Shown piece after piece: positions 1 through 64,000 of a DNA stretch of 64,000 nucleotides. The notes below the pieces were generated by a model. That model saw only the letters and a list, made by a program, of their open reading frames with translations, was not told where the DNA came from and did not search any database. The DNA lies in contig DAIDMQ010000018.1 of assembly GCA_027448945.1 (NCBI GenBank), positions 1-64,000 on the forward strand. The letters are read 5' to 3'. A program made the position numbers and the translations under genes. Position 1 is the first letter of the stretch. Every line of letters starts with the position of its first letter. Source of the stretch: Gallionellaceae bacterium. GTDB lineage: Bacteria; Pseudomonadota; Gammaproteobacteria; Burkholderiales; Gallionellaceae.

Positions 1-75
1 CTGTCCAGACTGAACTCGCTTGACTGACAATTCTCTGAATTCGGGGGTATATGCCTGCTTCGGTATCTTCTTCAT
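1..75 (-). CDS. IS3-type transposase OrfA, N-terminal fragment
   Basis: Only the first 25 codons are in the window. The frame opens MKKIPKQAYTPEFRELSVKR, which resembles the start of IS3/IS911-type OrfA proteins, where a helix-turn-helix DNA-binding domain follows (the TPEFRELSVKRV stretch). The ATG at 75 has GGAG six bases upstream. An in-frame ATG at 81 lies directly against that GGAG and is a poorer start. The rest, including the expected programmed frameshift into OrfB with the DDE domain, lies left of the window. Confidence 0.65.
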   Translation of the reverse strand, partial: MKKIPKQAYTPEFRELSVKRVQSGQ

Positions 76-140
76 CTTCATCTCCAATATGTGCGTAATT
101 TTACGTCACCATTGGAAGACGATTTTTCGGGGGAAGGTCA
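1..140 (-). mobile_element. End of an IS3-type insertion sequence (continues off the window)
   Basis: Read on the minus strand, the element starts at 140 with TGACCTTCCCCCGAAAAATC, a TG-initiated, C-rich terminus of the kind found in IS3-family elements. About 65 bp further in, a transposase OrfA-like reading frame begins. The preceding gene, a GGDEF protein, runs into exactly this point, and its stop codon TGA is the first three bases of the element. The other end and any target duplication lie outside the window, so subgroup and full length cannot be given. Seen: terminus, OrfA start, interrupted gene. Inferred: IS3 family. Confidence 0.75.
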
Positions 141-1859
141 GTACATGGCTTCATCGGCATAACTCATCAATTTGTCGGCCTTGGAAGCGTCACTAGGATA
201 GCGACTGATACCAATACTGGCTGTGACACGCGCAGTGTGTTTGTCCAACTCATAAAGTGCACCCACCCTAGCGATGATTTTGCCAGCGATCTGCACCAAG
301 CTTTGCTCTGAAGCGGTATCGCGTAATAGCACGATGAATTCATCGCCCCCCAAGCGCGCAACCGTGTCGCCTTCGCGCACGCAGGTTCGCAATCTTTCTG
401 CTACAACTTTCAGCAGCATGTCTCCCACGACATGGCCATAGCTGTCATTAACATCCTTGAATCCATCCAGATCTACAAACAGTAAGGAAAATTTCGATTT
501 ATCACGCTTGGACTGCGTGATGGCCTGCTGCATACGTTCATTGAATAAACTGCGGTTAGGCAAGCCAGTCAACATGTCATGATAGGCCAGATAAGCAATC
601 TTCTGCTCCATCTCCTTCTTCTCGGAAACATCTTGCTGAACTGATAAGAAATGCGTGAGCTGACCCTGGTTGTCATACAGCGGCGTGATACTTTGCAACA
701 CGCTATATAGCTTCCCGTCTTTGCGACGATTGACAATGTCACCGGTCCAAACTTTGCCCTGTTGGATGTCTAGCCACATCGTATCCCAAGTATGCTGAGT
801 ATGATCACCAGAACTGAATATATGTGGCGTATTGCCCATGATCTCTTCGGCGCCATAGCCACTGATCACACTTAAAGCCTGATTGAACCAAACGATCTTG
901 GCTCTATGGTCGGTAATAAAGATCGCCTGGGTTGCATTGTTGATCGCCGCATTTAGCAATCGGAACTGCTGATCTTCTTGTGCTGTGAATAGAATCACTG
1001 CCACGCGATTGATGAAGGCTTGATAACGCTTGAGACTTGCGGCATCGAATGCATCTCTCTTGGCCGAATACATCACCAGCGTGCCTATAACTTCATCGTG
1101 TACCACCATGGGTAGTGCGGCGATACTCTTGATGCCATAATGTTTTTCACGCGTTTTACACGATGCGTAACTTGGGGCATCAACCGATACCGCTCTTGCT
1201 TGCTTGGCAGCAATGGCTGCACTCACTGGGCACTGAGCGTAACGCTCATCGTCCCAATGCATATCTTGATCGCGCAGATACTCCACCTCGCCAACAGCCG
1301 CAACCACGTTAACTGTGCCATCAGCCTGCTTACCGCCTACCCACACCAGTTGCAGATCGAACACAAACAAAGCGTGTTCACAGATGCGCAGTGTCAGCGC
1401 CTCCACATCCAACCCTTGCAACATCCAACTATCAATTTTTTGCAGGAGAGCATCTACATCACCCTGCTTGCGCTGCACTGCTCTTTGTTGAGCATATACA
1501 AGCTCGCGTTTGACTGCCGGCAACAGGCGCTTGGGATTGGTATTCGAGATAAAATCTTTCGCGCCTGCTTTCAATGCGGCAACGATGGCTTCTTCATCTC
1601 CCGCGCTCGAATATACCAAGATGGGTATATCTAAATCTCGCTTCTGCATCAAATCTTGGATTTGTTTGACCAACTTGGGATGTTTGAGTAGCGAATCGAC
1701 TAACACTAAGTTATAAGCATCGGTCAACTCATCCTCCAACTGCTTGGGATCATCAATAGCACCAGCACCTATCAACCATCCATCCTCTCGCAAAATATTG
1801 CTCAGGATATCTTTGGCACTTGCATCCATGCATACAAAAAATATGTGGAGTCGACGCAT
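138..1859 (-). pseudogene. REC-GAF-PAS-GGDEF protein truncated by an IS
   Basis: Probable diguanylate cyclase, 573 residues as read. In order: a receiver domain (about 2-120, likely phospho-acceptor Asp55), a GAF domain (about 145-295), a PAS domain (about 300-415) and a GGDEF domain (about 425-573). The GGDEF signature at 504-508 and the RxxD inhibitory site at 495-498 are intact, so the active site is complete. The protein stops at YADEAMY, where the family normally continues for about 15-20 residues, and the stop codon belongs to the inserted IS. The last helix is therefore lost, and activity is uncertain. The start at 1859 was chosen over 1898 because a GGAGGG lies upstream of it and the receiver fold begins there. 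No partner gene adjoins it. Confidence 0.8.
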
Positions 1860-1992
1860 CACCTCAGTGATCCCTCCAACCGCATACCGCAAATACATGG
1901 GTATGGAAGTGAAAATATTCCAATTGGTTGGGAGATAATTTTGAGCGCGAACTGAATACCTGACTGCATGAGCAACATCGTCATCTTACCCG

Positions 1993-2013
1993 CGACCGAA
2001 AAAAATTCGGTCG
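1993..2013. repeat. Perfect 8-bp hairpin without T-tract
   Basis: CGACCGAA and TTCGGTCG face each other across a five-base A-rich loop between the GGDEF gene and alaS. Neither strand has a run of T after the stem, so it is not a classical terminator. It resembles the two short hairpins at 24484-24519 in size and base composition. Confidence 0.4.
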
Positions 2014-2108
2014 GAAAAATTTAACCCGATGTGTTTGATTCGATATCACCGTAATTCTCCGCTTGGATAAACGCACCCAAGGTGCATACGAACTCATTTA
2101 CTAAGAAT

Positions 2109-2129
2109 ATGCGGAGCCTTACTCCGCAT
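2109..2129 (-). terminator. Possible weak terminator after alaS
   Basis: ATGCGGAG and CTCCGCAT form an 8-bp stem with a 5-base loop, about 40 bases past the alaS stop codon. On the minus strand the stem is followed by ATTCTTAGT, only a partial T-tract, so termination would be weak. The placement is right for alaS; the strength is doubtful. Confidence 0.4.
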
Positions 2130-2169
2130 TGGGTTTGAAACATACCCTTAGCCTCCAGGCTTGTCTAGC

Positions 2170-4797
2170 TTAGTGCGCTATGACTTGCTGCACCCAAACC
2201 ACGACAGATGCCAGCGCCGTGGCAAGATGCTCGGGTTGAGTCCCGCCCGCCATCGCCATATCTGGTTTGCCGCCACCCTTACCACCGACTTGTTGCGCCA
2301 CCATATTAACCAGATCACCTGCCTTGATTTTGGCAGTAAGGCTGGCGCTTACACCTGCGATCAGACTGACTTTACCCTCCTGCACAGACGCCAATACAAT
2401 GGCTGCATTCGCCAACTTATCCTTCATATTATTCAACGTCTCACGCAGCGCCAAGGCGTCCGCACCTTGCATCTGTGCGGCGAGCACCTTCACACCGTTG
2501 ATGTCCACAGCCTGCTTGAGCAGATCATCACCCTGTGATGCAGCCAATTTCGACTTCAGTGTCGCCATCTCTTTTTCCAGCGCTTTAACACTGTCTAGCA
2601 CCTGCATCACACGTGCAGCGACATTCTGCGGCTGTGCCTTTATGGCTGTCGCGATAGCTTGCAGTTGCTCTTGCTGTTGTTGGATCAGTGCCAATGCGCC
2701 CACACCGGTGACGGCTTCCACACGACGCACACCTGCCGCCACACCACCTTCGGACACAATCTTGAACAAGCCGATATCGCCTGTGCGTTTGACATGCGTA
2801 CCACCGCACAATTCTTTTGAGCTACCGATGCTCAACACACGCACTTCGTCGCCGTATTTCTCACCGAACAACATCATTGCGCCGCTCTTTTGCGCATCGG
2901 CAATCGCCATTACGGCGGCATCCGTCGCCACGTTCGCCAGAATCTCCGCGTTCACTATCGCTTCAACTTGGGCGATGTCCGCATCGGAAATCGCGGCGTT
3001 ATGCACGAAGTCGAAACGTGTCTTATCCGCATCGACTTGCGAACCTTTTTGTTGCACATGATCGCCCAGCACCTCACGCAGCGCCTTGTGCATCAAGTGC
3101 GTCACCGAGTGGTTACGTTCGGTCGCCGCACGCGCTTGCGCATTCACGCGCGCACTCACGTTGTCACCCAAGCTGATTTGGCCTGTCTTCACCACACCGT
3201 GATGACCGAACACCGTGGCCTGTATCTTTTGTGTGTCTTCGACCGCAAAGATGGCTTGCGCGCTGCGTAACTCACCGCTATCGCCGACCTGACCGCCAGA
3301 CTCCGCGTAAAAAGGGGTGTCATCCAACACCACTACACCCATCTCCCCCTCGGACAACGTCTGCACGGGTACACCGTCTTTGTAGAGTGCCAGCACAGCG
3401 GCCTTGTGCTCGAGTGCTGTGTAACCATGGAAGGTCGTCGCTTGTCCTTCGTATTCCAGATTGGTCGCCATCTTGAACTTGCCGGCTGCGCGTGCCATCT
3501 GCTTCTGATTAGCCATCGCCGCATCGAACCCCGCTATATCCACGGACACATCATGTTCGCGGCATACGTCCTGAGTCAGATCCAGCGGAAAGCCGAAAGT
3601 GTCGTGTAACTTGAATGCGGTATCGCCGTTGAATATTTTGCTGCCCGATTTTTTCATCTCGGCCAGTTCGGATTCCAAAATCGACATGCCGTGTTCTATG
3701 GTAGCGAAGAAACGTTCCTCTTCTTGTTTCAATACATCCATCACACGCGTCTGTGATTTCGCCAGATCGGAATAAGCAATACCCATCTCACCGACCAGAT
3801 CGGGCACCAATTTGTAGAAGAACGCTGCACGTGCTCCCAGCTTATAACCGTGGCGAATAGCGCGACGGATGATGCGACGCAACACATAACCACGACCTTC
3901 GTTACCGGGTATTACGCCATCAGAGATCAGGAAGGAGCAAGCACGGATATGGTCGGCCAAGACTTTGAGCGACGGAGAGTCCATATTGCTGCAATGCGTT
4001 TCGCGTGCAGCCGCTTTAATGAGCGTTTGGAATAGATCAATTTCATAGTTGGCATGCACATGTTGCAACACTGCCGAGATGCGCTCCAAGCCCATGCCGG
4101 TATCGACCGACGGCTTGGGCAGCGGATGCATCACACCCGCTTCGTCGCGGTTAAACTGCATGAACACGTTGTTCCAAATCTCGATGAAACGGTCGCCGTC
4201 TTCTTCGGGTGTTCCGGGCAATCCGCCGGGGATGTGTGCGCCGTGGTCGTAGAAAATTTCAGTGCACGGGCCGCAGGGGCCGGTGTCGCCCATCATCCAA
4301 AAATTATCCGATGCGTAACGCGCGCCCTTGTTGTCGCCGATGCGAATCACGCGTTCAGGCGCCAGCCCCATTTCTTTCGTCCAGATGTCATAGGCCTCGT
4401 CGTCCTCGGCGTACACGGTGACATAGAGTCTGTCCTTGGGCAGCTTGAACACATCGGTCAGCAGCTCCCATGCGTACTTGATCGCGTCTTGCTTGAAGTA
4501 ATCGCCGAAGCTGAAGTTGCCCAACATCTCGAAGAAAGTATGGTGGCGCGCGGTGTAACCGACGTTCTCTAAATCGTTGTGCTTACCACCTGCGCGTACG
4601 CATTTTTGCGAGGAAGCTGCCCGGGTATAAGGACGCTTATCAAAACCGAGGAACACATCCTTGAATTGGTTCATACCCGCATTGGTGAACAACAGGGTCG
4701 GGTCTTCGTGGGGAACCAGTGAGCTGGACGCTACAACGGTATGCCCTTTGGAGGCAAAATAATCTAGGAATTTTTGACGAATCTCACTGCTTTTCAT
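2170..4797 (-). CDS. alaS: Alanine--tRNA ligase
   Basis: Charges tRNA-Ala with alanine in the cytoplasm and hydrolyses mischarged Ser- and Gly-tRNA-Ala. The protein is 875 residues, normal for bacterial AlaRS. The N-terminal class II catalytic core opens with [17 protein letters not shown] and carries the [15 protein letters not shown] stretch. The editing domain has the zinc-binding HxxxH (in [10 protein letters not shown], around residue 560) and the CGGTH motif (around 665). The C-terminal C-Ala domain ends with the Gly-rich [15 protein letters not shown] segment. The gene stands between a possible weak terminator and the glycerate kinase, all on the minus strand. Confidence 0.98.
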
Positions 4798-4865
4798 GGT
4801 GCGCCTTAAGTATCAATTTTGTCGATAAAATCGGCGCGCATCATACCATGTACAGCATGCCCGCT

Positions 4866-6251
4866 CTATGTCCTCGGCGCCTTTGCTGCCTTATCAAGCA
4901 GCACAATCTGAATATCCATCACATTGGTTCCGGTCGGCCCAGTCTTGAGGTGGGTATGCGAGCCAGTCAGCTCATCTAGACGAGCGAAATAATGATAGGA
5001 ATCGTTGTCTGCCAAATAGCAGCTTGCATCCAAGCCCATGCTGAGTGCACGTGTAACGGTTTCGCCATCGACCACAGCCCCTGCGGCATCGTTTTCGCCA
5101 TCGCTGCCATCCGTGCCCGCCGAGAGTAATGTCACGCCCGGCATACCCGCGATGGCGATGGCGAAAACAAGCGCGAACTCTTGGTTGCGTCCGCCCTGAC
5201 CATGCCCCTGCACCGTGACTGTGGTCTCGCCACCGCTCAAGAGGCAGCGTCGCTCGCTTGGCTGCATAAGCTGCAACTCTCGGCGTATGCGACTTGCAAG
5301 CTCTCCTGCCGCATCCCCGGCCTCGCCTTTGACAGCAATGCTATGGATTACAGTTTTCCATCCTGCCGCTTGCGCATGCGATTGAGCCGCAGCCAGTGCC
5401 ATCATCGAGTTGGCTACGATGAAATTGCAAGTTTTCGTCAAACATACATCGCCCACTTTCACCGTCTCGGCAACTAAGCCAGCAACGCCTTGCGCCAAAT
5501 GATCTTTGACATGGGCGGGTACTGATAGCCCATAACGGAATATCACCGCCTGAGCATCGGCAAAACTGCTGCCATCAGCGGAAGTCGGCCCTGAAGCGAT
5601 GACATCCAAGGGGTCGCCGATAACGTCCGACAAGATCAGGGTCACTATCTGCGCCGGGTAGGCCGCCAACGCCAACTTGCCACCCTTCACAACGGACAAA
5701 TGCTTGCGCACCACATTCATCTCATTAATGTTCGCGCCCGCATTCAGCAGCAATTGTGTCGTTTGCTGCTTGTCCTGCAAGCTTAGTCCTGCGTCTGGTG
5801 CAACCAACAAAGCCGATGCTCCGCCGCTCAGCAAGCAGATGATGAGCGTATCGGCATCTGCTTGCTGAGCCATCGCCAGGATGCGTCCGGTTGCCGCGAC
5901 ACCTGCCTCATCGGGCACGGGATGAGATGCTTCTACTTGTTCTATTTGGCGCAAAGATTCAGTGTGCCCCGTTTTGACCACGACAAGTCCCGTCTTGATC
6001 CTATCCACCAGCAGCGACTCAACCGCCAATGCCATACGAGCCGTGGCCTTACCTGCGCCGACCACGGTAATGTTCCTGTATTTACCCAGATCAAAGACGC
6101 TTCCTGCGATATGTAACTCATCCCCGCTCAGCGTCATGGCATTGAGCACGGCCCGATATGGATCGACAGCCGATAGTGCGGTCTCAAACATCTCGACTAG
6201 CATCTGACGGGGAAATGCATCAGCGCCCCCTTTGCTCAGAGACTCATGCAT
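4866..6251 (-). CDS. Glycerate 2-kinase (GckA/TtuD, MOFRL family)
   Basis: Cytoplasmic kinase of the DUF4147/MOFRL family, expected to phosphorylate D-glycerate to 2-phosphoglycerate. Older annotations call such proteins hydroxypyruvate reductase. It has 461 residues, the usual size. The N-terminal domain shows the VVGAGKATARMA and LLSGGASALL glycine-rich motifs. The C-terminal MOFRL part has LSGGETTVTV and LLSAGTDGSDGENDAAGA, typical of the active-site cleft. Its start overlaps the recX stop codon by eight bases (ATGCATGA), so it is translationally coupled to recX and probably co-transcribed with recA-recX. The family assignment is firm; the exact substrate is inferred. Confidence 0.88.
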   Translation of the reverse strand: MHESLSKGGADAFPRQMLVEMFETALSAVDPYRAVLNAMTLSGDELHIAGSVFDLGKYRNITVVGAGKATARMALAVESLLVDRIKTGLVVVKTGHTESLRQIEQVEASHPVPDEAGVAATGRILAMAQQADADTLIICLLSGGASALLVAPDAGLSLQDKQQTTQLLLNAGANINEMNVVRKHLSVVKGGKLALAAYPAQIVTLILSDVIGDPLDVIASGPTSADGSSFADAQAVIFRYGLSVPAHVKDHLAQGVAGLVAETVKVGDVCLTKTCNFIVANSMMALAAAQSHAQAAGWKTVIHSIAVKGEAGDAAGELASRIRRELQLMQPSERRCLLSGGETTVTVQGHGQGGRNQEFALVFAIAIAGMPGVTLLSAGTDGSDGENDAAGAVVDGETVTRALSMGLDASCYLADNDSYHYFARLDELTGSHTHLKTGPTGTNVMDIQIVLLDKAAKAPRT

Positions 6252-6726
6252 CGTGATGGTCGCCGAGTCTTAGCACTGCGTATATCGTATCCATGGAATA
6301 GCCGCGCGACTGCAAGAAGCGCATTTGCTTAGCTTTTTCTCTCTGGTCTGATGGAGGATGAGCAAATTTTCTGCGCCATACTGCCAGCGCGCTTTCCAAT
6401 TCTGTCTCTTTCAATTCGGGAAGTTGCGCGTCTATCAATTCATCACTGATGCCGCGCTGGCGGAGTTCGTGGGTAATGCGTTGTGTACCGAAGCGACTGC
6501 GCTTGGCATGGACAAATTGCGCAGTTGCGCGCTCATCCGAGAGCCAACCGCGTGCGGTCAAATCGTCGAGTAACGCATCCAAATCAACCGGCTGTATCTG
6601 CTCGAAATTCTCTTCGACTTGCGCGTGTGGCAACAGCTTGGCGCGTAATTCTGCACGGCTGTACTCGCGCCTGGCCAAATACTGTAAGGCGCGCGCGCGT
6701 AGACTTAACTCAGGCTTTTTCCTCAT
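6244..6726 (-). CDS. recX: Regulatory protein RecX
   Basis: RecX binds RecA filaments and limits RecA recombinase and co-protease activity. The product of 160 residues has the three-helix repeats typical of the family, from [22 protein letters not shown] to [20 protein letters not shown]. The start at 6726 ([12 protein letters not shown]) was chosen because the RecX fold begins there. The open frame upstream lies inside recA and looks non-coding. The start overlaps the recA stop by 17 bases, so translation is probably coupled to recA. Through the upstream LexA site it is likely part of the SOS response. Confidence 0.93.
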
Positions 6727-7804
6727 CCACTTTTGCCGCTTCGACTTTGGCGTCTGCCTTCGCGCCTTTAGCAGCCTTGGCATTAGCCGCTGGCTTCTGC
6801 CCGCCATCCAACAATGCCACACCCAACGCCGCACGAACTTTATTCTCAATCTCGAAGGCGACCTCAGGATGTTCACGCAGAAACTCGCGTGCATTGTCTT
6901 TGCCCTGCCCGATTTTCTCCCCTTTGTAGCTATACCAAGCACCGGATTTCTCAACCAACTTGTGCTGCACACCCAAATCTATGATTTCGCCTTCACGGGA
7001 GATTCCTTCACCGTACAGAATATCGAACAAGGCTTCGCGGAACGGCGGTGCGACCTTATTCTTGACAACTTTGACGCGCGTCTCGTTACCGATGACCTCG
7101 TCACCCTTCTTGATACTGCCGATACGACGAATATCCATTCGGACAGAAGCATAGAACTTGAGCGCGTTACCGCCGGTGGTGGTCTCAGGATTACCAAACA
7201 TCACGCCTATCTTCATGCGGATCTGGTTGATGAAAATGACCATGGTATTAGAGCGATTGATATTTGCAGTCAGTTTGCGCAATGCTTGTGACATCAAGCG
7301 TGCATGCAAACCCATTTGTGAATCACCCATCTCACCTTCAATCTCGGCCTTGGGAGTAAGTGCCGCAACTGAATCGATCACCACGATGTCAACCGAACCT
7401 GAACGCACCAACATGTCCACAATCTCCAACGCCTGCTCACCGTTATCCGGCTGAGAAATCAAAAGATCTGAAACTTTTACACCCAGCTTTTCGGCATAAA
7501 CAGGATCCAGCGCATGCTCTGCATCGATGAAGGCCGCTGTGCCGCCCAGTTTCTGCATCTCGGCGATAACTTGCAAAGTCAATGTGGTCTTACCAGAAGA
7601 CTCTGGACCGTAGATCTCGATCACGCGGCCACGCGGCAAACCACCCACGCCCAACGCGATATCCAAACCCAGAGAACCGGTAGATACGACCTGTATATCA
7701 CGCGCAGCATCGTTCTCGCCCAAACGCATGATGGAGCCTTTACCAAACTGCTTTTCAATCTGGGAAAGGGCTGCCGCCAGTGCCTTGCTTTTGTTGTCAT
7801 CCAT
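6710..7804 (-). CDS. recA: Recombinase RecA
   Basis: ATP-dependent strand-exchange protein and LexA co-protease. It has 364 residues. The Walker A motif is [10 protein letters not shown], Walker B lies in [21 protein letters not shown], and the DNA-binding loop region [28 protein letters not shown] is intact. The C-terminal tail is rich in Lys, Ala and acidic residues. The start at 7804 ([13 protein letters not shown]) has AGGAG eight bases upstream; the longer frame to 7852 has no such site. A perfect GAACGAACGTTC box lies 57 bases upstream of the start. recX and the glycerate kinase follow with overlapping ends. Confidence 0.98.
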
Positions 7805-7860
7805 TTTTGTCGCTCCTGAAAAAGTGGGTGGATTGTTGCACAACATTTTCATCTTGTACA

Positions 7861-7872
7861 GAACGTTCGTTC
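7861..7872 (-). promoter_or_regulatory. Non-canonical LexA operator of recA
   Basis: On the minus strand the sequence is GAACGAACGTTC, 57 bases before the recA ATG. It is identical to the consensus reported for the divergent LexA of Sideroxydans lithotrophicus and Gallionella, which resembles the Bacillus LexA box. No CTGT-N8-ACAG box, the usual betaproteobacterial form, is seen in this intergenic region. The lexA gene itself is not in the window. Confidence 0.8.
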
Positions 7873-7983
7873 TTTATTTTATTTCTTTTTCACCAACGCC
7901 TCGTCTTGGTTCTCGCGATATGGCTTATCGACCACATGCTGTGGTATTTTGCCTAAGTGCCGTTTCACACTTAGGAGTTTTGG

Positions 7984-8865
7984 TTGAATATCTTGTTATG
8001 TGGTGCTACGGGTTTTGTAGGTCAGCATATTGAAGCTGCTTTGCTTCAAGCCGGACATAGCGTGATACGCGGCGTGCGCTATCCACGCGGTGTCCGTGAT
8101 ATTAGCGTCGATTATCGCAACGATATACACATCAGGACTTGGCTGCCCAGACTGGATGGCATAGATGCTGTAATCAATGCCGTCGGTGTATTGCGTGACA
8201 GCCCCTCACAACCCATGTCCGTTCTGCATGATGCTGCCCCGCGCGCCTTGTTCGCAGCATCAGCCCAGCTTGGTATTAAACGCATCGTTCAAATCTCCGC
8301 GCTAGGCGTAGGTACAGGCATCACAGTACCCTACATGATTAGCAAACAAGCTGCAGATGACTTCCTGCAAACATTGAATCTGGATTGGGCCATATTGCGC
8401 CCTTCGGTAATCTATGGCGCCGATGGCGCAAGCACCAAGATGTTCATGCGACTCGCCATGCTGCCCTTATTCATGTTACCCGGTGCCGGCAAACAAATGG
8501 TTCAGCCGGTGCACGTGGATGAGCTCGCGCTTGCCATCGTGCACCTGTTGGCACTGCCAGCCGGCACACAGCCGCTACGCAGCGTTATCGACTGTGTGGG
8601 GCCGGATCCCGTTAGCATGGCAACGCTTATCAGCAGCTATAGAACGCAATCAGGAAGACCCTCACCCACGATTTTGAACGTGCCTGCACCTCTGCTGTGG
8701 TTGATGGCAAAACTGGGTGACCGCATCCCCGCCATACCGCTAGGCTCGGATACGCTCACCATGTTAAATGCTGGTAGCACGGGAGATCCGCGACGCTACA
8801 GCACCCTGCTGGGACGCACACCAATGCGTTATCAGAATTTTTTGAATGGGGTTGCGACGGATTAA
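7984..8865 (+). CDS. NAD(P)-binding epimerase/NmrA-like protein
   Basis: Atypical short-chain dehydrogenase of the NAD-dependent epimerase/NmrA group, related to the NDUFA9-like proteins of bacteria. The 293-residue product starts with a Rossmann motif, GATGFVGQHIEAALLQAGH (glycines near residue 7), has ISALGVG in the mid-strand and SKQAADDFLQ where the YxxxK helix lies. The active-site Tyr appears as YMISK, so YxxxK is kept. The start is TTG at 7984, supported by TTAGGAG seven bases upstream; an ATG start is not available at the right place. It is transcribed divergently from recA and convergently with pncC, whose stop overlaps its end by a few bases. Substrate unknown. Confidence 0.8.
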   Translation: MNILLCGATGFVGQHIEAALLQAGHSVIRGVRYPRGVRDISVDYRNDIHIRTWLPRLDGIDAVINAVGVLRDSPSQPMSVLHDAAPRALFAASAQLGIKRIVQISALGVGTGITVPYMISKQAADDFLQTLNLDWAILRPSVIYGADGASTKMFMRLAMLPLFMLPGAGKQMVQPVHVDELALAIVHLLALPAGTQPLRSVIDCVGPDPVSMATLISSYRTQSGRPSPTILNVPAPLLWLMAKLGDRIPAIPLGSDTLTMLNAGSTGDPRRYSTLLGRTPMRYQNFLNGVATD

Positions 8866-9353
8866 GCGGACACACTGCGACTCGACAATAAGGCCAACAC
8901 ACCTTCCAATGCTATCTTTACAGCTTGTTCGCGTATCGAAGTACGATCACCATGCAGATGATAAACACGGGCTACACACTCACTTTGTGCGATGCACCAG
9001 GCGAACCACACCGTGCCCACCGGCTTCTCGGCGGAACCACCATCCGGCCCTGCGATACCGCTCACCGCTAATGCAATCTGCGCATCACTATGCGCCAATG
9101 CACCACTGACCATCTCGCGCACCGTAGCTTCACTCACCGCGCCGTATTGCAACAGCGTTGCGGCCGACACACCCAGCGATTGTTGCTTGGATAGATTGGA
9201 ATAAGTGACGTAGCCACGCTCGAACCAAGCCGAACTGCCAGCGATCTCTGTGATAGCCTGTGACACCCCCCCCCCCGTGCAAGACTCGGCAGTGCACAAC
9301 TTAAGTCCATGAGACTTGAGTGCCTGCCCTACTTGCGCAGACAGATTACGCAT
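8862..9353 (-). CDS. pncC: Nicotinamide-nucleotide amidase (CinA C-terminal domain)
   Basis: Stand-alone CinA C-terminal domain of 163 residues. It deamidates NMN to nicotinate mononucleotide in the pyridine nucleotide salvage cycle. The catalytic region reads LCTAESCTGG, followed by the family motifs ALAVSGIAGPDGG and KPVGTVWFA. The ATG at 9353 overlaps the metZ stop as TGATG, so it is translationally coupled to metZ and lies under the same riboswitch. Oddity: the codons for the Gly-Gly-Gly-Val stretch just after the catalytic Ser contain 11 consecutive G (9266-9276 on the plus strand as C), a tract prone to slippage that would abolish the protein. Confidence 0.9.
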   Translation of the reverse strand: MRNLSAQVGQALKSHGLKLCTAESCTGGGVSQAITEIAGSSAWFERGYVTYSNLSKQQSLGVSAATLLQYGAVSEATVREMVSGALAHSDAQIALAVSGIAGPDGGSAEKPVGTVWFAWCIAQSECVARVYHLHGDRTSIREQAVKIALEGVLALLSSRSVSA

Positions 9354-10522
9354 CACAGCCCGCCAACCAGATCGTTCTGAATATCCACCAAGGCTTCCAG
9401 ACCAACGGCGATGCGTATCAAGCCGTCGCTGATACCCGCTGCAGCGCGCGCTTCTGGCGTGATACGTGCATGCGTGGTGCTAGCAGGATGGGTGATGGTT
9501 GATTTGGTATCGCCCAGATTCGCGGTGATGGACAATAGCTTGGTCTGGTCTATCAATCGCCATGCGGCTTCCTTGCCGCCCTTGACCTCGAAGGACACAA
9601 TGCCGCCCCCGTTTTTTTGCTGTTGCATCGCCAACACATGCTGTGGATGAGAAGGCAACCCAGGATAGAACACACGTGCAACATTGGGTTGTTGTTCCAA
9701 CCAAGTCGCCAGCTGCAGCGCATTTGCACTATGCGCATCCATGCGCAACTTGAGCGTCTCCAAACCTTTCAGAAATACCCATGCGTTGAAAGCGCTCATG
9801 GTCGGTCCAGTTGTGCGCAAAAATCCATACACGGACTCCATATTTTTCTTGCTCCCCAGCACGGCACCACCTAAAACGCGCCCCTGACCATCGATATATT
9901 TCGTCGCCGAGTGAATCACGATGTCCGCGCCCAAATCCAAAGGACGTTGCAAGATAGGCGTACAGAAACAGTTATCCACTGCGAGCAAAGCACCTGCTGC
10001 CTTCGCAATCTTGGCGATCGCAGCGATATCGGAGATCTCGGTCAACGGGTTGGAAGGTGTCTCCAGGAAGAACAATCGTGTATTGGGGCGCACCGCAGCC
10101 TGCCACGCAGCAACGTCAGTCGCGGATACAAAGGTCGTCTCCACCGCAAATTTCTTGATCACGTTGTTAAACAGATTGACAGTGGAACCGAACAAACTCT
10201 GCGAAGCGACAATGTGATCACCCGCCTTCAGCACCCCCATCACACACGCCAGGATGGCGGCCATGCCAGATGCTGTAGCGACGCACTGTTCCGCGCCTTC
10301 CAATGCAGCCAAACGCTCTTCGAACATGGTCACAGTGGGATTGGTAAAGCGGGAATAAATGTTACCCGGCTCTTGTCCGATGAAGCGCGCCGCTGCCTGT
10401 GCGGCTGTAGGGAACACAAAACTGGAAGTCAGGAACATCGCCTCACTGTGTTCGCCAAATTCACTGCGCACCGTACCAGCGCGTACCGCCAGTGTCTCAG
10501 GTTGATAGTTCGTGTCAGTCAT
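9353..10522 (-). CDS. metZ: O-succinylhomoserine sulfhydrylase
   Basis: PLP enzyme that makes homocysteine directly from O-succinylhomoserine and sulfide, in methionine synthesis. It has 389 residues. Typical Cys/Met-metabolism motifs are present: YSRFTNPTV near the substrate site, ATASGMAAI, ETPSNPL and the PLP-lysine region SATKYIDGQGRVLGG. The ATG at 10522 has AAGGA eight bases upstream; the preceding in-frame GTG is less well placed. It sits alone behind a promoter, a SAM-II-like aptamer and a terminator, and is followed by the overlapping pncC. Expression should fall when S-adenosylmethionine is plentiful. Confidence 0.95.
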   Translation of the reverse strand: MTDTNYQPETLAVRAGTVRSEFGEHSEAMFLTSSFVFPTAAQAAARFIGQEPGNIYSRFTNPTVTMFEERLAALEGAEQCVATASGMAAILACVMGVLKAGDHIVASQSLFGSTVNLFNNVIKKFAVETTFVSATDVAAWQAAVRPNTRLFFLETPSNPLTEISDIAAIAKIAKAAGALLAVDNCFCTPILQRPLDLGADIVIHSATKYIDGQGRVLGGAVLGSKKNMESVYGFLRTTGPTMSAFNAWVFLKGLETLKLRMDAHSANALQLATWLEQQPNVARVFYPGLPSHPQHVLAMQQQKNGGGIVSFEVKGGKEAAWRLIDQTKLLSITANLGDTKSTITHPASTTHARITPEARAAAGISDGLIRIAVGLEALVDIQNDLVGGL

Positions 10523-10540
10523 CACTGCATTCCTTAATCT

Positions 10541-10580
10541 AAAAATTAAAAACCCGGATAGCTTGCGCTAAACCGGGTTT
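10541..10580 (-). terminator. Regulated terminator of the metZ leader
   Basis: On the minus strand AAACCCGG pairs with CCGGGTTT, with an inner stem TAGC/GCTA closed by GCAA, followed by TTAATTTTT. This is a strong intrinsic terminator 19 bases before metZ. Its 5' part includes TTTAGC (10567-10572), which is also complementary to the conserved GCTAAA of the aptamer, giving a plausible antiterminator. Confidence 0.85.
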
Positions 10581-10640
10581 CCCACGCTTTAGCTGTATTT
10601 TTTATGCGCCCGCAAGCTGATCCTCAAATCGGCGCAAGTG
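10581..10640 (-). ncRNA. SAM-II (SAM-alpha) riboswitch-like aptamer
   Basis: The transcribed strand carries the SAM-II signature in order: P1 strand TGCGCC, then GATTTG, then GCTTGC, the P1 return strand GGCGCA, an A-rich linker, and GCTAAA. Spacing fits the roughly 55-nt class. P1 is a perfect six-pair stem. The pseudoknot helix of the class could not be confirmed by eye in this copy. A promoter ends just before it, a terminator follows, and the controlled gene, metZ, belongs to the methionine pathway. SAM-II aptamers are best known from Alphaproteobacteria. Binding would sequester GCTAAA and let the terminator form. Confidence 0.78.
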
Positions 10641-10643
10641 AAA

Positions 10644-10671
10644 ATTATCACCATTACAACTCGCTCGTCAA
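10644..10671 (-). promoter_or_regulatory. Sigma-70-type promoter of metZ leader
   Basis: On the minus strand TTGACG (10671-10666) and GATAAT (10649-10644) are separated by 16 bases. The expected transcription start is near 10637, exactly where the SAM-II-like aptamer begins. Confidence 0.75.
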
Positions 10672-10731
10672 GACAAGCCATTTCGGTTTCAATGCAAAAA
10701 TGAACCTGGGCGACAACAATCCCGCACGTAA

Positions 10732-12258
10732 TTACATGGAGCTGGCACTCATCGCCAAATTCAACTCCATCTGGTCATCATCGCTAGCCTTGCCTGCCTT
10801 CTCGCCATTACGGCGCGCTTCCACGTTATCCAGATACTCGGCTGTGATGTCGCCAGTGATGTATTTTCCGTCGAAGCATGAAGCATCGAAATCGACAATA
10901 TTGGGATTGGCTTTACGCACCGAAGCCTTTAGGTCTGCCAAATCCTGATAGATCACTCCGTCCGCGCCGATTTCGAAACAAATTTCTTCATCGCTGCGGC
11001 CTGTGGCGATCAGTTCTGTACGGCTCGGCATGTCGATGCCGTAAACGTTAGGATAACGTACCGGTGGCGCGGCGGATGCAAAATAAACTTTCAACGCACC
11101 TGCATCGCGTGCCATCTGCACAATCTCACGACTAGTCGTGCCGCGCACTATGGAGTCGTCCACCAACAGCACGTTCTTGCCTTTGAACTCCACGCCGATG
11201 GCATTAAGTTTCTGGCGTACGGATTTTTTGCGCATTGCCTGACCAGGCATGATGAATGTACGGCCGATGTAACGGTTTTTCACAAAACCTTCGCGGAAGG
11301 AGATATTGAGATGATTCGCCAATTGCAAAGCGCTCGGACGGCTAGAGTCTGGAATGGGAATGACTACATCGATCTTTACATCTTTCCATTCGCGCTTGAG
11401 TTTCTCGCCCAAGAACTCACCCATATACAGACGTGTCTCGTATACCGAGACTCCATCAATGACAGAGTCGGGACGGGCAAAATACACATATTCAAAGATA
11501 CAGGAATTAAGCTTGGCTTTATCGCTGCATAGCTTGCTGTGCATCTTGCCATCGAAGTCGATGAATACTGCCTCACCCGGTGCAATATCGCGCAGAAATT
11601 TGAAGCCCAAGGTATCCAACGCGACGCTCTCAGAGGCGACCAGATATTCATCACCGGTTGCAGTCTCGTTCACACCCACCACCAGCGGGCGGATACCGTA
11701 GATGTCACGAAAGGCCACCAAACCATAACCCGCAATCATTGCCACCACAGCATAAGCACCACGACAACGCTGATGCACGCCAGATACCGCAGAGAAGATC
11801 GCAGCAGCATCTAAACGCATGCCCTTGGATTTGGCTTGTAACTCGTGAGCGAAGACGTTGAGCAAGACTTCAGAGTCGGAATTAGTGTTGACGTGACGCA
11901 AGTCATCCGCGAATAACTGCTTCTGCAATTCTTCGGTATTGGTCAAATTGCCGTTGTGACCAAGCACGATACCGAACGGGGAGTTAACATAAAAAGGTTG
12001 GGCTTCGTTGTGATCTACCGCTGAGCCTGCAGTCGGGTAGCGCACATGGGCGATGCCTGCATTGCCAGCGAGTGCGCGCATATTGCGGGTACGAAACACG
12101 TCACGCACCATGCCGTTGCCTTTATGCAGGTGGAAAGTGCGTCCATCCAACGTCGCAATACCCGCAGCATCTTGACCTCTATGCTGCAGAACCTGCAGGC
12201 CGTCATACAACAACTGATTCGCCGGTGTTTGTGAAACCACGCCAAGAATGCCACACAT
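10732..12258 (-). CDS. purF: Amidophosphoribosyltransferase
   Basis: First committed enzyme of purine synthesis: transfers glutamine amide nitrogen to PRPP to give phosphoribosylamine. The protein has 508 residues. It begins MCGILGVV, so the catalytic Cys becomes N-terminal after Met removal. The glutaminase domain covers about the first 230 residues, with HVRYPTAGS and GHNGNLTN. The phosphoribosyltransferase domain has the PRPP motif [17 protein letters not shown]. It follows cvpA by 31 bases, as in E. coli, where cvpA and purF are adjacent. The region before metZ contains a separate promoter, so the operon probably ends here, although no separate purF terminator was identified. Confidence 0.97.
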
Positions 12259-12289
12259 AATCTTTATCCCAATCGTAAAACTTAAATAA

Positions 12290-12784
12290 TCAATTCAGCA
12301 CGCGATACTTGATGCGCTGCGCGATGTTGTCGGGCAACCAAGACTTGGTCATCAGCGCGACCTGCTCCGCACCGTGGCTAAGTTTGGCTTCACGCCAAAA
12401 CATTTGTTCTGGCAACTTGGTCATCCCCGCCAGCCACACCAAGACCAGTATGATCAGTGCACCACGCAACACACCGAACAGGGCACCCAACATACCGTCT
12501 ATCCAACCCAGCCCTATCGCCGCGACCAACTTCGACACCAACCAGACCAACATCGCCCAAACCAACAGTGCTGCCACGAATACCAGGCCGTAGGCCAGTG
12601 CAACTCTCACAGCTTCCGATTTGACCGGGAATATCTCGACTAATCCGGGAGCCCAATACCTGCTCAGCATGAAAGCCAATGGCCAGCCCAGTATCGACAA
12701 CACTTCGTACACCACACCACGCCACAGACCGAGCAACAACGAAAACACTACGATAGCGATAAGTGAGTAATCGAATTCCGTCAT
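12290..12784 (-). CDS. cvpA: CvpA family membrane protein
   Basis: Inner-membrane protein of the CvpA family (colicin V production), 164 residues, with four hydrophobic segments: [14 protein letters not shown] near the start, [36 protein letters not shown], and a fourth around [13 protein letters not shown]. It is usually found next to purF. The molecular role is unsettled; it has been linked to envelope function. The ATG overlaps the stop of the upstream SPOR gene (ATGA), so the two are translationally coupled. Confidence 0.88.
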
Positions 12785-13452
12785 TTAAGCGGCGTCACAA
12801 CTGGGTGCAAACCATGTTTCTCCAACATGCGCGCAACTGTTTCCGCCTTGTCTCGCTCTGCATATGGGCCAACGCGCACACGCAGGGTATTGCCCGCCTT
12901 TTCCGTATATGCCTTGAAGCCCCATGCTTTCAATTTAGCCAATTCGCTTTGGGCTGTGTCCGCATTGCCATAAGCCCCTACTTGGGCGACAAAGCCTGCT
13001 TCAGGTGGCGCAACGACAGGCTTAGGAGCGGCAGACATACTCGTTACGGGTTTGCTTATAGGTTTAACGACAGGTTTGGTCGTATCTTTGGGAACTTCTT
13101 TGGTCGGTGCCTTTTCGACAGCAGAGGATGCGACGATGGCTCGAGTGATAGGCATAGCGGGCACAACCGCAGAGGCTGCGACATCGCCGACCTCGGGTGC
13201 TTCTGTCACGGCCGAGGCGGTTAGCGGCGCAACATCAACAATCTCTTCAGCTGCTTTTCCGGGCACGAATTCACCGACCTTGTCCGCTGCGGGTATGCGC
13301 ATATCTATGTCTTCACCCGTAGACTTGGGTTCGTTATCCAAGACCATAGGCAAGAACACCACCACCGCCAGCATCAATGCTGCCGCGCCTATCAGACGAC
13401 GGCGCAATTTGCGGCGCAGATTCAATTCCTCTTCCGTGAGCTGTTTTGCCAT
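12781..13452 (-). CDS. SPOR domain protein (DedD-like)
   Basis: A cytoplasmic N-terminus of about 28 residues rich in Arg and Lys (NLRRKLRRRLIG) precedes one membrane segment (AAALMLAVVVFLPMVL). Next comes a low-complexity linker of about 110 residues rich in Ala, Val, Pro and Lys, and last a C-terminal SPOR domain (GFVAQVGAYGNADTAQSELA to the end). SPOR domains bind denuded glycan strands at the division septum, so this is probably a DedD-like division protein. The start at 13452 (MAKQLTEEELN) was preferred to 13479, which has no ribosome site. It lies between folC and cvpA, as dedD does in E. coli. Confidence 0.88.
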   Translation of the reverse strand: MAKQLTEEELNLRRKLRRRLIGAAALMLAVVVFLPMVLDNEPKSTGEDIDMRIPAADKVGEFVPGKAAEEIVDVAPLTASAVTEAPEVGDVAASAVVPAMPITRAIVASSAVEKAPTKEVPKDTTKPVVKPISKPVTSMSAAPKPVVAPPEAGFVAQVGAYGNADTAQSELAKLKAWGFKAYTEKAGNTLRVRVGPYAERDKAETVARMLEKHGLHPVVTPLK

Positions 13453-13500
13453 TGCTAGTTTCCGCTTGATATTCCGCATCCCGCAAGCGTTAGGAATACG

Positions 13501-14775
13501 TCAATTTGCGCGTATCCCTTTTTCTTGCATCACTGCGGCGACCGTATAGAAAGATCCGAAGGCGGCGATTCTATCATTTTCGCCTGCCGCTTTATAGGCA
13601 AAACGCAGCGCCGAGGCCACATCTTCGAATACCGTTACCCCGCCGCGCACCCCCACGCCTTCCAGCACTTGAGCCAGCTCGGCGCCACTCGCCCCACGGG
13701 GCGCATCTATGCCAGCCACCAGCCATTCATCTATATGCGGGTTCACTAACTCGGCCACGCCGACCATATCTTTGTCCTTGAGCATGGCAAACACGCCATA
13801 AGTCTTGGCTGGCGGCAGATTCGCGAAGTTCTGCGCAAGCGTACGTGCAGCATGAGGATTGTGTGCCACGTCCAGAATCAGTTGCGGCTTGCCAGGTACG
13901 AATTGGAAGCGCCCCGCCAACTCAACCTCGGTCAGGCCGCGTCTCACCGCCGCCATACTGACCGGCAGACGCATTTGCACGGCATCTAACACCGCCAATA
14001 CCGCACTCGCATTGTTCAACTGGAAAGCACCCCGCAAAGCCGGATGCGGCAATGCGTTGCGTGCACCCGATTTGCTACGGTAATCCCATTGCCCTTGATG
14101 AGGCGTACAACCAAAATCACTACCTATACACCATAGTTCGGCTCCTATGGACGCTGCATGCGCACGAAGTGAATCGGGGACTTTGGGGTCAGCACAGATT
14201 GCCACCCGGTCTTTGCGGTAAATACCTGCTTTCTCAAACCCGATCTGCTCGCGGTTATCACCCAGATAATCAACGTGATCTATATCCACGCTGGTCACTA
14301 CCGCGCAATCATTATCAAATACATTCACCGCATCTAATCGGCCACCCAGCCCGACTTCGAGTATCGCCACATCCACACGATGCGCAATGAAACATTGCAT
14401 CGCTGCCAACGTGCCAAATTCGAAATAGGTAAGCGGGATTTCTGTACCCAGGCAACGGGCATGCTCAATATCCTCGAACGAGGCACACAATTCCGCATCG
14501 CCCACTTGACGCTTTGCGATACGCACGCGTTCGTTGTAGTGCAATAGATGAGGGGATGTGTAGCAACCAGCCTTATAACCAGCCGCATACAAGATGCTTT
14601 CTAGCATCGCACATACCGAACCCTTGCCATTCGTGCCACCAACCACAATCACTGGGAAATTAGGGTCTAGTTTGAGCCGTTGTTTAACTTCTGCAACACG
14701 CTCCAAGCCAAGCGCAATAGTCTTGGGATGCAGGGATTCCAGATGGGTGAGCCAGTCGGCTAAAGTGGTCGGCAT
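13501..14775 (-). CDS. folC: Bifunctional folylpolyglutamate synthase/dihydrofolate synthase
   Basis: Adds glutamate to dihydropteroate and then to tetrahydrofolate. The protein has 424 residues and a Mur-ligase-like fold. The P-loop is VVGGTNGKGSVCAMLES near residue 45, followed by YTSPHLLHYNERVRI and the family signature around LEVGLGGRLDAVN. HNPHAARTLAQNF in the C-terminal part matches the MurD-like domain. It follows the EamA gene by about 20 bases and precedes the SPOR gene, the conserved accD-folC-dedD-cvpA-purF order. Confidence 0.96.
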   Translation of the reverse strand: MPTTLADWLTHLESLHPKTIALGLERVAEVKQRLKLDPNFPVIVVGGTNGKGSVCAMLESILYAAGYKAGCYTSPHLLHYNERVRIAKRQVGDAELCASFEDIEHARCLGTEIPLTYFEFGTLAAMQCFIAHRVDVAILEVGLGGRLDAVNVFDNDCAVVTSVDIDHVDYLGDNREQIGFEKAGIYRKDRVAICADPKVPDSLRAHAASIGAELWCIGSDFGCTPHQGQWDYRSKSGARNALPHPALRGAFQLNNASAVLAVLDAVQMRLPVSMAAVRRGLTEVELAGRFQFVPGKPQLILDVAHNPHAARTLAQNFANLPPAKTYGVFAMLKDKDMVGVAELVNPHIDEWLVAGIDAPRGASGAELAQVLEGVGVRGGVTVFEDVASALRFAYKAAGENDRIAAFGSFYTVAAVMQEKGIRAN

Positions 14776-14796
14776 AGTGGGATTTATTGAATGAAG

Positions 14797-15222
14797 CTAA
14801 CTACGTTTTGCGATGATGAGTAAACCCAAGAAAACCATGCTCGCACCTATAATTACACGCAAAGTGATGGCTTCTTTAAGTATCAACCACGCCAAGAAAA
14901 TCGCGACCAGCACACTGCCTTTGTCGATGAGCGCTACAGTTGCCACGTCACCGAGTTTGAGTGCCTTGTAGTAGAACACCCACGACAAGGCCGTCGCCAC
15001 ACCAGACAGTCCCAACCACAGATAGTTGTCTTTACGCAGTCCGTTGAATTCAGAAGGCGTGACGGCATACAGTGCGAACATCACCACGAACACGAACACG
15101 AAGATGGTTCTGACCGTCAGTCCTAACTCACTGGAGATGCCGACCATGCCGTGCTTGGCGATTACCGCCGTGAAGCCCGCAAAAAACATGGATAGAAAAG
15201 CGTAGACCACCCAACGTTCCAT
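14797..15222 (-). CDS. EamA-like small membrane transporter
   Basis: Single EamA domain of 141 residues with five predicted membrane segments, beginning MERWVVYAFLSMFFAGFTAVI and ending in VIIGASMVFLGLLIIA. Most drug/metabolite transporters have two such domains; single-domain members may act as dimers. Substrate unknown. The start at 15222 is preceded by GGGA. An open frame continues upstream to 15468 without a stop, but that upstream part belongs to the frameshifted DUF3147 gene, so a longer fused protein is not supported. Confidence 0.75.
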   Translation of the reverse strand: MERWVVYAFLSMFFAGFTAVIAKHGMVGISSELGLTVRTIFVFVFVVMFALYAVTPSEFNGLRKDNYLWLGLSGVATALSWVFYYKALKLGDVATVALIDKGSVLVAIFLAWLILKEAITLRVIIGASMVFLGLLIIAKRS

Positions 15223-15248
15223 GATTATTCCCAGAAATATGTTTGACT

Positions 15249-15599
15249 TTACAATTGCACACCAACTTTGCGCAGCACAGGCCAACATCACCAAGTAACA
15301 AGCAGCCGTCGACGTTACTGAAATAACGAGACTCAACCAAAACGCCATGCCCTGTTTAAGTAGCACCGGCAACAGCAAGAATAGTATCAATGATGGCAAA
15401 ACTAGCCAGAAAATTTGACTGGATAGTTCGGCAATCCGAGCTGCCCCCGACCTTCCACATGCATCCAAATAAACGCCAACAAAGAGGTTAATGGCAACGC
15501 TGCAAGCAAGGCAGCCAGAGTACTACTACGCTTTGCAAGCTCTGCGATTGCCACAATGATGAAGGCGGAAATCGCAATTTTAAGTGCGTAATAAAGCAT
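15249..15599 (-). pseudogene. DUF3147-family membrane protein with two offsetting frameshifts
   Basis: The N-terminus is read in one frame from 15599 (MLYYALKIAISAFIIVAIAE, ending LLAFIWMHVEGR). The middle (ARIAELSSQIFWLVLPSLI to TAACYLVMLA) is in a second frame, and the C-terminus (VLRKVGVQL then TAA at 15249) returns to the first. The first shift fits loss of one G in the five-G run at 15444-15448; the second fits one extra base near 15270-15280. Joined, the parts give about 116 residues with four hydrophobic segments, the usual DUF3147 length. Either a decayed gene or two consensus errors. Function of the family is unknown. Confidence 0.72.
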
Positions 15600-15605
15600 G
15601 CCTTT

Positions 15606-16487
15606 TTACGCCGCCGCGATCTCCGCTACCGCAGGCTGTTTAGTCAGCAGGGTAATCAGTGTCGCCAACTGCGCACGCATTTCGCGACGATCTATGATCA
15701 TGTCCACTGCACCGTGCTCCAGCAAAAACTCGGCACGCTGGAAACCTTCAGGCAATGTCTCGCGAACGGTCTGCTGGATCACGCGCGCACCTGCGAAGCC
15801 AATCAGCGCGCCAGGTTCAGCGATTACCACGTCACCCATGAAGGCGAAGCTGGCAGACACGCCGCCCATGGTGGGGTCAGTCAACACGGAAATGAAAGGC
15901 AGCTTCTCTTCTGACAGCTGGGTCAACGCCGCACAGGTCTTGGCCATTTGCATTAATGACAACAAGCCTTCCTGCATGCGTGCGCCGCCGCTGGCAGCAA
16001 AACAAATAAATGGGCATTTTTGTTCGATAGCATCACGCACACCGCGCACGAAACGCTCACCGACCACCGAGCCCATGGATCCCCCCATGAAGCTGAACTC
16101 GAACACCGCAACTACCACAGCCACGTTGTGGATACTGCCCTGCATCACAACCAAGGCATCGTCTTCGTCTGTGCTCTTCTTGGAGGCGATCAAACGGTCG
16201 GAATACTTCTTTTGGTCCTTGAATTTCAAGGTATCGACAGGCAACACTTCCGCGCCAATTTCGAAACGCCCTTCACCATCCAATAACCAGTCTAATCGGG
16301 TGCGTGCAGTCACACGGTGGTGGTGATTACACTTGGTACATACGCTATGGTTCTTTTCCAGATCAGAGTGATATAACACTGCCTGACAAGAGGGACACTT
16401 GGTCCACAGACCTTCGGGTACGTTCTTTTTGGCATCGCCCTCACGGCGCTTGATCTTGGGTGGCAAAAGTTTTTGAAACCAGCTCAT
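15606..16487 (-). CDS. accD: Acetyl-CoA carboxylase carboxyltransferase subunit beta
   Basis: With AccA it transfers the carboxyl group from carboxybiotin to acetyl-CoA, giving malonyl-CoA for fatty-acid synthesis. The protein has 293 residues. The N-terminal zinc ribbon is visible as CPSC near residue 32 and CTKC near residue 51. The carboxyltransferase fold carries [22 protein letters not shown] and [25 protein letters not shown] lies upstream of the ATG at 16487. The gene is followed closely by the DUF3147 remnant and folC, and follows trpA, the common trpA-accD-folC order. Confidence 0.97.
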
Positions 16488-16537
16488 TACTATTCTCCTC
16501 AGGCTTATGCTATGCCTGTCTCAGATTACATTTATCG

Positions 16538-17341
16538 TTAAGCTTGATCGACGGCTTGTCGCAATCCTTGCACCAAATGTGACACGTTCTCGATTACATT
16601 CTGCGCGGTTGAGTCTTCTATCTCTTGCACGATGCGGCTACCCACCACCACACCATCGCACAATTTTGCCACGGCTTTGGCAGTCTCCGCATCGCGTATG
16701 CCGAAACCCACACCTATGGGCAGCTGTATATATTTGCGCAAGGCAGGCATTTTCTCTGAGATGGCCGAAAGATCGAGATTCCCCGAACCTGTCACGCCCT
16801 TGAGCGAGACATAATACACATAGCCGCGCGCTAATTTGGCGACTTGTGCGATACGCTCATCCTTGGTGGTCGGCGCCAGCAGGAAAATCGGCGCGATGTT
16901 GTGACGTTGCAGGTGCTCGAAGGCATCATGGCTCTCCTCAGGCGGAAAATCCACGGTCAGCACACCATCCACACCAACTTCGGCACAGCGTTGCGAGAAC
17001 CCCTCCCAACCCATAGCCTCTATCGGGTTGCCATAGCCCATCAATACGACAGGTGTGGCTTGATCTTGTTTACGAAACTCAGCCACCATCCCCAATACTG
17101 AGCGCAAAGACACGCCCTGTTTCAGGGCTCGTTCGGACGCACGTTGTATGGTCGGACCATCCGCCATCGGGTCAGAGAAAGGCACACCCAGCTCGAGCAC
17201 ATCCGCACCCGACTTCACCAAGGCGTGCATCAATGGCACCGTCATAGCAGGCGAGGGGTCACCCGCAGTGACAAACGGGATGAGGGCTTTGCGTTTTTGG
17301 TGTTTCAGTTTATCGAAAGCGGCTTGAATACGATTGCTCAT
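16538..17341 (-). CDS. trpA: Tryptophan synthase alpha chain
   Basis: Cleaves indole-3-glycerol phosphate to indole and glyceraldehyde 3-phosphate and channels indole to TrpB. 267 residues, TIM barrel. The catalytic Glu is in [19 protein letters not shown] and the catalytic Asp in [13 protein letters not shown]; the phosphate loop [12 protein letters not shown] follows. Its ATG overlaps the trpB stop by four bases, so TrpB and TrpA synthesis is coupled. Confidence 0.98.
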
Positions 17342-18534
17342 AGCGTGATACCTTTTAGCTTGGCAACAGTATTCATATCCTTATCGCCACGACCCGACAA
17401 GTTGACCAATAACACTTTGTCCTTGCTCATGGCCGGTGCGATTTTGATCGCATGCGCCAAAGCATGGCTGGATTCTAGCGCGGGAATGATGCCCTCAAAT
17501 CGGCATAGCGCATCGAATGCTGAAATCGCTTCATCATCATTGATCGCGACATACTGCGCACGACCAATCTCTTTCAACAAACAATGTTCAGGGCCCACAC
17601 CGGGGTAATCCAAACCAGCGGAAATGGAATGTGTCTCAGTAATCTGGCCATTCTCATCCTGCATCAGATTGACCTTGTTGCCGTGCAATACGCCGACCTT
17701 GGCATTCGCAGTCAGTGGCGCGGCATGCCGCCCGGTGGCGATACCGTGACCGCCCGCTTCCACACCGATGATGGCAACATCTGGCACTTCGATGTAGGGG
17801 TTGAACAGTCCGATGGCGTTAGATCCACCGCCTACACAGGCGATCACCGCATCAGGCTGACGACCTATCATCTCCGGCATCTGCACTTTGGCTTCATTAC
17901 CGATGATGCATTGGAAGTCGCGCACCATCATGGGATAGGGATGTGGGCCTGCAGCTGTACCGAAAATGTAGAAAGTGCTTTCCACATTGGTGACCCAATC
18001 GCGAATCGCTTCATTGCACGCATCTTTGAGTGTCTTGGAGCCGCTCTCCACAGCGACCACTTTAGCGCCCAGCAATTTCATGCGGAACACATTAGGTGCT
18101 TGGCGCTGTATATCTTCCGCGCCCATGTAGACGATACACTCCATGCCGAAACGAGCCGCCACTGTCGCCGTTGCCACACCATGCATGCCTGCACCCGTCT
18201 CCGCGATGACACGTTTCTTACCCATACGCTTGGCGAGCAAAGCTTGGCCCATCGCACTGTTGATTTTATGTGCACCGGTGTGATTCAGGTCTTCACGCTT
18301 CAAATAAATCTGCGCACCGCCCAGATGCTCGGACAGTCGCTTGGCGTGATAGATCGGACTTGGACGACCGACGTAATGTTTCAGCTCATAAGCCAATTCA
18401 GCCTTGAACTCTGGGTCGTCACGAAAGCGCTGATATTGCGCGCTCAATTCTTCTACAGCCGGTATCAGGGTCTCGGCCATGTAGATGCCGCCGAACTGAC
18501 CGAAATGGCCAGTTGAATCTGGATAGTTATACAT
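17338..18534 (-). CDS. trpB: Tryptophan synthase beta chain
   Basis: PLP-dependent enzyme that condenses indole with serine to tryptophan. 398 residues. The PLP lysine is in [13 protein letters not shown] near residue 90 and the phosphate-binding loop is [12 protein letters not shown]. The loop usually written GAGQHG is GAGMHG here; the preceding catalytic Glu (AETGAG) is kept. The start overlaps the trpF stop by eight bases (ATGTATAA). An open frame of about 310 codons on the opposite strand is a codon-bias shadow. Confidence 0.98.
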
Positions 18535-19234
18535 CTGTGCTCTTAACCTTTTTGATGAACTGGGCGATTTTCGCCACGTCTTTGATTCCCTTGCTTGCCT
18601 CTACCCCGCTAGAAACATCCACAGCATATGGTCGCGTTTGTTCGATTGCATCAACCACATTATCAACATCCAAACCGCCCGACAGAATGAGCGGTATAGT
18701 CATATCCTTGGGAATTAGACTCCATTCGAACACCGCACCTGTCCCGCCCGGAATGCCCTCCACATAGGCATCCAACAACAAAGCTTGTGCCGTGGAATAA
18801 CGAGTCGCGCATTCTATCAAATTCACTCCTGATTTGACGCGTATCGCTTTCAAGTATGGACGACCGAACTGCTGGCAGTATTCCGGCGTCTCATCGCCAT
18901 GAAACTGCAAGACATCTAATGGGACCTGGGTCAACACTTCACGCACATACTCCGCATCTGCATTCACGAACAAGCCCACTGTGGTAAGGAAGGGTGGTAA
19001 ATCACGAATCAAGACGGCTGCTTGTGGAATACTCACATTGCGCGGGCTAGGTGCGTAGAACACAAATCCAATGGCATCTGCACCGCCCTTCGCTACCGCA
19101 AGCGCATCTTGTGCACGGGTGATGCCGCATATCTTGATTCTGGTAGAGGATGCAGGACGCACGACGCAGGACGCCGTTAAATCAATCACCGTATCTTTTA
19201 CATTTTCCGATTTTCCATCAATTTCAAAACCCAC
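18527..19234 (-). CDS. trpF: Phosphoribosylanthranilate isomerase
   Basis: Isomerises phosphoribosylanthranilate to CdRP, step three of tryptophan synthesis. The core runs from [15 protein letters not shown] (general-base Cys in KICG) through [13 protein letters not shown] and [12 protein letters not shown] to the acid Asp in [16 protein letters not shown]. No ATG is available. GTG at 19234 has AGGAGG five bases upstream and overlaps the truA end, giving 235 residues, about 25 more than usual. GTG at 19189 or 19162 would give 220 or 211 residues without a clear ribosome site. The extra N-terminus is encoded by the inverted-repeat-bounded segment at 19148-19258, so it is probably non-functional sequence or untranslated. 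Confidence 0.9.
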
Positions 19235-19258
19235 GCCGCCCTCCTGAATCCTGCATCC
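19148..19258. repeat. Segment bounded by a 10-bp inverted repeat, truA-trpF junction
   Basis: GGATGCAGGA at 19148-19157 and TCCTGCATCC at 19249-19258 are perfect inverted copies 91 bases apart. Inside, GCAGGACGC occurs twice (19152-19160, 19166-19174); near the other end GAATCC/GAATCCC words recur. The segment supplies the last residues of TruA and the non-homologous head of TrpF, so it looks inserted at the gene junction. Its class is unknown. Confidence 0.6.
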
Positions 19259-20030
19259 CGAATCCCGTGTCCTTGTTCTGAGGTAAACCCCATTTTGCTT
19301 CATAAGTGATATGGCACAAGTATAAGCCATCGGGCGAAAAGGTCGGTGCAGCGAGCTTGCGGTCTTTACTTTCCAATACCTGTTGCATCCATGCGAGCGG
19401 ATATTTACCCTTACCCACATATACCAAGCAACCCACGATATTGCGCACCATATGATGCAGGAAGGCATCGGCACTCACGTCAAAAATCAGCATGTCACCC
19501 TCACGATGTATGTCTAATTGACGCAGATTCTTAATCGGGGATTTGGCCTGGCACTCGGCAGCACGGAAAGCGCTGAAATCATGCGAGCCGATTAGCAGCC
19601 CGGCAGCTTCTTGCATCGCGCTCATATCCAATGGCGCATGAAACCAACCCACTTTGCCTGACTGTATCGCAGGCCTAGTCGGACAATTCACCAACAGATA
19701 GCGGTAGCTGCGGCCATGTGCGGAGAAGCGTGCATGGAATTCGTCGGGTACAGCATGTGCCCATCGCACTGCGATACTTTTCGGCAACAAGGCATTTACA
19801 CCGCGTACCCATGCTTGCAGCGGTCGCTTGACTTGTGTATCGAAATGTACAACTTGCTCCAAGCCATGCACACCCGTGTCGGTACGGCCTGCGGCGATTA
19901 CGCCTATGGTCTCACCCGCTATGCCGCTTAACGCTGTTTGCAGGGTGTCTTGCACGGTCAGTCCTTCGGCTTGGCTTTGCCAACCGCAATAAGGGCTACC
20001 GTCGTATTCAATGCCTAAGGCGATTCTCAT
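19224..20030 (-). CDS. truA: tRNA pseudouridine(38-40) synthase
   Basis: Makes pseudouridine at positions 38-40 of the tRNA anticodon arm. 268 residues. The catalytic Asp lies in AAGRTDTGVHGLEQVVHF near residue 50, and the conserved FHARFSAHGRSYRYLL and FLHHMVRNIVGCLVYVG motifs are present. The start at 20030 (MRIALGIEYDG) was chosen because the enzyme fold begins there; the longer frame lies in the preceding gene, whose stop overlaps the ATG. The last 17 or so residues ([17 protein letters not shown]) are not typical of the family and come from the repeat-bounded segment. Confidence 0.95.
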   Translation of the reverse strand: MRIALGIEYDGSPYCGWQSQAEGLTVQDTLQTALSGIAGETIGVIAAGRTDTGVHGLEQVVHFDTQVKRPLQAWVRGVNALLPKSIAVRWAHAVPDEFHARFSAHGRSYRYLLVNCPTRPAIQSGKVGWFHAPLDMSAMQEAAGLLIGSHDFSAFRAAECQAKSPIKNLRQLDIHREGDMLIFDVSADAFLHHMVRNIVGCLVYVGKGKYPLAWMQQVLESKDRKLAAPTFSPDGLYLCHITYEAKWGLPQNKDTGFGMQDSGGRRGF

Positions 20031-20656
20031 TTCAATATCAATCCCATCACCATGATCAAGCACAAGCCTGAAAGGAATACATCAATATAGCCCAACCGAT
20101 ATATCGGCAGTTCTATGGGGTGCGGCGCATTCACAGGGAAAGCTTGTAGTTCCTGCAGCGTATCTTGCCAGCGTGCATGGCTACGTAACATTGCGACTTC
20201 AGCATAATGTAGCGTCAAAGCTAAGCGTATCGCACAACGCTCTCTGGACATACCCAACCATACCAATGGTGCAAATAAACTATACAGACCCGAGATCAAT
20301 GCCTGCCTGTGCAAGTGATCTAATAGTATCGCCAGACTAGCCAGGGCTGACAACAATCTCAGCAACTGCATCACTCCATCCAGCAATCCTTCACGTATCG
20401 GCCCCCAACTTCCCAACGATTCAATGAAAGGTGTGCCGGGTGTGGAGTAAGCATAGATGAGCATTAGCGACAGCATGATCCAGCGTGTACGTCGCAGCAA
20501 CTGTAGTAATTTGCTGCCCGATAGATACGCGCCCAGGGTCAGCAGCACTGCCGACATCAGCAGCAGTGGTATAAGTGTAAGCCGCTGCATCACCGCGACC
20601 AATACACCCCAAAGAATAATCTGTACTGCAGGATGAATGCTCTTCGCATTTAACAA
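20027..20656 (-). CDS. EcfT/CbiQ-like membrane protein
   Basis: About 209 residues with four to five hydrophobic segments (IILWGVLVAVMQRLTLIPLLLMSAVLLTLGAYL; WIMLSLMLIYAYS; LLRLLSALASLAILLDHL; a C-terminal VFLSGLCLIMVMGLIL). It resembles the transmembrane T component of energy-coupling-factor transporters, including the charged cytoplasmic region near ERCAIRLALTLHY. No ATPase or substrate-binding partner gene adjoins, so transport activity is uncertain. No ATG start exists. TTG at 20656 has GGAG nine bases upstream; TTG at 20671 would lie inside the U-tract of the fimV terminator. The stop overlaps truA. Confidence 0.65.
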   Translation of the reverse strand: MLNAKSIHPAVQIILWGVLVAVMQRLTLIPLLLMSAVLLTLGAYLSGSKLLQLLRRTRWIMLSLMLIYAYSTPGTPFIESLGSWGPIREGLLDGVMQLLRLLSALASLAILLDHLHRQALISGLYSLFAPLVWLGMSRERCAIRLALTLHYAEVAMLRSHARWQDTLQELQAFPVNAPHPIELPIYRLGYIDVFLSGLCLIMVMGLILK

Positions 20657-20669
20657 TCGATGAGACTCC

Positions 20670-20702
20670 AAAAAAAAAAACGGCAGCCCATATGAGCTGC
20701 CG
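20670..20702 (-). terminator. Intrinsic terminator of fimV
   Basis: On the minus strand CGGCAGC pairs with GCTGCCG across a CATATG-centred loop and is followed by 11 T. This strong terminator lies about 20 bases past the fimV stop and immediately before the start of the next gene, whose transcription must rely on read-through or on a promoter in the terminator region. Confidence 0.9.
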
Positions 20703-20721
20703 CAGGTTTAGCTTAAAACAC

Positions 20722-23343
20722 TCAAGCGAGTTGGTTCAATATCTCTTGAGCCGTTGCACGCTGCTCATCATCGCCTTCACGCAACACTTCTTCCAAAATC
20801 TCACGTGCACCGCTAGGGTCACCCATCTCCTGATAAGCCTTGGCAAGATCAAGCTTAGTGGCGACTTCATGCCATTGCGCGCTGTCATTCGCCGGCTTAG
20901 CGGCAATAGCGTTTGCAGGCTTGTCATCACCCATATCTAAACTGATATCGCCCAAATTGAACTCTGCCGCTTTGACTGGCTCGCTGACTTTGGCTGTACT
21001 CGACTCGATCGGAAAATCAAGGGTGAATGCCATACCACCATCTTCCTCTGCCGGAGCTGCTTGCGGCTTAGCTGATTCAGGCTTAGCGGCAGGCATAGAT
21101 GGATGCGTAGATGTAATATCAAACACCATATCGTCCAAGCTCGGCAATTTCCCGGCTGCACCACCAGCGCTGACCAATTTGTCATGGGTCGCGGTAACAT
21201 CGAAGTCCATCTCTGGTGCAGCAGGCATTGAAGGATTAGTCGCTGTCACATCCAAATCCATCGCAGCATTCTTGGCTGTTGCCATCTCATCTTTAGTAAA
21301 TACCTGAGTCGCAGCCAAATCCAGATCGAGTGCAGCGGTTGCATCTCCCGAGGTTTTGAATGCACTCGAACCAGCGAGTGTCCTCGCGAAGTTAGGGTCT
21401 GTGACCAACGCTGCCGTCTGCATGGTCGCGCTTTCGGAATCTTCCACCCTGGCACCCGATCCACCATAGAGCGCGTTCTGCGGATCAATCTTGCGCCCCA
21501 TCGCAGCGGCTTGTTCCCAAGTCGCATCATCCACACTGGACTTTAACTGTTTTGCCAATCCTTCGAAAGATTTTGTATCCTTACGGCTGAGATAAATCTC
21601 CAACAACTTCATACGTATAGGAGTCTTGTTGTTAGCTGATTGCAGCGCTTCCTTCAAGATTTCCTCTGCCTGCGCATCACGACCAAAGCTCAGGAACAGA
21701 TCTGCTTCGCTGATAGGATCATCGTCGCTATGAGAGGCAGTCAGAATCTGTGTATTACCGGCATGGATAGTGAAATCACCCGTATCAGGAGAAGGCACAA
21801 CGGGGGCCGCGATTCGCCCCGTCACTGCGCCGATATCTTCCTCCGCGCCATTTTTGCCAGGTTTTTTAGCTGCCGGTTTGTTGCGACGCGTTCTCATGAA
21901 GGCTAATCCGCCCAAACCCAACAGTGCCGCCAGACCACCGCCTAGATACAGCGGCTCAGCTAACAAATCATCCACTAAGGAAGTCTCAACGACCATAGGC
22001 TGGGCCTGCGGCTTGGGTTTAGCAGGGGCTGCTACCATGCTGGCAGGTTCAACTGCACTTGCTGACTCTACCGCAGATACGGCAGCCACTTCAGACACCA
22101 CCGTAACTGCACTTGTAGCAACAGTGGCGGTATTTGCTAAAGCTGCAGCTTGAGTCTTTAACTCAGCCAAGCGAGCCATATCCTGAACTTGCTTTTCTAA
22201 CATGGCGACGCGCTTACTCTCGTCCTCAGCCGCCTTGGATTTTGCAATCGCATCTTCCTGCGCCGCATTCGATTTATCTTGACCACTAGCCTTGCCAGTT
22301 ACACCCGTCTTATCATTCGGCACCTCGCCTTTAGACAGCTTCAATACTTCCTTGGCACCTTCTTTGACGACAGGCGCTTTATCAGAAACGCTACTGCTTA
22401 TCTTACCTGCGCTCACTTGTTGCGCAGTCTCTTGCTGAGTGCTTGCTGGTGCTGCCCCCGCGATCTTCTGACGGTATGCGTTCCAATCACTGACTTGTGC
22501 GTGTATTTCTTTTCTTGCCTCTGCCTGAGTCACAGCTTCAATCTCGGCTGCATCAGGGAGGCGCAATATCTTGCCCGTCTTGATGCGATTCATATTTTTA
22601 CCGTCGAATTGATCAGCGTTAGCGCGATACATCGCCACCAGCATGCGCTCCAGACTTACGCCTTCCACTTTATGTGCTGCAGCGATCTTACTGAGATACT
22701 CCCCGCGTTTAACGGTCACATCTCCTTGATTTAACGCTTGGGCCGGGACTGGAGTCACAAGCGCTTTACCGGGCGCTTGAGTAATGGGCTTGGTTTCAGC
22801 AGGCGTTTCCAGAGGTACAGTTTTAACTGCGGCCACTTCTACCTCAGGCTCGGACACAGGCATGACTTCGGGCTCGGGAGTGACATCACTAACTGACTCC
22901 ACGACAGGCGCAACAGTTTGCACGGGTGCCGGTGCGGGTTGTTCTGCCTGGTAACCTACGGGGTCAAGTAAGAAGGTGAATTCACGCAACAGCTTGCCGG
23001 AAGACCAGCTCAGCTCTACCAATAAACTCACAAAGGGATCGTTCACCGGTTGCAACGTAGTTGCATGTATGAAGGACTGCCCATCAGCTCTGCTTTCGAT
23101 GGTGAATTTAAACTTGCTACCGTACGGGTAATCCAAACCTGCGGCCTTGTAGGCATCAGGCGTAGCAAGGCGCGCGACCAAACTGGATTTTTCGGAATTA
23201 TTGACCGATAGCAATTCAATGTCGGCTCTCAGCGGCTGCCCTAAAGCTGAAACCACATTAATACCACCAATACCCGCCGCAGACACTTGTGCCGACCAAG
23301 TTATCGCAGCGACCCCGAGCATGCTTAGTAGTGATTTTTTCAC
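20722..23343 (-). CDS. fimV: FimV/TspA-like pilus assembly protein
   Basis: Peptidoglycan-binding inner-membrane protein linked to type IV pilus assembly, twitching and polar localisation. 873 residues. In order: a signal peptide (1-23), the conserved FimV periplasmic region (GGINVVSALGQPLRADIEL onward, to about 135), a Pro/Val/Glu-rich linker, a LysM domain (209-262), a coiled-coil region (about 360-400), one membrane segment (463-483) and a long acidic cytoplasmic part. That part has TPR-like helices near 540-620, three copies of a VTAT/ITSTxPSMPAA-type repeat, and the C-terminal FimV motif (LDLAKAYQEMGDPSGAREIL). It is followed by a strong terminator. Its position between asd and truA is the usual beta/gammaproteobacterial one. 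Confidence 0.93.
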   Translation of the reverse strand: MKKSLLSMLGVAAITWSAQVSAAGIGGINVVSALGQPLRADIELLSVNNSEKSSLVARLATPDAYKAAGLDYPYGSKFKFTIESRADGQSFIHATTLQPVNDPFVSLLVELSWSSGKLLREFTFLLDPVGYQAEQPAPAPVQTVAPVVESVSDVTPEPEVMPVSEPEVEVAAVKTVPLETPAETKPITQAPGKALVTPVPAQALNQGDVTVKRGEYLSKIAAAHKVEGVSLERMLVAMYRANADQFDGKNMNRIKTGKILRLPDAAEIEAVTQAEARKEIHAQVSDWNAYRQKIAGAAPASTQQETAQQVSAGKISSSVSDKAPVVKEGAKEVLKLSKGEVPNDKTGVTGKASGQDKSNAAQEDAIAKSKAAEDESKRVAMLEKQVQDMARLAELKTQAAALANTATVATSAVTVVSEVAAVSAVESASAVEPASMVAAPAKPKPQAQPMVVETSLVDDLLAEPLYLGGGLAALLGLGGLAFMRTRRNKPAAKKPGKNGAEEDIGAVTGRIAAPVVPSPDTGDFTIHAGNTQILTASHSDDDPISEADLFLSFGRDAQAEEILKEALQSANNKTPIRMKLLEIYLSRKDTKSFEGLAKQLKSSVDDATWEQAAAMGRKIDPQNALYGGSGARVEDSESATMQTAALVTDPNFARTLAGSSAFKTSGDATAALDLDLAATQVFTKDEMATAKNAAMDLDVTATNPSMPAAPEMDFDVTATHDKLVSAGGAAGKLPSLDDMVFDITSTHPSMPAAKPESAKPQAAPAEEDGGMAFTLDFPIESSTAKVSEPVKAAEFNLGDISLDMGDDKPANAIAAKPANDSAQWHEVATKLDLAKAYQEMGDPSGAREILEEVLREGDDEQRATAQEILNQLA

Positions 23344-23434
23344 GCTATCACCTTCACTTTATTTATTGGACAATTAAATTAACATCAAAGAGTTATCAGC
23401 ACAAGCTAATAATTTAGTTCATCACCAGTCTCAA

Positions 23435-24454
23435 TTACAAGTATTTTTCGATCAAAATTTCTGCAATTTGCACACTATTCAGAGCCGCGCCCTTACGTAC
23501 ATTATCACTCACTACCCACATATCCAAGCCCATGGGGTGTGAAATGTCTTCACGTATACGGCCTACGAAAGTCGCATCCTTACCAGCAGCCTCTATCGCT
23601 GTCGGCCATCCGCCGGCCACGCGCTCATCAACCACTTTGACACCAGGTGCTTTTTCCAGCAATGCGCGCGCATCGGCTGCAGAGATTTTTTTACGGGTCT
23701 CAATATGCACGGCTTCTGAATGGCCATATACGACTGGGACACGCACCGCAGTTGGATTCACCAGTATGGAGTCATCTTCCATAATCTTCTGTGTCTCCCA
23801 TACCATTTTCATTTCTTCCTTGGTGTAACCGTTCTCCATGAAAACGTCGATCTGTGGCAGCACGTTAAAAGCGATGCGCTTAGGATAAACCTCCGCTGCC
23901 GCTTCTTGACTATTCATCAAGGCGCGGGTCTGATTATTCAATTCATCAATCGCTTCCTTACCGGTGCCGGACACAGCTTGATAAGTCGCCACATTGATAC
24001 GTGCGATACCGACAGCATCTTTAATAGGTTTAAGTGCGACCAACATCTGTATGGTGGAGCAATTCGGGTTCGCGATAATGCCGCGATTCTTGTATTGCGC
24101 GATAGCGTGAGGATTCACTTCAGGCACGACCAATGGAATGTCGCGGTCATAGCGGAAGTGCGCAGTGTTATCAATCACCACACAACCCGCAGCGGCAGCA
24201 ATGGGGGCATATTTTTCGGACACACTACCACCAGCAGAGAACAAACCAATCTGAGTCTTGGCGAAGTCGAAATTGGCCACGTCAAGCACCGTGATTTCTT
24301 TGCCATGAAAAGTCACTTTAGAGCCAGCAGAGCGGCTGGATGCCAAAGGATAGAGATTACGCACAGGAAAATTGCGTTGTTCCAAAATCGCCAACATCGC
24401 CTCACCCACTGCGCCTGTCGCACCCAAGATACATACGTCGTATTGCTTACTCAT
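23435..24454 (-). CDS. asd: Aspartate-semialdehyde dehydrogenase
   Basis: Reduces aspartyl phosphate to aspartate semialdehyde, the branch point to lysine/diaminopimelate, threonine and methionine. 339 residues. N-terminal NADP-binding GATGAVGEAMLAILEQRNFP, catalytic Cys in IIANPNCSTIQMLVAL, and active-site His in RVPVVYGHSEAVHIET. It lies between leuB and fimV with its own spacing of 77 bases to leuB containing two short hairpins. Confidence 0.97.
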   Translation of the reverse strand: MSKQYDVCILGATGAVGEAMLAILEQRNFPVRNLYPLASSRSAGSKVTFHGKEITVLDVANFDFAKTQIGLFSAGGSVSEKYAPIAAAAGCVVIDNTAHFRYDRDIPLVVPEVNPHAIAQYKNRGIIANPNCSTIQMLVALKPIKDAVGIARINVATYQAVSGTGKEAIDELNNQTRALMNSQEAAAEVYPKRIAFNVLPQIDVFMENGYTKEEMKMVWETQKIMEDDSILVNPTAVRVPVVYGHSEAVHIETRKKISAADARALLEKAPGVKVVDERVAGGWPTAIEAAGKDATFVGRIREDISHPMGLDMWVVSDNVRKGAALNSVQIAEILIEKYL

Positions 24455-24483
24455 TTTGTTCTCTCAATAAAAATTTACGTAAA

Positions 24484-24519
24484 TCGGACTTCAGTCCGAC
24501 TAATCGGGTTAAAACCCGA
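24484..24519. repeat. Two tandem short hairpins between leuB and asd
   Basis: TCGGACT/AGTCCGA (7 bp, loop TC, 24484-24499) is followed four bases on by TCGGGTT/AACCCGA (7 bp, loop AA, 24504-24519). No T-tract follows on either strand, so simple termination is unlikely. They may be members of a small repeat family; a related single hairpin sits at 1993-2013. Confidence 0.5.
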
Positions 24520-24531
24520 CCCACACTGATG

Positions 24532-25596
24532 TTACAGGCTAGCAACCACCGCATCGCCCATCGCCGCACAACCGACTTTTTGCGTGCCCGCTTCGTAGAT
24601 ATCACCCGTGCGCAAACCATTTTGCAAAGTCTTGCGTACTGCTGTCTCTATACGTTGCGCGACGTCTTCACGCTCAAAAGTGTAGCGCATCATCATTGCA
24701 ACGGACAGGATAGTCGCCAAAGGATTAGCGATGTCTTTGCCTGCGATGTCAGGCGCGGAGCCGTGACAAGGCTCATACAGTCCCTTGTTGTTCGAATCAA
24801 GCGAAGCTGATGGCAACATGCCAATAGAACCTGTCAGCATGGATGCTTCGTCGGACAAAATGTCACCGAAAATATTGCCGGTGAGTATCACATCAAATTG
24901 TTTGGGAGCACGCACCAGCTGCATCGCAGCATTGTCTACATACATATGCGACAACTCGACTTGAGGATATTCCTTAGCGACATCACTCACGATTTCGCGC
25001 CAGAACATACTGGTATCCAACACGTTAGCTTTGTCCACCGAACACAACTTTTTGCCACGCTTCAACGCAGCTTTAAAACCCACATGAGCAACGCGACGAA
25101 TCTCTGATTCGCTGTAATGCATGGTGTCAAAACCTTGGCGCTCGCCGTTTTCCAGAGTGCGTATGCCGCGTGGTTGACCAAAGTAAATATCGCCAGTCAG
25201 TTCGCGCAAAATCATGATGTTCAAACCGGCAACCAATTCAGGTTTCAATGAAGAGGCATTGACCAATTCAGGGTAGACCATCGCCGGACGCAGATTTGCA
25301 AAAAGTCCCAACCCCTTACGAATACGCAACAGGCCTTGTTCTGGACGCATAGGCCTAGGCAGATTGTCGTACTGGTAACCGCCCACCGCACCCAGCAAAA
25401 CTGCATCTGATTCTTTAGACAGCTGTTCCGTCGCTGCGGGGAAAGGATCACCTGCAGCATCGTAACCTGCACCACCTAAATGACCATATTCCAACTCAAT
25501 GGGAAAACCATCGCTGCGCAATGCGTTCATAACTTTCACCGCTTGCGCGATAATCTCTGGGCCTATGCCGTCACCCGGCAATACTGCGATCTTCAT
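24532..25596 (-). CDS. leuB: 3-isopropylmalate dehydrogenase
   Basis: NAD-dependent oxidative decarboxylation of 3-isopropylmalate in leucine synthesis; in organisms with citramalate synthase it also handles 3-methylmalate on the way to isoleucine. 354 residues. Begins with the nucleotide-fold motif [12 protein letters not shown]; substrate loop [14 protein letters not shown]; metal-binding segment [26 protein letters not shown]. Lies 82 bases after leuD in transcription order. Confidence 0.97.
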
Positions 25597-25678
25597 AAAA
25601 AATCCCTACACTAAAATTCTAAAAAATTGGCGTGATAAACCTCACCCGCACCGTTGCATCTCAGCAGCGCCCGTAGCT

Positions 25679-26311
25679 TTACAACCAGGGTTGTGCCGCG
25701 CGATGTTTGGCCTCAAAGGATTTGATGTCGTCCTTGTGTTTCAAAGTCAGACCGATGTCATCCAATCCATTGATCAGGCAATACTTGCGGTGTGCGTCAA
25801 CCTCGAAAGCATAACGCTGACCATCCGGTGTGGTGATGAGTTGTTTTTCCAGATCGATTGTCAGCCTGTAACCCACCGCCTTGGCTGCCGCTTTGAACAG
25901 CGCATCTACTTTATCTTCCGCCAACCTGATCGGCAGCAGGCCATTCTTGAAACAGTTGTTGAAAAAAATGTCGGCAAAGCTAGGCGCTATGATCACGCGA
26001 AAACCATAATCTTCCAGTGCCCAAGGAGCGTGCTCACGTGAAGAACCACAACCGAAGTTCTCGCGCGCCAACAGTACCTGTGCACCCTGATAGCGCGCCT
26101 GATTCAACACGAAATCGGGATTCAACTGACGCTTGCTGTTATCCATCCCGGGTTCGCCGTGGTCCAGATAACGCCACTCGTCAAATGCATTGGGGCCGAA
26201 ACCCGAACGCTTGATCGACTTCAGGAACTGCTTGGGAATAATGGCATCAGTGTCGACGTTGGCTCTGTCCATGGGCGCGACCAAGCCATCCAATAATGTA
26301 AATTTATTCAT
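25679..26311 (-). CDS. leuD: 3-isopropylmalate dehydratase small subunit
   Basis: Swivelling domain of isopropylmalate isomerase, partner of LeuC. 210 residues, with the typical [24 protein letters not shown] start and the substrate loop [15 protein letters not shown]. The ATG overlaps the stop of the small entericidin gene (ATGA), so the isomerase subunits are separated by one tiny gene but remain translationally linked. Confidence 0.97.
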
Positions 26312-26433
26312 TTTGACTTCAATACCTTTCCAATCTCTTCACCGCCTTTTTGCAGATCTTTGCCTAGCCCTTGCACCGTGTTACACGCAGTCAAGACCAG
26401 CACCACCAACAAAATCAACGATACCATCTTCAT
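26308..26433 (-). CDS. Entericidin A/B-like small lipoprotein
   Basis: 41-residue lipoprotein of the entericidin family: [20 protein letters not shown] is a lipoprotein signal with the lipobox ending at LTAC, followed by [21 protein letters not shown], the amphipathic core typical of EcnA/EcnB. It starts two bases after the leuC stop and ends overlapping leuD. Entericidins in E. coli act as a toxin-antidote pair; here there is one copy and no partner, so a toxin role is not implied. Confidence 0.85.
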
Positions 26434-26435
26434 TT

Positions 26436-27839
26436 TTAGAGTTTGCTCACGTCTACGAAGTGACCCGCGATAGCTGCCGCCGCCGCCATCTCTGGGCTTA
26501 CCAAATGAGTGCGGCCGCCCTGACCTTGACGTCCCTCGAAGTTGCGGTTCGATGTTGAAGCACAACGTTCACCGGGTGACAGCCGATCATCATTCATCGC
26601 CAAACACATAGAACAACCAGGATCACGCCACTCGAAACCCGCAGCAATAAAGATCTTATCCAGACCTTCTTGCTCAGCTTGCGCTTTGACCAAGCCCGAG
26701 CCCGGCACGACCATCGCCAACATCACATTGCCAGCAACCTTTTTACCCTTAGCCACAGCGGCTGCGGCACGCATATCTTCGATACGACCGTTGGTGCATG
26801 AGCCAATAAATACTTTATCGATCTTGATCTGCTCGATAGGCATGTTAGCTTGCAGCCCCATATAAGCTAGCGCTCGCTCCCAGTCACCACGCTTAACCGC
26901 ATCAGGAGCGTTCTCCGGATCAGGCACAAGGCCATCCACCGCCACCACCATCTCTGGCGAAGTACCCCAAGTCACTTGAGGCTTGATGTCAGCCGCATTC
27001 AATTCCACCAAGGTGTCGAACTTTGCACCTTCATCACTATGGAGTGTCCGCCAGTAAGTGACGGCCTGATCCCATTGCGCGCCGTGCGGTGCAAATGGCC
27101 TACCCTTCAGGTAAGCAAAAGTCGTGTCATCCGCCGCGATCATGCCCGCACGCGCACCGGCCTCGATCGCCATATTGCACAAGGTCATACGCGCTTCCAT
27201 ACTGAGCGCGCGCACGGTATCGCCACCGAACTCAATGGCATAACCCGTACCACCCGCGGTACCAATCTTGCCGATCACTGCCAGTGCGATGTCTTTAGCG
27301 GTCACGCCATTCCTCAATACACCAGATACCTTGACCAACATGGATTTGGATTTTTTGGCTACCAGACATTGGGTTGCCATCACGTGCTCCACTTCGGAAG
27401 TGCCAATACCGTGTGCCAACGCACCAAACGCGCCATGCGTACTGGTATGTGAGTCGCCGCAAACTACGGTCATGCCCGGCAGAGTCGCGCCCTGTTCTGG
27501 GCCCATCACGTGCACCACGCCCTGACGAATATCGTTCATCTTGAATTCAGTGATACCAAACTCATTACAGTTCGCATCCAAGGTCTCGACCTGCAAGCGT
27601 GAGATTGGATCGGCAATACCGCCGCTACGCTTAGTTGTCGGTACGTTATGATCAGGAACAGCCAGCATGGAGATAGGGCTCCAAGGTTTACGCTGTGCCA
27701 GTCGCAAGCCTTCAAAAGCCTGCGGACTGGTCACTTCGTGTACCAAATGACGGTCGATATAAATCAGGGCAGTACCATCCGGTTCGGTCCGAACCAAGTG
27801 ACTGTTCCAAAGTTTGTCGTAAAGAGTTTGTGTGTTCAT
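26436..27839 (-). CDS. leuC: 3-isopropylmalate dehydratase large subunit
   Basis: Aconitase-family [4Fe-4S] enzyme that isomerises 2- to 3-isopropylmalate, and probably citramalate to 3-methylmalate as well, with LeuD. 467 residues. Cluster ligands are visible in [15 protein letters not shown] and in the C-terminal [13 protein letters not shown]. The N-terminal [11 protein letters not shown] and the [16 protein letters not shown] stretch are standard. Lies 62 bases after cimA, so leucine and isoleucine precursors are made from one gene set. Confidence 0.97.
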
Positions 27840-27901
27840 TATTTATTCCACCAACGCAAGACCTGTGATTATGCCACAGCCGACCTGCGCTTCGCCATGA
27901 T

Positions 27902-29476
27902 TCAAGCCGTTGCTGCTGCGCCATCCAACTTCACCAGCGCATATTCCAGACTGTCGGAGAGTGCGCGCCAACTGGCATCAATGATGTTAGTGCTCGCACC
28001 CACTGTAGTCCATACCCGACCTTCGCCTTGAAAGGTAATAAGGACACGAATCTGTGCAGACGTGCCGTTGCCGCTATCCAAGATGCGCACCTTATAATCA
28101 ATCAGACGTACCCCACTGAGCCTGGGGTACGCAGACGACAAGGCATTGCGCAAAGCACCCGACAAGGCGTTCACCGGCCCATTGCCCTCGGCAGCCATGA
28201 ACTTCACCTCGCCCGCGACCTTAACCTTGACAGTAGCTTCCGACAATAACCCCCTGCTCTGCCTGCGTTCTGTGACAACAAAATAATCAATCAATTCGAA
28301 CGGTTGTACATAACCATCCTGCGACCGGTGCAAGATCAAGTCCATGCTGGCCTCGGCCGCCTCAAAAGTGAACCCTTCATGCTCAAGATGTTTGACATGA
28401 TTGAGTACGCGCTGTGCCGCATCATTATCCAGATCTATGCCCAAGGCCTTGGCGCGGAATTGGATGTTGCCACGACCCGACAACTCCGAGACAACAGAAC
28501 GCATCTCGTTACCAACCAGAGCAGGATCTATGTGCTGGTAGGTGTCATTGGCCTTCATGATCGCAGCGACGTGGATGCCGCCCTTATGCGCGAAGGCACT
28601 ATGCCCGATATACGGCGCATGTGCGTAGTGCTTGAGGTTAACCACTTCCGCCACGTAATGCGCCATCGAAGTCAGATCACGCAATTGCTCGGGCGAGACC
28701 ACAGGATGATTCATCTTGAGTTGCAAGTTGGGGATGATAGTGGTCAGGTTGGCATTGCCGACGCGCTCGCCATAACCATTGATAGTGCCCTGCACCTGCG
28801 TGCAACCACCACGCACCGCAGACAGCGTATTGGAAATTCCACAGCCGGTATCGTTATGACAATGTATGCCCAAGGGCGTGCGTATGTGTTGTTTCACTTC
28901 GCGCACAACCTCCTCCACCTCCCAAGGCAGCTTGCCGCCATTGGTCTCGCACAACACCAGCCAATCCGCACCCGCATCGGCGGCGGCACGCAGTGTCGCC
29001 AGCGCATAATCTCGATTGGCGATGAAGCCATCGAAGAAATGCTCGGCATCGAACACCACTTCTCTGCCGTGTGACTTCATATAACTCACGCTATCGCGGA
29101 TCATCGCAAGGTTTTCTTCCAGCGTGGTCGCAAGCACCAGATTGACGTGATATTGAGAACTCTTACCCACCATGGTGACGACCGGCGTCTGCGCATCCAA
29201 CAAGGCTTGCAGATTGGCATCCATCTCGCAGGTCTTGAGTTTTTGACGTGTGCGGCCAAACGCAGCCAGCTTGGTAGCACCCAGGTCCAATTTGGCGGCT
29301 CGCGCGAAAAACTCCTGGTCTTTTGGGTTGGAGCCCGGCCAGCCACCTTCTATGTAATGGAAGCCAAACGCCGCAAGGCGCTGGGCGATTGCCAGCTTGT
29401 CATCCACCGAAAGTGAGATGTCTTCGCGCTGTGTCCCGTCACGCAATGTGGTGTCATAAAGAAAGACTTGAGTCAT
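27902..29476 (-). CDS. cimA: Citramalate synthase
   Basis: Condenses pyruvate and acetyl-CoA to (R)-citramalate, the threonine-independent route to 2-oxobutyrate and isoleucine. 524 residues, the length of the Geobacter-type CimA rather than LeuA. The N-terminal HMGL barrel starts FLYDTTLRDGTQRED; the metal-binding motif is GIHCHNDTGCGISNT; HKGGIHVAAIMK follows. The C-terminal LeuA-type regulatory domain (about 400-524) carries VRLIDYKVRILDSGNGTSAQIRVLI. Feedback inhibition by isoleucine is expected from the family. Immediate upstream neighbour of leuC-ecn-leuD-leuB. Confidence 0.92.
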   Translation of the reverse strand: MTQVFLYDTTLRDGTQREDISLSVDDKLAIAQRLAAFGFHYIEGGWPGSNPKDQEFFARAAKLDLGATKLAAFGRTRQKLKTCEMDANLQALLDAQTPVVTMVGKSSQYHVNLVLATTLEENLAMIRDSVSYMKSHGREVVFDAEHFFDGFIANRDYALATLRAAADAGADWLVLCETNGGKLPWEVEEVVREVKQHIRTPLGIHCHNDTGCGISNTLSAVRGGCTQVQGTINGYGERVGNANLTTIIPNLQLKMNHPVVSPEQLRDLTSMAHYVAEVVNLKHYAHAPYIGHSAFAHKGGIHVAAIMKANDTYQHIDPALVGNEMRSVVSELSGRGNIQFRAKALGIDLDNDAAQRVLNHVKHLEHEGFTFEAAEASMDLILHRSQDGYVQPFELIDYFVVTERRQSRGLLSEATVKVKVAGEVKFMAAEGNGPVNALSGALRNALSSAYPRLSGVRLIDYKVRILDSGNGTSAQIRVLITFQGEGRVWTTVGASTNIIDASWRALSDSLEYALVKLDGAAATA

Positions 29477-29580
29477 AGCAACAATCCAACCGAGGGAAAT
29501 TTAAGTGCGGCATTTTCGCCGATTCACACAGCCTGTGCGAAAAAATTGGTTATCTTACTATTCTGAAGTGGTACATAAGG

Positions 29581-30747
29581 CTAAGTCGGCACCGCCGTAG
29601 TCTGCGTCAACCTGAGCTTCCAAACCATCAATATCAGCCCCAGCAAAGAGACCCCCGCACTAAAGCTAAACATCGTGGTAGATCCCAGGTGTTGCCACAG
29701 CGGGCCACTGGCCAAGCCGCCTACCATGCCGCCCGCACCATAAGTGAAGCTACCAAACAAAGCCTGTCCCTTGGACTGATGACGCCCCTTGAAAAACTCA
29801 TGGATCAAGCCGACCGAGGCCGCGTGATAGGCCCCGAAGGTCGCGGCGTGCAGCACTTGTGCAATCAGCAAAACCACCACCATATCCACGCACCACCCTA
29901 TCATCAGGAAGCGCGCCACCGCACAGGCGAAGCTAAACATCAGGATGCGGGTGTAGCCAAAACGCTGTGACAGCCAGGGCATGACGAAGAATACTCCAAT
30001 CTCGCAGATCACCCCCAAAGCCCACAACCCGCCAATCGCGCTCTTGCTATAGCCGTGGTCGACCAGATAGATGGAATAAAAGGTGTAGTAAGGGCCATGT
30101 GCCACCGACATCATGAAGCACGCGCCCAACAGAGCCAGTACGCGCTTCTGCAACACGATTTGCTTGACGGGCTGAGAGTCGGTGTGATGCGCGACGATCT
30201 CGGTATGCGGGATTTGACGCGAGAACAACAAAATGCCTACTTCGCATATCAAACCCGCCCACAACAACCAAGCAATGGCAATGTGATCGAATGCGTACCC
30301 CAAACCAACGACTGTAGCGATGAAACCTATCGAGCCCCACGAACGCAAGCGGCCATAACGCACGCTGTGCTTGCCCAGATACGTCATGGTAGTCGCTTCC
30401 ACCAGCGGCATGGACGCGCTCCAGAAGAAACTCATCATGCACAACACCAGCAACATGCCCCAGAAACTGGTGGTGAAAAACACGCCCATATAACAGACGG
30501 CACTGAGCGTGGCAGCCAATTTGATGACCATCAGTCGCTTGCCAGTATAGTCAGCCAACCAGCCCCACATATTGGGTGCGAGCATACGCATCACCGGCTG
30601 CACCGAAAGCAGGATGGAGATTTCTACCGCATTCAAGTGTATAGACTTGAGATACAAACTCCAGTAGGGAGCGAACATCCCTATAAAGGCGTAATAGAAA
30701 AAATAGAACCCGGCAATGCGCCAGTAATAGTTTTTATGGGTATTCAT
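29581..30747 (-). CDS. MFS transporter (phenylpropionate permease-like)
   Basis: Major facilitator protein of 388 residues with 12 expected membrane segments, similar in style to the HcaT/nucleoside-symporter branch (MFS_1-like): it opens MNTHKNYYWRIAGFYFFYYAFIGMFAPYWSLYL. The start at 30747 was chosen because the hydrophobic core begins there; the open frame further upstream overlaps the grpE promoter and grpE itself on the other strand and is not coding. No neighbouring catabolic gene indicates a substrate. Divergent from grpE. Confidence 0.75.
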   Translation of the reverse strand: MNTHKNYYWRIAGFYFFYYAFIGMFAPYWSLYLKSIHLNAVEISILLSVQPVMRMLAPNMWGWLADYTGKRLMVIKLAATLSAVCYMGVFFTTSFWGMLLVLCMMSFFWSASMPLVEATTMTYLGKHSVRYGRLRSWGSIGFIATVVGLGYAFDHIAIAWLLWAGLICEVGILLFSRQIPHTEIVAHHTDSQPVKQIVLQKRVLALLGACFMMSVAHGPYYTFYSIYLVDHGYSKSAIGGLWALGVICEIGVFFVMPWLSQRFGYTRILMFSFACAVARFLMIGWCVDMVVVLLIAQVLHAATFGAYHAASVGLIHEFFKGRHQSKGQALFGSFTYGAGGMVGGLASGPLWQHLGSTTMFSFSAGVSLLGLILMVWKLRLTQTTAVPT

Positions 30748-30808
30748 ACAAATAGACTTCTTAACGGCGCGCATTATGTCACGGGCAAAAACTTTTTTAC
30801 CCCTCCCA

Positions 30809-30836
30809 CTTGAAATGTCATTTTTAGCCCCCACTA
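30809..30836 (+). promoter_or_regulatory. Heat-shock (sigma-32) promoter of grpE
   Basis: CTTGAAA (30809-30815) is followed after 12-13 bases by CCCCCACTA, close to the CCCCATNT -10 of sigma-32. It lies about 30 bases before the grpE start. No CIRCE inverted repeat was found here. Confidence 0.65.
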
Positions 30837-30864
30837 ACTTGAAATCGCAACTTGGAGAATCACC

Positions 30865-31392
30865 ATGACAGAGCAAGAAAAGGCGCAGCAAGCCGAAGCC
30901 GCAACTGAGACGCCATCTGAAGAAACCACCGTGATACCCAGCATGGAAGAGCAATTGCAGACAAGCGAACGTAAGGCACAAGAGCATTACGATGCTTGGA
31001 TGTACGCCAAGGCCGAGGGTGAAAACATCCGTCGCCGCGCTGCTGAAGATGTGAGCAAAGCCCAGAAATTCGCGGTCGAACGCTTCTCCAATGAGATGTT
31101 GGCAGTGATGGACAGCCTGCAAGCAGCAATGGCGGTGGAAAACTCCACCGTGGAAAACTTCAAGAGCGGTATGGAGCTAACGCTCAAGCAACTCTCTAGC
31201 GTATTCGAAAAATTCCACATCAATGAAATCAATCCCGTCGGCGAGAAGCTGGACCCACACAAGCACCAAGCCATCAGCATGATAGACAGTGACCAGCCTG
31301 CGAATACCATCGTGAGCGTGATGCAACGCGGCTACACTTTGAACGAACGTGTGCTGCGTCCAGCACTGGTGCTGGTGAGCAAAGGACAGTAA
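30865..31392 (+). CDS. grpE: Nucleotide exchange factor GrpE
   Basis: Releases ADP from DnaK. 175 residues: an acidic, Gln/Glu-rich N-terminus, a long coiled coil (about 30-85) and the C-terminal beta-wing domain with [21 protein letters not shown] and [26 protein letters not shown]. The start is supported by TTGGAG upstream. First of the grpE-dnaK-dnaJ set. Confidence 0.97.
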
Positions 31393-31473
31393 GTCGCAAG
31401 AGATTGGCTGAATAAATCCGCTACGAGGTAGTTTTGAACAAAGACGACTAGCGTTTGCCAACGCGAAACAACA

Positions 31474-31501
31474 CTTGAAATTTAAAAAACCCGCCCCATC
31501 T
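31474..31501 (+). promoter_or_regulatory. Heat-shock (sigma-32) promoter of dnaK
   Basis: CTTGAAA, 13 bases, CCCCATCT: a full match to the sigma-32 consensus, 45 bases before the dnaK ATG. dnaK thus has its own heat-shock start independent of grpE. Confidence 0.85.
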
Positions 31502-31545
31502 ACAGGGGCAGCAGAACACTACTAATATTTTTGAAAGGAAACATC

Positions 31546-33471
31546 ATGGGAAAAATCATCGGTATTGACTTGGGCACAACCAACTCTTGCGTCGCCATCA
31601 TGGAAAACGGCAAGACCAAGGTCATTGAGAACGCGGAAGGTACGCGCACGACTCCTTCCATTATCGCTTACATGGAAGACGGCGAAGTATTGGTTGGCGC
31701 GCCGGCTAAACGTCAAGCTGTGACCAATCCTATGAACACGCTGTATGGCGTGAAGCGCCTGATTGGCCGCCGTTTTGACGAAAAGATGGTGCAGAAGGAC
31801 ATCGACATGGTTCCCTTCAAAATCGTCAAGGCAAAAAACGGCGACGCTTGGGTGAAGGTGCGTGACAAGGAATTCTCCGCACCAGAGATTTCCGCGCAAG
31901 TGCTGATGAAAATGAAAAAGACTGCCGAAGATTACTTGGGTGAGTCTGTGACTGAAGCAGTCATCACTGTTCCAGCTTACTTCAATGATGCACAACGCCA
32001 GGCGACCAAAGACGCGGGCCGTATCGCGGGTCTGGACGTGAAACGTATCATTAACGAACCAACTGCCGCTGCATTGGCGTTCGGTATGGACAAGCAAGAA
32101 GGCGACCGCAAAATCGCGGTGTATGACTTGGGCGGCGGTACTTTCGACATCTCCATCATCGACATCGCCGAGCTGGATGGCGAACACCAATTTGAAGTGA
32201 TGTCCACCAACGGTGATACCTTCTTGGGCGGTGAAGATTTCGACATGCGCGTCATCGACTTTTTGGTTGAGGAATTCCAAAAAGAAAGCGGCATCGACTT
32301 GCGCAAAGACGTGCTGGCCTTGCAACGTCTGAAAGACGCGGCAGAAAAAGCCAAGATCGAATTGTCGTCTGCACAACAGACCGAAGTGAACCTGCCTTAC
32401 GTCACAGCGGATGCGTCCGGCCCCAAACACTTGGCAGTGAAGATCACCCGTGCAAAATTGGAAAGTCTGGTCGAAGACTTGGTCGCTCGCACGATCGAGC
32501 CATGCAAAATTGCGATGAAAGATGCGGGCGTTTCTGTAGCCGACATTGGTGATGTGATTCTGGTTGGCGGTCAAACGCGCATGCCTATGGTGCAAGAACG
32601 CGTTAAAGCCTTCTTCGGCAAGGAGCCACGCAAGGATGTGAACCCCGATGAAGCGGTTGCGGTAGGCGCGGCAATTCAAGGTGGTGTATTACAAGGCGAC
32701 GTGAAAGACGTGTTGTTACTGGACGTAACACCTTTGTCTTTGGGTATCGAAACCATGGGCAGCGTGATGACCAAGCTGATTAAGAAGAACACCACAATCC
32801 CCACCAAGGCATCGCAAGTGTTCTCCACAGCAGAAGATAACCAGAGTGCGGTAACCATCCATGTGTTGCAGGGTGAACGCGAAATGGCAAGCGGAAATAA
32901 GAGTCTCGGTCAATTCAACCTGTCCGACATTCCACCCGCAGCACGCGGCACACCGCAAATCGAAGTGACCTTCAACATCGACGCGAACGGTATCTTGCAC
33001 GTTGCGGCAAAAGACAAAGCTACCAACAAGGAAGCCAACATCACCATCAAGGCCAGCTCCGGTTTGAGCGAAGAAGAAATCAACCGCATGGTTGCCGACG
33101 CCGAAGCGCATGCTGAAGAAGACAAGAAAACCCTGGAGCTGGTGACTGCGCGCAATCAGTTGGATGCGCTGATTCACTCCACGCACAAGTCGATGAAAGA
33201 ATTCGGCGAGCAACTGAGCGCGGAAGAAAAATCTGCCATCGAAGGCGCGATGAAAGAAGCGGAAGAAGTCGTGAAGTCAGATGACAAAGACGCTATCGAA
33301 GCAAAAGCCGAGGCTTTGGCAACTGCAGCCCAGAAGTTGGGTGAAAAAATGTATGCGGCTGAACAAGCCAAGGCACAAGGCGGCGATGCAAGTGCCGCGC
33401 CTGAATCATCGGCCAAGCAAGACGATAATGTCGTCGATGCTGAATTCACAGAAGTAAAGGACAAGAAGTAA
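31546..33471 (+). CDS. dnaK: Chaperone DnaK
   Basis: Hsp70 chaperone, 641 residues. Phosphate loop 1 is in [16 protein letters not shown], phosphate 2 in [17 protein letters not shown], and the Glu of the J-protein/DnaJ-dependent hydrolysis path lies in the [10 protein letters not shown] segment. Substrate-binding domain from about 390, helical lid from about 505, ending in an acidic EFTEVKDKK tail. The ATG at 31546 has GAAAGGA upstream; an in-frame start five codons earlier is not needed. Long open frames on the other strand are shadows. Confidence 0.98.
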
Positions 33472-33538
33472 GCTTCAAGACGTAAGAGGTAAGCCATAAG
33501 CAAAAAATTATGGCTGCGTTGAACAAATGGAGAATGCG

Positions 33539-33609
33539 GTTCGATACATTTTTCGTTCGTCCCGAGTATTCCGCATAGCGGAATGTATCGAAGGATCGAA
33601 CGAAAAACA
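33539..33609. repeat. REP-like nested palindrome between dnaK and dnaJ
   Basis: TTCGATACATT (33540-33550) pairs with AATGTATCGAA (33582-33592); TTTTTCGTTCG (from 33549) pairs with CGAACGAAAAA near 33597-33607; TATTCCGC/GCGGAATG forms the centre. The arms contain CGTTCGTCC...GAG and TCGAAGGAtCGAACG, words of a dispersed betaproteobacterial intergenic palindrome, with an extra inner stem. Two alternative folds are possible. Confidence 0.65.
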
Positions 33610-33694
33610 CTCACCGAGAACGGTCTTCATCAACGCGGCATTAGATTCGCTTTTCAACTTGCGTCTTACAACTTAAGTCTTACGACTACAGACT

Positions 33695-34828
33695 ATGTCA
33701 AAAAAAGATTATTACGAAACCCTGGGCGTGAATAGGGATGCGTCTGAGGATGAACTGAAAAAAGCCTATCGCAAGATGGCGATGAAATTTCACCCTGACC
33801 GCAACCCTGACAACCCGAATGCCGAAGCGCACTTCAAAGAAGCCAAAGAGGCCTACGAGACTTTGAGCGACGCCCAAAAACGCGCTGCTTACGATCAGTA
33901 TGGTCATGCGGCTTTCGAGGCGGGCGGCATGGGTGGCGGCAATCCGTTCGGCGGTGGTGCGGGTGCACAGGGCTTCGACTTCTCCGACATCTTCGGCGAT
34001 ATCTTCGGTGGTGGTCGTGGCGGCGGTGGTCGCAGCAGCGCACAGCGCGGCTCTGACCTGCGCTACAACCTGGAAATCACGCTGGAGCAAGCAGCACGCG
34101 GCACCGAAACTGAAATACGTATTCCGACCATGGCGGAATGCGAGACCTGTCACGGTTCAGGCGCGAAAGCGGGGACTGCTCCGACCACTTGCACCACTTG
34201 CGCAGGTCATGGTCAAGTTCGTATGCAGCAAGGTTTCTTCTCCGTGCAACAAGCTTGCCCACGCTGTCACGGCACGGGCAAAATGATTGCCTCCCCATGC
34301 AAGTCGTGTAACGGTCAAGGTCGCATCAAGAAGCACAAGACCTTGTCAGTGAAGATTCCTGCGGGCGTGGATACTGATGACCGTATACGTCTGTCGGGCG
34401 AAGGTGAGATGGGTGTGAACGGTGGACCGACCGGCGATCTATATGTTGTAGTGAACCTCAAACCCCATGCAGTATTCCAGCGTGACCACAATGATCTGCA
34501 TTGCGACATGCCTATCAGTTTCGCCGCCGCAGCCTTGGGTGGTGAGATCGAGATTCCGACATTAGACGGGAAAGCCAGCATTAAGATTCCTGCGGAAACG
34601 CAAAGCGGAAAACAGTTCCGTTTGCGCGGCAAAGGCATCAAAGGCATACGCAGCTCCACACATGGCGATTTACATTGTCATGTGATCGTAGAGACACCTG
34701 TCAATCTCACAGATCGACAGAAGGAATTGCTGCGCGAGTTCGAGAGCATCAACGACAAAGACAGCGATCGACATAATCCACGCGCAAAATCGTGGATGGA
34801 TAAAGTGAAGAATTTCTTCGCTGAATAA
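33695..34828 (+). CDS. dnaJ: Chaperone DnaJ
   Basis: Hsp40 co-chaperone stimulating DnaK ATPase. 377 residues: J domain with the HPD motif ([10 protein letters not shown]) in residues 1-70, Gly/Phe-rich linker ([19 protein letters not shown]), four CxxCxGxG zinc motifs ([32 protein letters not shown]) and the two C-terminal substrate domains. It is separated from dnaK by a 223-base spacer with a REP-like palindrome, and followed by a terminator. No clear ribosome site precedes the ATG. Confidence 0.98.
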
Positions 34829-34843
34829 GTTACAAATGCAGTC

Positions 34844-34873
34844 AAAAACGCCGCAGATTGCGGCGTTTTTTAT
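34844..34873 (+). terminator. Intrinsic terminator after dnaJ
   Basis: AACGCCGCA and TGCGGCGTT form a 9-bp stem with a GAT loop, followed by six T in total. It starts about 15 bases past the dnaJ stop and closes the grpE-dnaK-dnaJ unit. Confidence 0.92.
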
Positions 34874-35380
34874 ACTCAATCATCTGCCTTGTAATCTGAG
34901 CAGATTCGACGTAATTTCCAACGAATGTAAGGACTAGACCCCAGCGGATAGACAAACGTCTCATTCACTCAGCCTAGTAGCGCCACCATTCAACTCCCCA
35001 CCAGCGCCACCCTCCTTACAAGCACACCACGTTGAATACGATGTTTCAAGGCGTCGCTCTGGTGCATTGAAATTCATTTAAGAGGGATGCTGCGCACTAT
35101 CGCGGTGCGCATTAAAGATCGGGGTGTATTTAGGGAAATACTGAATTAGTCGGCGAGCGGGATGCAGTGCAAAGCGCACGGAGCGCAGACTATGAGACAT
35201 ATCAATTAGATAGGCGATGGGTCGAAAACGAAGTTGCGGTACAGACTCATGCGCGAAGCGCGTGATGCCGGAGCCAACACCGCGCAACGCATCAATGTGC
35301 CCGCACAGACACTTAGCCAGTATTTCATTATCTTATTGATTATAAGATAAATAATATCATCTGGAATAAATATTGCTTGT
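34874..35380. other. 507-base stretch without a recognised gene
   Basis: No reading frame here is convincing. Two short palindromes are visible: TGCGCAC...GTGCGCA (around 35089-35109) and ATGCGCG..CGCGTGAT (around 35250). A plus-strand stretch near 35230-35330 can be read as RLMREARDAGANTAQRINVP, which has a helix-turn-helix flavour but no start or homologous context and may be the remnant of a gene. The last 60 bases are AT-rich and probably carry the promoter of the chemoreceptor gene. Confidence 0.5.
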
Positions 35381-37576
35381 ATGGGTGTGTATTCAATAAC
35401 TGAAATGCCGATTGATATGCTGAAAAGTAAAAATATGAATCTGTCTGAGAGCGAAATGAACTGGCTGCCGTACCTAGGTAAAACAGGTCGCTTGAATATG
35501 GGCTGGGCCTGTAAGTTAAATGAATGGCGCTACCCGATTCTTGAGGAGATTTTCGAATCCATCTCAACCACGCGAGTACGCATTCTCCGTGAATGGACCG
35601 AACAAAAGTGGGACTCACTATCTGCCATGTCGATGAAAATCGTGTACGAATGGCCAAGCTTCGATGCCAACTTACTCATAGAAAATCTTAAATTGGACAA
35701 CGATTTTTCGGAGCTATTTCTGATCGATGCGGAAGGTGAAACTCTACATTCAACTTATCCGAGTCGAATTGGCAAAAAAGATCTCAATTCGAAGTCTGTC
35801 GCCAAGGGGTTGACGGAGAAATTTCTACATGGCCCATATATCGACGAGAACACTCTGGCGATTGGCGCTTCCAGTTCGCAGTTTCACGATGCAGTGACAA
35901 TGATGTTCTATCTGCCGCTACGCAAAGATGGAGTATTGCTGGGCGCAGTCTGCGGGCGTGTGCCCAATGATGTACTGGGAGACTTGATCCAGCGTGAGGC
36001 CGGGCATATTTTCCATGAATCCGGGGATAACTATTTGTTCATGGTGAAATCTAGATTCGATGCGGGCATTAAGACAGGTACCGCCTTGTCGCGCTCAAGG
36101 TTTGAGGACTCCACATTTAGCATGGGTGAAAATTTGAAACAGGGCGTGAATACCGACTTTGGTACCGTATCCGTCAAGAATCACACCGAGTTAGAATTGA
36201 TATTCAATGATCCCGCCACAAATGAGCTGCACCCTGGCGTGCGGGAAACCATTCGATGCGGCAGAAACACCTTCGTCACCTATCCGGGCTATTCGGATTA
36301 CCGCCACATACCAGTAATAGGCAAGGGCACCACTTTTTCATTGCCGGGCTCCCCTGATGAGTGGGGCATGATGTGCGAAGCGGATCTCGAAGAGGTGTAT
36401 CGATTCCGTACACTAAATTTCCGGGTGATTTCGGTTTATTTGGCAATGCTGATTGCTGTAACAACAATCAGCTTTACTACTGCAGCTTTACTCAAACCAG
36501 ATGCACTGACTATGGCTGGACTATGCTGCGCGATGTTTGCCTCTGGAAGCTTGGTGCTACATCTATTTTCCATCAATCCTGTTGCCGAACGTCTGCGCGG
36601 CATGATTGACGTCATCCGCAATGCAGCTGAAGGTCATGGCAATCTTTCGCGGCGCCTGGACAGACTGGATGCAAGTCGAGACGAAGCGGGGGTACTGGCA
36701 CAATGGATAAATAGCCTGATCGACAATGTAGACCGTACGGTAGGGAATATCCGCCGTGGAACAGACGGCATGTTCGGTAATCAAGTTCATATGGAGGCGC
36801 GCAATAAGCAGGCGACCGTGGCAACCAATGAAGTCCTCGTTGCAGTACAAGATATTTTGCATGCGTTAGAAACACAAATGAGCGACATCAGGCAAGCAAC
36901 CGTGACAACAAATGAAATGCGTGTTGCGATGCATCAGGCAACAGATCGCGCCAAAGTTCAACTGGCCATGGTTCAGAATCGAACTGAAGGTATTCGGGAG
37001 TCAATCAAAGTTTCGTCCGAGACCATCTATTCACTTAGCGCAAGCACCGAAAAAATCAGTGACATTGCAAAGATGATCAGTTCGATTGCCACACAGACCA
37101 ATTTATTGGCTTTAAATGCAGCAATTGAAGCTGCGCGAGCCGGAGAGAATGGTCGTGGATTCGCTGTGGTCGCGGATGAAGTGCGCAAGTTAGCCGTGCT
37201 CACGAGTGGAGCCACAAGTGAAATCAACCAGATGATTTCCACCGTGCAGGGTAAGGCGCGAGATGCCGTGTCCATCATGGAGCAAGGTGCAGCCGGAATG
37301 GCCGAAGGATTACGATTGGCTGAAGAGGCCGCTACTGATAATTCCGGCTCGCATGAAGTTTTCGAGCGCATGTTTACGCTTATTACACAGATTGCAGACA
37401 GCTCAACCATCAGCGGAAGTAAGATTCATGGCGTTGCCGGTGCCGCCGACTTAATGAGTAAATCTTTGGGGGACTTGGATTTTGCGATTGTGGGCAGCCG
37501 GGAGGGCTCACAAAAACTGCGTTTCTTGGTTGACCGGTTTCAAATATCGGATACTCAGAATAAGGTGGGGGCATGA
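35381..37576 (+). CDS. Methyl-accepting chemotaxis protein with Cache-like sensor and unusual topology
   Basis: 731 residues. The C-terminal half is a classic receptor: a HAMP-like region after residue 398 and the signalling hairpin tip [20 protein letters not shown]. Residues 60-340 resemble a double Cache sensor ([24 protein letters not shown]; later [21 protein letters not shown]). No membrane segment precedes the sensor; instead two adjacent segments follow it (about 346-371 and 376-398). That arrangement would leave the sensor cytoplasmic unless the N-terminus is misassigned. Several starts are possible (35381, 35405, 35417, 35435); none has a good ribosome site. The stop overlaps the next ATG, coupling it to an EAL protein. 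Confidence 0.85.
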
Positions 37577-38823
37577 ACAGGCATGGGTTCAGTGAAATTC
37601 ACAAACGCGCTTCTACCGACCTTGATGGCGGCTTTATAGGCACGTTTCGCGGGCACACTGTTGCCAGCGTGTTTCAACCCATCTTCAGCCTGTCGCACAG
37701 CAACCCGGTGGGATATGAAGCCTTGTGTAGGCCAAGTGATGCCGAGGGTAGGTCTATCTCACCGCTGGCGCTATTCGGGCAAGTGAAAGATGAGTCGGAT
37801 AATGTATTGCTGGATAGATTATGCCGGGCAATTCATGTTCAGAACTTCTCCAAGTTTGCAGACAAATCTTGGATCTTTCTAAATGTGAATCCCCTTATTA
37901 CCGTATTGGGTAAAAACTATGGGGCCTTCTTTAAGGAAATGCTGGAGCATAACAATATCCCACCTAGCCAAGTAGTCGTCGAGATTCTTGAAATGGGCAT
38001 TTATGATGAATCGATACTCTCGGCAGCAGTAAATTATTACAAGAACTTGGGGTGTCTTGTTGCCATCGATGATTTTGGTTCCTCTCATTCGAACTTCGAC
38101 CGAGTTTGGAATATTCAGCCGGATATCGTGAAATTTGACCGATCTATTATCGTACAGGCAGAAAACAATCCAATTGTCCGCAGGGCGTTGCCCAGTCTAG
38201 TGGGACTAATCCAAGAGTTGGGTTGTATCGCATTGATGGAGGGCGTCGAAACGGAGGAGCAAGCACTCATTGCAATCGATTCGAATGTGGATCTAGTTCA
38301 GGGATATTACTTCGGCTATCCAAGATCAGTATTGATCGACCAGAAAACTCCAGGCAATGCACTGTCGCAATTACGCGAAAAACACACCGAGTTTTCAACT
38401 ACTACTCGAAGATACTATCGGGAGGAAATCGATCAGTGTCATACAGAATTTAAATCGATGTTGAAAGCCATTAAAACCGGCAGAGAGCCACACGAGGCTT
38501 CCTGCAAAAATATGCTTGGGCTGCCTAGCGTAACGCGCGTGTATTTTCTAGATGAGAGTGGATATCAAGTAGGTGAGAATATTTTTAGAAATCAAATACC
38601 CGAATTCACAGACCCACGTTATAGGCCCTTGTTCGAGGCAGCCGACGCAAACTGGTCAAGACGATATTACTTCCAGCAAGCATTGCTCACCCCCGAAGAA
38701 ATACACATTACTCGCCCCTATCGCTCACTCATAGGCAAAGGGCAATGCATCACCCTTTCCGCTTTACTAGATACGCCAGACGGGAAACTGGTTGCCTGCG
38801 TAGATTTGACTTGCGCGTCATAA
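37573..38823 (+). CDS. EAL domain c-di-GMP phosphodiesterase with YkuI_C-like domain
   Basis: 416 residues, probably a c-di-GMP phosphodiesterase. The EAL domain (about 25-265) keeps its key residues: Glu49 in YEAL, Asn104, Glu137, Asp166-Asp167 in AIDDFG, Lys187, Glu223 in MEGVE, and Gln243. The C-terminal part (about 270-416) resembles the PAS-like YkuI_C domain ([19 protein letters not shown]). There is no membrane segment. The ATG overlaps the stop of the chemoreceptor gene (ATGA) with a G-rich ribosome site, so receptor and enzyme are made together, suggesting a link between an external or internal signal and c-di-GMP turnover. Confidence 0.9.
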
Positions 38824-38936
38824 TTTACGTGCGAATTCAAACAACAATAAAGTGAAATTCTTCTGTTCCGAATAAGCTCCACTCATTCCCACTCTCACTC
38901 GGAATAGGTCGGGCATTTCGCTCGTCCCCGATTCGG

Positions 38937-39242
38937 CTATATCTGTGCGACGTCAACGTCCTGCCGCGTATATAAAATTTTCAGGTCTTCGGCATGCAGC
39001 ACATCCAGCAATCTTTCAGCCAGTGCCTCGTCCAAGACAAATTCCACCTTGACCGCCAACTCGCCCGCAAGCTCAAAAAAAGTATCCTCGTTCAACTTGC
39101 CGTGACGCCCGAATCCGGCGATGGCGCGAAAGGCGGAACCGCCGCTGACACCCTGTGATTTAGCACACTCCAACAACCACTCATACAAGGGCATACCGGC
39201 ATGATGTTGTTTCTCACTCACATAAAACGATAACAAATTCAT
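38937..39242 (-). CDS. DUF190 family protein
   Basis: 101 residues of the DUF190 family, a small PII-like fold often encoded beside crcB. NLLSFYVSEKQHHAGMPLYEWLLECAKSQG is the typical start, with GGSAFRAIAGFGRHGKL in the middle. It follows crcB by 10 bases on the same strand. Role unknown; association with fluoride export is suggested by gene neighbourhood only. Confidence 0.85.
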   Translation of the reverse strand: MNLLSFYVSEKQHHAGMPLYEWLLECAKSQGVSGGSAFRAIAGFGRHGKLNEDTFFELAGELAVKVEFVLDEALAERLLDVLHAEDLKILYTRQDVDVAQI

Positions 39243-39252
39243 GACGCCCTCC

Positions 39253-39636
39253 TCAACTTTGCAGCCACTTGAAAGTCTGTATCCCCAACATCGTCATCAG
39301 CAATGATCCGCCCAAATGCGCGGCGATTATGCCCATGCCCCACACATATTGCCCGCGTATCAACAATGTCACCGTCTCCGCCGAAAATGTGGAGAAGGTG
39401 GTTAAGCCGCCCAGAAAACCGGTGATGATGAGCAAGCGCCATTCTGCGGACAATCCCGGATGCTGCATGAAAAAAGCCACTGCGAGCCCGATCAGATAGC
39501 CGCCTATCAAGTTGGCGAATAACGTCCCGACGGGCAACTCGGGCAACACGGGATTGAGCCATAAACCCAGCCCCCAACGCAGCCATGCGCCGCATGCTGC
39601 CCCCACACCGATAGCAATAAATGAATAAATCAACAT
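39253..39636 (-). CDS. crcB: Fluoride exporter CrcB/Fluc
   Basis: Small dual-topology fluoride channel, 127 residues with four membrane segments. The signature [14 protein letters not shown] (pore Asn) and [16 protein letters not shown] (Phe-box and central Na+ site) are intact. One copy is present, so a homodimer is expected. No fluoride riboswitch is visible in the nine bases between it and the preceding gene; it appears to be part of the operon that begins with the chalcone-isomerase-like gene. Confidence 0.93.
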
Positions 39637-39645
39637 GCCCGCATT

Positions 39646-40794
39646 CTACCCTTGCACACTCACCTTCGCGAAGCCTCCGCCGGGTGTACGAAAATTTGTA
39701 GTTTGCCCCTGATAGAGACGCGCTGCGATCAACTGTATCTTGCCTGCATACACATAACAACGCACATCGTATTTAAGCTTCCGTGGCTGACCCTCGTCAT
39801 CCCGTACTTCGACCTCACCTGGAACGGCCAGTCGCTGGGCGACATAATCGGACTGCATGATCTCTTCGAATACGCGCTTAGTCACTTTGTCTCCGCGATA
39901 CGCGCCTTTACTGCCATAACCGCTGGCAGGCTTGAAGAACCACTGCTTGCGCTCTGCCCACCATGTCGCCGCATCTTGTGATGCAATTAAGCGGGTCTGC
40001 GGTACACCGCGCTTCAACACTTTGATGTTATCTGCAGACACACCCAAATCCTGCAATATTTTTTCATCACTCAGCAGTACCAACTTGCGTTTATCTGCAT
40101 AGCGCAGGTAGTGCTCCGGGGAGGGCGTGATCAGAACTTGCTGCTGTGCACTGGCTGCAAGCAGATGTGGATAAGTCTGCAAGGAGAAGTCAGTCAATCG
40201 GTTGTAGATGAGGTCGACCCTCTCCTTGCCTAAATACAGACCATCGCTACGTGGCTGCAAGTCCTCAGGGGCTGCGATATGGGCACGATATCCAGCGCGG
40301 GTGAACATCTGCTGCGCAAGTATGAATTCCGGATAGAGATATTGTGTTTGCGGCTGCTCATCAACGATGGCCACGCAGCGCATCTCTGCATCGCCTCGCG
40401 CCAAAGCCCATTCGTTGCGGAACATTATTATGAACTCAGCTTCCATTGTTGCTTGGTCATGCAGTAATGTGTTGAGGAATGCGCCGCCCGCATTGGTATT
40501 GATCTCGATCAGATGCGCGCCATCAATATTTAGATGGAAGTCATAGCCATAGAACACACCCAATGAAGATGTTTTTCCAAGCGCTTGCTTGGCGACTACC
40601 TCTTCCACCGCAGCAATCACAGATTGCATCTGTGCATGATGGTCAGCACTAATATCAAGCGTCACGCCAGCATATAGATGCGCATGTTGTAAAGTCATCG
40701 CACTCAAAAAAACATCGCCCTGTGCATGCAGAGCGATGTCCAATTGCTTGCGATTCATAGCGCGCACAACGTACTTATTTTGTATCTCACTCAC
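39646..40794 (-). CDS. ATP-grasp-like protein of unknown function
   Basis: 382 residues; not recognised as a named enzyme. Features of an ATP-grasp ligase can be seen: WFFKPASGYGSKGAYRGDKV resembles the nucleotide-binding loop, and HLIEINTNAGGAFLNTL resembles a metal-binding strand, though the latter lies N-terminal, which may mean two half-domains or a permuted order. The C-terminal YDVRCYVYAGKIQLIAARLYQG would fit the second ATP-grasp lobe. The start is GTG at 40794 with AGG just upstream, overlapping the stop of the chalcone-isomerase-like gene; ATG at 40758 lacks a ribosome site. No signal peptide. It may ligate a carboxylate to an amine, but no substrate is indicated. Confidence 0.6.
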   Translation of the reverse strand: MSEIQNKYVVRAMNRKQLDIALHAQGDVFLSAMTLQHAHLYAGVTLDISADHHAQMQSVIAAVEEVVAKQALGKTSSLGVFYGYDFHLNIDGAHLIEINTNAGGAFLNTLLHDQATMEAEFIIMFRNEWALARGDAEMRCVAIVDEQPQTQYLYPEFILAQQMFTRAGYRAHIAAPEDLQPRSDGLYLGKERVDLIYNRLTDFSLQTYPHLLAASAQQQVLITPSPEHYLRYADKRKLVLLSDEKILQDLGVSADNIKVLKRGVPQTRLIASQDAATWWAERKQWFFKPASGYGSKGAYRGDKVTKRVFEEIMQSDYVAQRLAVPGEVEVRDDEGQPRKLKYDVRCYVYAGKIQLIAARLYQGQTTNFRTPGGGFAKVSVQG

Positions 40795-41350
40795 TACCTA
40801 GCATCGCCTTCTTCAAGTCTGTCTGTACGGGTTTATCACCCAACCATATCTGCAACAAGGCACGATTGAAACTCGCACCAGACAACGTCCCGTAAGCCTT
40901 GTCGTTCACACCGATCTCCGTGCCACCACCTGGCACATAGTCCATGTTGATGACATCGCCAGGCTTGACCTCACCCACCTTGTCGAATATCTGCTTCAAC
41001 TGCTTGAACTGTGGCTCCAAGGCCGTTAATTCCGCAGCAGTCTGATTTGATTCCATAGCATCGACCAACGCGCCATAAAGTTTCGCACTGCTCAATTCAT
41101 GTTTGATATGCAACGCGATTCTATGCACATTCTCCGCTGCGATGACCGCTGGGCCAGAGGTCTGCTTCTGCGGCAGATACAGCGCTGCGATATAGATCTT
41201 AAAGAAAAACTTGGTACGTAGTCCCGCACCGTTCAACACCAAAGTCTGGCCCGAAACCTGCACTTGATCTGCGAGCTTCACATCCGCGATCTCCATCGCC
41301 TGAGTCTGCGCGCTTAATATCAACAAGCCTGCCAATAATAATTTTTTCAT
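40787..41350 (-). CDS. Chalcone-isomerase-fold exported protein
   Basis: 187 residues with a signal peptide (MKKLLLAGLLILSAQTQAME), then a chalcone isomerase-like domain typical of bacterial periplasmic members: LVLNGAGLRTKFFFKIYIAALYL and the C-terminal NRALLQIWLGDKPVQTDLKKAMLG. Bacterial members are not expected to be flavonoid enzymes; related fatty-acid-binding proteins share the fold, which fits the adjacent beta-oxidation genes. The start at 41350 has AAAGG upstream. Follows fadA; overlaps the ATP-grasp-like gene. Confidence 0.82.
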   Translation of the reverse strand: MKKLLLAGLLILSAQTQAMEIADVKLADQVQVSGQTLVLNGAGLRTKFFFKIYIAALYLPQKQTSGPAVIAAENVHRIALHIKHELSSAKLYGALVDAMESNQTAAELTALEPQFKQLKQIFDKVGEVKPGDVINMDYVPGGGTEIGVNDKAYGTLSGASFNRALLQIWLGDKPVQTDLKKAMLGSE

Positions 41351-41409
41351 GATCGACCTTTCATCTATGTCGTGCAAAGCCAACTAAGGACTTGAGCCTG
41401 ATGTCTTGC

Positions 41410-42609
41410 CTACAAGGCTTCAAAGATACCTGCCGCGCCCATGCCCGTGCCTATGCACATGGTCACCATACCGTACTTCTGTTTTCGTCTGCGCAGTCCA
41501 TGCAACAGTGTCGCAGTGCGTATCGCACCTGTCGCCCCCAGCGGATGACCCAAGGCAATAGCGCCTCCCAATGGATTGACGATGGCGGGGTCCAATCCGC
41601 AATCTCCTATCACGGCTAGCGATTGTGCAGCAAAGGCCTCATTCAGCTCTATCCAGCCCATGTCTTGTAACGACATGCCCGCTTGCTTCAACACGCGTGG
41701 TATTGCTTCTTTGGGGCCTATACCCATGATCTCGGGGGGCACGCCGGCCACGCTGAAGCTGATGAACTTTCCAATAGGAGTGAGGTTGTAACGCTTCAAT
41801 GCCGCTTCGGAACACAGTAAAACTGCGCCCGCGCCGTCTGACATTTGCGAACTATTTCCCGCAGTAACCGATCCCTTTTGCGCAAATACTGGTCTGAGCT
41901 TGGCCAGTATTTCCAATGAAGTATCCGCTCGTGGGCCTTCGTCTTGGCTAAGCACACGATGCTTAGTCGTGATCTCGCGTGACAGCAGATCAGGCATGTT
42001 CTCTGTTATCTCAAAGGGCGTGATCTCATCTTTAAACTCGCCCGCACTGATTGCAGCGATCGCGCGCTGATGGCTTTGCAAGGCGAAAGCATCTTGTGCC
42101 TCACGACTGACATGCCAGCGTTCGGCGACCTTCTCGGCGGTTATACCCATGCCGAAGGCAATGCCGATGTTCTCGTCATGTTCAAAGATGGCCGGATTGA
42201 ATGCAATCTTGTTGCCCATCATGGGCACCATGCTCATGCTTTCCACACCAGCCGCCAGCATCACATCGGCCTCACCTAAACGAATACGATCCGCCGCCAT
42301 CGCCACCGCTTGCACACCCGAAGAACAGAAACGATTGATGGTCTGACCTGGTACGGTATTGGGTATGCCCGCTAACAGCAAGGCGATACGCGCCACGTTC
42401 ATGCCCTGCTCGGCTTCAGGCATCGCACAACCGACGATGACATCCCCTATCGCCGAGGCATCCAACCCCGGCGCTTGTGCCAGCACGCTCTTCAACACAT
42501 GTGCCAACAGATCATCGGGGCGCGTGTTGCGAAACATCCCGCGTGGTGCCTTACCCACTGGCGTACGCGTCGCCGCGACGATATAAGCTTCTTGGACTTG
42601 TTTGCTCAT
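41410..42609 (-). CDS. fadA: Acetyl-CoA C-acyltransferase (thiolase)
   Basis: Last step of beta-oxidation: thiolytic cleavage of 3-ketoacyl-CoA. 399 residues. Nucleophilic Cys in NRFCSSGVQAVAMA (about residue 90), HPLGATGAIRT and the C-terminal CIGTGMGAAGIFE are the thiolase signatures. The start at 42609 (MSKQVQEAYIVAATRTPVG) has AAGGAG upstream; the frame continues upstream into fadN without coding value. Spaced 11 bases after the FadN-type gene. Confidence 0.95.
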   Translation of the reverse strand: MSKQVQEAYIVAATRTPVGKAPRGMFRNTRPDDLLAHVLKSVLAQAPGLDASAIGDVIVGCAMPEAEQGMNVARIALLLAGIPNTVPGQTINRFCSSGVQAVAMAADRIRLGEADVMLAAGVESMSMVPMMGNKIAFNPAIFEHDENIGIAFGMGITAEKVAERWHVSREAQDAFALQSHQRAIAAISAGEFKDEITPFEITENMPDLLSREITTKHRVLSQDEGPRADTSLEILAKLRPVFAQKGSVTAGNSSQMSDGAGAVLLCSEAALKRYNLTPIGKFISFSVAGVPPEIMGIGPKEAIPRVLKQAGMSLQDMGWIELNEAFAAQSLAVIGDCGLDPAIVNPLGGAIALGHPLGATGAIRTATLLHGLRRRKQKYGMVTMCIGTGMGAAGIFEAL

Positions 42610-42619
42610 GATGATCTCC

Positions 42620-45100
42620 TTAATTGCGCAGTGGCTTGCCGGTCTTGAGCATGTGCTCCACGCGTGCTTTGGTCTTATCTGTCGCAACCAATTCCAAAAA
42701 GTGTTTGCGCTCCAAATCAAGTATCCATTGCTCATCAACCAGACTGCCGCCTTCCACGTCTCCACCGCAGATGATCTCGGCGATCCTGCAACCGATGTCG
42801 TAGTCATGCTCGGAGATAAAGCCGCCCTCTTTCATATTGACCATTGCAGCTTTCAAGGTGGCGATACCAGTACGTCCAGCAACGGGGATCTGATTGTTCT
42901 GCAATGGCGGTCTATAAGCAGTCGCGTTCATAGCGAGTGCTTCCTGTTTAGCGACATGCAACAACTCGAAGCGGTTCAACACGATGCGGTCAGTGGCGCG
43001 CAGATAACCCATCTCTTTTGCCATCTCGGCGCTCTTGGCGACTTCACCCATAGCGATCTGCTGGAAGTAACGTTTGATATGGGGAAACAGGTCACCGCCT
43101 CTGGCCTCGATAGCAGCTCTATGCGCCATCTCTTTACATCCGCCACCCGCAGGCAACAGACCCACACCGACTTCGACTAGACCGATATAGCTTTCCAGTG
43201 TGGCGACGATGCGTGCGCAATGCATGGTGAACTCGCAACCACCGCCGAGGGCTAAACCATCCACCGCAGCGATGGTCGGTATTTGCGCATATTTCAAACG
43301 CTGCGAAATGATCTGGAATTTTTCTACCACTTCAGCGACGCGCGGCACATTGCCAGTTGCTGCGTTGACGATGGCGCCCAAGCCACCGCCGCCCGCAACA
43401 GTATATTTAACACGGTTGGCTGCACCTTTGAGCTTGCCGAATAGTCCCTCATCGGATGGACTCTCTTGCACGCCTTGCATAGCTTGCAACAGATTCGCAC
43501 CTACCGAAAACGGTGGCTCGGTCTGCCAGATGATGAGTGCGGAAAATTTTGCTTCGGCAATATCCAGCGCTTGCAAGATACCGTCCAACACTTCGTTACC
43601 CAAGGTGTGCATCTTGCTGATGATGCTCAAGATGGCGATGCCGTCGCCGGTGTGCCACATGCGCACACCCTCGTTCTCAAACACCGTCTCGCCATACACG
43701 ACTTTTTCAGCGAGTAAGCGTTCTGGATAGAGTTGACGTTTATAGACCGGCAGTTGTGAACGTTGCTGATAGCTCTTACTGCTGGGTGCATAAGAACCCA
43801 AAGCATTGTGCACACCTTCACGTGTAGGCTCTGTCACCCAGGCAGGTAAAGGTGTGTCAGACATGGTTTTGCCCGCCGCGATATCTTTGTTGATCCAGCC
43901 TGCGACCTGCTGCCAACCTGCGGCCTGCCATATCTCGAATGGACCGCTATCCCAACCGAAGCCCCAACGCACAGCGAAATCCACATCGCGCGCATTGTCG
44001 GCAATGTCGCCCAACATCAACGCGCAGTAATGAAAGGCATCGCGGAAGATGCACCATACGAATTGAGCTTGTGCATCATTGCTGTCGCGCAACTTGCCCA
44101 ACTTCACCGCCCAATCACGTTCACGCAAGATGTCTTTGACTGCATCATTGGCCTTGCCGCCAGCCACGCGATAACTCTGTGTCGCCAAGTCCAAAACTTG
44201 TATCTCTTTACCGATTTTTTGATACACGCCGCGCTTGGCCTTCTGCCCCAATGCACCTTGCGCGATGAGTGTGGTCAGCCATTCCGGCACCACAAAATAA
44301 CTATGCCAGGGGTCGCTGGCGAGATTGTCGCGCATGGTGTTTACCACGTGTGCAAAGGTGTCCAAACCCACCACATCCAAGGTGCGGAAAGTGGCGCTCT
44401 TGGGACGCCCCAAATAACGTCCAGTGAGCGCGTCGACTTCATCGAAACCCAAACCCATACGCTGCGCGTGATACACGATTGCGAGCATGGAGAACACACC
44501 GATACGGTTGGCGACGAAGTTGGGGGTGTCTTTGGCGCGCACCACGCCCTTGCCCAGCCCCGATACCAAGAAGGTCTCAAGCTGGTCTAACAAGCCTGCA
44601 TCGGTATTCTCGCAGGCGATCAATTCCACCAGATGCATATAGCGCGGCGGATTAAAAAAATGAATGCCGCAGAAGCGATGACGCAGCGTTTCGGGGAAGG
44701 CGGCGGCGAGCTTGTTGATAGACAAGCCCGAGGTATTGGTCGCGAAGATCGCGTGTGCACCCAGATAAGGGGCGACTTTATGGTACAGCTCGGACTTCCA
44801 GTCGATGCGTTCGGCGATAGCCTCGATGACCAGATCGCATGCGCGCAAGCTTTCCAGATGCTGCTCGTAATTCGCAGCCTCTATGAACTGCAGTTTGGCA
44901 GGACTCGCCAAGGGACTGGGGTCCAGTTTCTTCAAGCCCTCCAACGCCTTGTTGACGATGCCATTAGGCGCGCCCTCTTTGGCGGGAAGATCGAATAACA
45001 GCGTGGGCACGTTGGCATTCACCAGATGCGCCGCGATCTGCGCACCCATCACACCGGCACCCAGTACGGCGACTTTGCGTATCCGTAAAACCTGATCCAT
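42620..45100 (-). CDS. 3-hydroxyacyl-CoA dehydrogenase/enoyl-CoA hydratase fusion (FadN type)
   Basis: 826-residue bifunctional beta-oxidation enzyme. The dehydrogenase comes first: Rossmann motif AVLGAGVMGAQIAAHLVNA, then HFFNPPRYMHLVELI. The crotonase part follows at about 490-680 (LAGGG-type loop seen as DGLALGGGCEFTMHC). E. coli FadB has the opposite domain order; this layout matches Bacillus FadN. Paired with fadA 11 bases downstream and preceded by a terminator after fadL. The ribosome-site region carries GGAG before the ATG at 45100. Confidence 0.93.
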   Translation of the reverse strand: MDQVLRIRKVAVLGAGVMGAQIAAHLVNANVPTLLFDLPAKEGAPNGIVNKALEGLKKLDPSPLASPAKLQFIEAANYEQHLESLRACDLVIEAIAERIDWKSELYHKVAPYLGAHAIFATNTSGLSINKLAAAFPETLRHRFCGIHFFNPPRYMHLVELIACENTDAGLLDQLETFLVSGLGKGVVRAKDTPNFVANRIGVFSMLAIVYHAQRMGLGFDEVDALTGRYLGRPKSATFRTLDVVGLDTFAHVVNTMRDNLASDPWHSYFVVPEWLTTLIAQGALGQKAKRGVYQKIGKEIQVLDLATQSYRVAGGKANDAVKDILRERDWAVKLGKLRDSNDAQAQFVWCIFRDAFHYCALMLGDIADNARDVDFAVRWGFGWDSGPFEIWQAAGWQQVAGWINKDIAAGKTMSDTPLPAWVTEPTREGVHNALGSYAPSSKSYQQRSQLPVYKRQLYPERLLAEKVVYGETVFENEGVRMWHTGDGIAILSIISKMHTLGNEVLDGILQALDIAEAKFSALIIWQTEPPFSVGANLLQAMQGVQESPSDEGLFGKLKGAANRVKYTVAGGGGLGAIVNAATGNVPRVAEVVEKFQIISQRLKYAQIPTIAAVDGLALGGGCEFTMHCARIVATLESYIGLVEVGVGLLPAGGGCKEMAHRAAIEARGGDLFPHIKRYFQQIAMGEVAKSAEMAKEMGYLRATDRIVLNRFELLHVAKQEALAMNATAYRPPLQNNQIPVAGRTGIATLKAAMVNMKEGGFISEHDYDIGCRIAEIICGGDVEGGSLVDEQWILDLERKHFLELVATDKTKARVEHMLKTGKPLRN

Positions 45101-45112
45101 GACGATTCTCCA

Positions 45113-45143
45113 AATAAAAAAGGGAAGGCTTACACCTTCCCTT
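45113..45143 (-). terminator. Intrinsic terminator between fadL and fadN
   Basis: On the minus strand AAGGGAAGG pairs with CCTTCCCTT across a six-base loop and is followed by TTTTATTT. It lies just past the fadL stop and about 13 bases before the fadN start, so it may separate the two units or attenuate read-through. Confidence 0.85.
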
Positions 45144-45155
45144 TAGTGCACTGCT

Positions 45156-46478
45156 TTAGAAACTATGTGTGTACTGCGCGCTGAGGATATTCACATTATT
45201 CGCATAATTACCGCTCAACACGCCAGCTCCCGTTGCGGCTTGGTTTTGGTTGATGCTGGAACCATTAACGAACAAGTGCGCATAACCCATATCAATAGCA
45301 TCGGCCTTGGTAACTTTGTACTGTCCACCCACAGACAGCCATGTACGATTGGCATCAGGAATGCGCGCGGTGCGGAACTGATCATCCACCGGCGCTTGGT
45401 CATATGCGACGCCAAATCTCGAAAGCCACTGTTCGTTGTATCGATAGTTCGCGCCCACAGAAACTCTCCAGGTATTCTTCCAATTCTCAGGTGTAGAGCT
45501 CAGTAAAGTACCGTTCGAACGGATGACATCAAGTTGCTTGAACTTACCCCAACCCGTCCAAGTTGCATCGGCCAAAATATCTAATTGCGAATTTACTTTA
45601 TTCACCACACTGAAAGACAACGAGTCCGGCATCGTTACATCTAAAGTGACTGCACCATTTGCCAGCTTTGGACTTGCTGCCAAGGCGGCAGGCACGCTGG
45701 TAAATGCTACCGATCCGGAAAGCTTATAACTAATCTTTGAGCGATACGAGACGCCAACACGTGTATCGCCCATATCAAACAAAGCACCGAAGTTATAACC
45801 CCACTTGCTATCACTACCCGTCACAGTACTCACACCCTCTATACCGGCCCCGCCAATTGCACCTAGTAAAGGTGCGCCGCCTGCTGCAAAAGCTGCCGCG
45901 CTGTAATTCACTGCCTGGCTCAATTCACCATTAATTTGCTGGTAATTCAAACCCGCGCCCAAGCTCACCATGTCGGACACGCGATATGACAGTGATGGAT
46001 TCACATTTATAGTCTGTATTTTGGATTTAATTGCCTGGAATCGACCTACCCAGTTGGCATCATATTGTGTCTGCAAGCCGAAAGGGGCACTGATACCCAA
46101 ACCGAAGTTCGCCTGCTCATTCAGCGGCATCGCTATGTACGCGGTTGGCACAAAAGCCGTGCTGCCAGCGTCTCCCCCGTTGCCTCCCGCTGTTTGTAAA
46201 GCGGCCCCGGCATTAGTGGCATTTGGCGTAAATTTAGCTGAAGGTTTGATCGCATGTGCCGTCAACGAAACTTGTGTACCACCCAAACGACTCATACCAG
46301 CCGGATTAAAAAATACAGTGCTCGCATCTTCAGCACTCGCGGCGGCGCCCGCATAAGCATTTCCCAGACCACTCGCACTTTGCTCTATCAGCGCAAATCC
46401 CGAAGCTGCTGCATTACCAGCCATTGCCGCAAGTGCCGCAGCAATGGAATAGTTCAGTACAGGTTTTGTAATTTTCAT
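45156..46478 (-). CDS. FadL/OmpP1/TodX family outer-membrane transporter
   Basis: 440-residue outer-membrane beta-barrel for long-chain fatty acids or other hydrophobic compounds. After a signal peptide (about 1-25, ending NAAASG) the mature part starts SGFALIEQSASGLGNAYAGAAASAEDASTVFFNPAGM, the family's N-terminal hatch motif. The chain ends in aromatic HSF, the outer-membrane assembly signature. Followed by a strong terminator; neighbours are fatty-acid oxidation genes, which supports a fatty-acid substrate. Confidence 0.92.
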   Translation of the reverse strand: MKITKPVLNYSIAAALAAMAGNAAASGFALIEQSASGLGNAYAGAAASAEDASTVFFNPAGMSRLGGTQVSLTAHAIKPSAKFTPNATNAGAALQTAGGNGGDAGSTAFVPTAYIAMPLNEQANFGLGISAPFGLQTQYDANWVGRFQAIKSKIQTINVNPSLSYRVSDMVSLGAGLNYQQINGELSQAVNYSAAAFAAGGAPLLGAIGGAGIEGVSTVTGSDSKWGYNFGALFDMGDTRVGVSYRSKISYKLSGSVAFTSVPAALAASPKLANGAVTLDVTMPDSLSFSVVNKVNSQLDILADATWTGWGKFKQLDVIRSNGTLLSSTPENWKNTWRVSVGANYRYNEQWLSRFGVAYDQAPVDDQFRTARIPDANRTWLSVGGQYKVTKADAIDMGYAHLFVNGSSINQNQAATGAGVLSGNYANNVNILSAQYTHSF

Positions 46479-46543
46479 GATGCGTTCCCCTTAAGAGTAT
46501 TAACGATGAAAGGACTACCGAAACTAACACTACGATTTGCCGC

Positions 46544-46966
46544 TTAATCTTCCGCTGGTACCACTCTAGGCTTACGATCCTCACCCACCGCCACATAAGT
46601 CAGCGTCGCCTCGGTGACTTTCACACAAGTCGGTTTGATCGGATCGCGTTGTGCATAAACTTCCACGTTGACGGTGATGGAAGTTCGGCCGACTTTAACA
46701 ATGTCTGCATACAGGCTGACTATATCCCCCATAAACAGCGGTTGTTTGAAAATGAAGGAATTAACCGAGACTGTCGCCACTCGTCCTTTGGCTCGGCTGA
46801 TGGCGGGGATGCTGCCTGCGATATCCACCTGGCCCATGATCCATCCGCCGAACACATCGCCGGTGTAATTGCAATCTGACGGCATCGCCACCACACGCAT
46901 GGTGGCATGGCGTTGCGGCAAGGTTGTTGTAATCGGTTTTTCCTCGTTCACTTTAATGTCCTTCAT
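46544..46966 (-). CDS. Acyl-CoA thioesterase (YciA-type hotdog)
   Basis: 140-residue single-hotdog thioesterase. RVVAMPSDCNYTGDVFGGWIMGQVDIAGSIPAI contains the conserved catalytic Asp region, and VNSFIFKQPLFMGDIVSLYADIVKVGRTS the second motif. It would release free CoA from acyl-CoA. The start at 46966 (MKDIKVNEEK) overlaps the end of the acyl-CoA synthetase gene; the eight extra codons to 46990 are less likely. Confidence 0.9.
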   Translation of the reverse strand: MKDIKVNEEKPITTTLPQRHATMRVVAMPSDCNYTGDVFGGWIMGQVDIAGSIPAISRAKGRVATVSVNSFIFKQPLFMGDIVSLYADIVKVGRTSITVNVEVYAQRDPIKPTCVKVTEATLTYVAVGEDRKPRVVPAED

Positions 46967-48746
46967 ATAGTTGTTTGATCTCTTCGGCATAGCGCTCAGT
47001 CACCTTGCTGCGCTTGATCTTTAGCGTGGGTGTGAGCAGGCCGTTCTCTATGCTCCATGGATCTTGCAACAACAGCACGCGATTTACCTTGGCATAGCCG
47101 GGGAACTCGCGCAGATTGAGTGCGATACGCTTCAATATTTTTCCCTGCACACGGCTGTCGGTGAGCGCTTCCGGCATATCGGGACGCACCCCTGTTTCCT
47201 CGGCGAAATGCAGCCAGACATCAGGGTTCATCACTGCGACCACGACCAGATAAGGGCGACCTTCCCCATACACCATCACTTGTTCAAACAAAGGATCATG
47301 CAGAACAGCCTGCTCCATATCACCCGGCGGGATCTTCTCGCCATTCGACATGACGATGATTTCTTTGATGCGTCCGGTGATGTATACATGACCCGTCTCA
47401 CTGATGCGTGCGGTATCACCCGTATTCAGCCAGCCATCTGCATCTATCATGGCGCGCGTGGCTTCTTCGTTGCGCCAATAACCCATCATCACATTGGGCC
47501 CCTTGACCAACAATGCCTTGTTTTCACCCAGGCGGATCTGCACATCACGTATCGGCTGTCCCACACTATCCGGGTAATTGTTCTCCAAACTATTGCCGGT
47601 GACGATGGGACTGGTCTCGGTCAGACCGTAGCCTTGCACCACAGAAAGTCCCAAGCCCACAAACACGCGAGATATCTCCGCCGCAAGTGCTGCGCCACCA
47701 CTGATCGCGACGCGCAATCGCCCCCCCAGTTTATCCAGTATCTTTCGCGCCACCAGATGCTGCAATATCGGCCACAGCAAAAAACCGGGCTTCCAACCAC
47801 CCCGTCCTTGATCATGCAAAAACTTGGCCCAACCTGTTTCCACGGCGAAATGGAACAACTTGCGTTTCAACGGCGAACCTTCTTCCAGCTTGGTGCGTAT
47901 CGCGCTATAGACGCGCTCATAGATGCGTGGCACCGAGACCATGATGGTCGGTTTGACAGTGAGCAAGTCTTCGGAAAGCAGCGGGATAGAACGCGCATAA
48001 GCCACAGTTGCTCCCGTCATCACTTGAAGGTAGTAGCCGCAGGTGCGCTCGAAAGTATGCGACAAGGGCAAGAAGGATAAATAAAGATCGTCGGCCCGTA
48101 CCGTGAAAGTATCCAAAGCAGCATGTGCATTGCTGAGCATATTGTGATGGCTAAGCATCACGCCTTTGGGTTTTCCCGTCGTTCCCGAGGTGTAAATGAT
48201 GCTCGCCAATTCCCTGATATCGACCGCCACAGCAGCCTGCAACTGAGCCGCATCGGGCAGATAATCGGCACTCGAACACAGACGCGCTTCGGTGCTATCG
48301 TTGACCTTCTCCAGACTGATTAAACGCACCACACTAGTCATCTGCTCGCGCACGGTACGCAATGCCTGCCACTGTTCCGCATTCTCAAACAGCAACACCT
48401 TCACCTCGGCGTTGTTGACGATGTAAGCGATATTGTCCGGTCTATCTACCGTATATAAAGGAACGACTACCAGTCCGAGTGACATCGCGGCCTGATCGAA
48501 CATCACCCACTGCGGGGAATTGCGCAACATAATTGCGACACGATCTCCGCGCTGTAAACCTTCTTTGTTCAATGCAGCTTGCCAACGTGCAACGGCCGCG
48601 CGCATATCGCGCCAACTCAACGACAACCAAGCATTCTTGTCAAAATACTGGTAAGCGATTTTGTCGGGAGTACGGTTTGCACGCTCGACAAAAAGTCCAT
48701 ACAAAGTGCCCGCTTGCTCGGGGGAGATCACATCCGGCTTACTCAT
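46953..48746 (-). CDS. Long-chain acyl-CoA synthetase (AMP-binding)
   Basis: 597-residue adenylate-forming enzyme that activates fatty acids to acyl-CoA. P-loop IIYTSGTTGKPKGVMLSH (about 185-202), QGYGLTETSPIV, DGWLNTGDTARISETGHVYITGRIKE and the FACS-like C-terminal region are present. No signal peptide. The start at 48746 (MSKPDVIS) has AGGAGG five bases upstream. Sits between a short-chain dehydrogenase and a thioesterase in the fatty-acid island. Confidence 0.93.
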   Translation of the reverse strand: MSKPDVISPEQAGTLYGLFVERANRTPDKIAYQYFDKNAWLSLSWRDMRAAVARWQAALNKEGLQRGDRVAIMLRNSPQWVMFDQAAMSLGLVVVPLYTVDRPDNIAYIVNNAEVKVLLFENAEQWQALRTVREQMTSVVRLISLEKVNDSTEARLCSSADYLPDAAQLQAAVAVDIRELASIIYTSGTTGKPKGVMLSHHNMLSNAHAALDTFTVRADDLYLSFLPLSHTFERTCGYYLQVMTGATVAYARSIPLLSEDLLTVKPTIMVSVPRIYERVYSAIRTKLEEGSPLKRKLFHFAVETGWAKFLHDQGRGGWKPGFLLWPILQHLVARKILDKLGGRLRVAISGGAALAAEISRVFVGLGLSVVQGYGLTETSPIVTGNSLENNYPDSVGQPIRDVQIRLGENKALLVKGPNVMMGYWRNEEATRAMIDADGWLNTGDTARISETGHVYITGRIKEIIVMSNGEKIPPGDMEQAVLHDPLFEQVMVYGEGRPYLVVVAVMNPDVWLHFAEETGVRPDMPEALTDSRVQGKILKRIALNLREFPGYAKVNRVLLLQDPWSIENGLLTPTLKIKRSKVTERYAEEIKQLYEGH

Positions 48747-48757
48747 AGCGCCTCCTA

Positions 48758-49594
48758 TCAACCTAAAAAAAGATCACCAAACAAAGGTACACCAGGCTCC
48801 ATGGCGTATTGCTCCAAGTCCGTGACACCTGCTGCACGCAATACATCTTCATCGAGAAAGAACTGACCGCTGGCCTGCGCTACAGGCCGGGTAATGATCT
48901 GGTAAGCCGCATCTGCCATGATGGCGGGCTTGCGCGAGGCTCGCAGGATCTCGGGCGGGAAATTGAACTCTATCGCCGCTGTGGCGATAGTAGTGCGCGG
49001 CCACAGACAATTCACCGCGATCCCTGTTCCTCCCTGCGCCTTGGCAGAAAACTCACGCGCCATACCTAAAGTACACAGACTCATGCCCATCTTGGACATC
49101 GTATACGCCAAGTGTGGTGCGTACCACTTCTCATCCAGACTCGGCGGCGGCGAGAACGTCAGGATGTGCGGATTGTCAGCACGTAACAAATGCGGGATGC
49201 AAGCTTGCGACAACAGAAAAGTCCCCCGCATGTTCACGCCCCACATCAGGTCCAAACGTCTGGCAGGTGTATCTAGGGTGGCGGTCAGATTGATCGCACT
49301 GGCGTTGTTAATCAGCACATCGATGCCGCCGAAATGTTCGGCCACCTGAGCAACTGCCGCTTGTATGGCTTGTTCGTCGCGCACATCCAGCTGTATCGCC
49401 AGGGCCTGCCCTCCTGCCCTTGCCACTTCTTCCGCGACGCTATGAATAGTGCCCGGCAACTTGGCGTGCGGCGTGGCGGTCTTGCCGGTGATGACCACTT
49501 TGGCACCGTCGCGCGCGCAACGCAGCGCGACTTCGCGACCTATGCCACGGCTGGAACCTGATATGAAAATGACTTTATCGCGCAAAGATTTCAT
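48758..49594 (-). CDS. Short-chain dehydrogenase (HSDL2-like)
   Basis: 278-residue SDR oxidoreductase. Cofactor loop SGSSRGIGREVALRCARDGAKV, NNASAI after strand four, and catalytic YTMSK in APHLAYTMSKMGMSL. The order and the C-terminal YQIITRPVAQASGQFFLDEDVLRAAGV match the HSDL2-like subgroup found with acyl-CoA metabolism. Eleven bases before the acyl-CoA synthetase; substrate not determinable. Confidence 0.87.
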   Translation of the reverse strand: MKSLRDKVIFISGSSRGIGREVALRCARDGAKVVITGKTATPHAKLPGTIHSVAEEVARAGGQALAIQLDVRDEQAIQAAVAQVAEHFGGIDVLINNASAINLTATLDTPARRLDLMWGVNMRGTFLLSQACIPHLLRADNPHILTFSPPPSLDEKWYAPHLAYTMSKMGMSLCTLGMAREFSAKAQGGTGIAVNCLWPRTTIATAAIEFNFPPEILRASRKPAIMADAAYQIITRPVAQASGQFFLDEDVLRAAGVTDLEQYAMEPGVPLFGDLFLG

Positions 49595-49656
49595 AGTCTT
49601 CCCGGAAAATTCAAACTTATGAACAGCACCACATCAAGCTAGCATCTGATTTTTAT

Positions 49657-52092
49657 TCACACCCGATTAGCGCGCAAGGCTGCCGGATCGAAATCATCCA
49701 CCATGATGACTTTGCGACGTAGCGCGTAGTCATGCTCCAATTGCAGCGCTTGTTCTGTCGTGATAACACCTGCGTCGCGCGCCTCGGCGATGCGCTCCAA
49801 CTCTTGCAAGGCCTTAACCTTCTTGGCCTTGCGCGCCGCTTCAACCAGCGCGTGTACAGGCTCGCATGCGATCGTGCTGAGCAGTGCGGCTTCCAAAGCA
49901 CCCACGGCATCCTGCTCGCCGTTCGGGATATAGATACCTGCACACAAACGGTCACGTGCCTCGCCTGGCTCCATCAACAAGGCGGCGACCAGATGGCCCG
50001 TGTGATCCGAAGGTGGCATGAGATTTTTTCCCGCAGGGAAGATCATCACACTCAGCAAACCGCGCATCAGCGGGTTGGGGAAATTCTGTATCACGCCCGC
50101 GAATGCATCCTGGATCTTGTACAAAGAATCTTGCATGGACCAATCCAGCAAAGGCAGATCGGCAGCCGGACGGCCATCATCCTCGAAGCGCTTCAAGGTC
50201 GCGGAACACAGATACATCTGACTCAACACATCCCCCAATCGGGCAGAGATTTTCTCGCGACGTTTGAGCGTGCCGCCCAAAACCGCCATCGCAATATCCG
50301 CCGAGAAGGCGAAGGCGGCCGAGTAACGTGTCAACTGTTGGTAATAGCGGCGCGTCTCCACACCATGTGGCACCGAAATCGCACGCCCCCCCAAACAGCC
50401 ATAGATGAAACTGCGCGAAGCGTTGCACAGCGCGAAGCTAATGTGTTCAAACAAAGCGGTATCGAAATTGATCAGCGCGCGTTTGTGGTTCTGATCCAGC
50501 GTGGCGGCAATCTCTTTAAGCACATAAGGATGTGAGCGGATCGCACCCTGGCCGAAAATCATCAACGTGCGCGTCAGGATGTTTGCACCCTCCACTGTGA
50601 TACCGACGGGCGTTTGCTCATAGAAGCGTCCCAGATAGTTATCCGGCCCCAGACAAATACCCTTGCCGCCATGCACATCCATCGCATCGTTGATGACGAT
50701 ACGGCCGCGCTCGGTTGAGTGATATTTGATGATTGCCGAGATCACCGAAGGTTTCTCATGCAAGTCTATCGCCAGCGCGGTGAGACGGCGCGCGGAATCG
50801 ACCATATAGGTATGCGCACCGATGCGTGCCAAAGGCTCTTCCACTCCTTCGAACTTGCCAATAGAGACCTTGAATTGCTTGCGTACACGACCATAAGCAC
50901 CGCTGGTGCGTGCCGCCAATTTCATCGCACCCGCGCTGCTGGCGGGTAAGGAGATGGAACGGCCCGCTGCCAAACATTCCATCAGCATGCGCCAGCCCTG
51001 ACCGATGCGGGTCGCCCCTCCGATGATGTACTCCATCGGAATGAACACCGCATCGCCCTGGGTAGGTCCATTCAAGAACGCACTATTCAGCGGGAAGTGA
51101 CGACGCCCTATCTGTACGCCGGGCGTGTCGGTGGGTATCAAAGCCAGCGTGATACCGCGACCCACCTCGCCACCCAGCAAATGCTCGGGGTCATACAGTT
51201 TGAATGCCAAGCCCAGCAAGGTGGCCGCAGGGGCGAGCGTGATGTAACGCTTCTCCCACGTGACACGTACACCGAGTATATTCTGCTGACCATTGAAATC
51301 ACCGTAACCAACGACACCATAGTCCGGTATTGCACCCGCATCGGAACCCGCGAACGGGCCGGTCAAGGCAAAACAAGGCACTTCCTTGCCTTTCGCCAGA
51401 CGCTCCAGATACCGGTCTTTCTGTTCCGTCGTACCGTAATGCAGCAATAGCTCGGCAGGGCCCAGGGAGTTGGGCACCATCACCGTCACAGCGGCCGTGC
51501 CACTACGCGAGGCAACTTTGGTGACTACCGCCGAGTGTGCTTGTGCGGAAAATTCCAGACCGCCGTATTGCTTGGGAATGATCATGCCGAAGAAACCTTT
51601 GTCGCGGATGAACTGCCAGACTTCGGGCGGCAAATCAGCACGGGTATGGGTGATATCCCAATCATCCAACATGGCACACAACTGCTCGACTTCATTATCC
51701 AGGAAAGACTGCTCATCCGCGCTCAGTCCACACTTGGGATAGGCCAACAACTTATCCCAATTGGGGTGGCCACTGAACAACTCGCCATCCCACCACACCG
51801 TACCCGCGTCTATCGCTTCTTGTTCGGTTGATGATATCTGCGGTAAGACTTTGCGGAAAAACTTGAGTATCGGCGCGCTGATGACAGCGCGACGCAGTAC
51901 GGGAATACCAAAGAATACGATGAACAGGAACAGCGCGATGTAGACAATCTGTAGTGCAGTTTCAGAGATGCTTGCCCGTATGGCGATGACCGGCACGATG
52001 ACCATCAAAGCAATCAACCAACTAGTGAGGGTGGCACGGAAGAACGCCAATAGTAGAAAAATTGCCAATACTCCGAGTATCGTCAAAAACAT
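49657..52092 (-). CDS. fadE: Acyl-CoA dehydrogenase FadE
   Basis: First step of beta-oxidation, membrane-associated. 811 residues, the length of E. coli-type FadE. N-terminal hydrophobic segments (LTILGVLAIFLLLAFFRATL; WLIALMVIVPVIAIRA; IVYIALFLFIVFFG) precede the dehydrogenase domains. FAD and substrate regions include CFALTGPFAGSDAGAIPDYG and MDVHGGKGICLGPDNYLGRFYEQTPVGITVEGANILTRT, with the C-terminal FadE-specific domain beyond about 530. It leads the fatty-acid island. Two copies of CACTGCATGA lie 54 to 81 bases upstream of the start. Confidence 0.94.
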   Translation of the reverse strand: MFLTILGVLAIFLLLAFFRATLTSWLIALMVIVPVIAIRASISETALQIVYIALFLFIVFFGIPVLRRAVISAPILKFFRKVLPQISSTEQEAIDAGTVWWDGELFSGHPNWDKLLAYPKCGLSADEQSFLDNEVEQLCAMLDDWDITHTRADLPPEVWQFIRDKGFFGMIIPKQYGGLEFSAQAHSAVVTKVASRSGTAAVTVMVPNSLGPAELLLHYGTTEQKDRYLERLAKGKEVPCFALTGPFAGSDAGAIPDYGVVGYGDFNGQQNILGVRVTWEKRYITLAPAATLLGLAFKLYDPEHLLGGEVGRGITLALIPTDTPGVQIGRRHFPLNSAFLNGPTQGDAVFIPMEYIIGGATRIGQGWRMLMECLAAGRSISLPASSAGAMKLAARTSGAYGRVRKQFKVSIGKFEGVEEPLARIGAHTYMVDSARRLTALAIDLHEKPSVISAIIKYHSTERGRIVINDAMDVHGGKGICLGPDNYLGRFYEQTPVGITVEGANILTRTLMIFGQGAIRSHPYVLKEIAATLDQNHKRALINFDTALFEHISFALCNASRSFIYGCLGGRAISVPHGVETRRYYQQLTRYSAAFAFSADIAMAVLGGTLKRREKISARLGDVLSQMYLCSATLKRFEDDGRPAADLPLLDWSMQDSLYKIQDAFAGVIQNFPNPLMRGLLSVMIFPAGKNLMPPSDHTGHLVAALLMEPGEARDRLCAGIYIPNGEQDAVGALEAALLSTIACEPVHALVEAARKAKKVKALQELERIAEARDAGVITTEQALQLEHDYALRRKVIMVDDFDPAALRANRV

Positions 52093-52145
52093 GGTCCGCT
52101 GCTCCTCTAATAATTTTTATTGATCATGCCCAACTTTAACGCGAG

Positions 52146-52173
52146 CACTGCATGAGTACAACACACTGCATGA
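52146..52173. repeat. Direct repeat CACTGCATGA upstream of fadE
   Basis: Two perfect 10-base copies at 52146-52155 and 52164-52173, 18 bases apart start to start, lie in the intergenic region before fadE. The spacing is a little under two helical turns, so they could form a tandem operator. No known fatty-acid regulator site was recognised. Confidence 0.4.
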
Positions 52174-52296
52174 CATATTCATAGCTTTAGCCAAGATTAT
52201 TTGCTTACACAAAAAATTTCGGCGAAATTATCTATATATTTCGGGCGGTCTCAGTCGTGCATTGATCTAGCCATACAGCCCGGTCGCAGCATGAGT

Positions 52297-52608
52297 TCAA
52301 CGCTTACAGTTGGCTTGACGTTCCATCCAATAGACCACATTGCCAGCCATGACGATGCTGCCGGAAATAATGAACGATGTCGCGGCGACCGCCCCCCCTG
52401 CGACCAGCAAGGCCGCACAAGCATCCTGATTGGAGCTGTTGCACAGTACATGGAAGTCATTGAACTGACCGTCGGTCTCCAACGTCATGTGATGCAGCAG
52501 GCCTATGCAATCCGGATCACGAGTGACATGAGTACGCGGCACATAGACACAGGCCTGCAGGAACAGCAGACACAACAGCGTAAATCGTTGTGCGACCCGA
52601 TTATTCAT
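52297..52608 (-). CDS. Small lipoprotein of unknown function
   Basis: 103 residues. A lipoprotein signal (AQRFTLLCLLFLQACVYVP, lipobox LLQAC-like at LFLQAC) is followed by a Cys-containing segment (RDPDCIGLLHHMTLETDGQF; HVLCNSSNQDACAALL) and a hydrophobic, glycine-rich C-terminal part (AGGAVAATSFIISGSIVMAG) that could span a membrane. Start at 52608 overlaps the stop of the thermonuclease gene. No family recognised. Confidence 0.7.
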   Translation of the reverse strand: MNNRVAQRFTLLCLLFLQACVYVPRTHVTRDPDCIGLLHHMTLETDGQFNDFHVLCNSSNQDACAALLVAGGAVAATSFIISGSIVMAGNVVYWMERQANCKR

Positions 52609-53263
52609 GCACCTGTTTGGCAGGATGTGGTGAACAGAGCTTCTCGCAAGGCGTGCCGTCGCCATCCGCATCCAGATATTTCAGCCCACACACTGTCAGA
52701 TAGCGGCGTGCCTCCTCGCAACTTTCCATCTGCGCACAACGCTTGCGGTGCAGGCACAATGGATCTTGGGTGGAATTGACGACAGGAGGGGTAAGCACCG
52801 TGCTTGCATGTTGCTTGCGCCAATCCCAAGGTGGAGTGGGTTTGCTCATCGCCCATAGACCGCGCGGTACGGCTCTGGCCTCAGCCTCAAGCGCAACCAG
52901 GTCATGGTTGCCGTGATAGTGCGAATACTCCCAGGCCATTCCGCGGCGTATCTGCTCGGTGTTCACATCCACGCCGTCGATGCGCAGTCGCGCAACCATG
53001 CGGCCATATTGATCGGTGGCCTGACTGACCACTTGCACTTGTTTATTCAACACCATCCTGGCCAATGAATCTTTGGAACTCGCACCAAATGGCTGGTCTT
53101 TTTCAGGCGCATCGATGTCAACCAGACGTATCTTGGCCAGGCCATTCCCGCGACGGATCAACACCGTGTCACCATCCAATACCGCGATAACCTTGGTGAC
53201 GAAAGTCTCTGCCTGCGCCATGCCAAACGCAGTCAGCAACACCACGCACAGCAGCCACCTCAC
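52601..53263 (-). CDS. Exported thermonuclease (SNase-like) with Excalibur-like tail
   Basis: 220 residues with a signal peptide (RWLLCVVLLTAFGMAQAE). The staphylococcal-nuclease-like domain (about 20-145) shows VIAVLDGDTVLIRRGNGLAKIRLVDIDAPEKDQPFG and a catalytic Arg/Glu pattern later (VNTEQIRRGMAWEYSHY). The C-terminal 35 residues contain DADGDGTPCEKLC, an Excalibur-type calcium-binding motif with paired Cys. The start is GTG at 53263, overlapping the pgpA stop as CCGTGAGG. A secreted nuclease acting on DNA or RNA outside the cytoplasm is inferred. Confidence 0.87.
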   Translation of the reverse strand: MRWLLCVVLLTAFGMAQAETFVTKVIAVLDGDTVLIRRGNGLAKIRLVDIDAPEKDQPFGASSKDSLARMVLNKQVQVVSQATDQYGRMVARLRIDGVDVNTEQIRRGMAWEYSHYHGNHDLVALEAEARAVPRGLWAMSKPTPPWDWRKQHASTVLTPPVVNSTQDPLCLHRKRCAQMESCEEARRYLTVCGLKYLDADGDGTPCEKLCSPHPAKQVHE

Positions 53264-53769
53264 GGCAGAAAACTCCTCACAATCGCCATACAGAGCAGCG
53301 CATATCCGGCCGCGAGGATGTCATCAAACATGACACCCAATCCGCCGTGCCAGTTTTTGTCAAAATGACCGATAGGCGGGGGCTTCACGATGTCGAAGAA
53401 ACGAAACAGGGCAAAGGCCAGCACCGACCATTGCCAACCCGCCGGGGTAAAGAACAGCACCAACAACATCGCCACCACTTCATCCCACACGATGCCGCCG
53501 AAATCCGCCACCCCCAAAGATTTTCCGGTGATGTCGCAGGCCAGCACACCCAATGCAAACGACCAAATCAGAATGAACAAAAACCACGCGTCCGAAACAT
53601 GTGAGGACAAAAACCAGTACAAGGGGAAAGCAACCAAGGTACCAAAAGTACCGGGGGCTTTGCGTGCGAGTCCGCTGCCGAAACCGAACGCGAGGAAGTG
53701 CGCCGGATGCCGGAATAGGAAGCGCCAACTCGGTTGGACGCGCAACTCGTCGTGATCAGAAGTGCTCAT
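53260..53769 (-). CDS. pgpA: Phosphatidylglycerophosphatase A
   Basis: Dephosphorylates phosphatidylglycerophosphate to phosphatidylglycerol in the inner membrane. 169 residues with several hydrophobic segments; FGFGSGLARKAPGTFGTLVAFPLYW and DFGGIVWDEVVAMLLVLFF carry the conserved acidic residues. Start 53769 (MSTSDHDEL) overlaps the thiL end; the longer frame upstream is thiL sequence. thiL-pgpA order as in E. coli. Confidence 0.94.
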   Translation of the reverse strand: MSTSDHDELRVQPSWRFLFRHPAHFLAFGFGSGLARKAPGTFGTLVAFPLYWFLSSHVSDAWFLFILIWSFALGVLACDITGKSLGVADFGGIVWDEVVAMLLVLFFTPAGWQWSVLAFALFRFFDIVKPPPIGHFDKNWHGGLGVMFDDILAAGYALLCMAIVRSFLP

Positions 53770-54700
53770 ATCCACCGTTCTGTAGTTGTATGGGTTGACC
53801 ATCCGCATCATGGACGACGCAGCCGCTGCCTGCAACGATGCGGCCGATACGCGTCAACGGCAATGCCAATCGTGTCGCGATATCCGCGATGCTCACACGC
53901 TGCCGAATCGCGGCGGTGAAACACAGTTCGTAATCATCCCCCCCCGCCAAAGCGCAGCTCACCAACTGCGCGGTGTGACCGCGCAACACCCCGGAGACAG
54001 GCAGCCCAGCCAGGGATAACTCGGCACGCACTGCCGAGCGCTCTAGGATATGACCCAGATCGGCCACCAATCCATCCGACACATCGATGGCACTGTGCGC
54101 GATGCCGCGCAATGCCAAACCCAAGGCGACACGCGGCTGCGGGCTGTGCAACGCAGGTGCGCATGCTGCGTAGTCTTGCTCACTCAGCACCAGCTTGCCC
54201 TGCATATGCGCCAAGGCCAAGGCCGCATCGCCCAACTTGCCCGACACCCAGACATCATCCCCCACTTGCGCGCCTTCACGACGCAAGGCTTGCGCTACCG
54301 GCACCTCACCCATGATGGTCACACACAGATTCAATGGCCCGCGTGTGGTATCTCCCCCCACCAAATCCACGCCGTGCTGTTGCGCCAACGCGAAAAAACC
54401 CGCGCTGAAGCGCTCCAGCCAATCCTCGTCCGCGTCTGACAAAGACAGTGCCAAAGTCGCCCATCTGGGTGTCGCACCCATGGCGGCGAGATCGGAAAGA
54501 TTCACCGCCAGTGTCTTGTGGCCCAATTGATACGGATCGGCATCGGGAAAGAAATGCGTGCCGCTCACCAGCATGTCGCTGGATACTGCAAGCACATGAC
54601 CTTCACGTACTTGCAACAAAGCACAATCGTCACCCACACCCAACACGGCACCGGGGCTGGCGCGAGTGAAGTGACGTTTGATGAGATCGAATTCAGACAT
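53756..54700 (-). CDS. thiL: Thiamine-monophosphate kinase
   Basis: Phosphorylates thiamine monophosphate to the pyrophosphate cofactor. 314 residues. Asp-rich ATP-metal sites: GVGDDCALLQV near residue 20, ALAGGDDYELCF and the conserved DVSDGLVADLGHILE. Overlaps pgpA at its 3' end. nusB lies 60 bases before it in the same direction. Confidence 0.96.
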   Translation of the reverse strand: MSEFDLIKRHFTRASPGAVLGVGDDCALLQVREGHVLAVSSDMLVSGTHFFPDADPYQLGHKTLAVNLSDLAAMGATPRWATLALSLSDADEDWLERFSAGFFALAQQHGVDLVGGDTTRGPLNLCVTIMGEVPVAQALRREGAQVGDDVWVSGKLGDAALALAHMQGKLVLSEQDYAACAPALHSPQPRVALGLALRGIAHSAIDVSDGLVADLGHILERSAVRAELSLAGLPVSGVLRGHTAQLVSCALAGGDDYELCFTAAIRQRVSIADIATRLALPLTRIGRIVAGSGCVVHDADGQPIQLQNGGYEHF

Positions 54701-54760
54701 GGTGCTAGTCGCTATTTTCGCCTTAGTGATTTGGCCAAAGGCCGGGGACCAAGTCCGGAG

Positions 54761-55234
54761 CTAGCCCTTGCGTGCCGCAAATTCCACTGTGCGGACCTTG
54801 GGTGCAAGTTTGTCGAGTACGCCATTGACGTATTTATGACCATCGGTGCCGCCAAAAGTCTTGGTCAGTTCGACGGATTCATTGATGACCACTTTGTAAG
54901 GGACATCGATCTTCTGTGACAGCTCGAACGCACCCAACATCAGCACCGCGAATTCCACCGGACTGAGTTCGCTCAAAGGACGATCCAGGCAGGGTGACAA
55001 CAAGGCTTCAATTTCGCTGTGTTGCGCAATTGCGCCACGCAGCAGACTGCTGAACATAGGCTTGTCATAGCGGCCCAAATTCTTTTCTGTCTGCATCTGT
55101 TTCTCGATGTCGGCCGCATCGTTACCCGACACGCGCCATTGATAAATACCCTGAACAGCCAGTTCGCGTGCGCGGTGACGCGGGCTCTTATTGGTCGATT
55201 TATGCACTTCTTTAATACCCGTTTCGGCGTTCAT
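54761..55234 (-). CDS. nusB: Transcription antitermination protein NusB
   Basis: rRNA antitermination factor, 157 residues, all-helical. The RNA-binding N-terminus is [38 protein letters not shown] and [33 protein letters not shown] are the C-terminal signatures. Its ATG overlaps the ribH stop (ATGA), the usual ribH-nusB-thiL order. Confidence 0.96.
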
Positions 55235-55683
55235 GCCACACCTTTCAAGAGATTAACCATCTCGATGGCGACCATCGCCGCTTCCGCGCCTTTGACGTGC
55301 ATACGCACGACGGCTTGTTCGTCGGTATCTGTCGTCAAGATGGCATTAGCGATAGGCACGCCGCAAGACAATTGCACATCACCCACACCGCGTGCCGACT
55401 CATTAGAGACCACTTCGAAGTGGTAAGTGTCGCCGCGTATCACCGCGCCCAATGCGATCAGTGCATCGTACTTTTCGCTGTCGGCCATGTGCAACAGCAC
55501 CAAGGGAATCTCAAGTGCGCCCGGCACAGTCGCCAGGGTGATGTCATCTTCCTCCACACCTTGTTTCACCAATTGTGCGCGGCACGCACCCAACAGACCT
55601 TCACAGATCTCGGGATTAAAACGGCTTTGCACGATGCCGATACGCAATCCGTGACCGTTGTGGTTTTGTTCGAGTTCTTTCAT
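55231..55683 (-). CDS. ribH: 6,7-dimethyl-8-ribityllumazine synthase
   Basis: Penultimate enzyme of riboflavin synthesis. 150 residues; [35 protein letters not shown] and the catalytic-His region [19 protein letters not shown] match the family, as does the ribulose-phosphate site [17 protein letters not shown]. Downstream of a 130-bp inverted-repeat element that separates it from ribBX; AAGGA precedes the ATG. Confidence 0.96.
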
Positions 55684-55707
55684 GTTTTTTCCTTAATGTA
55701 TAACTTC

Positions 55708-55839
55708 AAGGGTGTCTCTAAAAATTCAAAATTCCAAGTCAGGCCAAATCGCGAGGCCGCCGGATTCGTCCCTCGGAAGCACGGCGGTAAATCGCCAAAT
55801 TCCCGAATGAACGGTGTTTGGGTTTTGAGTGACACCCTT
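55708..55839. mobile_element. 130-bp MITE-like element between ribBX and ribH
   Basis: The element begins AAGGGTGTCTCTAAAAAT and ends with its inverse: 16 of the first 18 bases match between the two ends (9 perfect, then two mismatches). The inside contains further self-complementary stretches (GGCCAAATCGCGAGGC, CGGCGGTAAATCGCC) and no coding frame. Its outer edge overlaps the ribBX stop codon. No target duplication is obvious. Looks like a non-autonomous miniature transposable element. Confidence 0.65.
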
Positions 55840-56933
55840 TATTCGTGAGCGGCGTAACCAGTAACTTCCAACCCAAATCCGGCCATGCTGGGCATCTTGT
55901 GCGGGGTCGCCAACAAGCGCATCTTGCCCACGTTCAGATCACGCAAAATCTGCGCACCTATACCGTAACTGCGCGGGTCCCATTGAGTCGCCTGTTGCGC
56001 GGCCGCATCCAAGGTGGCACGTGCCAGCAGGTCTTGCGAAGTCTCCGTTCTATGCAACAACACCAATACTCCAGCGTCTACTTGTGACAATTTCTTCAGC
56101 ACCTGATGCACACTGGTCGATGAGGTGTGGCTGTTCTGCTCCAAAAAATCAAACACCGACAAAGGCTCGTGCACGCGTACCAAAGTCTCTGTGTCGTGTT
56201 GTATCTTGCCCTTCACCAAAGCCAGATGCGTGCGCTGTGTGGTCTTGTCCACATAAGTCGCCAGATCGAACTCGCCATATGCGGTCTGCACCTTGCGCGT
56301 AGACACGCGCTCGACCAACTTCTCGTTCTGGCTGCGGTGTTCAATAAGGTCGGCGATAGTGCCTATCTTCAAACCATGCTGTTTGGCGAACTCAATGAGG
56401 TCGGGAAGACGCGCCATCTCGCCATCGTCTTTGAGTATCTCGCAAATCACCGAGGCCGGTGTCAGGCCGGCCAGTTCCGCCAAATCACAACCCGCTTCAG
56501 TATGCCCCGCACGTACCAGCACACCACCGTTCTGCGCACGCAGCGGGAAGATGTGGCCCGGTTGCACGATGTCACTAGCCTTGGCGTTCTTGGCTGCAGC
56601 GGCTTGCACCGTGCGCGAACGATCCGCTGCCGAAATGCCTGTAGTCACGCCTGTCGCCGCCTCTATAGACAGGGTGAAGTTGGTGGCCAGCGGCAAACCG
56701 TTCTCGCGCACCATCAAAGGCAAAGCGATTTGTTCGCAATGGGCGGCAGTCAGCGTCAAACAGATTAGGCCGCGACCATGCTTGGCCATGAAGTTGATCT
56801 TCTCGGGCGTAGTGAAGTCGGCGGCAAACACCAGATCGCCCTCGTTCTCCCTGTCCTCTTCGTCCATCAACACAACCATGCGACCCGCGCGCATCTCTTC
56901 GATGATCTCTTGTATTGGTGATATACCCGTCAT
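55839..56933 (-). CDS. ribBX: 3,4-dihydroxy-2-butanone 4-phosphate synthase with degenerate RibA domain
   Basis: 364 residues. The RibB part (1-205) is intact: MDEEDRENEGDLVFAADF, HGRGLICL, and RAGHTEAGCDLAELAGL. The C-terminal half aligns with GTP cyclohydrolase II but lacks the Cys ligands of the catalytic zinc: where active enzymes have VHSECLTGD...CDCG, this one has VRVHEPLSVFDFLEQ. So it should make only the four-carbon precursor, with a separate RibA needed elsewhere. Start 56933. The stop abuts a 130-bp repeat element. Confidence 0.93.
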   Translation of the reverse strand: MTGISPIQEIIEEMRAGRMVVLMDEEDRENEGDLVFAADFTTPEKINFMAKHGRGLICLTLTAAHCEQIALPLMVRENGLPLATNFTLSIEAATGVTTGISAADRSRTVQAAAAKNAKASDIVQPGHIFPLRAQNGGVLVRAGHTEAGCDLAELAGLTPASVICEILKDDGEMARLPDLIEFAKQHGLKIGTIADLIEHRSQNEKLVERVSTRKVQTAYGEFDLATYVDKTTQRTHLALVKGKIQHDTETLVRVHEPLSVFDFLEQNSHTSSTSVHQVLKKLSQVDAGVLVLLHRTETSQDLLARATLDAAAQQATQWDPRSYGIGAQILRDLNVGKMRLLATPHKMPSMAGFGLEVTGYAAHE

Positions 56934-57112
56934 GCCTTAAACCTCGATAAGCTTGCAAACAGCGCGGATTGCGCCAGCAATAGGGGCGGGATTCTACCAT
57001 TTTGCCCTAGTTCAGACCGAGCTAAATCACCGAGTAATGATGTATAGGCAGTGTTGCGCGCGATGGACTGAAAGTTCAGACTGGCGGCACACATATGCCG
57101 CGGGGAATTGAG

Positions 57113-57607
57113 ATGCCGGATAGATTCGACAAGCTGCTCAGCGCGACCACACGCGAGACCCTGGCCCTACGCTGGTTCGGCCTGAGCAAGATTCCGATGC
57201 TGCTATACACGGGCGTCTCAGTCACAGCTGTAGATGCACAACACATGGTGGTACGCATCCCCTTGCGGCGCAGAACGCGCAATCACTTGGGCTCCATGTA
57301 TTTCGGCGCTTTGTGCGTGGGCGCTGACTGTGCTGGCGGTGCATACGCCATGCACCTCATCCGCCACCAAAAGTTGAACATGTCACTGGCCTTCAAAGAC
57401 TTCGATGCAAAATTCCTTAAACGCGCCGAAGGTGATGTGGATTTTTGCTGCGCCCAGGGCCAAGAAATCGCCGCACTGGTCGAGCTGGCGGCGACTTCGG
57501 GAGAGCGAGTGGAACGTCAGATCGAAGTCATCGCCACCGTCCCCCGCATCAGTGATGAACCTGTGGCGGTGTTCAAGTTGACACTGTCGTTGAAACTAAG
57601 AGCCTAA
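57113..57607 (+). CDS. DUF4442/PaaI-like hotdog protein
   Basis: 164 residues of the hotdog fold, DUF4442 group, a putative acyl-CoA thioesterase. TAVDAQHMVVRIPLRRRTRNHLGSMYFGALCVGADCAGG contains the conserved segment around the catalytic loop. Start 57113 (MPDRFDKLL) has GGGGAA upstream; the ATG at 57095 lacks a ribosome site. Transcribed opposite to its neighbours, divergent from ribBX and convergent with the glycosyltransferase. Confidence 0.78.
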   Translation: MPDRFDKLLSATTRETLALRWFGLSKIPMLLYTGVSVTAVDAQHMVVRIPLRRRTRNHLGSMYFGALCVGADCAGGAYAMHLIRHQKLNMSLAFKDFDAKFLKRAEGDVDFCCAQGQEIAALVELAATSGERVERQIEVIATVPRISDEPVAVFKLTLSLKLRA

Positions 57608-57631
57608 GTCCATATATGCTTATCGCTACGC

Positions 57632-59305
57632 TCAGCCCAAGCTGCCAAACTCATCCCGCTTAACCCTTAACACCATCACCCTCTCGGTCGGATAATTTCC
57701 GCGTGCCATCTGTAGCAACTTGTTCACTGTGCCAGTCTTGTGCACTACCACGTCTAGTACGGCGAGTTGTTCCACGCGGGTGTACGCGGCGGGAAGCAAA
57801 GCCCGATCACTGTCGCGCATCACCACCAGCGCCTCTGTTGGCATGGTCGTCAACGCCAGCGGCGTCTCTGCGGGCGTACATTCGCTATCCGTATACAAAG
57901 CCAGTTCGCGGCACTCCAGGGACATCTGGTATGCATATACCTTAAGGTCGACATGTTGTTTGACAACAGGGGCTGCGTGATAAGCCATATCGTATTCGAG
58001 GTAGGTGATCGCAGTGATGGCCACCATGGAAACATAAACCGCGAGCATCGCAAGCACGGGATAAATCACTACCGTGAGCTTGGTCGAAGGTCTGGTGAAG
58101 TAGAGATATGCGGCGGCGGCAATCACCATCGCCAAGGTCAGCGCTTGCAAGGCGTAACTACCGACACCGAGGTTGAGATATAGCGTCAATACGACCAGCA
58201 ATGCGGTGATGCTGCGCTGTGACCATTGCAGACCTGTGCCAGTTGCAGGATCGGCTATCCAGCCGGACAAGTATCGTCCGCACAGTATTGCGGCGAAGGG
58301 GAACAGGATCACAGTGTAGTGATCAAGCTGAAAGCTGGTGGCACTGAACAAGCCAAAGGTGATGAAGAAGGCGCCATTCAAGAAAACAAAGCCGGCGCGT
58401 TCCGATGTGCTGCGTTTAGTGAAGTTGCGCAAGCCTGAGGCAAGCGCGGCGAAGAACACCGCCACCCAGGGCAAGTAAGCCCACAGAAACACCAGCACGA
58501 AATACAGCGGGTGACCGTTGTGATTCTGGATCGGGCCGGTGTTGAAGAAGCGACCGAATTGGCTATCCCACAGGAAGAACTTGATGCCCGAGACATGCGT
58601 CTGCTCAAACACCACTTTGGCGGGATGAGAATCGAATTGCACATACAGCGCGTAAACCTCGGGCGCGACGAACACCAGCGCCAGCGCCAGCGCCAGCAAC
58701 CACTTGCCGCTCCACATCTTGTGCCACTGCTTTTGGTACAACCACATGCACACCAAGCCACTGCTGATGGTGATGAGGGTGAACACACCCTTGGTCATCA
58801 CGGCCAGTGCGCTAAACACCGCGCCCAGCAACAGATACTTGAGTTTGCTTTGCGCATCGAAGCGCAGCCAGTAATAACACGCTCCCATGATAAAAGCCGT
58901 CAGATAGGTCTCTGCTTTCACCTCGATGGAGGAATCCATCAAGTGATAAACCGACACAAATACCAGCACCGACATCCAGGCGACATCCTTGCCGTAGAAA
59001 AATCTGGCGATGCGATAGGTGAAATAGCCACCGACTATATGCGCGAGGAAACCAGGCAATTGGTAGCTGAAAGTGCCGACACCGAATAGCTTGAAGAACA
59101 ACGCGGTAATCCAGAACGGCAGATGTGGCTTATCCAACCAGTCCTGTCCATCCAAAATCAGATCACTCCAGTTGCCATGCATAGAGATGTGCTGCGACAA
59201 GGCGGCATAGGTGATGGAGTCGCCACTGTTCAAGATGGGCGAGAGCATGGCCAGCGCATTAATCGCCAGCACGATGAAGCTCAAAATTTTTATTTGTCGT
59301 GTCAT
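57632..59305 (-). CDS. ArnT-like lipid-linked glycosyltransferase
   Basis: 557-residue integral membrane protein of the GT-C/PMT family, like ArnT and dolichyl-phosphate-mannose mannosyltransferases. About 11-12 membrane segments in residues 1-430; the catalytic acidic residue of the first periplasmic loop is expected in LNSGDSITYAA and the DWLDKPHLPFW motif is present (Asp-Lys-Pro-Pro-like). The C-terminal 120 residues are a soluble periplasmic part with ECTPAE. Likely transfers a sugar from a polyprenyl carrier to lipid A or a protein. Nine bases before the AddA-like stop, same strand. Confidence 0.85.
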   Translation of the reverse strand: MTRQIKILSFIVLAINALAMLSPILNSGDSITYAALSQHISMHGNWSDLILDGQDWLDKPHLPFWITALFFKLFGVGTFSYQLPGFLAHIVGGYFTYRIARFFYGKDVAWMSVLVFVSVYHLMDSSIEVKAETYLTAFIMGACYYWLRFDAQSKLKYLLLGAVFSALAVMTKGVFTLITISSGLVCMWLYQKQWHKMWSGKWLLALALALVFVAPEVYALYVQFDSHPAKVVFEQTHVSGIKFFLWDSQFGRFFNTGPIQNHNGHPLYFVLVFLWAYLPWVAVFFAALASGLRNFTKRSTSERAGFVFLNGAFFITFGLFSATSFQLDHYTVILFPFAAILCGRYLSGWIADPATGTGLQWSQRSITALLVVLTLYLNLGVGSYALQALTLAMVIAAAAYLYFTRPSTKLTVVIYPVLAMLAVYVSMVAITAITYLEYDMAYHAAPVVKQHVDLKVYAYQMSLECRELALYTDSECTPAETPLALTTMPTEALVVMRDSDRALLPAAYTRVEQLAVLDVVVHKTGTVNKLLQMARGNYPTERVMVLRVKRDEFGSLG

Positions 59306-59314
59306 ATTGATTAC

Positions 59315-62300
59315 CTAAGGCTCCAATTCACTCAGTGTTCCGTCTGCATACAGCAAGGCACACCGCACGGTCTTGCCTGCATACACAGAACGCATCGCGG
59401 TCTGATACTCCCGCATCTGCGCCTGATGACGCGCATCAAACTGCTGCTCACTTAATTTGTAATCCAGTACCCACACTTCATCTACGAATTCCACCAAGCG
59501 ATCCATGCGTTTGAGCTCACCCTGCGCATTCACATACGGCATCTCGTTGCATGCACTTTGATAATGACGCGGCTCGAAGTAGCGCGCCAAGTCGGGTGCG
59601 GTGAGCAAGCGCTGTGCGTTCTGCCAGAGTGCGTCGAACGCATCTGCGGGGATGTTGAGCTTGCGTTGCAGTTCAGTCTGCGACAATCTTGGCGACACAT
59701 CTGCCGGAGCGAGGTATTGCATCAGGCTATGCAGCCAGATGCCGCGCCGTTGCGCTTCGCTGAGTAGCGCCTTGCGCTTGCCCGTAGGCAAAGGCTGAGT
59801 GAGTCGCGGATCCTGGCTTGCATCCTCCCCGCCATGGGGATGTTGCGTGTGGGTGGGGGGGGAAGTTTTGAGGCACTCCGCGATTTCACCCCCGTCCCGA
59901 CCTTCCCCTTTGAAGGGGGAGGGAACCGCTTGCACGATGTGCGCCATCGCGACGCGCTCATACCAAGAATTTGCCACCAACTCACCGCTGCCACTGACCA
60001 TCAATACTTGTTTGGCGCGCGTCATCGCGACATACAGCAGATTCATATCCTCGCGATCCGCCAGTGCTTGCTCGGCGGCAAAATACTTTTCTCGCACCAC
60101 ACCACGACTGGCCTTGTCGCCATACAGAGAAAGATGCGCGGGACGTGCAACGTTGGTCGGCCAATCCAGCAACATATCATTACCCCTGTCGGCAGGCGCT
60201 TTGCTGTTGCTATCCAACAGCCAGACCAACGGTGCTTCCAGTCCTTTGGATTCGTGCACGGTGTAGATGCGCAAGGCATTGCCCGCCTGATCCACAGCGC
60301 CTTCGTTGGGCGCTTCGTTATCATCAGCCTGCTTCATTTCAGACAGGGTGCGCAGGAAGCGCGACAGACTGGGATAACGTCCCGCATCTACATTCAGTGC
60401 GATCTCCATGAAAGCCTGCAGATTCGCCAGCACCGTGGCGCGCATCGCCACCGGCACAGCGGCAGCATAACGCTGCTGCACATCGGCCTCGAAATAGATG
60501 CGGTCCAGCAGATCATGTACCGGCAATCTTTCTGCCAGCACCAGCCAGTCCCGCAACAAAGCTTGTGCACGCAACAAATGAGCCGAAGCCATGCCCGAAG
60601 CGCATAAAGCACAAAGACGCGACCACCAGTGGGCGTTTTTAATATCGGTGTCCTGCATCCTGATTGCCAACATATCTGTATCACTGCAAGAGAACATCGG
60701 CGAACGCAACACATGAGCCAGTTGCAGATCGGCAAACGGCGTCATCAAAAAGGTCAGCAATGCTTGTATATCAGAGGCTTCCAGCGTGTCCAACAGCCCG
60801 CCCCTGCGCGAGGTCAAGTAAGGAATATGCAAGTTGCGCAAAGCCTGTTCATAGGTGCGCAGATAAGTACGTTTACGCACCAGCACCATGATGTCACCCC
60901 ATTGCAATAGGCGCTCGACCTTACCGTCGCGTATCAACCAGCTTCCCACGATTTCCCGCAATCTGGCGGCGAATTGAGCCGCTTCGCGCTCACGCGCACC
61001 CTCTTCACTATCAGGGTAAGCCACTAGCAAGGGGTTACGCAGTTGCAGTCCCCCGGTCTCCGTGACTACCGCTGCATCTGCTAGCGCCAAGGGCAGCACT
61101 TCCACATAGCCGGCCATATCGGTCTGGAATGCGCTGTGTGTCTCGAAGCCTGCGAACTTGGGCTGGTCGTCTTGCAAGCCATCGAACACCGCATTGACCG
61201 CATCCAGAATCGCGGGCGCATTGCGGCGCGTCATGTTCTGCGACAGATACACCGCCTGATGATGGGTCATCAGGTAATCACACACCACGCCGAACAAACG
61301 CGCATCGGCGCGGCGGAAGCGATAGATGGACTGCTTGGGATCCCCCACCACGAATATTCTGGGCGTGCTGTTCACCGCAGCGGATGCTGCGAACCAAGCT
61401 TGCAATATCTGCCATTGCAGCGGGTTGGTATCCTGGAACTCGTCCAGTAACACATGGCTGTAACGGCTATCCAGTTTGTACTGCAGGTACTCGGCATGCT
61501 CGCTGTGATTGAGCAACTGATAGACCCGCCACTCCAGATCGGCGAAATCCAAACATTGTTGTTGCTGTTTCAAATGTTGGTAACTATCCAGCATCGCCAA
61601 ACCGCAGCGCAGTGCATGTTGATTGAAGCGATAAATCTGCTGTGCCTGCAAGCTATCGAGTACGACTTGCAGCCCAGTGAATAATTGATCTTTGGCGAGC
61701 AGATACGCTTCCGTATCCTGCTTCTTGGTCGGCTTGAAACTGCGCGGCTCACCTGATTGGGTATACAACAAGGGACGCAATCGGTCGTATCGTTGATTAG
61801 CCTCGCCATCCGTCCAAGCAGTCTCTAGTTCACTGGCTTTTTTCTGCTGTGTATCCGTCCCATTCTCAGCATGAAAACGCATGAAAGCAAACAAGGCAGA
61901 CTCACTTTGTTGCGCACTGCACCAGTCAGCAATGGGGTCTGCCGACATATCCACTTGCAACTCAGCGCGTATCGCCGCTAGCGCGTAGTCCAAAGGAGCG
62001 TCTTGGCCTGCGGTATAAGCCCACCACTCGCTGCGTTTGTTAGCAAAGGCGTGTAGCAGTTTTTGGGTACTGAACAATCCGAGTTCGGCGAACAGATAGT
62101 CCATGGACTGCGCCAACTCACTATCCGGCTGCTTGAGTAAGTCAGCAAAGAACAGCGTACTAGCTTCGTCCCACAACATGCCGGTCTGCTCGACCAATTG
62201 CACTCCGCCAGCCAGCCCCGCATCCAGTGGCGCACGCTTAACGATCTGCATGAACCAGCCGTGGAAGGTGTTGATGGTGAGGGCGGGCTGCGCCAATAGA

Positions 62301-62611
62301 AACTGTTGATACAGGCCACGCGCCTTAGGCAGCACGGTATTCAAATCAGCTTCGGCTATGCCGCGATGGCGCAGGAACTCATATACATGATCGTCATCTT
62401 CGGTCGCCATCTCATACAACCAGTCGCGCAAACGAGCCTGCATCTCCTGCGCCGCTTTGCGCGTAAAGGTGATTGCCAATATCTCGCCCGGTTGCACACC
62501 AGCCAGCAGCAAACGCAAGATGCGCGACACCAGCAGCCAAGTCTTACCGCTACCTGCACAGGCTTCGACGACAACTGATCTGGTCGGATCCAAGGCTGCG
62601 TTGTTATCCAT
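59315..62611 (-). CDS. AddA-like helicase/exonuclease
   Basis: 1098-residue UvrD-family helicase with C-terminal nuclease domain, half of an AddAB/RexAB-type double-strand-break processing pair. Walker A is VEACAGSGKTWLL; ITFTRKAAQEMQ (motif Ia), LLDEFQDTNPLQW (motif II), VGDPKQSIYRFRRAD (III), YTVHESKGLEAPLVWL (IV/V) and LLYVAMTRAKQVL (VI) follow. The RecB-type nuclease core VLDYK lies near the C-terminus. The start at 62611 overlaps the upstream AddB-like stop (ATGGATAA). A ~45-residue insert, PSPFKGEGRDGG onward, is translated from a palindromic repeat. Confidence 0.9.
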   Translation of the reverse strand: MDNNAALDPTRSVVVEACAGSGKTWLLVSRILRLLLAGVQPGEILAITFTRKAAQEMQARLRDWLYEMATEDDDHVYEFLRHRGIAEADLNTVLPKARGLYQQFLLAQPALTINTFHGWFMQIVKRAPLDAGLAGGVQLVEQTGMLWDEASTLFFADLLKQPDSELAQSMDYLFAELGLFSTQKLLHAFANKRSEWWAYTAGQDAPLDYALAAIRAELQVDMSADPIADWCSAQQSESALFAFMRFHAENGTDTQQKKASELETAWTDGEANQRYDRLRPLLYTQSGEPRSFKPTKKQDTEAYLLAKDQLFTGLQVVLDSLQAQQIYRFNQHALRCGLAMLDSYQHLKQQQQCLDFADLEWRVYQLLNHSEHAEYLQYKLDSRYSHVLLDEFQDTNPLQWQILQAWFAASAAVNSTPRIFVVGDPKQSIYRFRRADARLFGVVCDYLMTHHQAVYLSQNMTRRNAPAILDAVNAVFDGLQDDQPKFAGFETHSAFQTDMAGYVEVLPLALADAAVVTETGGLQLRNPLLVAYPDSEEGAREREAAQFAARLREIVGSWLIRDGKVERLLQWGDIMVLVRKRTYLRTYEQALRNLHIPYLTSRRGGLLDTLEASDIQALLTFLMTPFADLQLAHVLRSPMFSCSDTDMLAIRMQDTDIKNAHWWSRLCALCASGMASAHLLRAQALLRDWLVLAERLPVHDLLDRIYFEADVQQRYAAAVPVAMRATVLANLQAFMEIALNVDAGRYPSLSRFLRTLSEMKQADDNEAPNEGAVDQAGNALRIYTVHESKGLEAPLVWLLDSNSKAPADRGNDMLLDWPTNVARPAHLSLYGDKASRGVVREKYFAAEQALADREDMNLLYVAMTRAKQVLMVSGSGELVANSWYERVAMAHIVQAVPSPFKGEGRDGGEIAECLKTSPPTHTQHPHGGEDASQDPRLTQPLPTGKRKALLSEAQRRGIWLHSLMQYLAPADVSPRLSQTELQRKLNIPADAFDALWQNAQRLLTAPDLARYFEPRHYQSACNEMPYVNAQGELKRMDRLVEFVDEVWVLDYKLSEQQFDARHQAQMREYQTAMRSVYAGKTVRCALLYADGTLSELEP
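59795..59935. repeat. In-frame palindromic repeat inside the AddA-like gene
   Basis: CCTTCCCCTTTGAAGGGGGA (59901-59920) is the core palindrome of a dispersed intergenic repeat type whose translation reads PSPFKGEGRDGG. Here it and flanking low-complexity sequence are inserted, without shifting the frame, between WYERVAMAHIVQA and PLPTGKRKALLSEAQ. Low conservation is expected at this position, which links helicase and nuclease domains. Confidence 0.6.
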
Positions 62612-64000
62612 GCGTCTCCTCCCACACGCCCTGTCGGCACAGGCCACGCATCTCGCAATGTGTACAGACCGTTTCAGCACCATGCGCGGGCATCGCCTGC
62701 CCATCGCGCAGCAGACTGTAGACATGCTGTAAGCGTTGCAGATCAAGGTGCGCCAATTCCGTCACATCGTCAGCGGGGGCGACCGCTTGCACCTTACCTT
62801 CCAGACTGACGAATGCCGCCTCGGTGGCCGCACTGACCTGCGCATAACAGGACAATTGCACGTCCTCACCCGGTTCTAGTAATTTCTTCTTCAAGACACT
62901 GCTACTCTGGGTCTTGTAATCCAGCACGGCTTTGGCACCCTGCTCATTCACATCGACTCTATCGATACGACCGCGCAAGGTCAGCCCTTCCGCGACCAGT
63001 ACCTCAAAGGGTACTTCGGCATTTTCGTAATGCCAGCCCGAAGCTTCGCGTGCCAACTGCCATTCAATATAGGAAGGTATGGATTTCTGCCAGCGCACCA
63101 ACCAAGCACGCGCCTGATAGTCGCGTTGCAATGCCTGTTCGAAGACTCCGCTACTGATGCGCTGCAGTGCCGCCGACAACGCCGCCACATCCTGCCCGGA
63201 CAGCAGTGAATATTCACCATGGAAGTTCTGCAAGATCTGATGCACCCAAGTGCCATAGTCGCGCTTGTCTATCTCTTCACGTACTTCATCCAACTCATTC
63301 AGACGCAGCACATAGCGTGCATAGAACTGATAAGGGCAGGCGACCAGACTGTTGTAAGCCGAAGGTGAGATACGCATGGGCAACGCGTCACTGTGCGCCG
63401 ATGGCAGCGGCATGACTGCCTGCGGGGGCAAGACCATGCCGGCATCACGCACCACCGCACCGTCTATCACCCGAGCCAATGCGCTAGCCGCCATAGTCTC
63501 GCCAAATGCCAGCACATGCAGGGCGCGCAGCATCTCGAAATAAGGACTGAGCAGATGAGGCTCACCGTTCTTGTGTGCCTGCCAAGTCACTAGCACATCG
63601 TCATTAAGTGCCAACAAACCCAGCAGATCATCACGCACCGCATCTTGCTGTACTTTACTCATAGGCAAGTCCAGTGCCGCACGCACTGCATCGTTGAACC
63701 AAACGCTGCTGGCGGGTGCAGGCAAGTGTTGCGCATCACAGCCCAATAACACCACGGCATCGAAGCTGCGCCAACGTGTTGCAGCCAGATGGGTGAAAAT
63801 CACCGGGCTTTCCACACTCATGTCGCGGAAGGTGTTGAGGTCTAGTTGTTGTGACAACCAGCGCTTCCATTCGGCAAAGCTGCAACGCGTGCCGTCCTGC
63901 TGCAACTCTTCGCGCCACTGCCCCAGCAATTGCAATAACTGCTGCCCCGCCGCATCCTCGCTCCAGGCACGCAACACACCCAAAACCTTCAAGCTATTGC
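62604..64000 (-). CDS. AddB-like nuclease, C-terminal part (runs off window)
   Basis: At least 462 residues; the true start lies right of the window (the frame is open at the edge, and the in-frame TTG at 63992 is internal). The central part resembles the inactivated helicase of AddB (HLAATRWRSFDAVVLLGCDAQHLP). The C-terminal PD-(D/E)XK nuclease has GRIDRVDVNEQGAKAVLDYKTQ. Four cysteines typical of the AddB iron-sulfur staple are present: one in SLVACPYQFYARYVL and three in VCTHCEMRGLCRQG. Overlaps the AddA-like gene, as expected for partners of one complex. Confidence 0.88.
   Translation of the reverse strand, partial: NSLKVLGVLRAWSEDAAGQQLLQLLGQWREELQQDGTRCSFAEWKRWLSQQLDLNTFRDMSVESPVIFTHLAATRWRSFDAVVLLGCDAQHLPAPASSVWFNDAVRAALDLPMSKVQQDAVRDDLLGLLALNDDVLVTWQAHKNGEPHLLSPYFEMLRALHVLAFGETMAASALARVIDGAVVRDAGMVLPPQAVMPLPSAHSDALPMRISPSAYNSLVACPYQFYARYVLRLNELDEVREEIDKRDYGTWVHQILQNFHGEYSLLSGQDVAALSAALQRISSGVFEQALQRDYQARAWLVRWQKSIPSYIEWQLAREASGWHYENAEVPFEVLVAEGLTLRGRIDRVDVNEQGAKAVLDYKTQSSSVLKKKLLEPGEDVQLSCYAQVSAATEAAFVSLEGKVQAVAPADDVTELAHLDLQRLQHVYSLLRDGQAMPAHGAETVCTHCEMRGLCRQGVWEETHG

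Follow-up and report, generated by a model that had tools for sequence, protein, structure and literature searches.

The leader that precedes metZ in a Gallionellaceae bacterium is very probably a beta/gamma-type SAM-II riboswitch that turns the gene off by transcription attenuation, with SAM as the presumed ligand and an OFF logic that we infer. The window analysed is the whole 64 000-nucleotide stretch of DNA in which this leader is found. The anatomy of the leader, its family match, its alternative pairings and the covariation of these pairings emerge from sequence and comparison of relatives. The riboswitch class itself is known. What is new is the eroded outer helix, P2a, of the pseudoknot, together with a comparatively supported exchange between four strands of aptamer and terminator.

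Layout of the leader

The leader is sandwiched by purF and metZ and has all its parts on the minus strand, in the 5′ to 3′ order promoter-like site, aptamer, terminator hairpin, ribosome binding site (RBS) and metZ. An earlier note on this DNA had described the same succession of promoter, aptamer signature, terminator and metZ, and all of these were found in place. The features, with the evidence for each, are:

10732–12258, minus strand: purF, the upstream neighbour (NCBIfam TIGR01134, 525.7 bits)
10671–10666 and 10649–10644, minus strand: sigma-70-like promoter, TTGACG and GATAAT with a 16-nt spacer (consensus scan and relatives)
10572–10645, minus strand: SAM-II aptamer as aligned to Rfam RF00521 (covariance model score)
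10636–10631 with 10610–10605 (10605–10636), minus strand: P1 stem, six pairs (sequence, folds, relatives)
10625–10630, minus strand: GAUUUG, putative counterpart of the third triplex strand in SAM-II/SAM-V (sequence; role by analogy, PMC6061858)
10612–10623, minus strand: GGAUCAGCUUGC, 5′ strand shared by pseudoknot P2 and the antiterminator (pairing tests, folds)
10595–10611, minus strand: core long-range pair G10611-C10595 (counts and permutation in relatives)
10585–10619, minus strand: P2a remnant, C10619-G10585 (alignment counts in relatives)
10585–10593, minus strand: GCUAAAGCG, 3′ strand of pseudoknot P2, containing GCUAAA (folds, enrichment, alignment)
10548–10580, minus strand: intrinsic terminator, 10580–10573 with 10557–10550 and inner pairs 10570–10567 with 10562–10559 (folds)
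10567–10572, minus strand: UUUAGC, complement of GCUAAA, antiterminator inner hairpin (folds, enrichment, alignment)
10556–10566, minus strand: GCAAGCUAUCC, terminator 3′ half, partner of the aptamer loop strand (pairing tests, folds)
10552–10548, minus strand: terminator U run (sequence)
10531–10534, minus strand: Shine-Dalgarno-like AGGA, beyond aptamer and terminator (sequence)
9353–10525, minus strand: metZ, O-succinylhomoserine sulfhydrylase (NCBIfam NF006003, 728.8 bits, cut-off 522)
10547–10664, plus strand: antisense match to RF02424 (Bp2_287 'sRNA'), below cut-off (26 bits against 70)

The metZ start codon is GTG at 10525 or ATG at 10522. The closest 80 of 529 metZ relatives are 83–90% identical to the window metZ and by title come mostly from Gallionella, Sideroxydans, Gallionellaceae/Gallionellales or Nitrosomonadales; judged by sequence, the host is close to Gallionella-group genomes. 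Its order we take to be Burkholderiales in the GTDB taxonomy, where the former beta-proteobacteria fall within the window's class.

The promoter-like site has 10 of 12 consensus matches, and the consensus scan found one such site where 0.5 are expected by chance; taken alone, the site would be weak. It gains support from the relatives: of 235 distinct stretches upstream of GATTTG-type elements, 195 contain TTGAC no more than 60 nt ahead of P1 (shuffled mean 12, maximum 23), and in 176 of these the motif is at 34–39 nt. In the available text on the metA element the SAM-II promoter likewise abuts P1 (PMC1273637). The terminator hairpin folds with z = −4.9, and none of 200 shuffled sequences is equally stable. 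A terminator consensus scan caught none in the window leader, because it admits loops of up to 8 and the loop of this hairpin is larger.

The aptamer

The covariance search that the earlier note had called for gives a match to the Rfam model RF00521 (SAM_alpha, SAM-II) at 10572–10645 on the minus strand, with 39.7 bits against a gathering score of 36 and E = 1.9e-5 for the entire 64-kb window. It is the sole Rfam match at gathering level there. The signature that had suggested SAM-II, GATTTG, GCTTGC and GCTAAA around a six-pair P1, was recovered at 10630–10625, 10617–10612 and 10593–10588, respectively. P1 arms occur among relatives as the alternative paired sequences GUGCC/GGCAC and GCGCC/GGCGC.

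The ligand-core motifs GAUUUG, UUGC and GCUAAA are all intact in the window. By analogy with the SAM contacts described for SAM-II and SAM-V structures (PMC6061858, available part), these may provide the third strand of the triplex, the U:A.U triple beside the sulfonium and the SAM-binding U and A; SAM is the likely ligand of the window element.

Relatives were taken from collected loci by a pattern search that gave 259 distinct elements with at least four P1 pairs. The pattern required GATTT-, TTGC- and GCTAA-like motifs, and conservation of these motifs among the 259 elements is therefore by construction. The core long-range pair, between the base after UUGC and the second base before GCUAAA, is G-C in 234 elements, A-U in 8 and G-U in 6; among 213 distinct sequences 96% can form it, as against 92% after permutation (0 of 2000 permutations). 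This covariation agrees with an additional Watson-Crick pair between the end of the central loop and a downstream base, which the available text of a 2007 report predicted for SAM-II (PMC2258182).

The reduced pseudoknot

The P2 core pairing is possible in the window leader. Next to C10619-G10585, however, U10620 faces U10584, a mismatch, and P2a is consequently one pair; the suspicion of a variant pseudoknot, raised earlier when the usual pairing was not obvious, has proved well founded. In the structural register, a short P2a does emerge among the relatives, with the C-G pair present in 253 of the 259 elements. The second P2a pair is standard in 71% of 183 compared with 56% permuted (0 of 2000 permutations). 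Outside the Gallionellaceae metZ type it is found in 73% of 71 leaders (50% permuted) and 84% of 89 (70% permuted), compared with 13% (3/23, 32% permuted) within that type. By these counts P2a is two pairs in the collected beta/gamma leaders, and the second is mostly lost in the Gallionellaceae metZ type. Alpha SAM-II differs, having a long G/C helix at this position. In the metX leader of the window genome P2a is retained, as U-A and C-G.

Two longer versions of the pseudoknot were tried and rejected. For a long P2a in beta/gamma leaders, the loop × 3′-flank duplex energy is no better than permuted in any of three groups (z = 1.1, −0.2 and 0.1), while in the alpha-type positive control the same strands beat permuted pairing (6/5000, n = 17). 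An extended P2 via the invariant GCUUGC and GCUAAAGC is unsupported, since changes occur on one side without compensation opposite.

With P2a almost gone and its second pair standard in so few leaders of this type, the SAM-II fold might have drifted, either toward weak binding of SAM or toward a different sulfur metabolite, e.g. SAH or methionine. A P2 mutation abolished the SAM response of the A. tumefaciens metA RNA, according to the available text (PMC1273637). Nevertheless, the window keeps the SAM-contacting motifs of SAM-II and SAM-V, and the crystallised SAM-II metX RNA is described as having a P2a of merely 2 bp (PMC6061858, in part), so that such a drift appears unlikely.

The proposed antiterminator

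The aptamer loop strand GGAU(C)AGCUUGC (10623–10612) is complementary to GCAAGCUAUCC (10566–10556) in the terminator. Joined to GCUAAA:UUUAGC, this pairing makes an antiterminator of 17 pairs, all standard. Its pairs cannot coexist with P1, which they cross, and they use bases that the terminator also needs; the states therefore compete. The earlier note had seen in GCTAAA and TTTAGC a direct antiterminator/terminator choice. The complementarity is borne out by enrichment: 95 of 191 terminator segments contain the UUUAGC-type 6-mer, where dinucleotide shuffling gives 9.2 (maximum 19). It is just part of the larger antiterminator. By group the 6-mer is found in 26/28, 21/74 (the order group) and 49/90.

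Computed energies are −27.9 kcal/mol for P1 plus terminator and −17.0 kcal/mol for the antiterminator, in a model that leaves out P2 and pseudoknots. The former is the more stable, and hence the ON state must be kinetic. For an RNA ending at 10556 the fold is P1 plus the GCUAAA:UUUAGC hairpin (−25.4); for one ending at 10554 the antiterminator is the computed optimum (−26.3); and for one ending at 10551 it is the terminator.

A terminator-like hairpin is found in 185 of the 259 elements, and 152 were left after duplicate removal. Across these, the pairing of a leader's own loop strand with its own terminator 3′ half has −9.40 kcal/mol against −8.37 kcal/mol when permuted (z = −9.3, 0/5000). 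The excess is also present in each group, as assigned by locus number: the Gallionellaceae metZ group (n = 15, z = −4.9, 0/5000), the order group (n = 66, z = −6.2, 0/5000) and the class group (n = 71, z = −3.7, 1/5000), the last containing many families with at most three genomes per family, tandem loci included and a few from the order. Without tandem loci the class group (n = 63) gives 10/5000. As a control, the loop strand was paired with the terminator 5′ half, and there was no excess over permuted pairing. When each distinct loop strand is represented by a single leader, the signal is weaker but still stands: three draws give 0, 3 and 0 of 5000 for all 78 leaders, 1–12 of 5000 for the order (40) and 26–68 of 5000 for the class (46).

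A first antiterminator test, in which three P1-side bases were included, gave 0/10000 overall and in both other groups, but in the class group own pairing did not stand out, 6996 of 10000 permutations being equally good. The test was redone without the P1-side bases and then with one leader per distinct loop strand. In alpha-type loci, mostly close relatives, the antiterminator test is null (2394/5000, n = 16).

An alignment of 46 leaders, picked for the same architecture, has the antiterminator plus P1 96.7% paired (0/500 shuffles). Column pair 19-81 is AU in 35 leaders, UA in 8, GU in 1 and other in 2, counts that refer to related sequences and not to independent events, and in 37 of the 46 the inner terminator pair that involves column 81 cannot form. 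Neither the number of pairs with both partners changed (2) nor that of additional pair types (6) exceeds the shuffled values (274/500 and 225/500, respectively); because double changes are no more numerous than in shuffles, the signal of this alignment comes down to one switched pair. The alignment is also compatible with a shifted register.

Proposed mode of control

Transcription would start immediately upstream of P1. When SAM is scarce, both P2 strands would be free; GCUAAA would pair with UUUAGC on the terminator 5′ side, and the loop strand would next pair with GCAAGCUAUCC on the 3′ side. The resulting antiterminator would exclude P1 and the terminator, and metZ would be transcribed. With SAM bound, both strands would be locked in the P1/P2 pseudoknot, the terminator would form first, and transcription would end before the RBS. 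The kinetic order of pairing is presumptive. In this four-strand exchange each P2 strand would have a terminator partner, with P2 plus terminator set against two antiterminator helices. The switching mechanism of transcriptional SAM-II riboswitches was called experimentally unestablished in the available text of the 2007 report (PMC2258182), and the model offers one that can be tested.

Tentatively, the beta/gamma metX/metZ leaders may form a subclass of SAM-II that traded its outer pseudoknot helix for the four-strand exchange, with the trade gone furthest in Gallionellaceae metZ; we lean slightly against this generalization at present. If it is correct, the Gallionellaceae metZ leader would be a SAM aptamer with hardly any P2a, governed by kinetics, and the metX leader, which keeps P2a, may respond at a different SAM level.

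Distribution and gene context

The same genome has a second RF00521 match, on contig 3 at 32804–32881 (36.2 bits). The gene that follows is recognised as MetX, with homoserine O-succinyltransferase as the best-scoring assignment. With copies before metX and metZ, the element precedes the genes for both steps of the conversion of homoserine to homocysteine.

The earlier note thought SAM-II in a betaproteobacterium noteworthy. Beta-proteobacterial SAM-II was in fact already reported in 2007, as the available text indicates (PMC2258182), and the element is widespread. Among 61 near-relative genomes RF00521 finds it in 28 at E ≤ 0.001 and in 13 above cut-off. Our own covariance model, built from 32 aptamers with P1 as sole structure, has matches at E ≤ 0.001, the weakest of which may be chance, in 221 of 300 genomes sampled from the order and in 140 of 276 class genomes. 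At 20 chosen loci, 4 from the RF00521 search and 16 from our own model, RF00521 scores above cut-off at 10, including 7 of the 16. While our own model finds the riboswitch in most of the order genomes, RF00521 reaches its cut-off in only some. A phylum sample of 249 genomes has RF00521 matches in 59 (51 above cut-off) and matches to our own model in 69; many places are common to both models and lie in genomes outside the class with alpha-type sequences. Beta-like tandem elements were seen by eye in three genomes outside the class (L338, L339, L342), that of L342 apparently before metZ, and transfer between classes may account for them.

ORFs of useful length lie behind 243 of the 259 elements. 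The largest clusters, formed by single linkage and labelled from one representative each, are metZ-like (146), metX (29), metH (10) and metK (8), with 5 for metF; in total 198 elements precede ORFs of these five clusters. Beta/gamma-type SAM-II is found before metK, encoding methionine adenosyltransferase, at L184 and seven loci of the same cluster, and also before metH, metF, MetN-like and metE genes.

Among the closest 80 metZ loci, the element pattern is present within 700 nt upstream in 41 and unmatched in 39. At least four of the 39 have the element further upstream, ahead of another gene. In Gallionella-group loci L009, L069, L096, L100 and L111 another gene follows the riboswitch, and then metZ; the MYIP.. 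protein of ∼206 aa behind the riboswitch there has no NCBIfam match at E ≤ 1e-10. In three others (L074, L107, L113) the aptamer is truncated or mutated with the hairpin still present.

Such degenerate relatives, and the metZ loci without the pattern, are what one would expect if the window had a plain constitutive attenuator terminator behind a decayed, non-switching aptamer. The window aptamer, though, scores above the Rfam cut-off and its antiterminator co-varies, and we consider constitutive attenuation very unlikely; the invariance of core motifs in the alignments, being partly by construction of the search pattern, carries limited weight against decay. The preferred reading remains a SAM-II riboswitch that acts on the terminator.

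Relation to named elements

The window element resembles the SAM-II metA element (RF00521; PMC1273637) in P1, the core motifs and the core long-range pair, as well as in the promoter just before P1, the methionine gene and the downstream terminator. It differs in that the window-type loop strand covaries with the terminator.

The metXZ element, reported in 2014, consists of six conserved blocks and a terminator before metX/metZ in beta-proteobacteria (PMC4239095, available part). Host group, genes, conserved blocks, a P1-like pairing of blocks 1 and 4 and the downstream terminator are shared with the window element, and on context and anatomy, compared by description, the two are probably the same. 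The available text presents it as a new RNA without known ligand, with block 3 partnerless and one copy per genome, whereas here it is SAM-II, the block has two partners and the window genome has two copies. Its authors had already speculated that blocks 3 and 4 form an antiterminator with the terminator stem. The same text gives SAM_alpha as found only in Rhizobiales and Rhodobacterales.

In the alpha organism S. meliloti, unlike the window's host, a SAM-II element precedes the same gene, metZ, with a predicted SAM-induced terminator, and an RNA of ∼100 nt was observed (PMC9373788, available part). Overlap of the switching model given there with the present one is possible.

SAM-V has the same ligand core and a short P2a, but is described as translational, with the Shine-Dalgarno sequence in P2a (PMC6061858, in part); here the Shine-Dalgarno-like sequence, 10534–10531, is outside the aptamer. 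SAM-V identity was rejected on this location of the RBS, together with the lack of any Rfam SAM-V match at E ≤ 1 in the window.

The RNA Bp2_Cand287, now RF02424, was found beside purF, metZ and metX (PMC3521395, available text), i.e. in leaders of the same genes. That the leader is, or is overlapped by, such an antisense or trans-acting sRNA with no switch is scarcely credible, for although RF02424 matches the opposite strand in the window and at other loci, its score is far under the cut-off, the match is antisense to the SAM-II aptamer at 8 of 8 loci, and the RT-PCR behind it, as far as the available text describes, used oligo(dT) cDNA, which gives no strand evidence (PMC3521395). RF02424 was rejected as the identity of the leader on this score and strand. 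The 8 of 8 antisense matches indicate that RF02424 probably models the antisense strand of this riboswitch leader. SAM-II, the orphan metXZ element and the Rfam sRNA RF02424 probably merge into one riboswitch; no paper joining the three was found in the open-access literature, to which the search was confined.

Tandem elements

In 18 tandem pairs a SAM-II-type aptamer is followed, 49–119 nt downstream, by a second aptamer-like element (L012, L029, L125, L169, L172, L176–L178, L182, L183, L215, L217, L229, L230, L235 and L288, and the weaker L194 and L300). The second element has GATTTA replacing GATTTG in 13 of 18, and is near a start codon, often before short ORFs. At six tandem loci the second aptamers have no Rfam SAM-V or SAM-II match at E ≤ 0.5. 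Of ten ORFs scanned behind tandems, eight have no Pfam or NCBIfam match, and the two matched encode an AAA ATPase and a Sel1-repeat protein; a homology search with a 109-aa ORF gave five proteins, two termed 'hypothetical protein' and three unnamed. Tandem SAM-II is already known, with 44 cases in the available text of one report (PMC9481103). One class genome, G549, has 10 matches to our own model.
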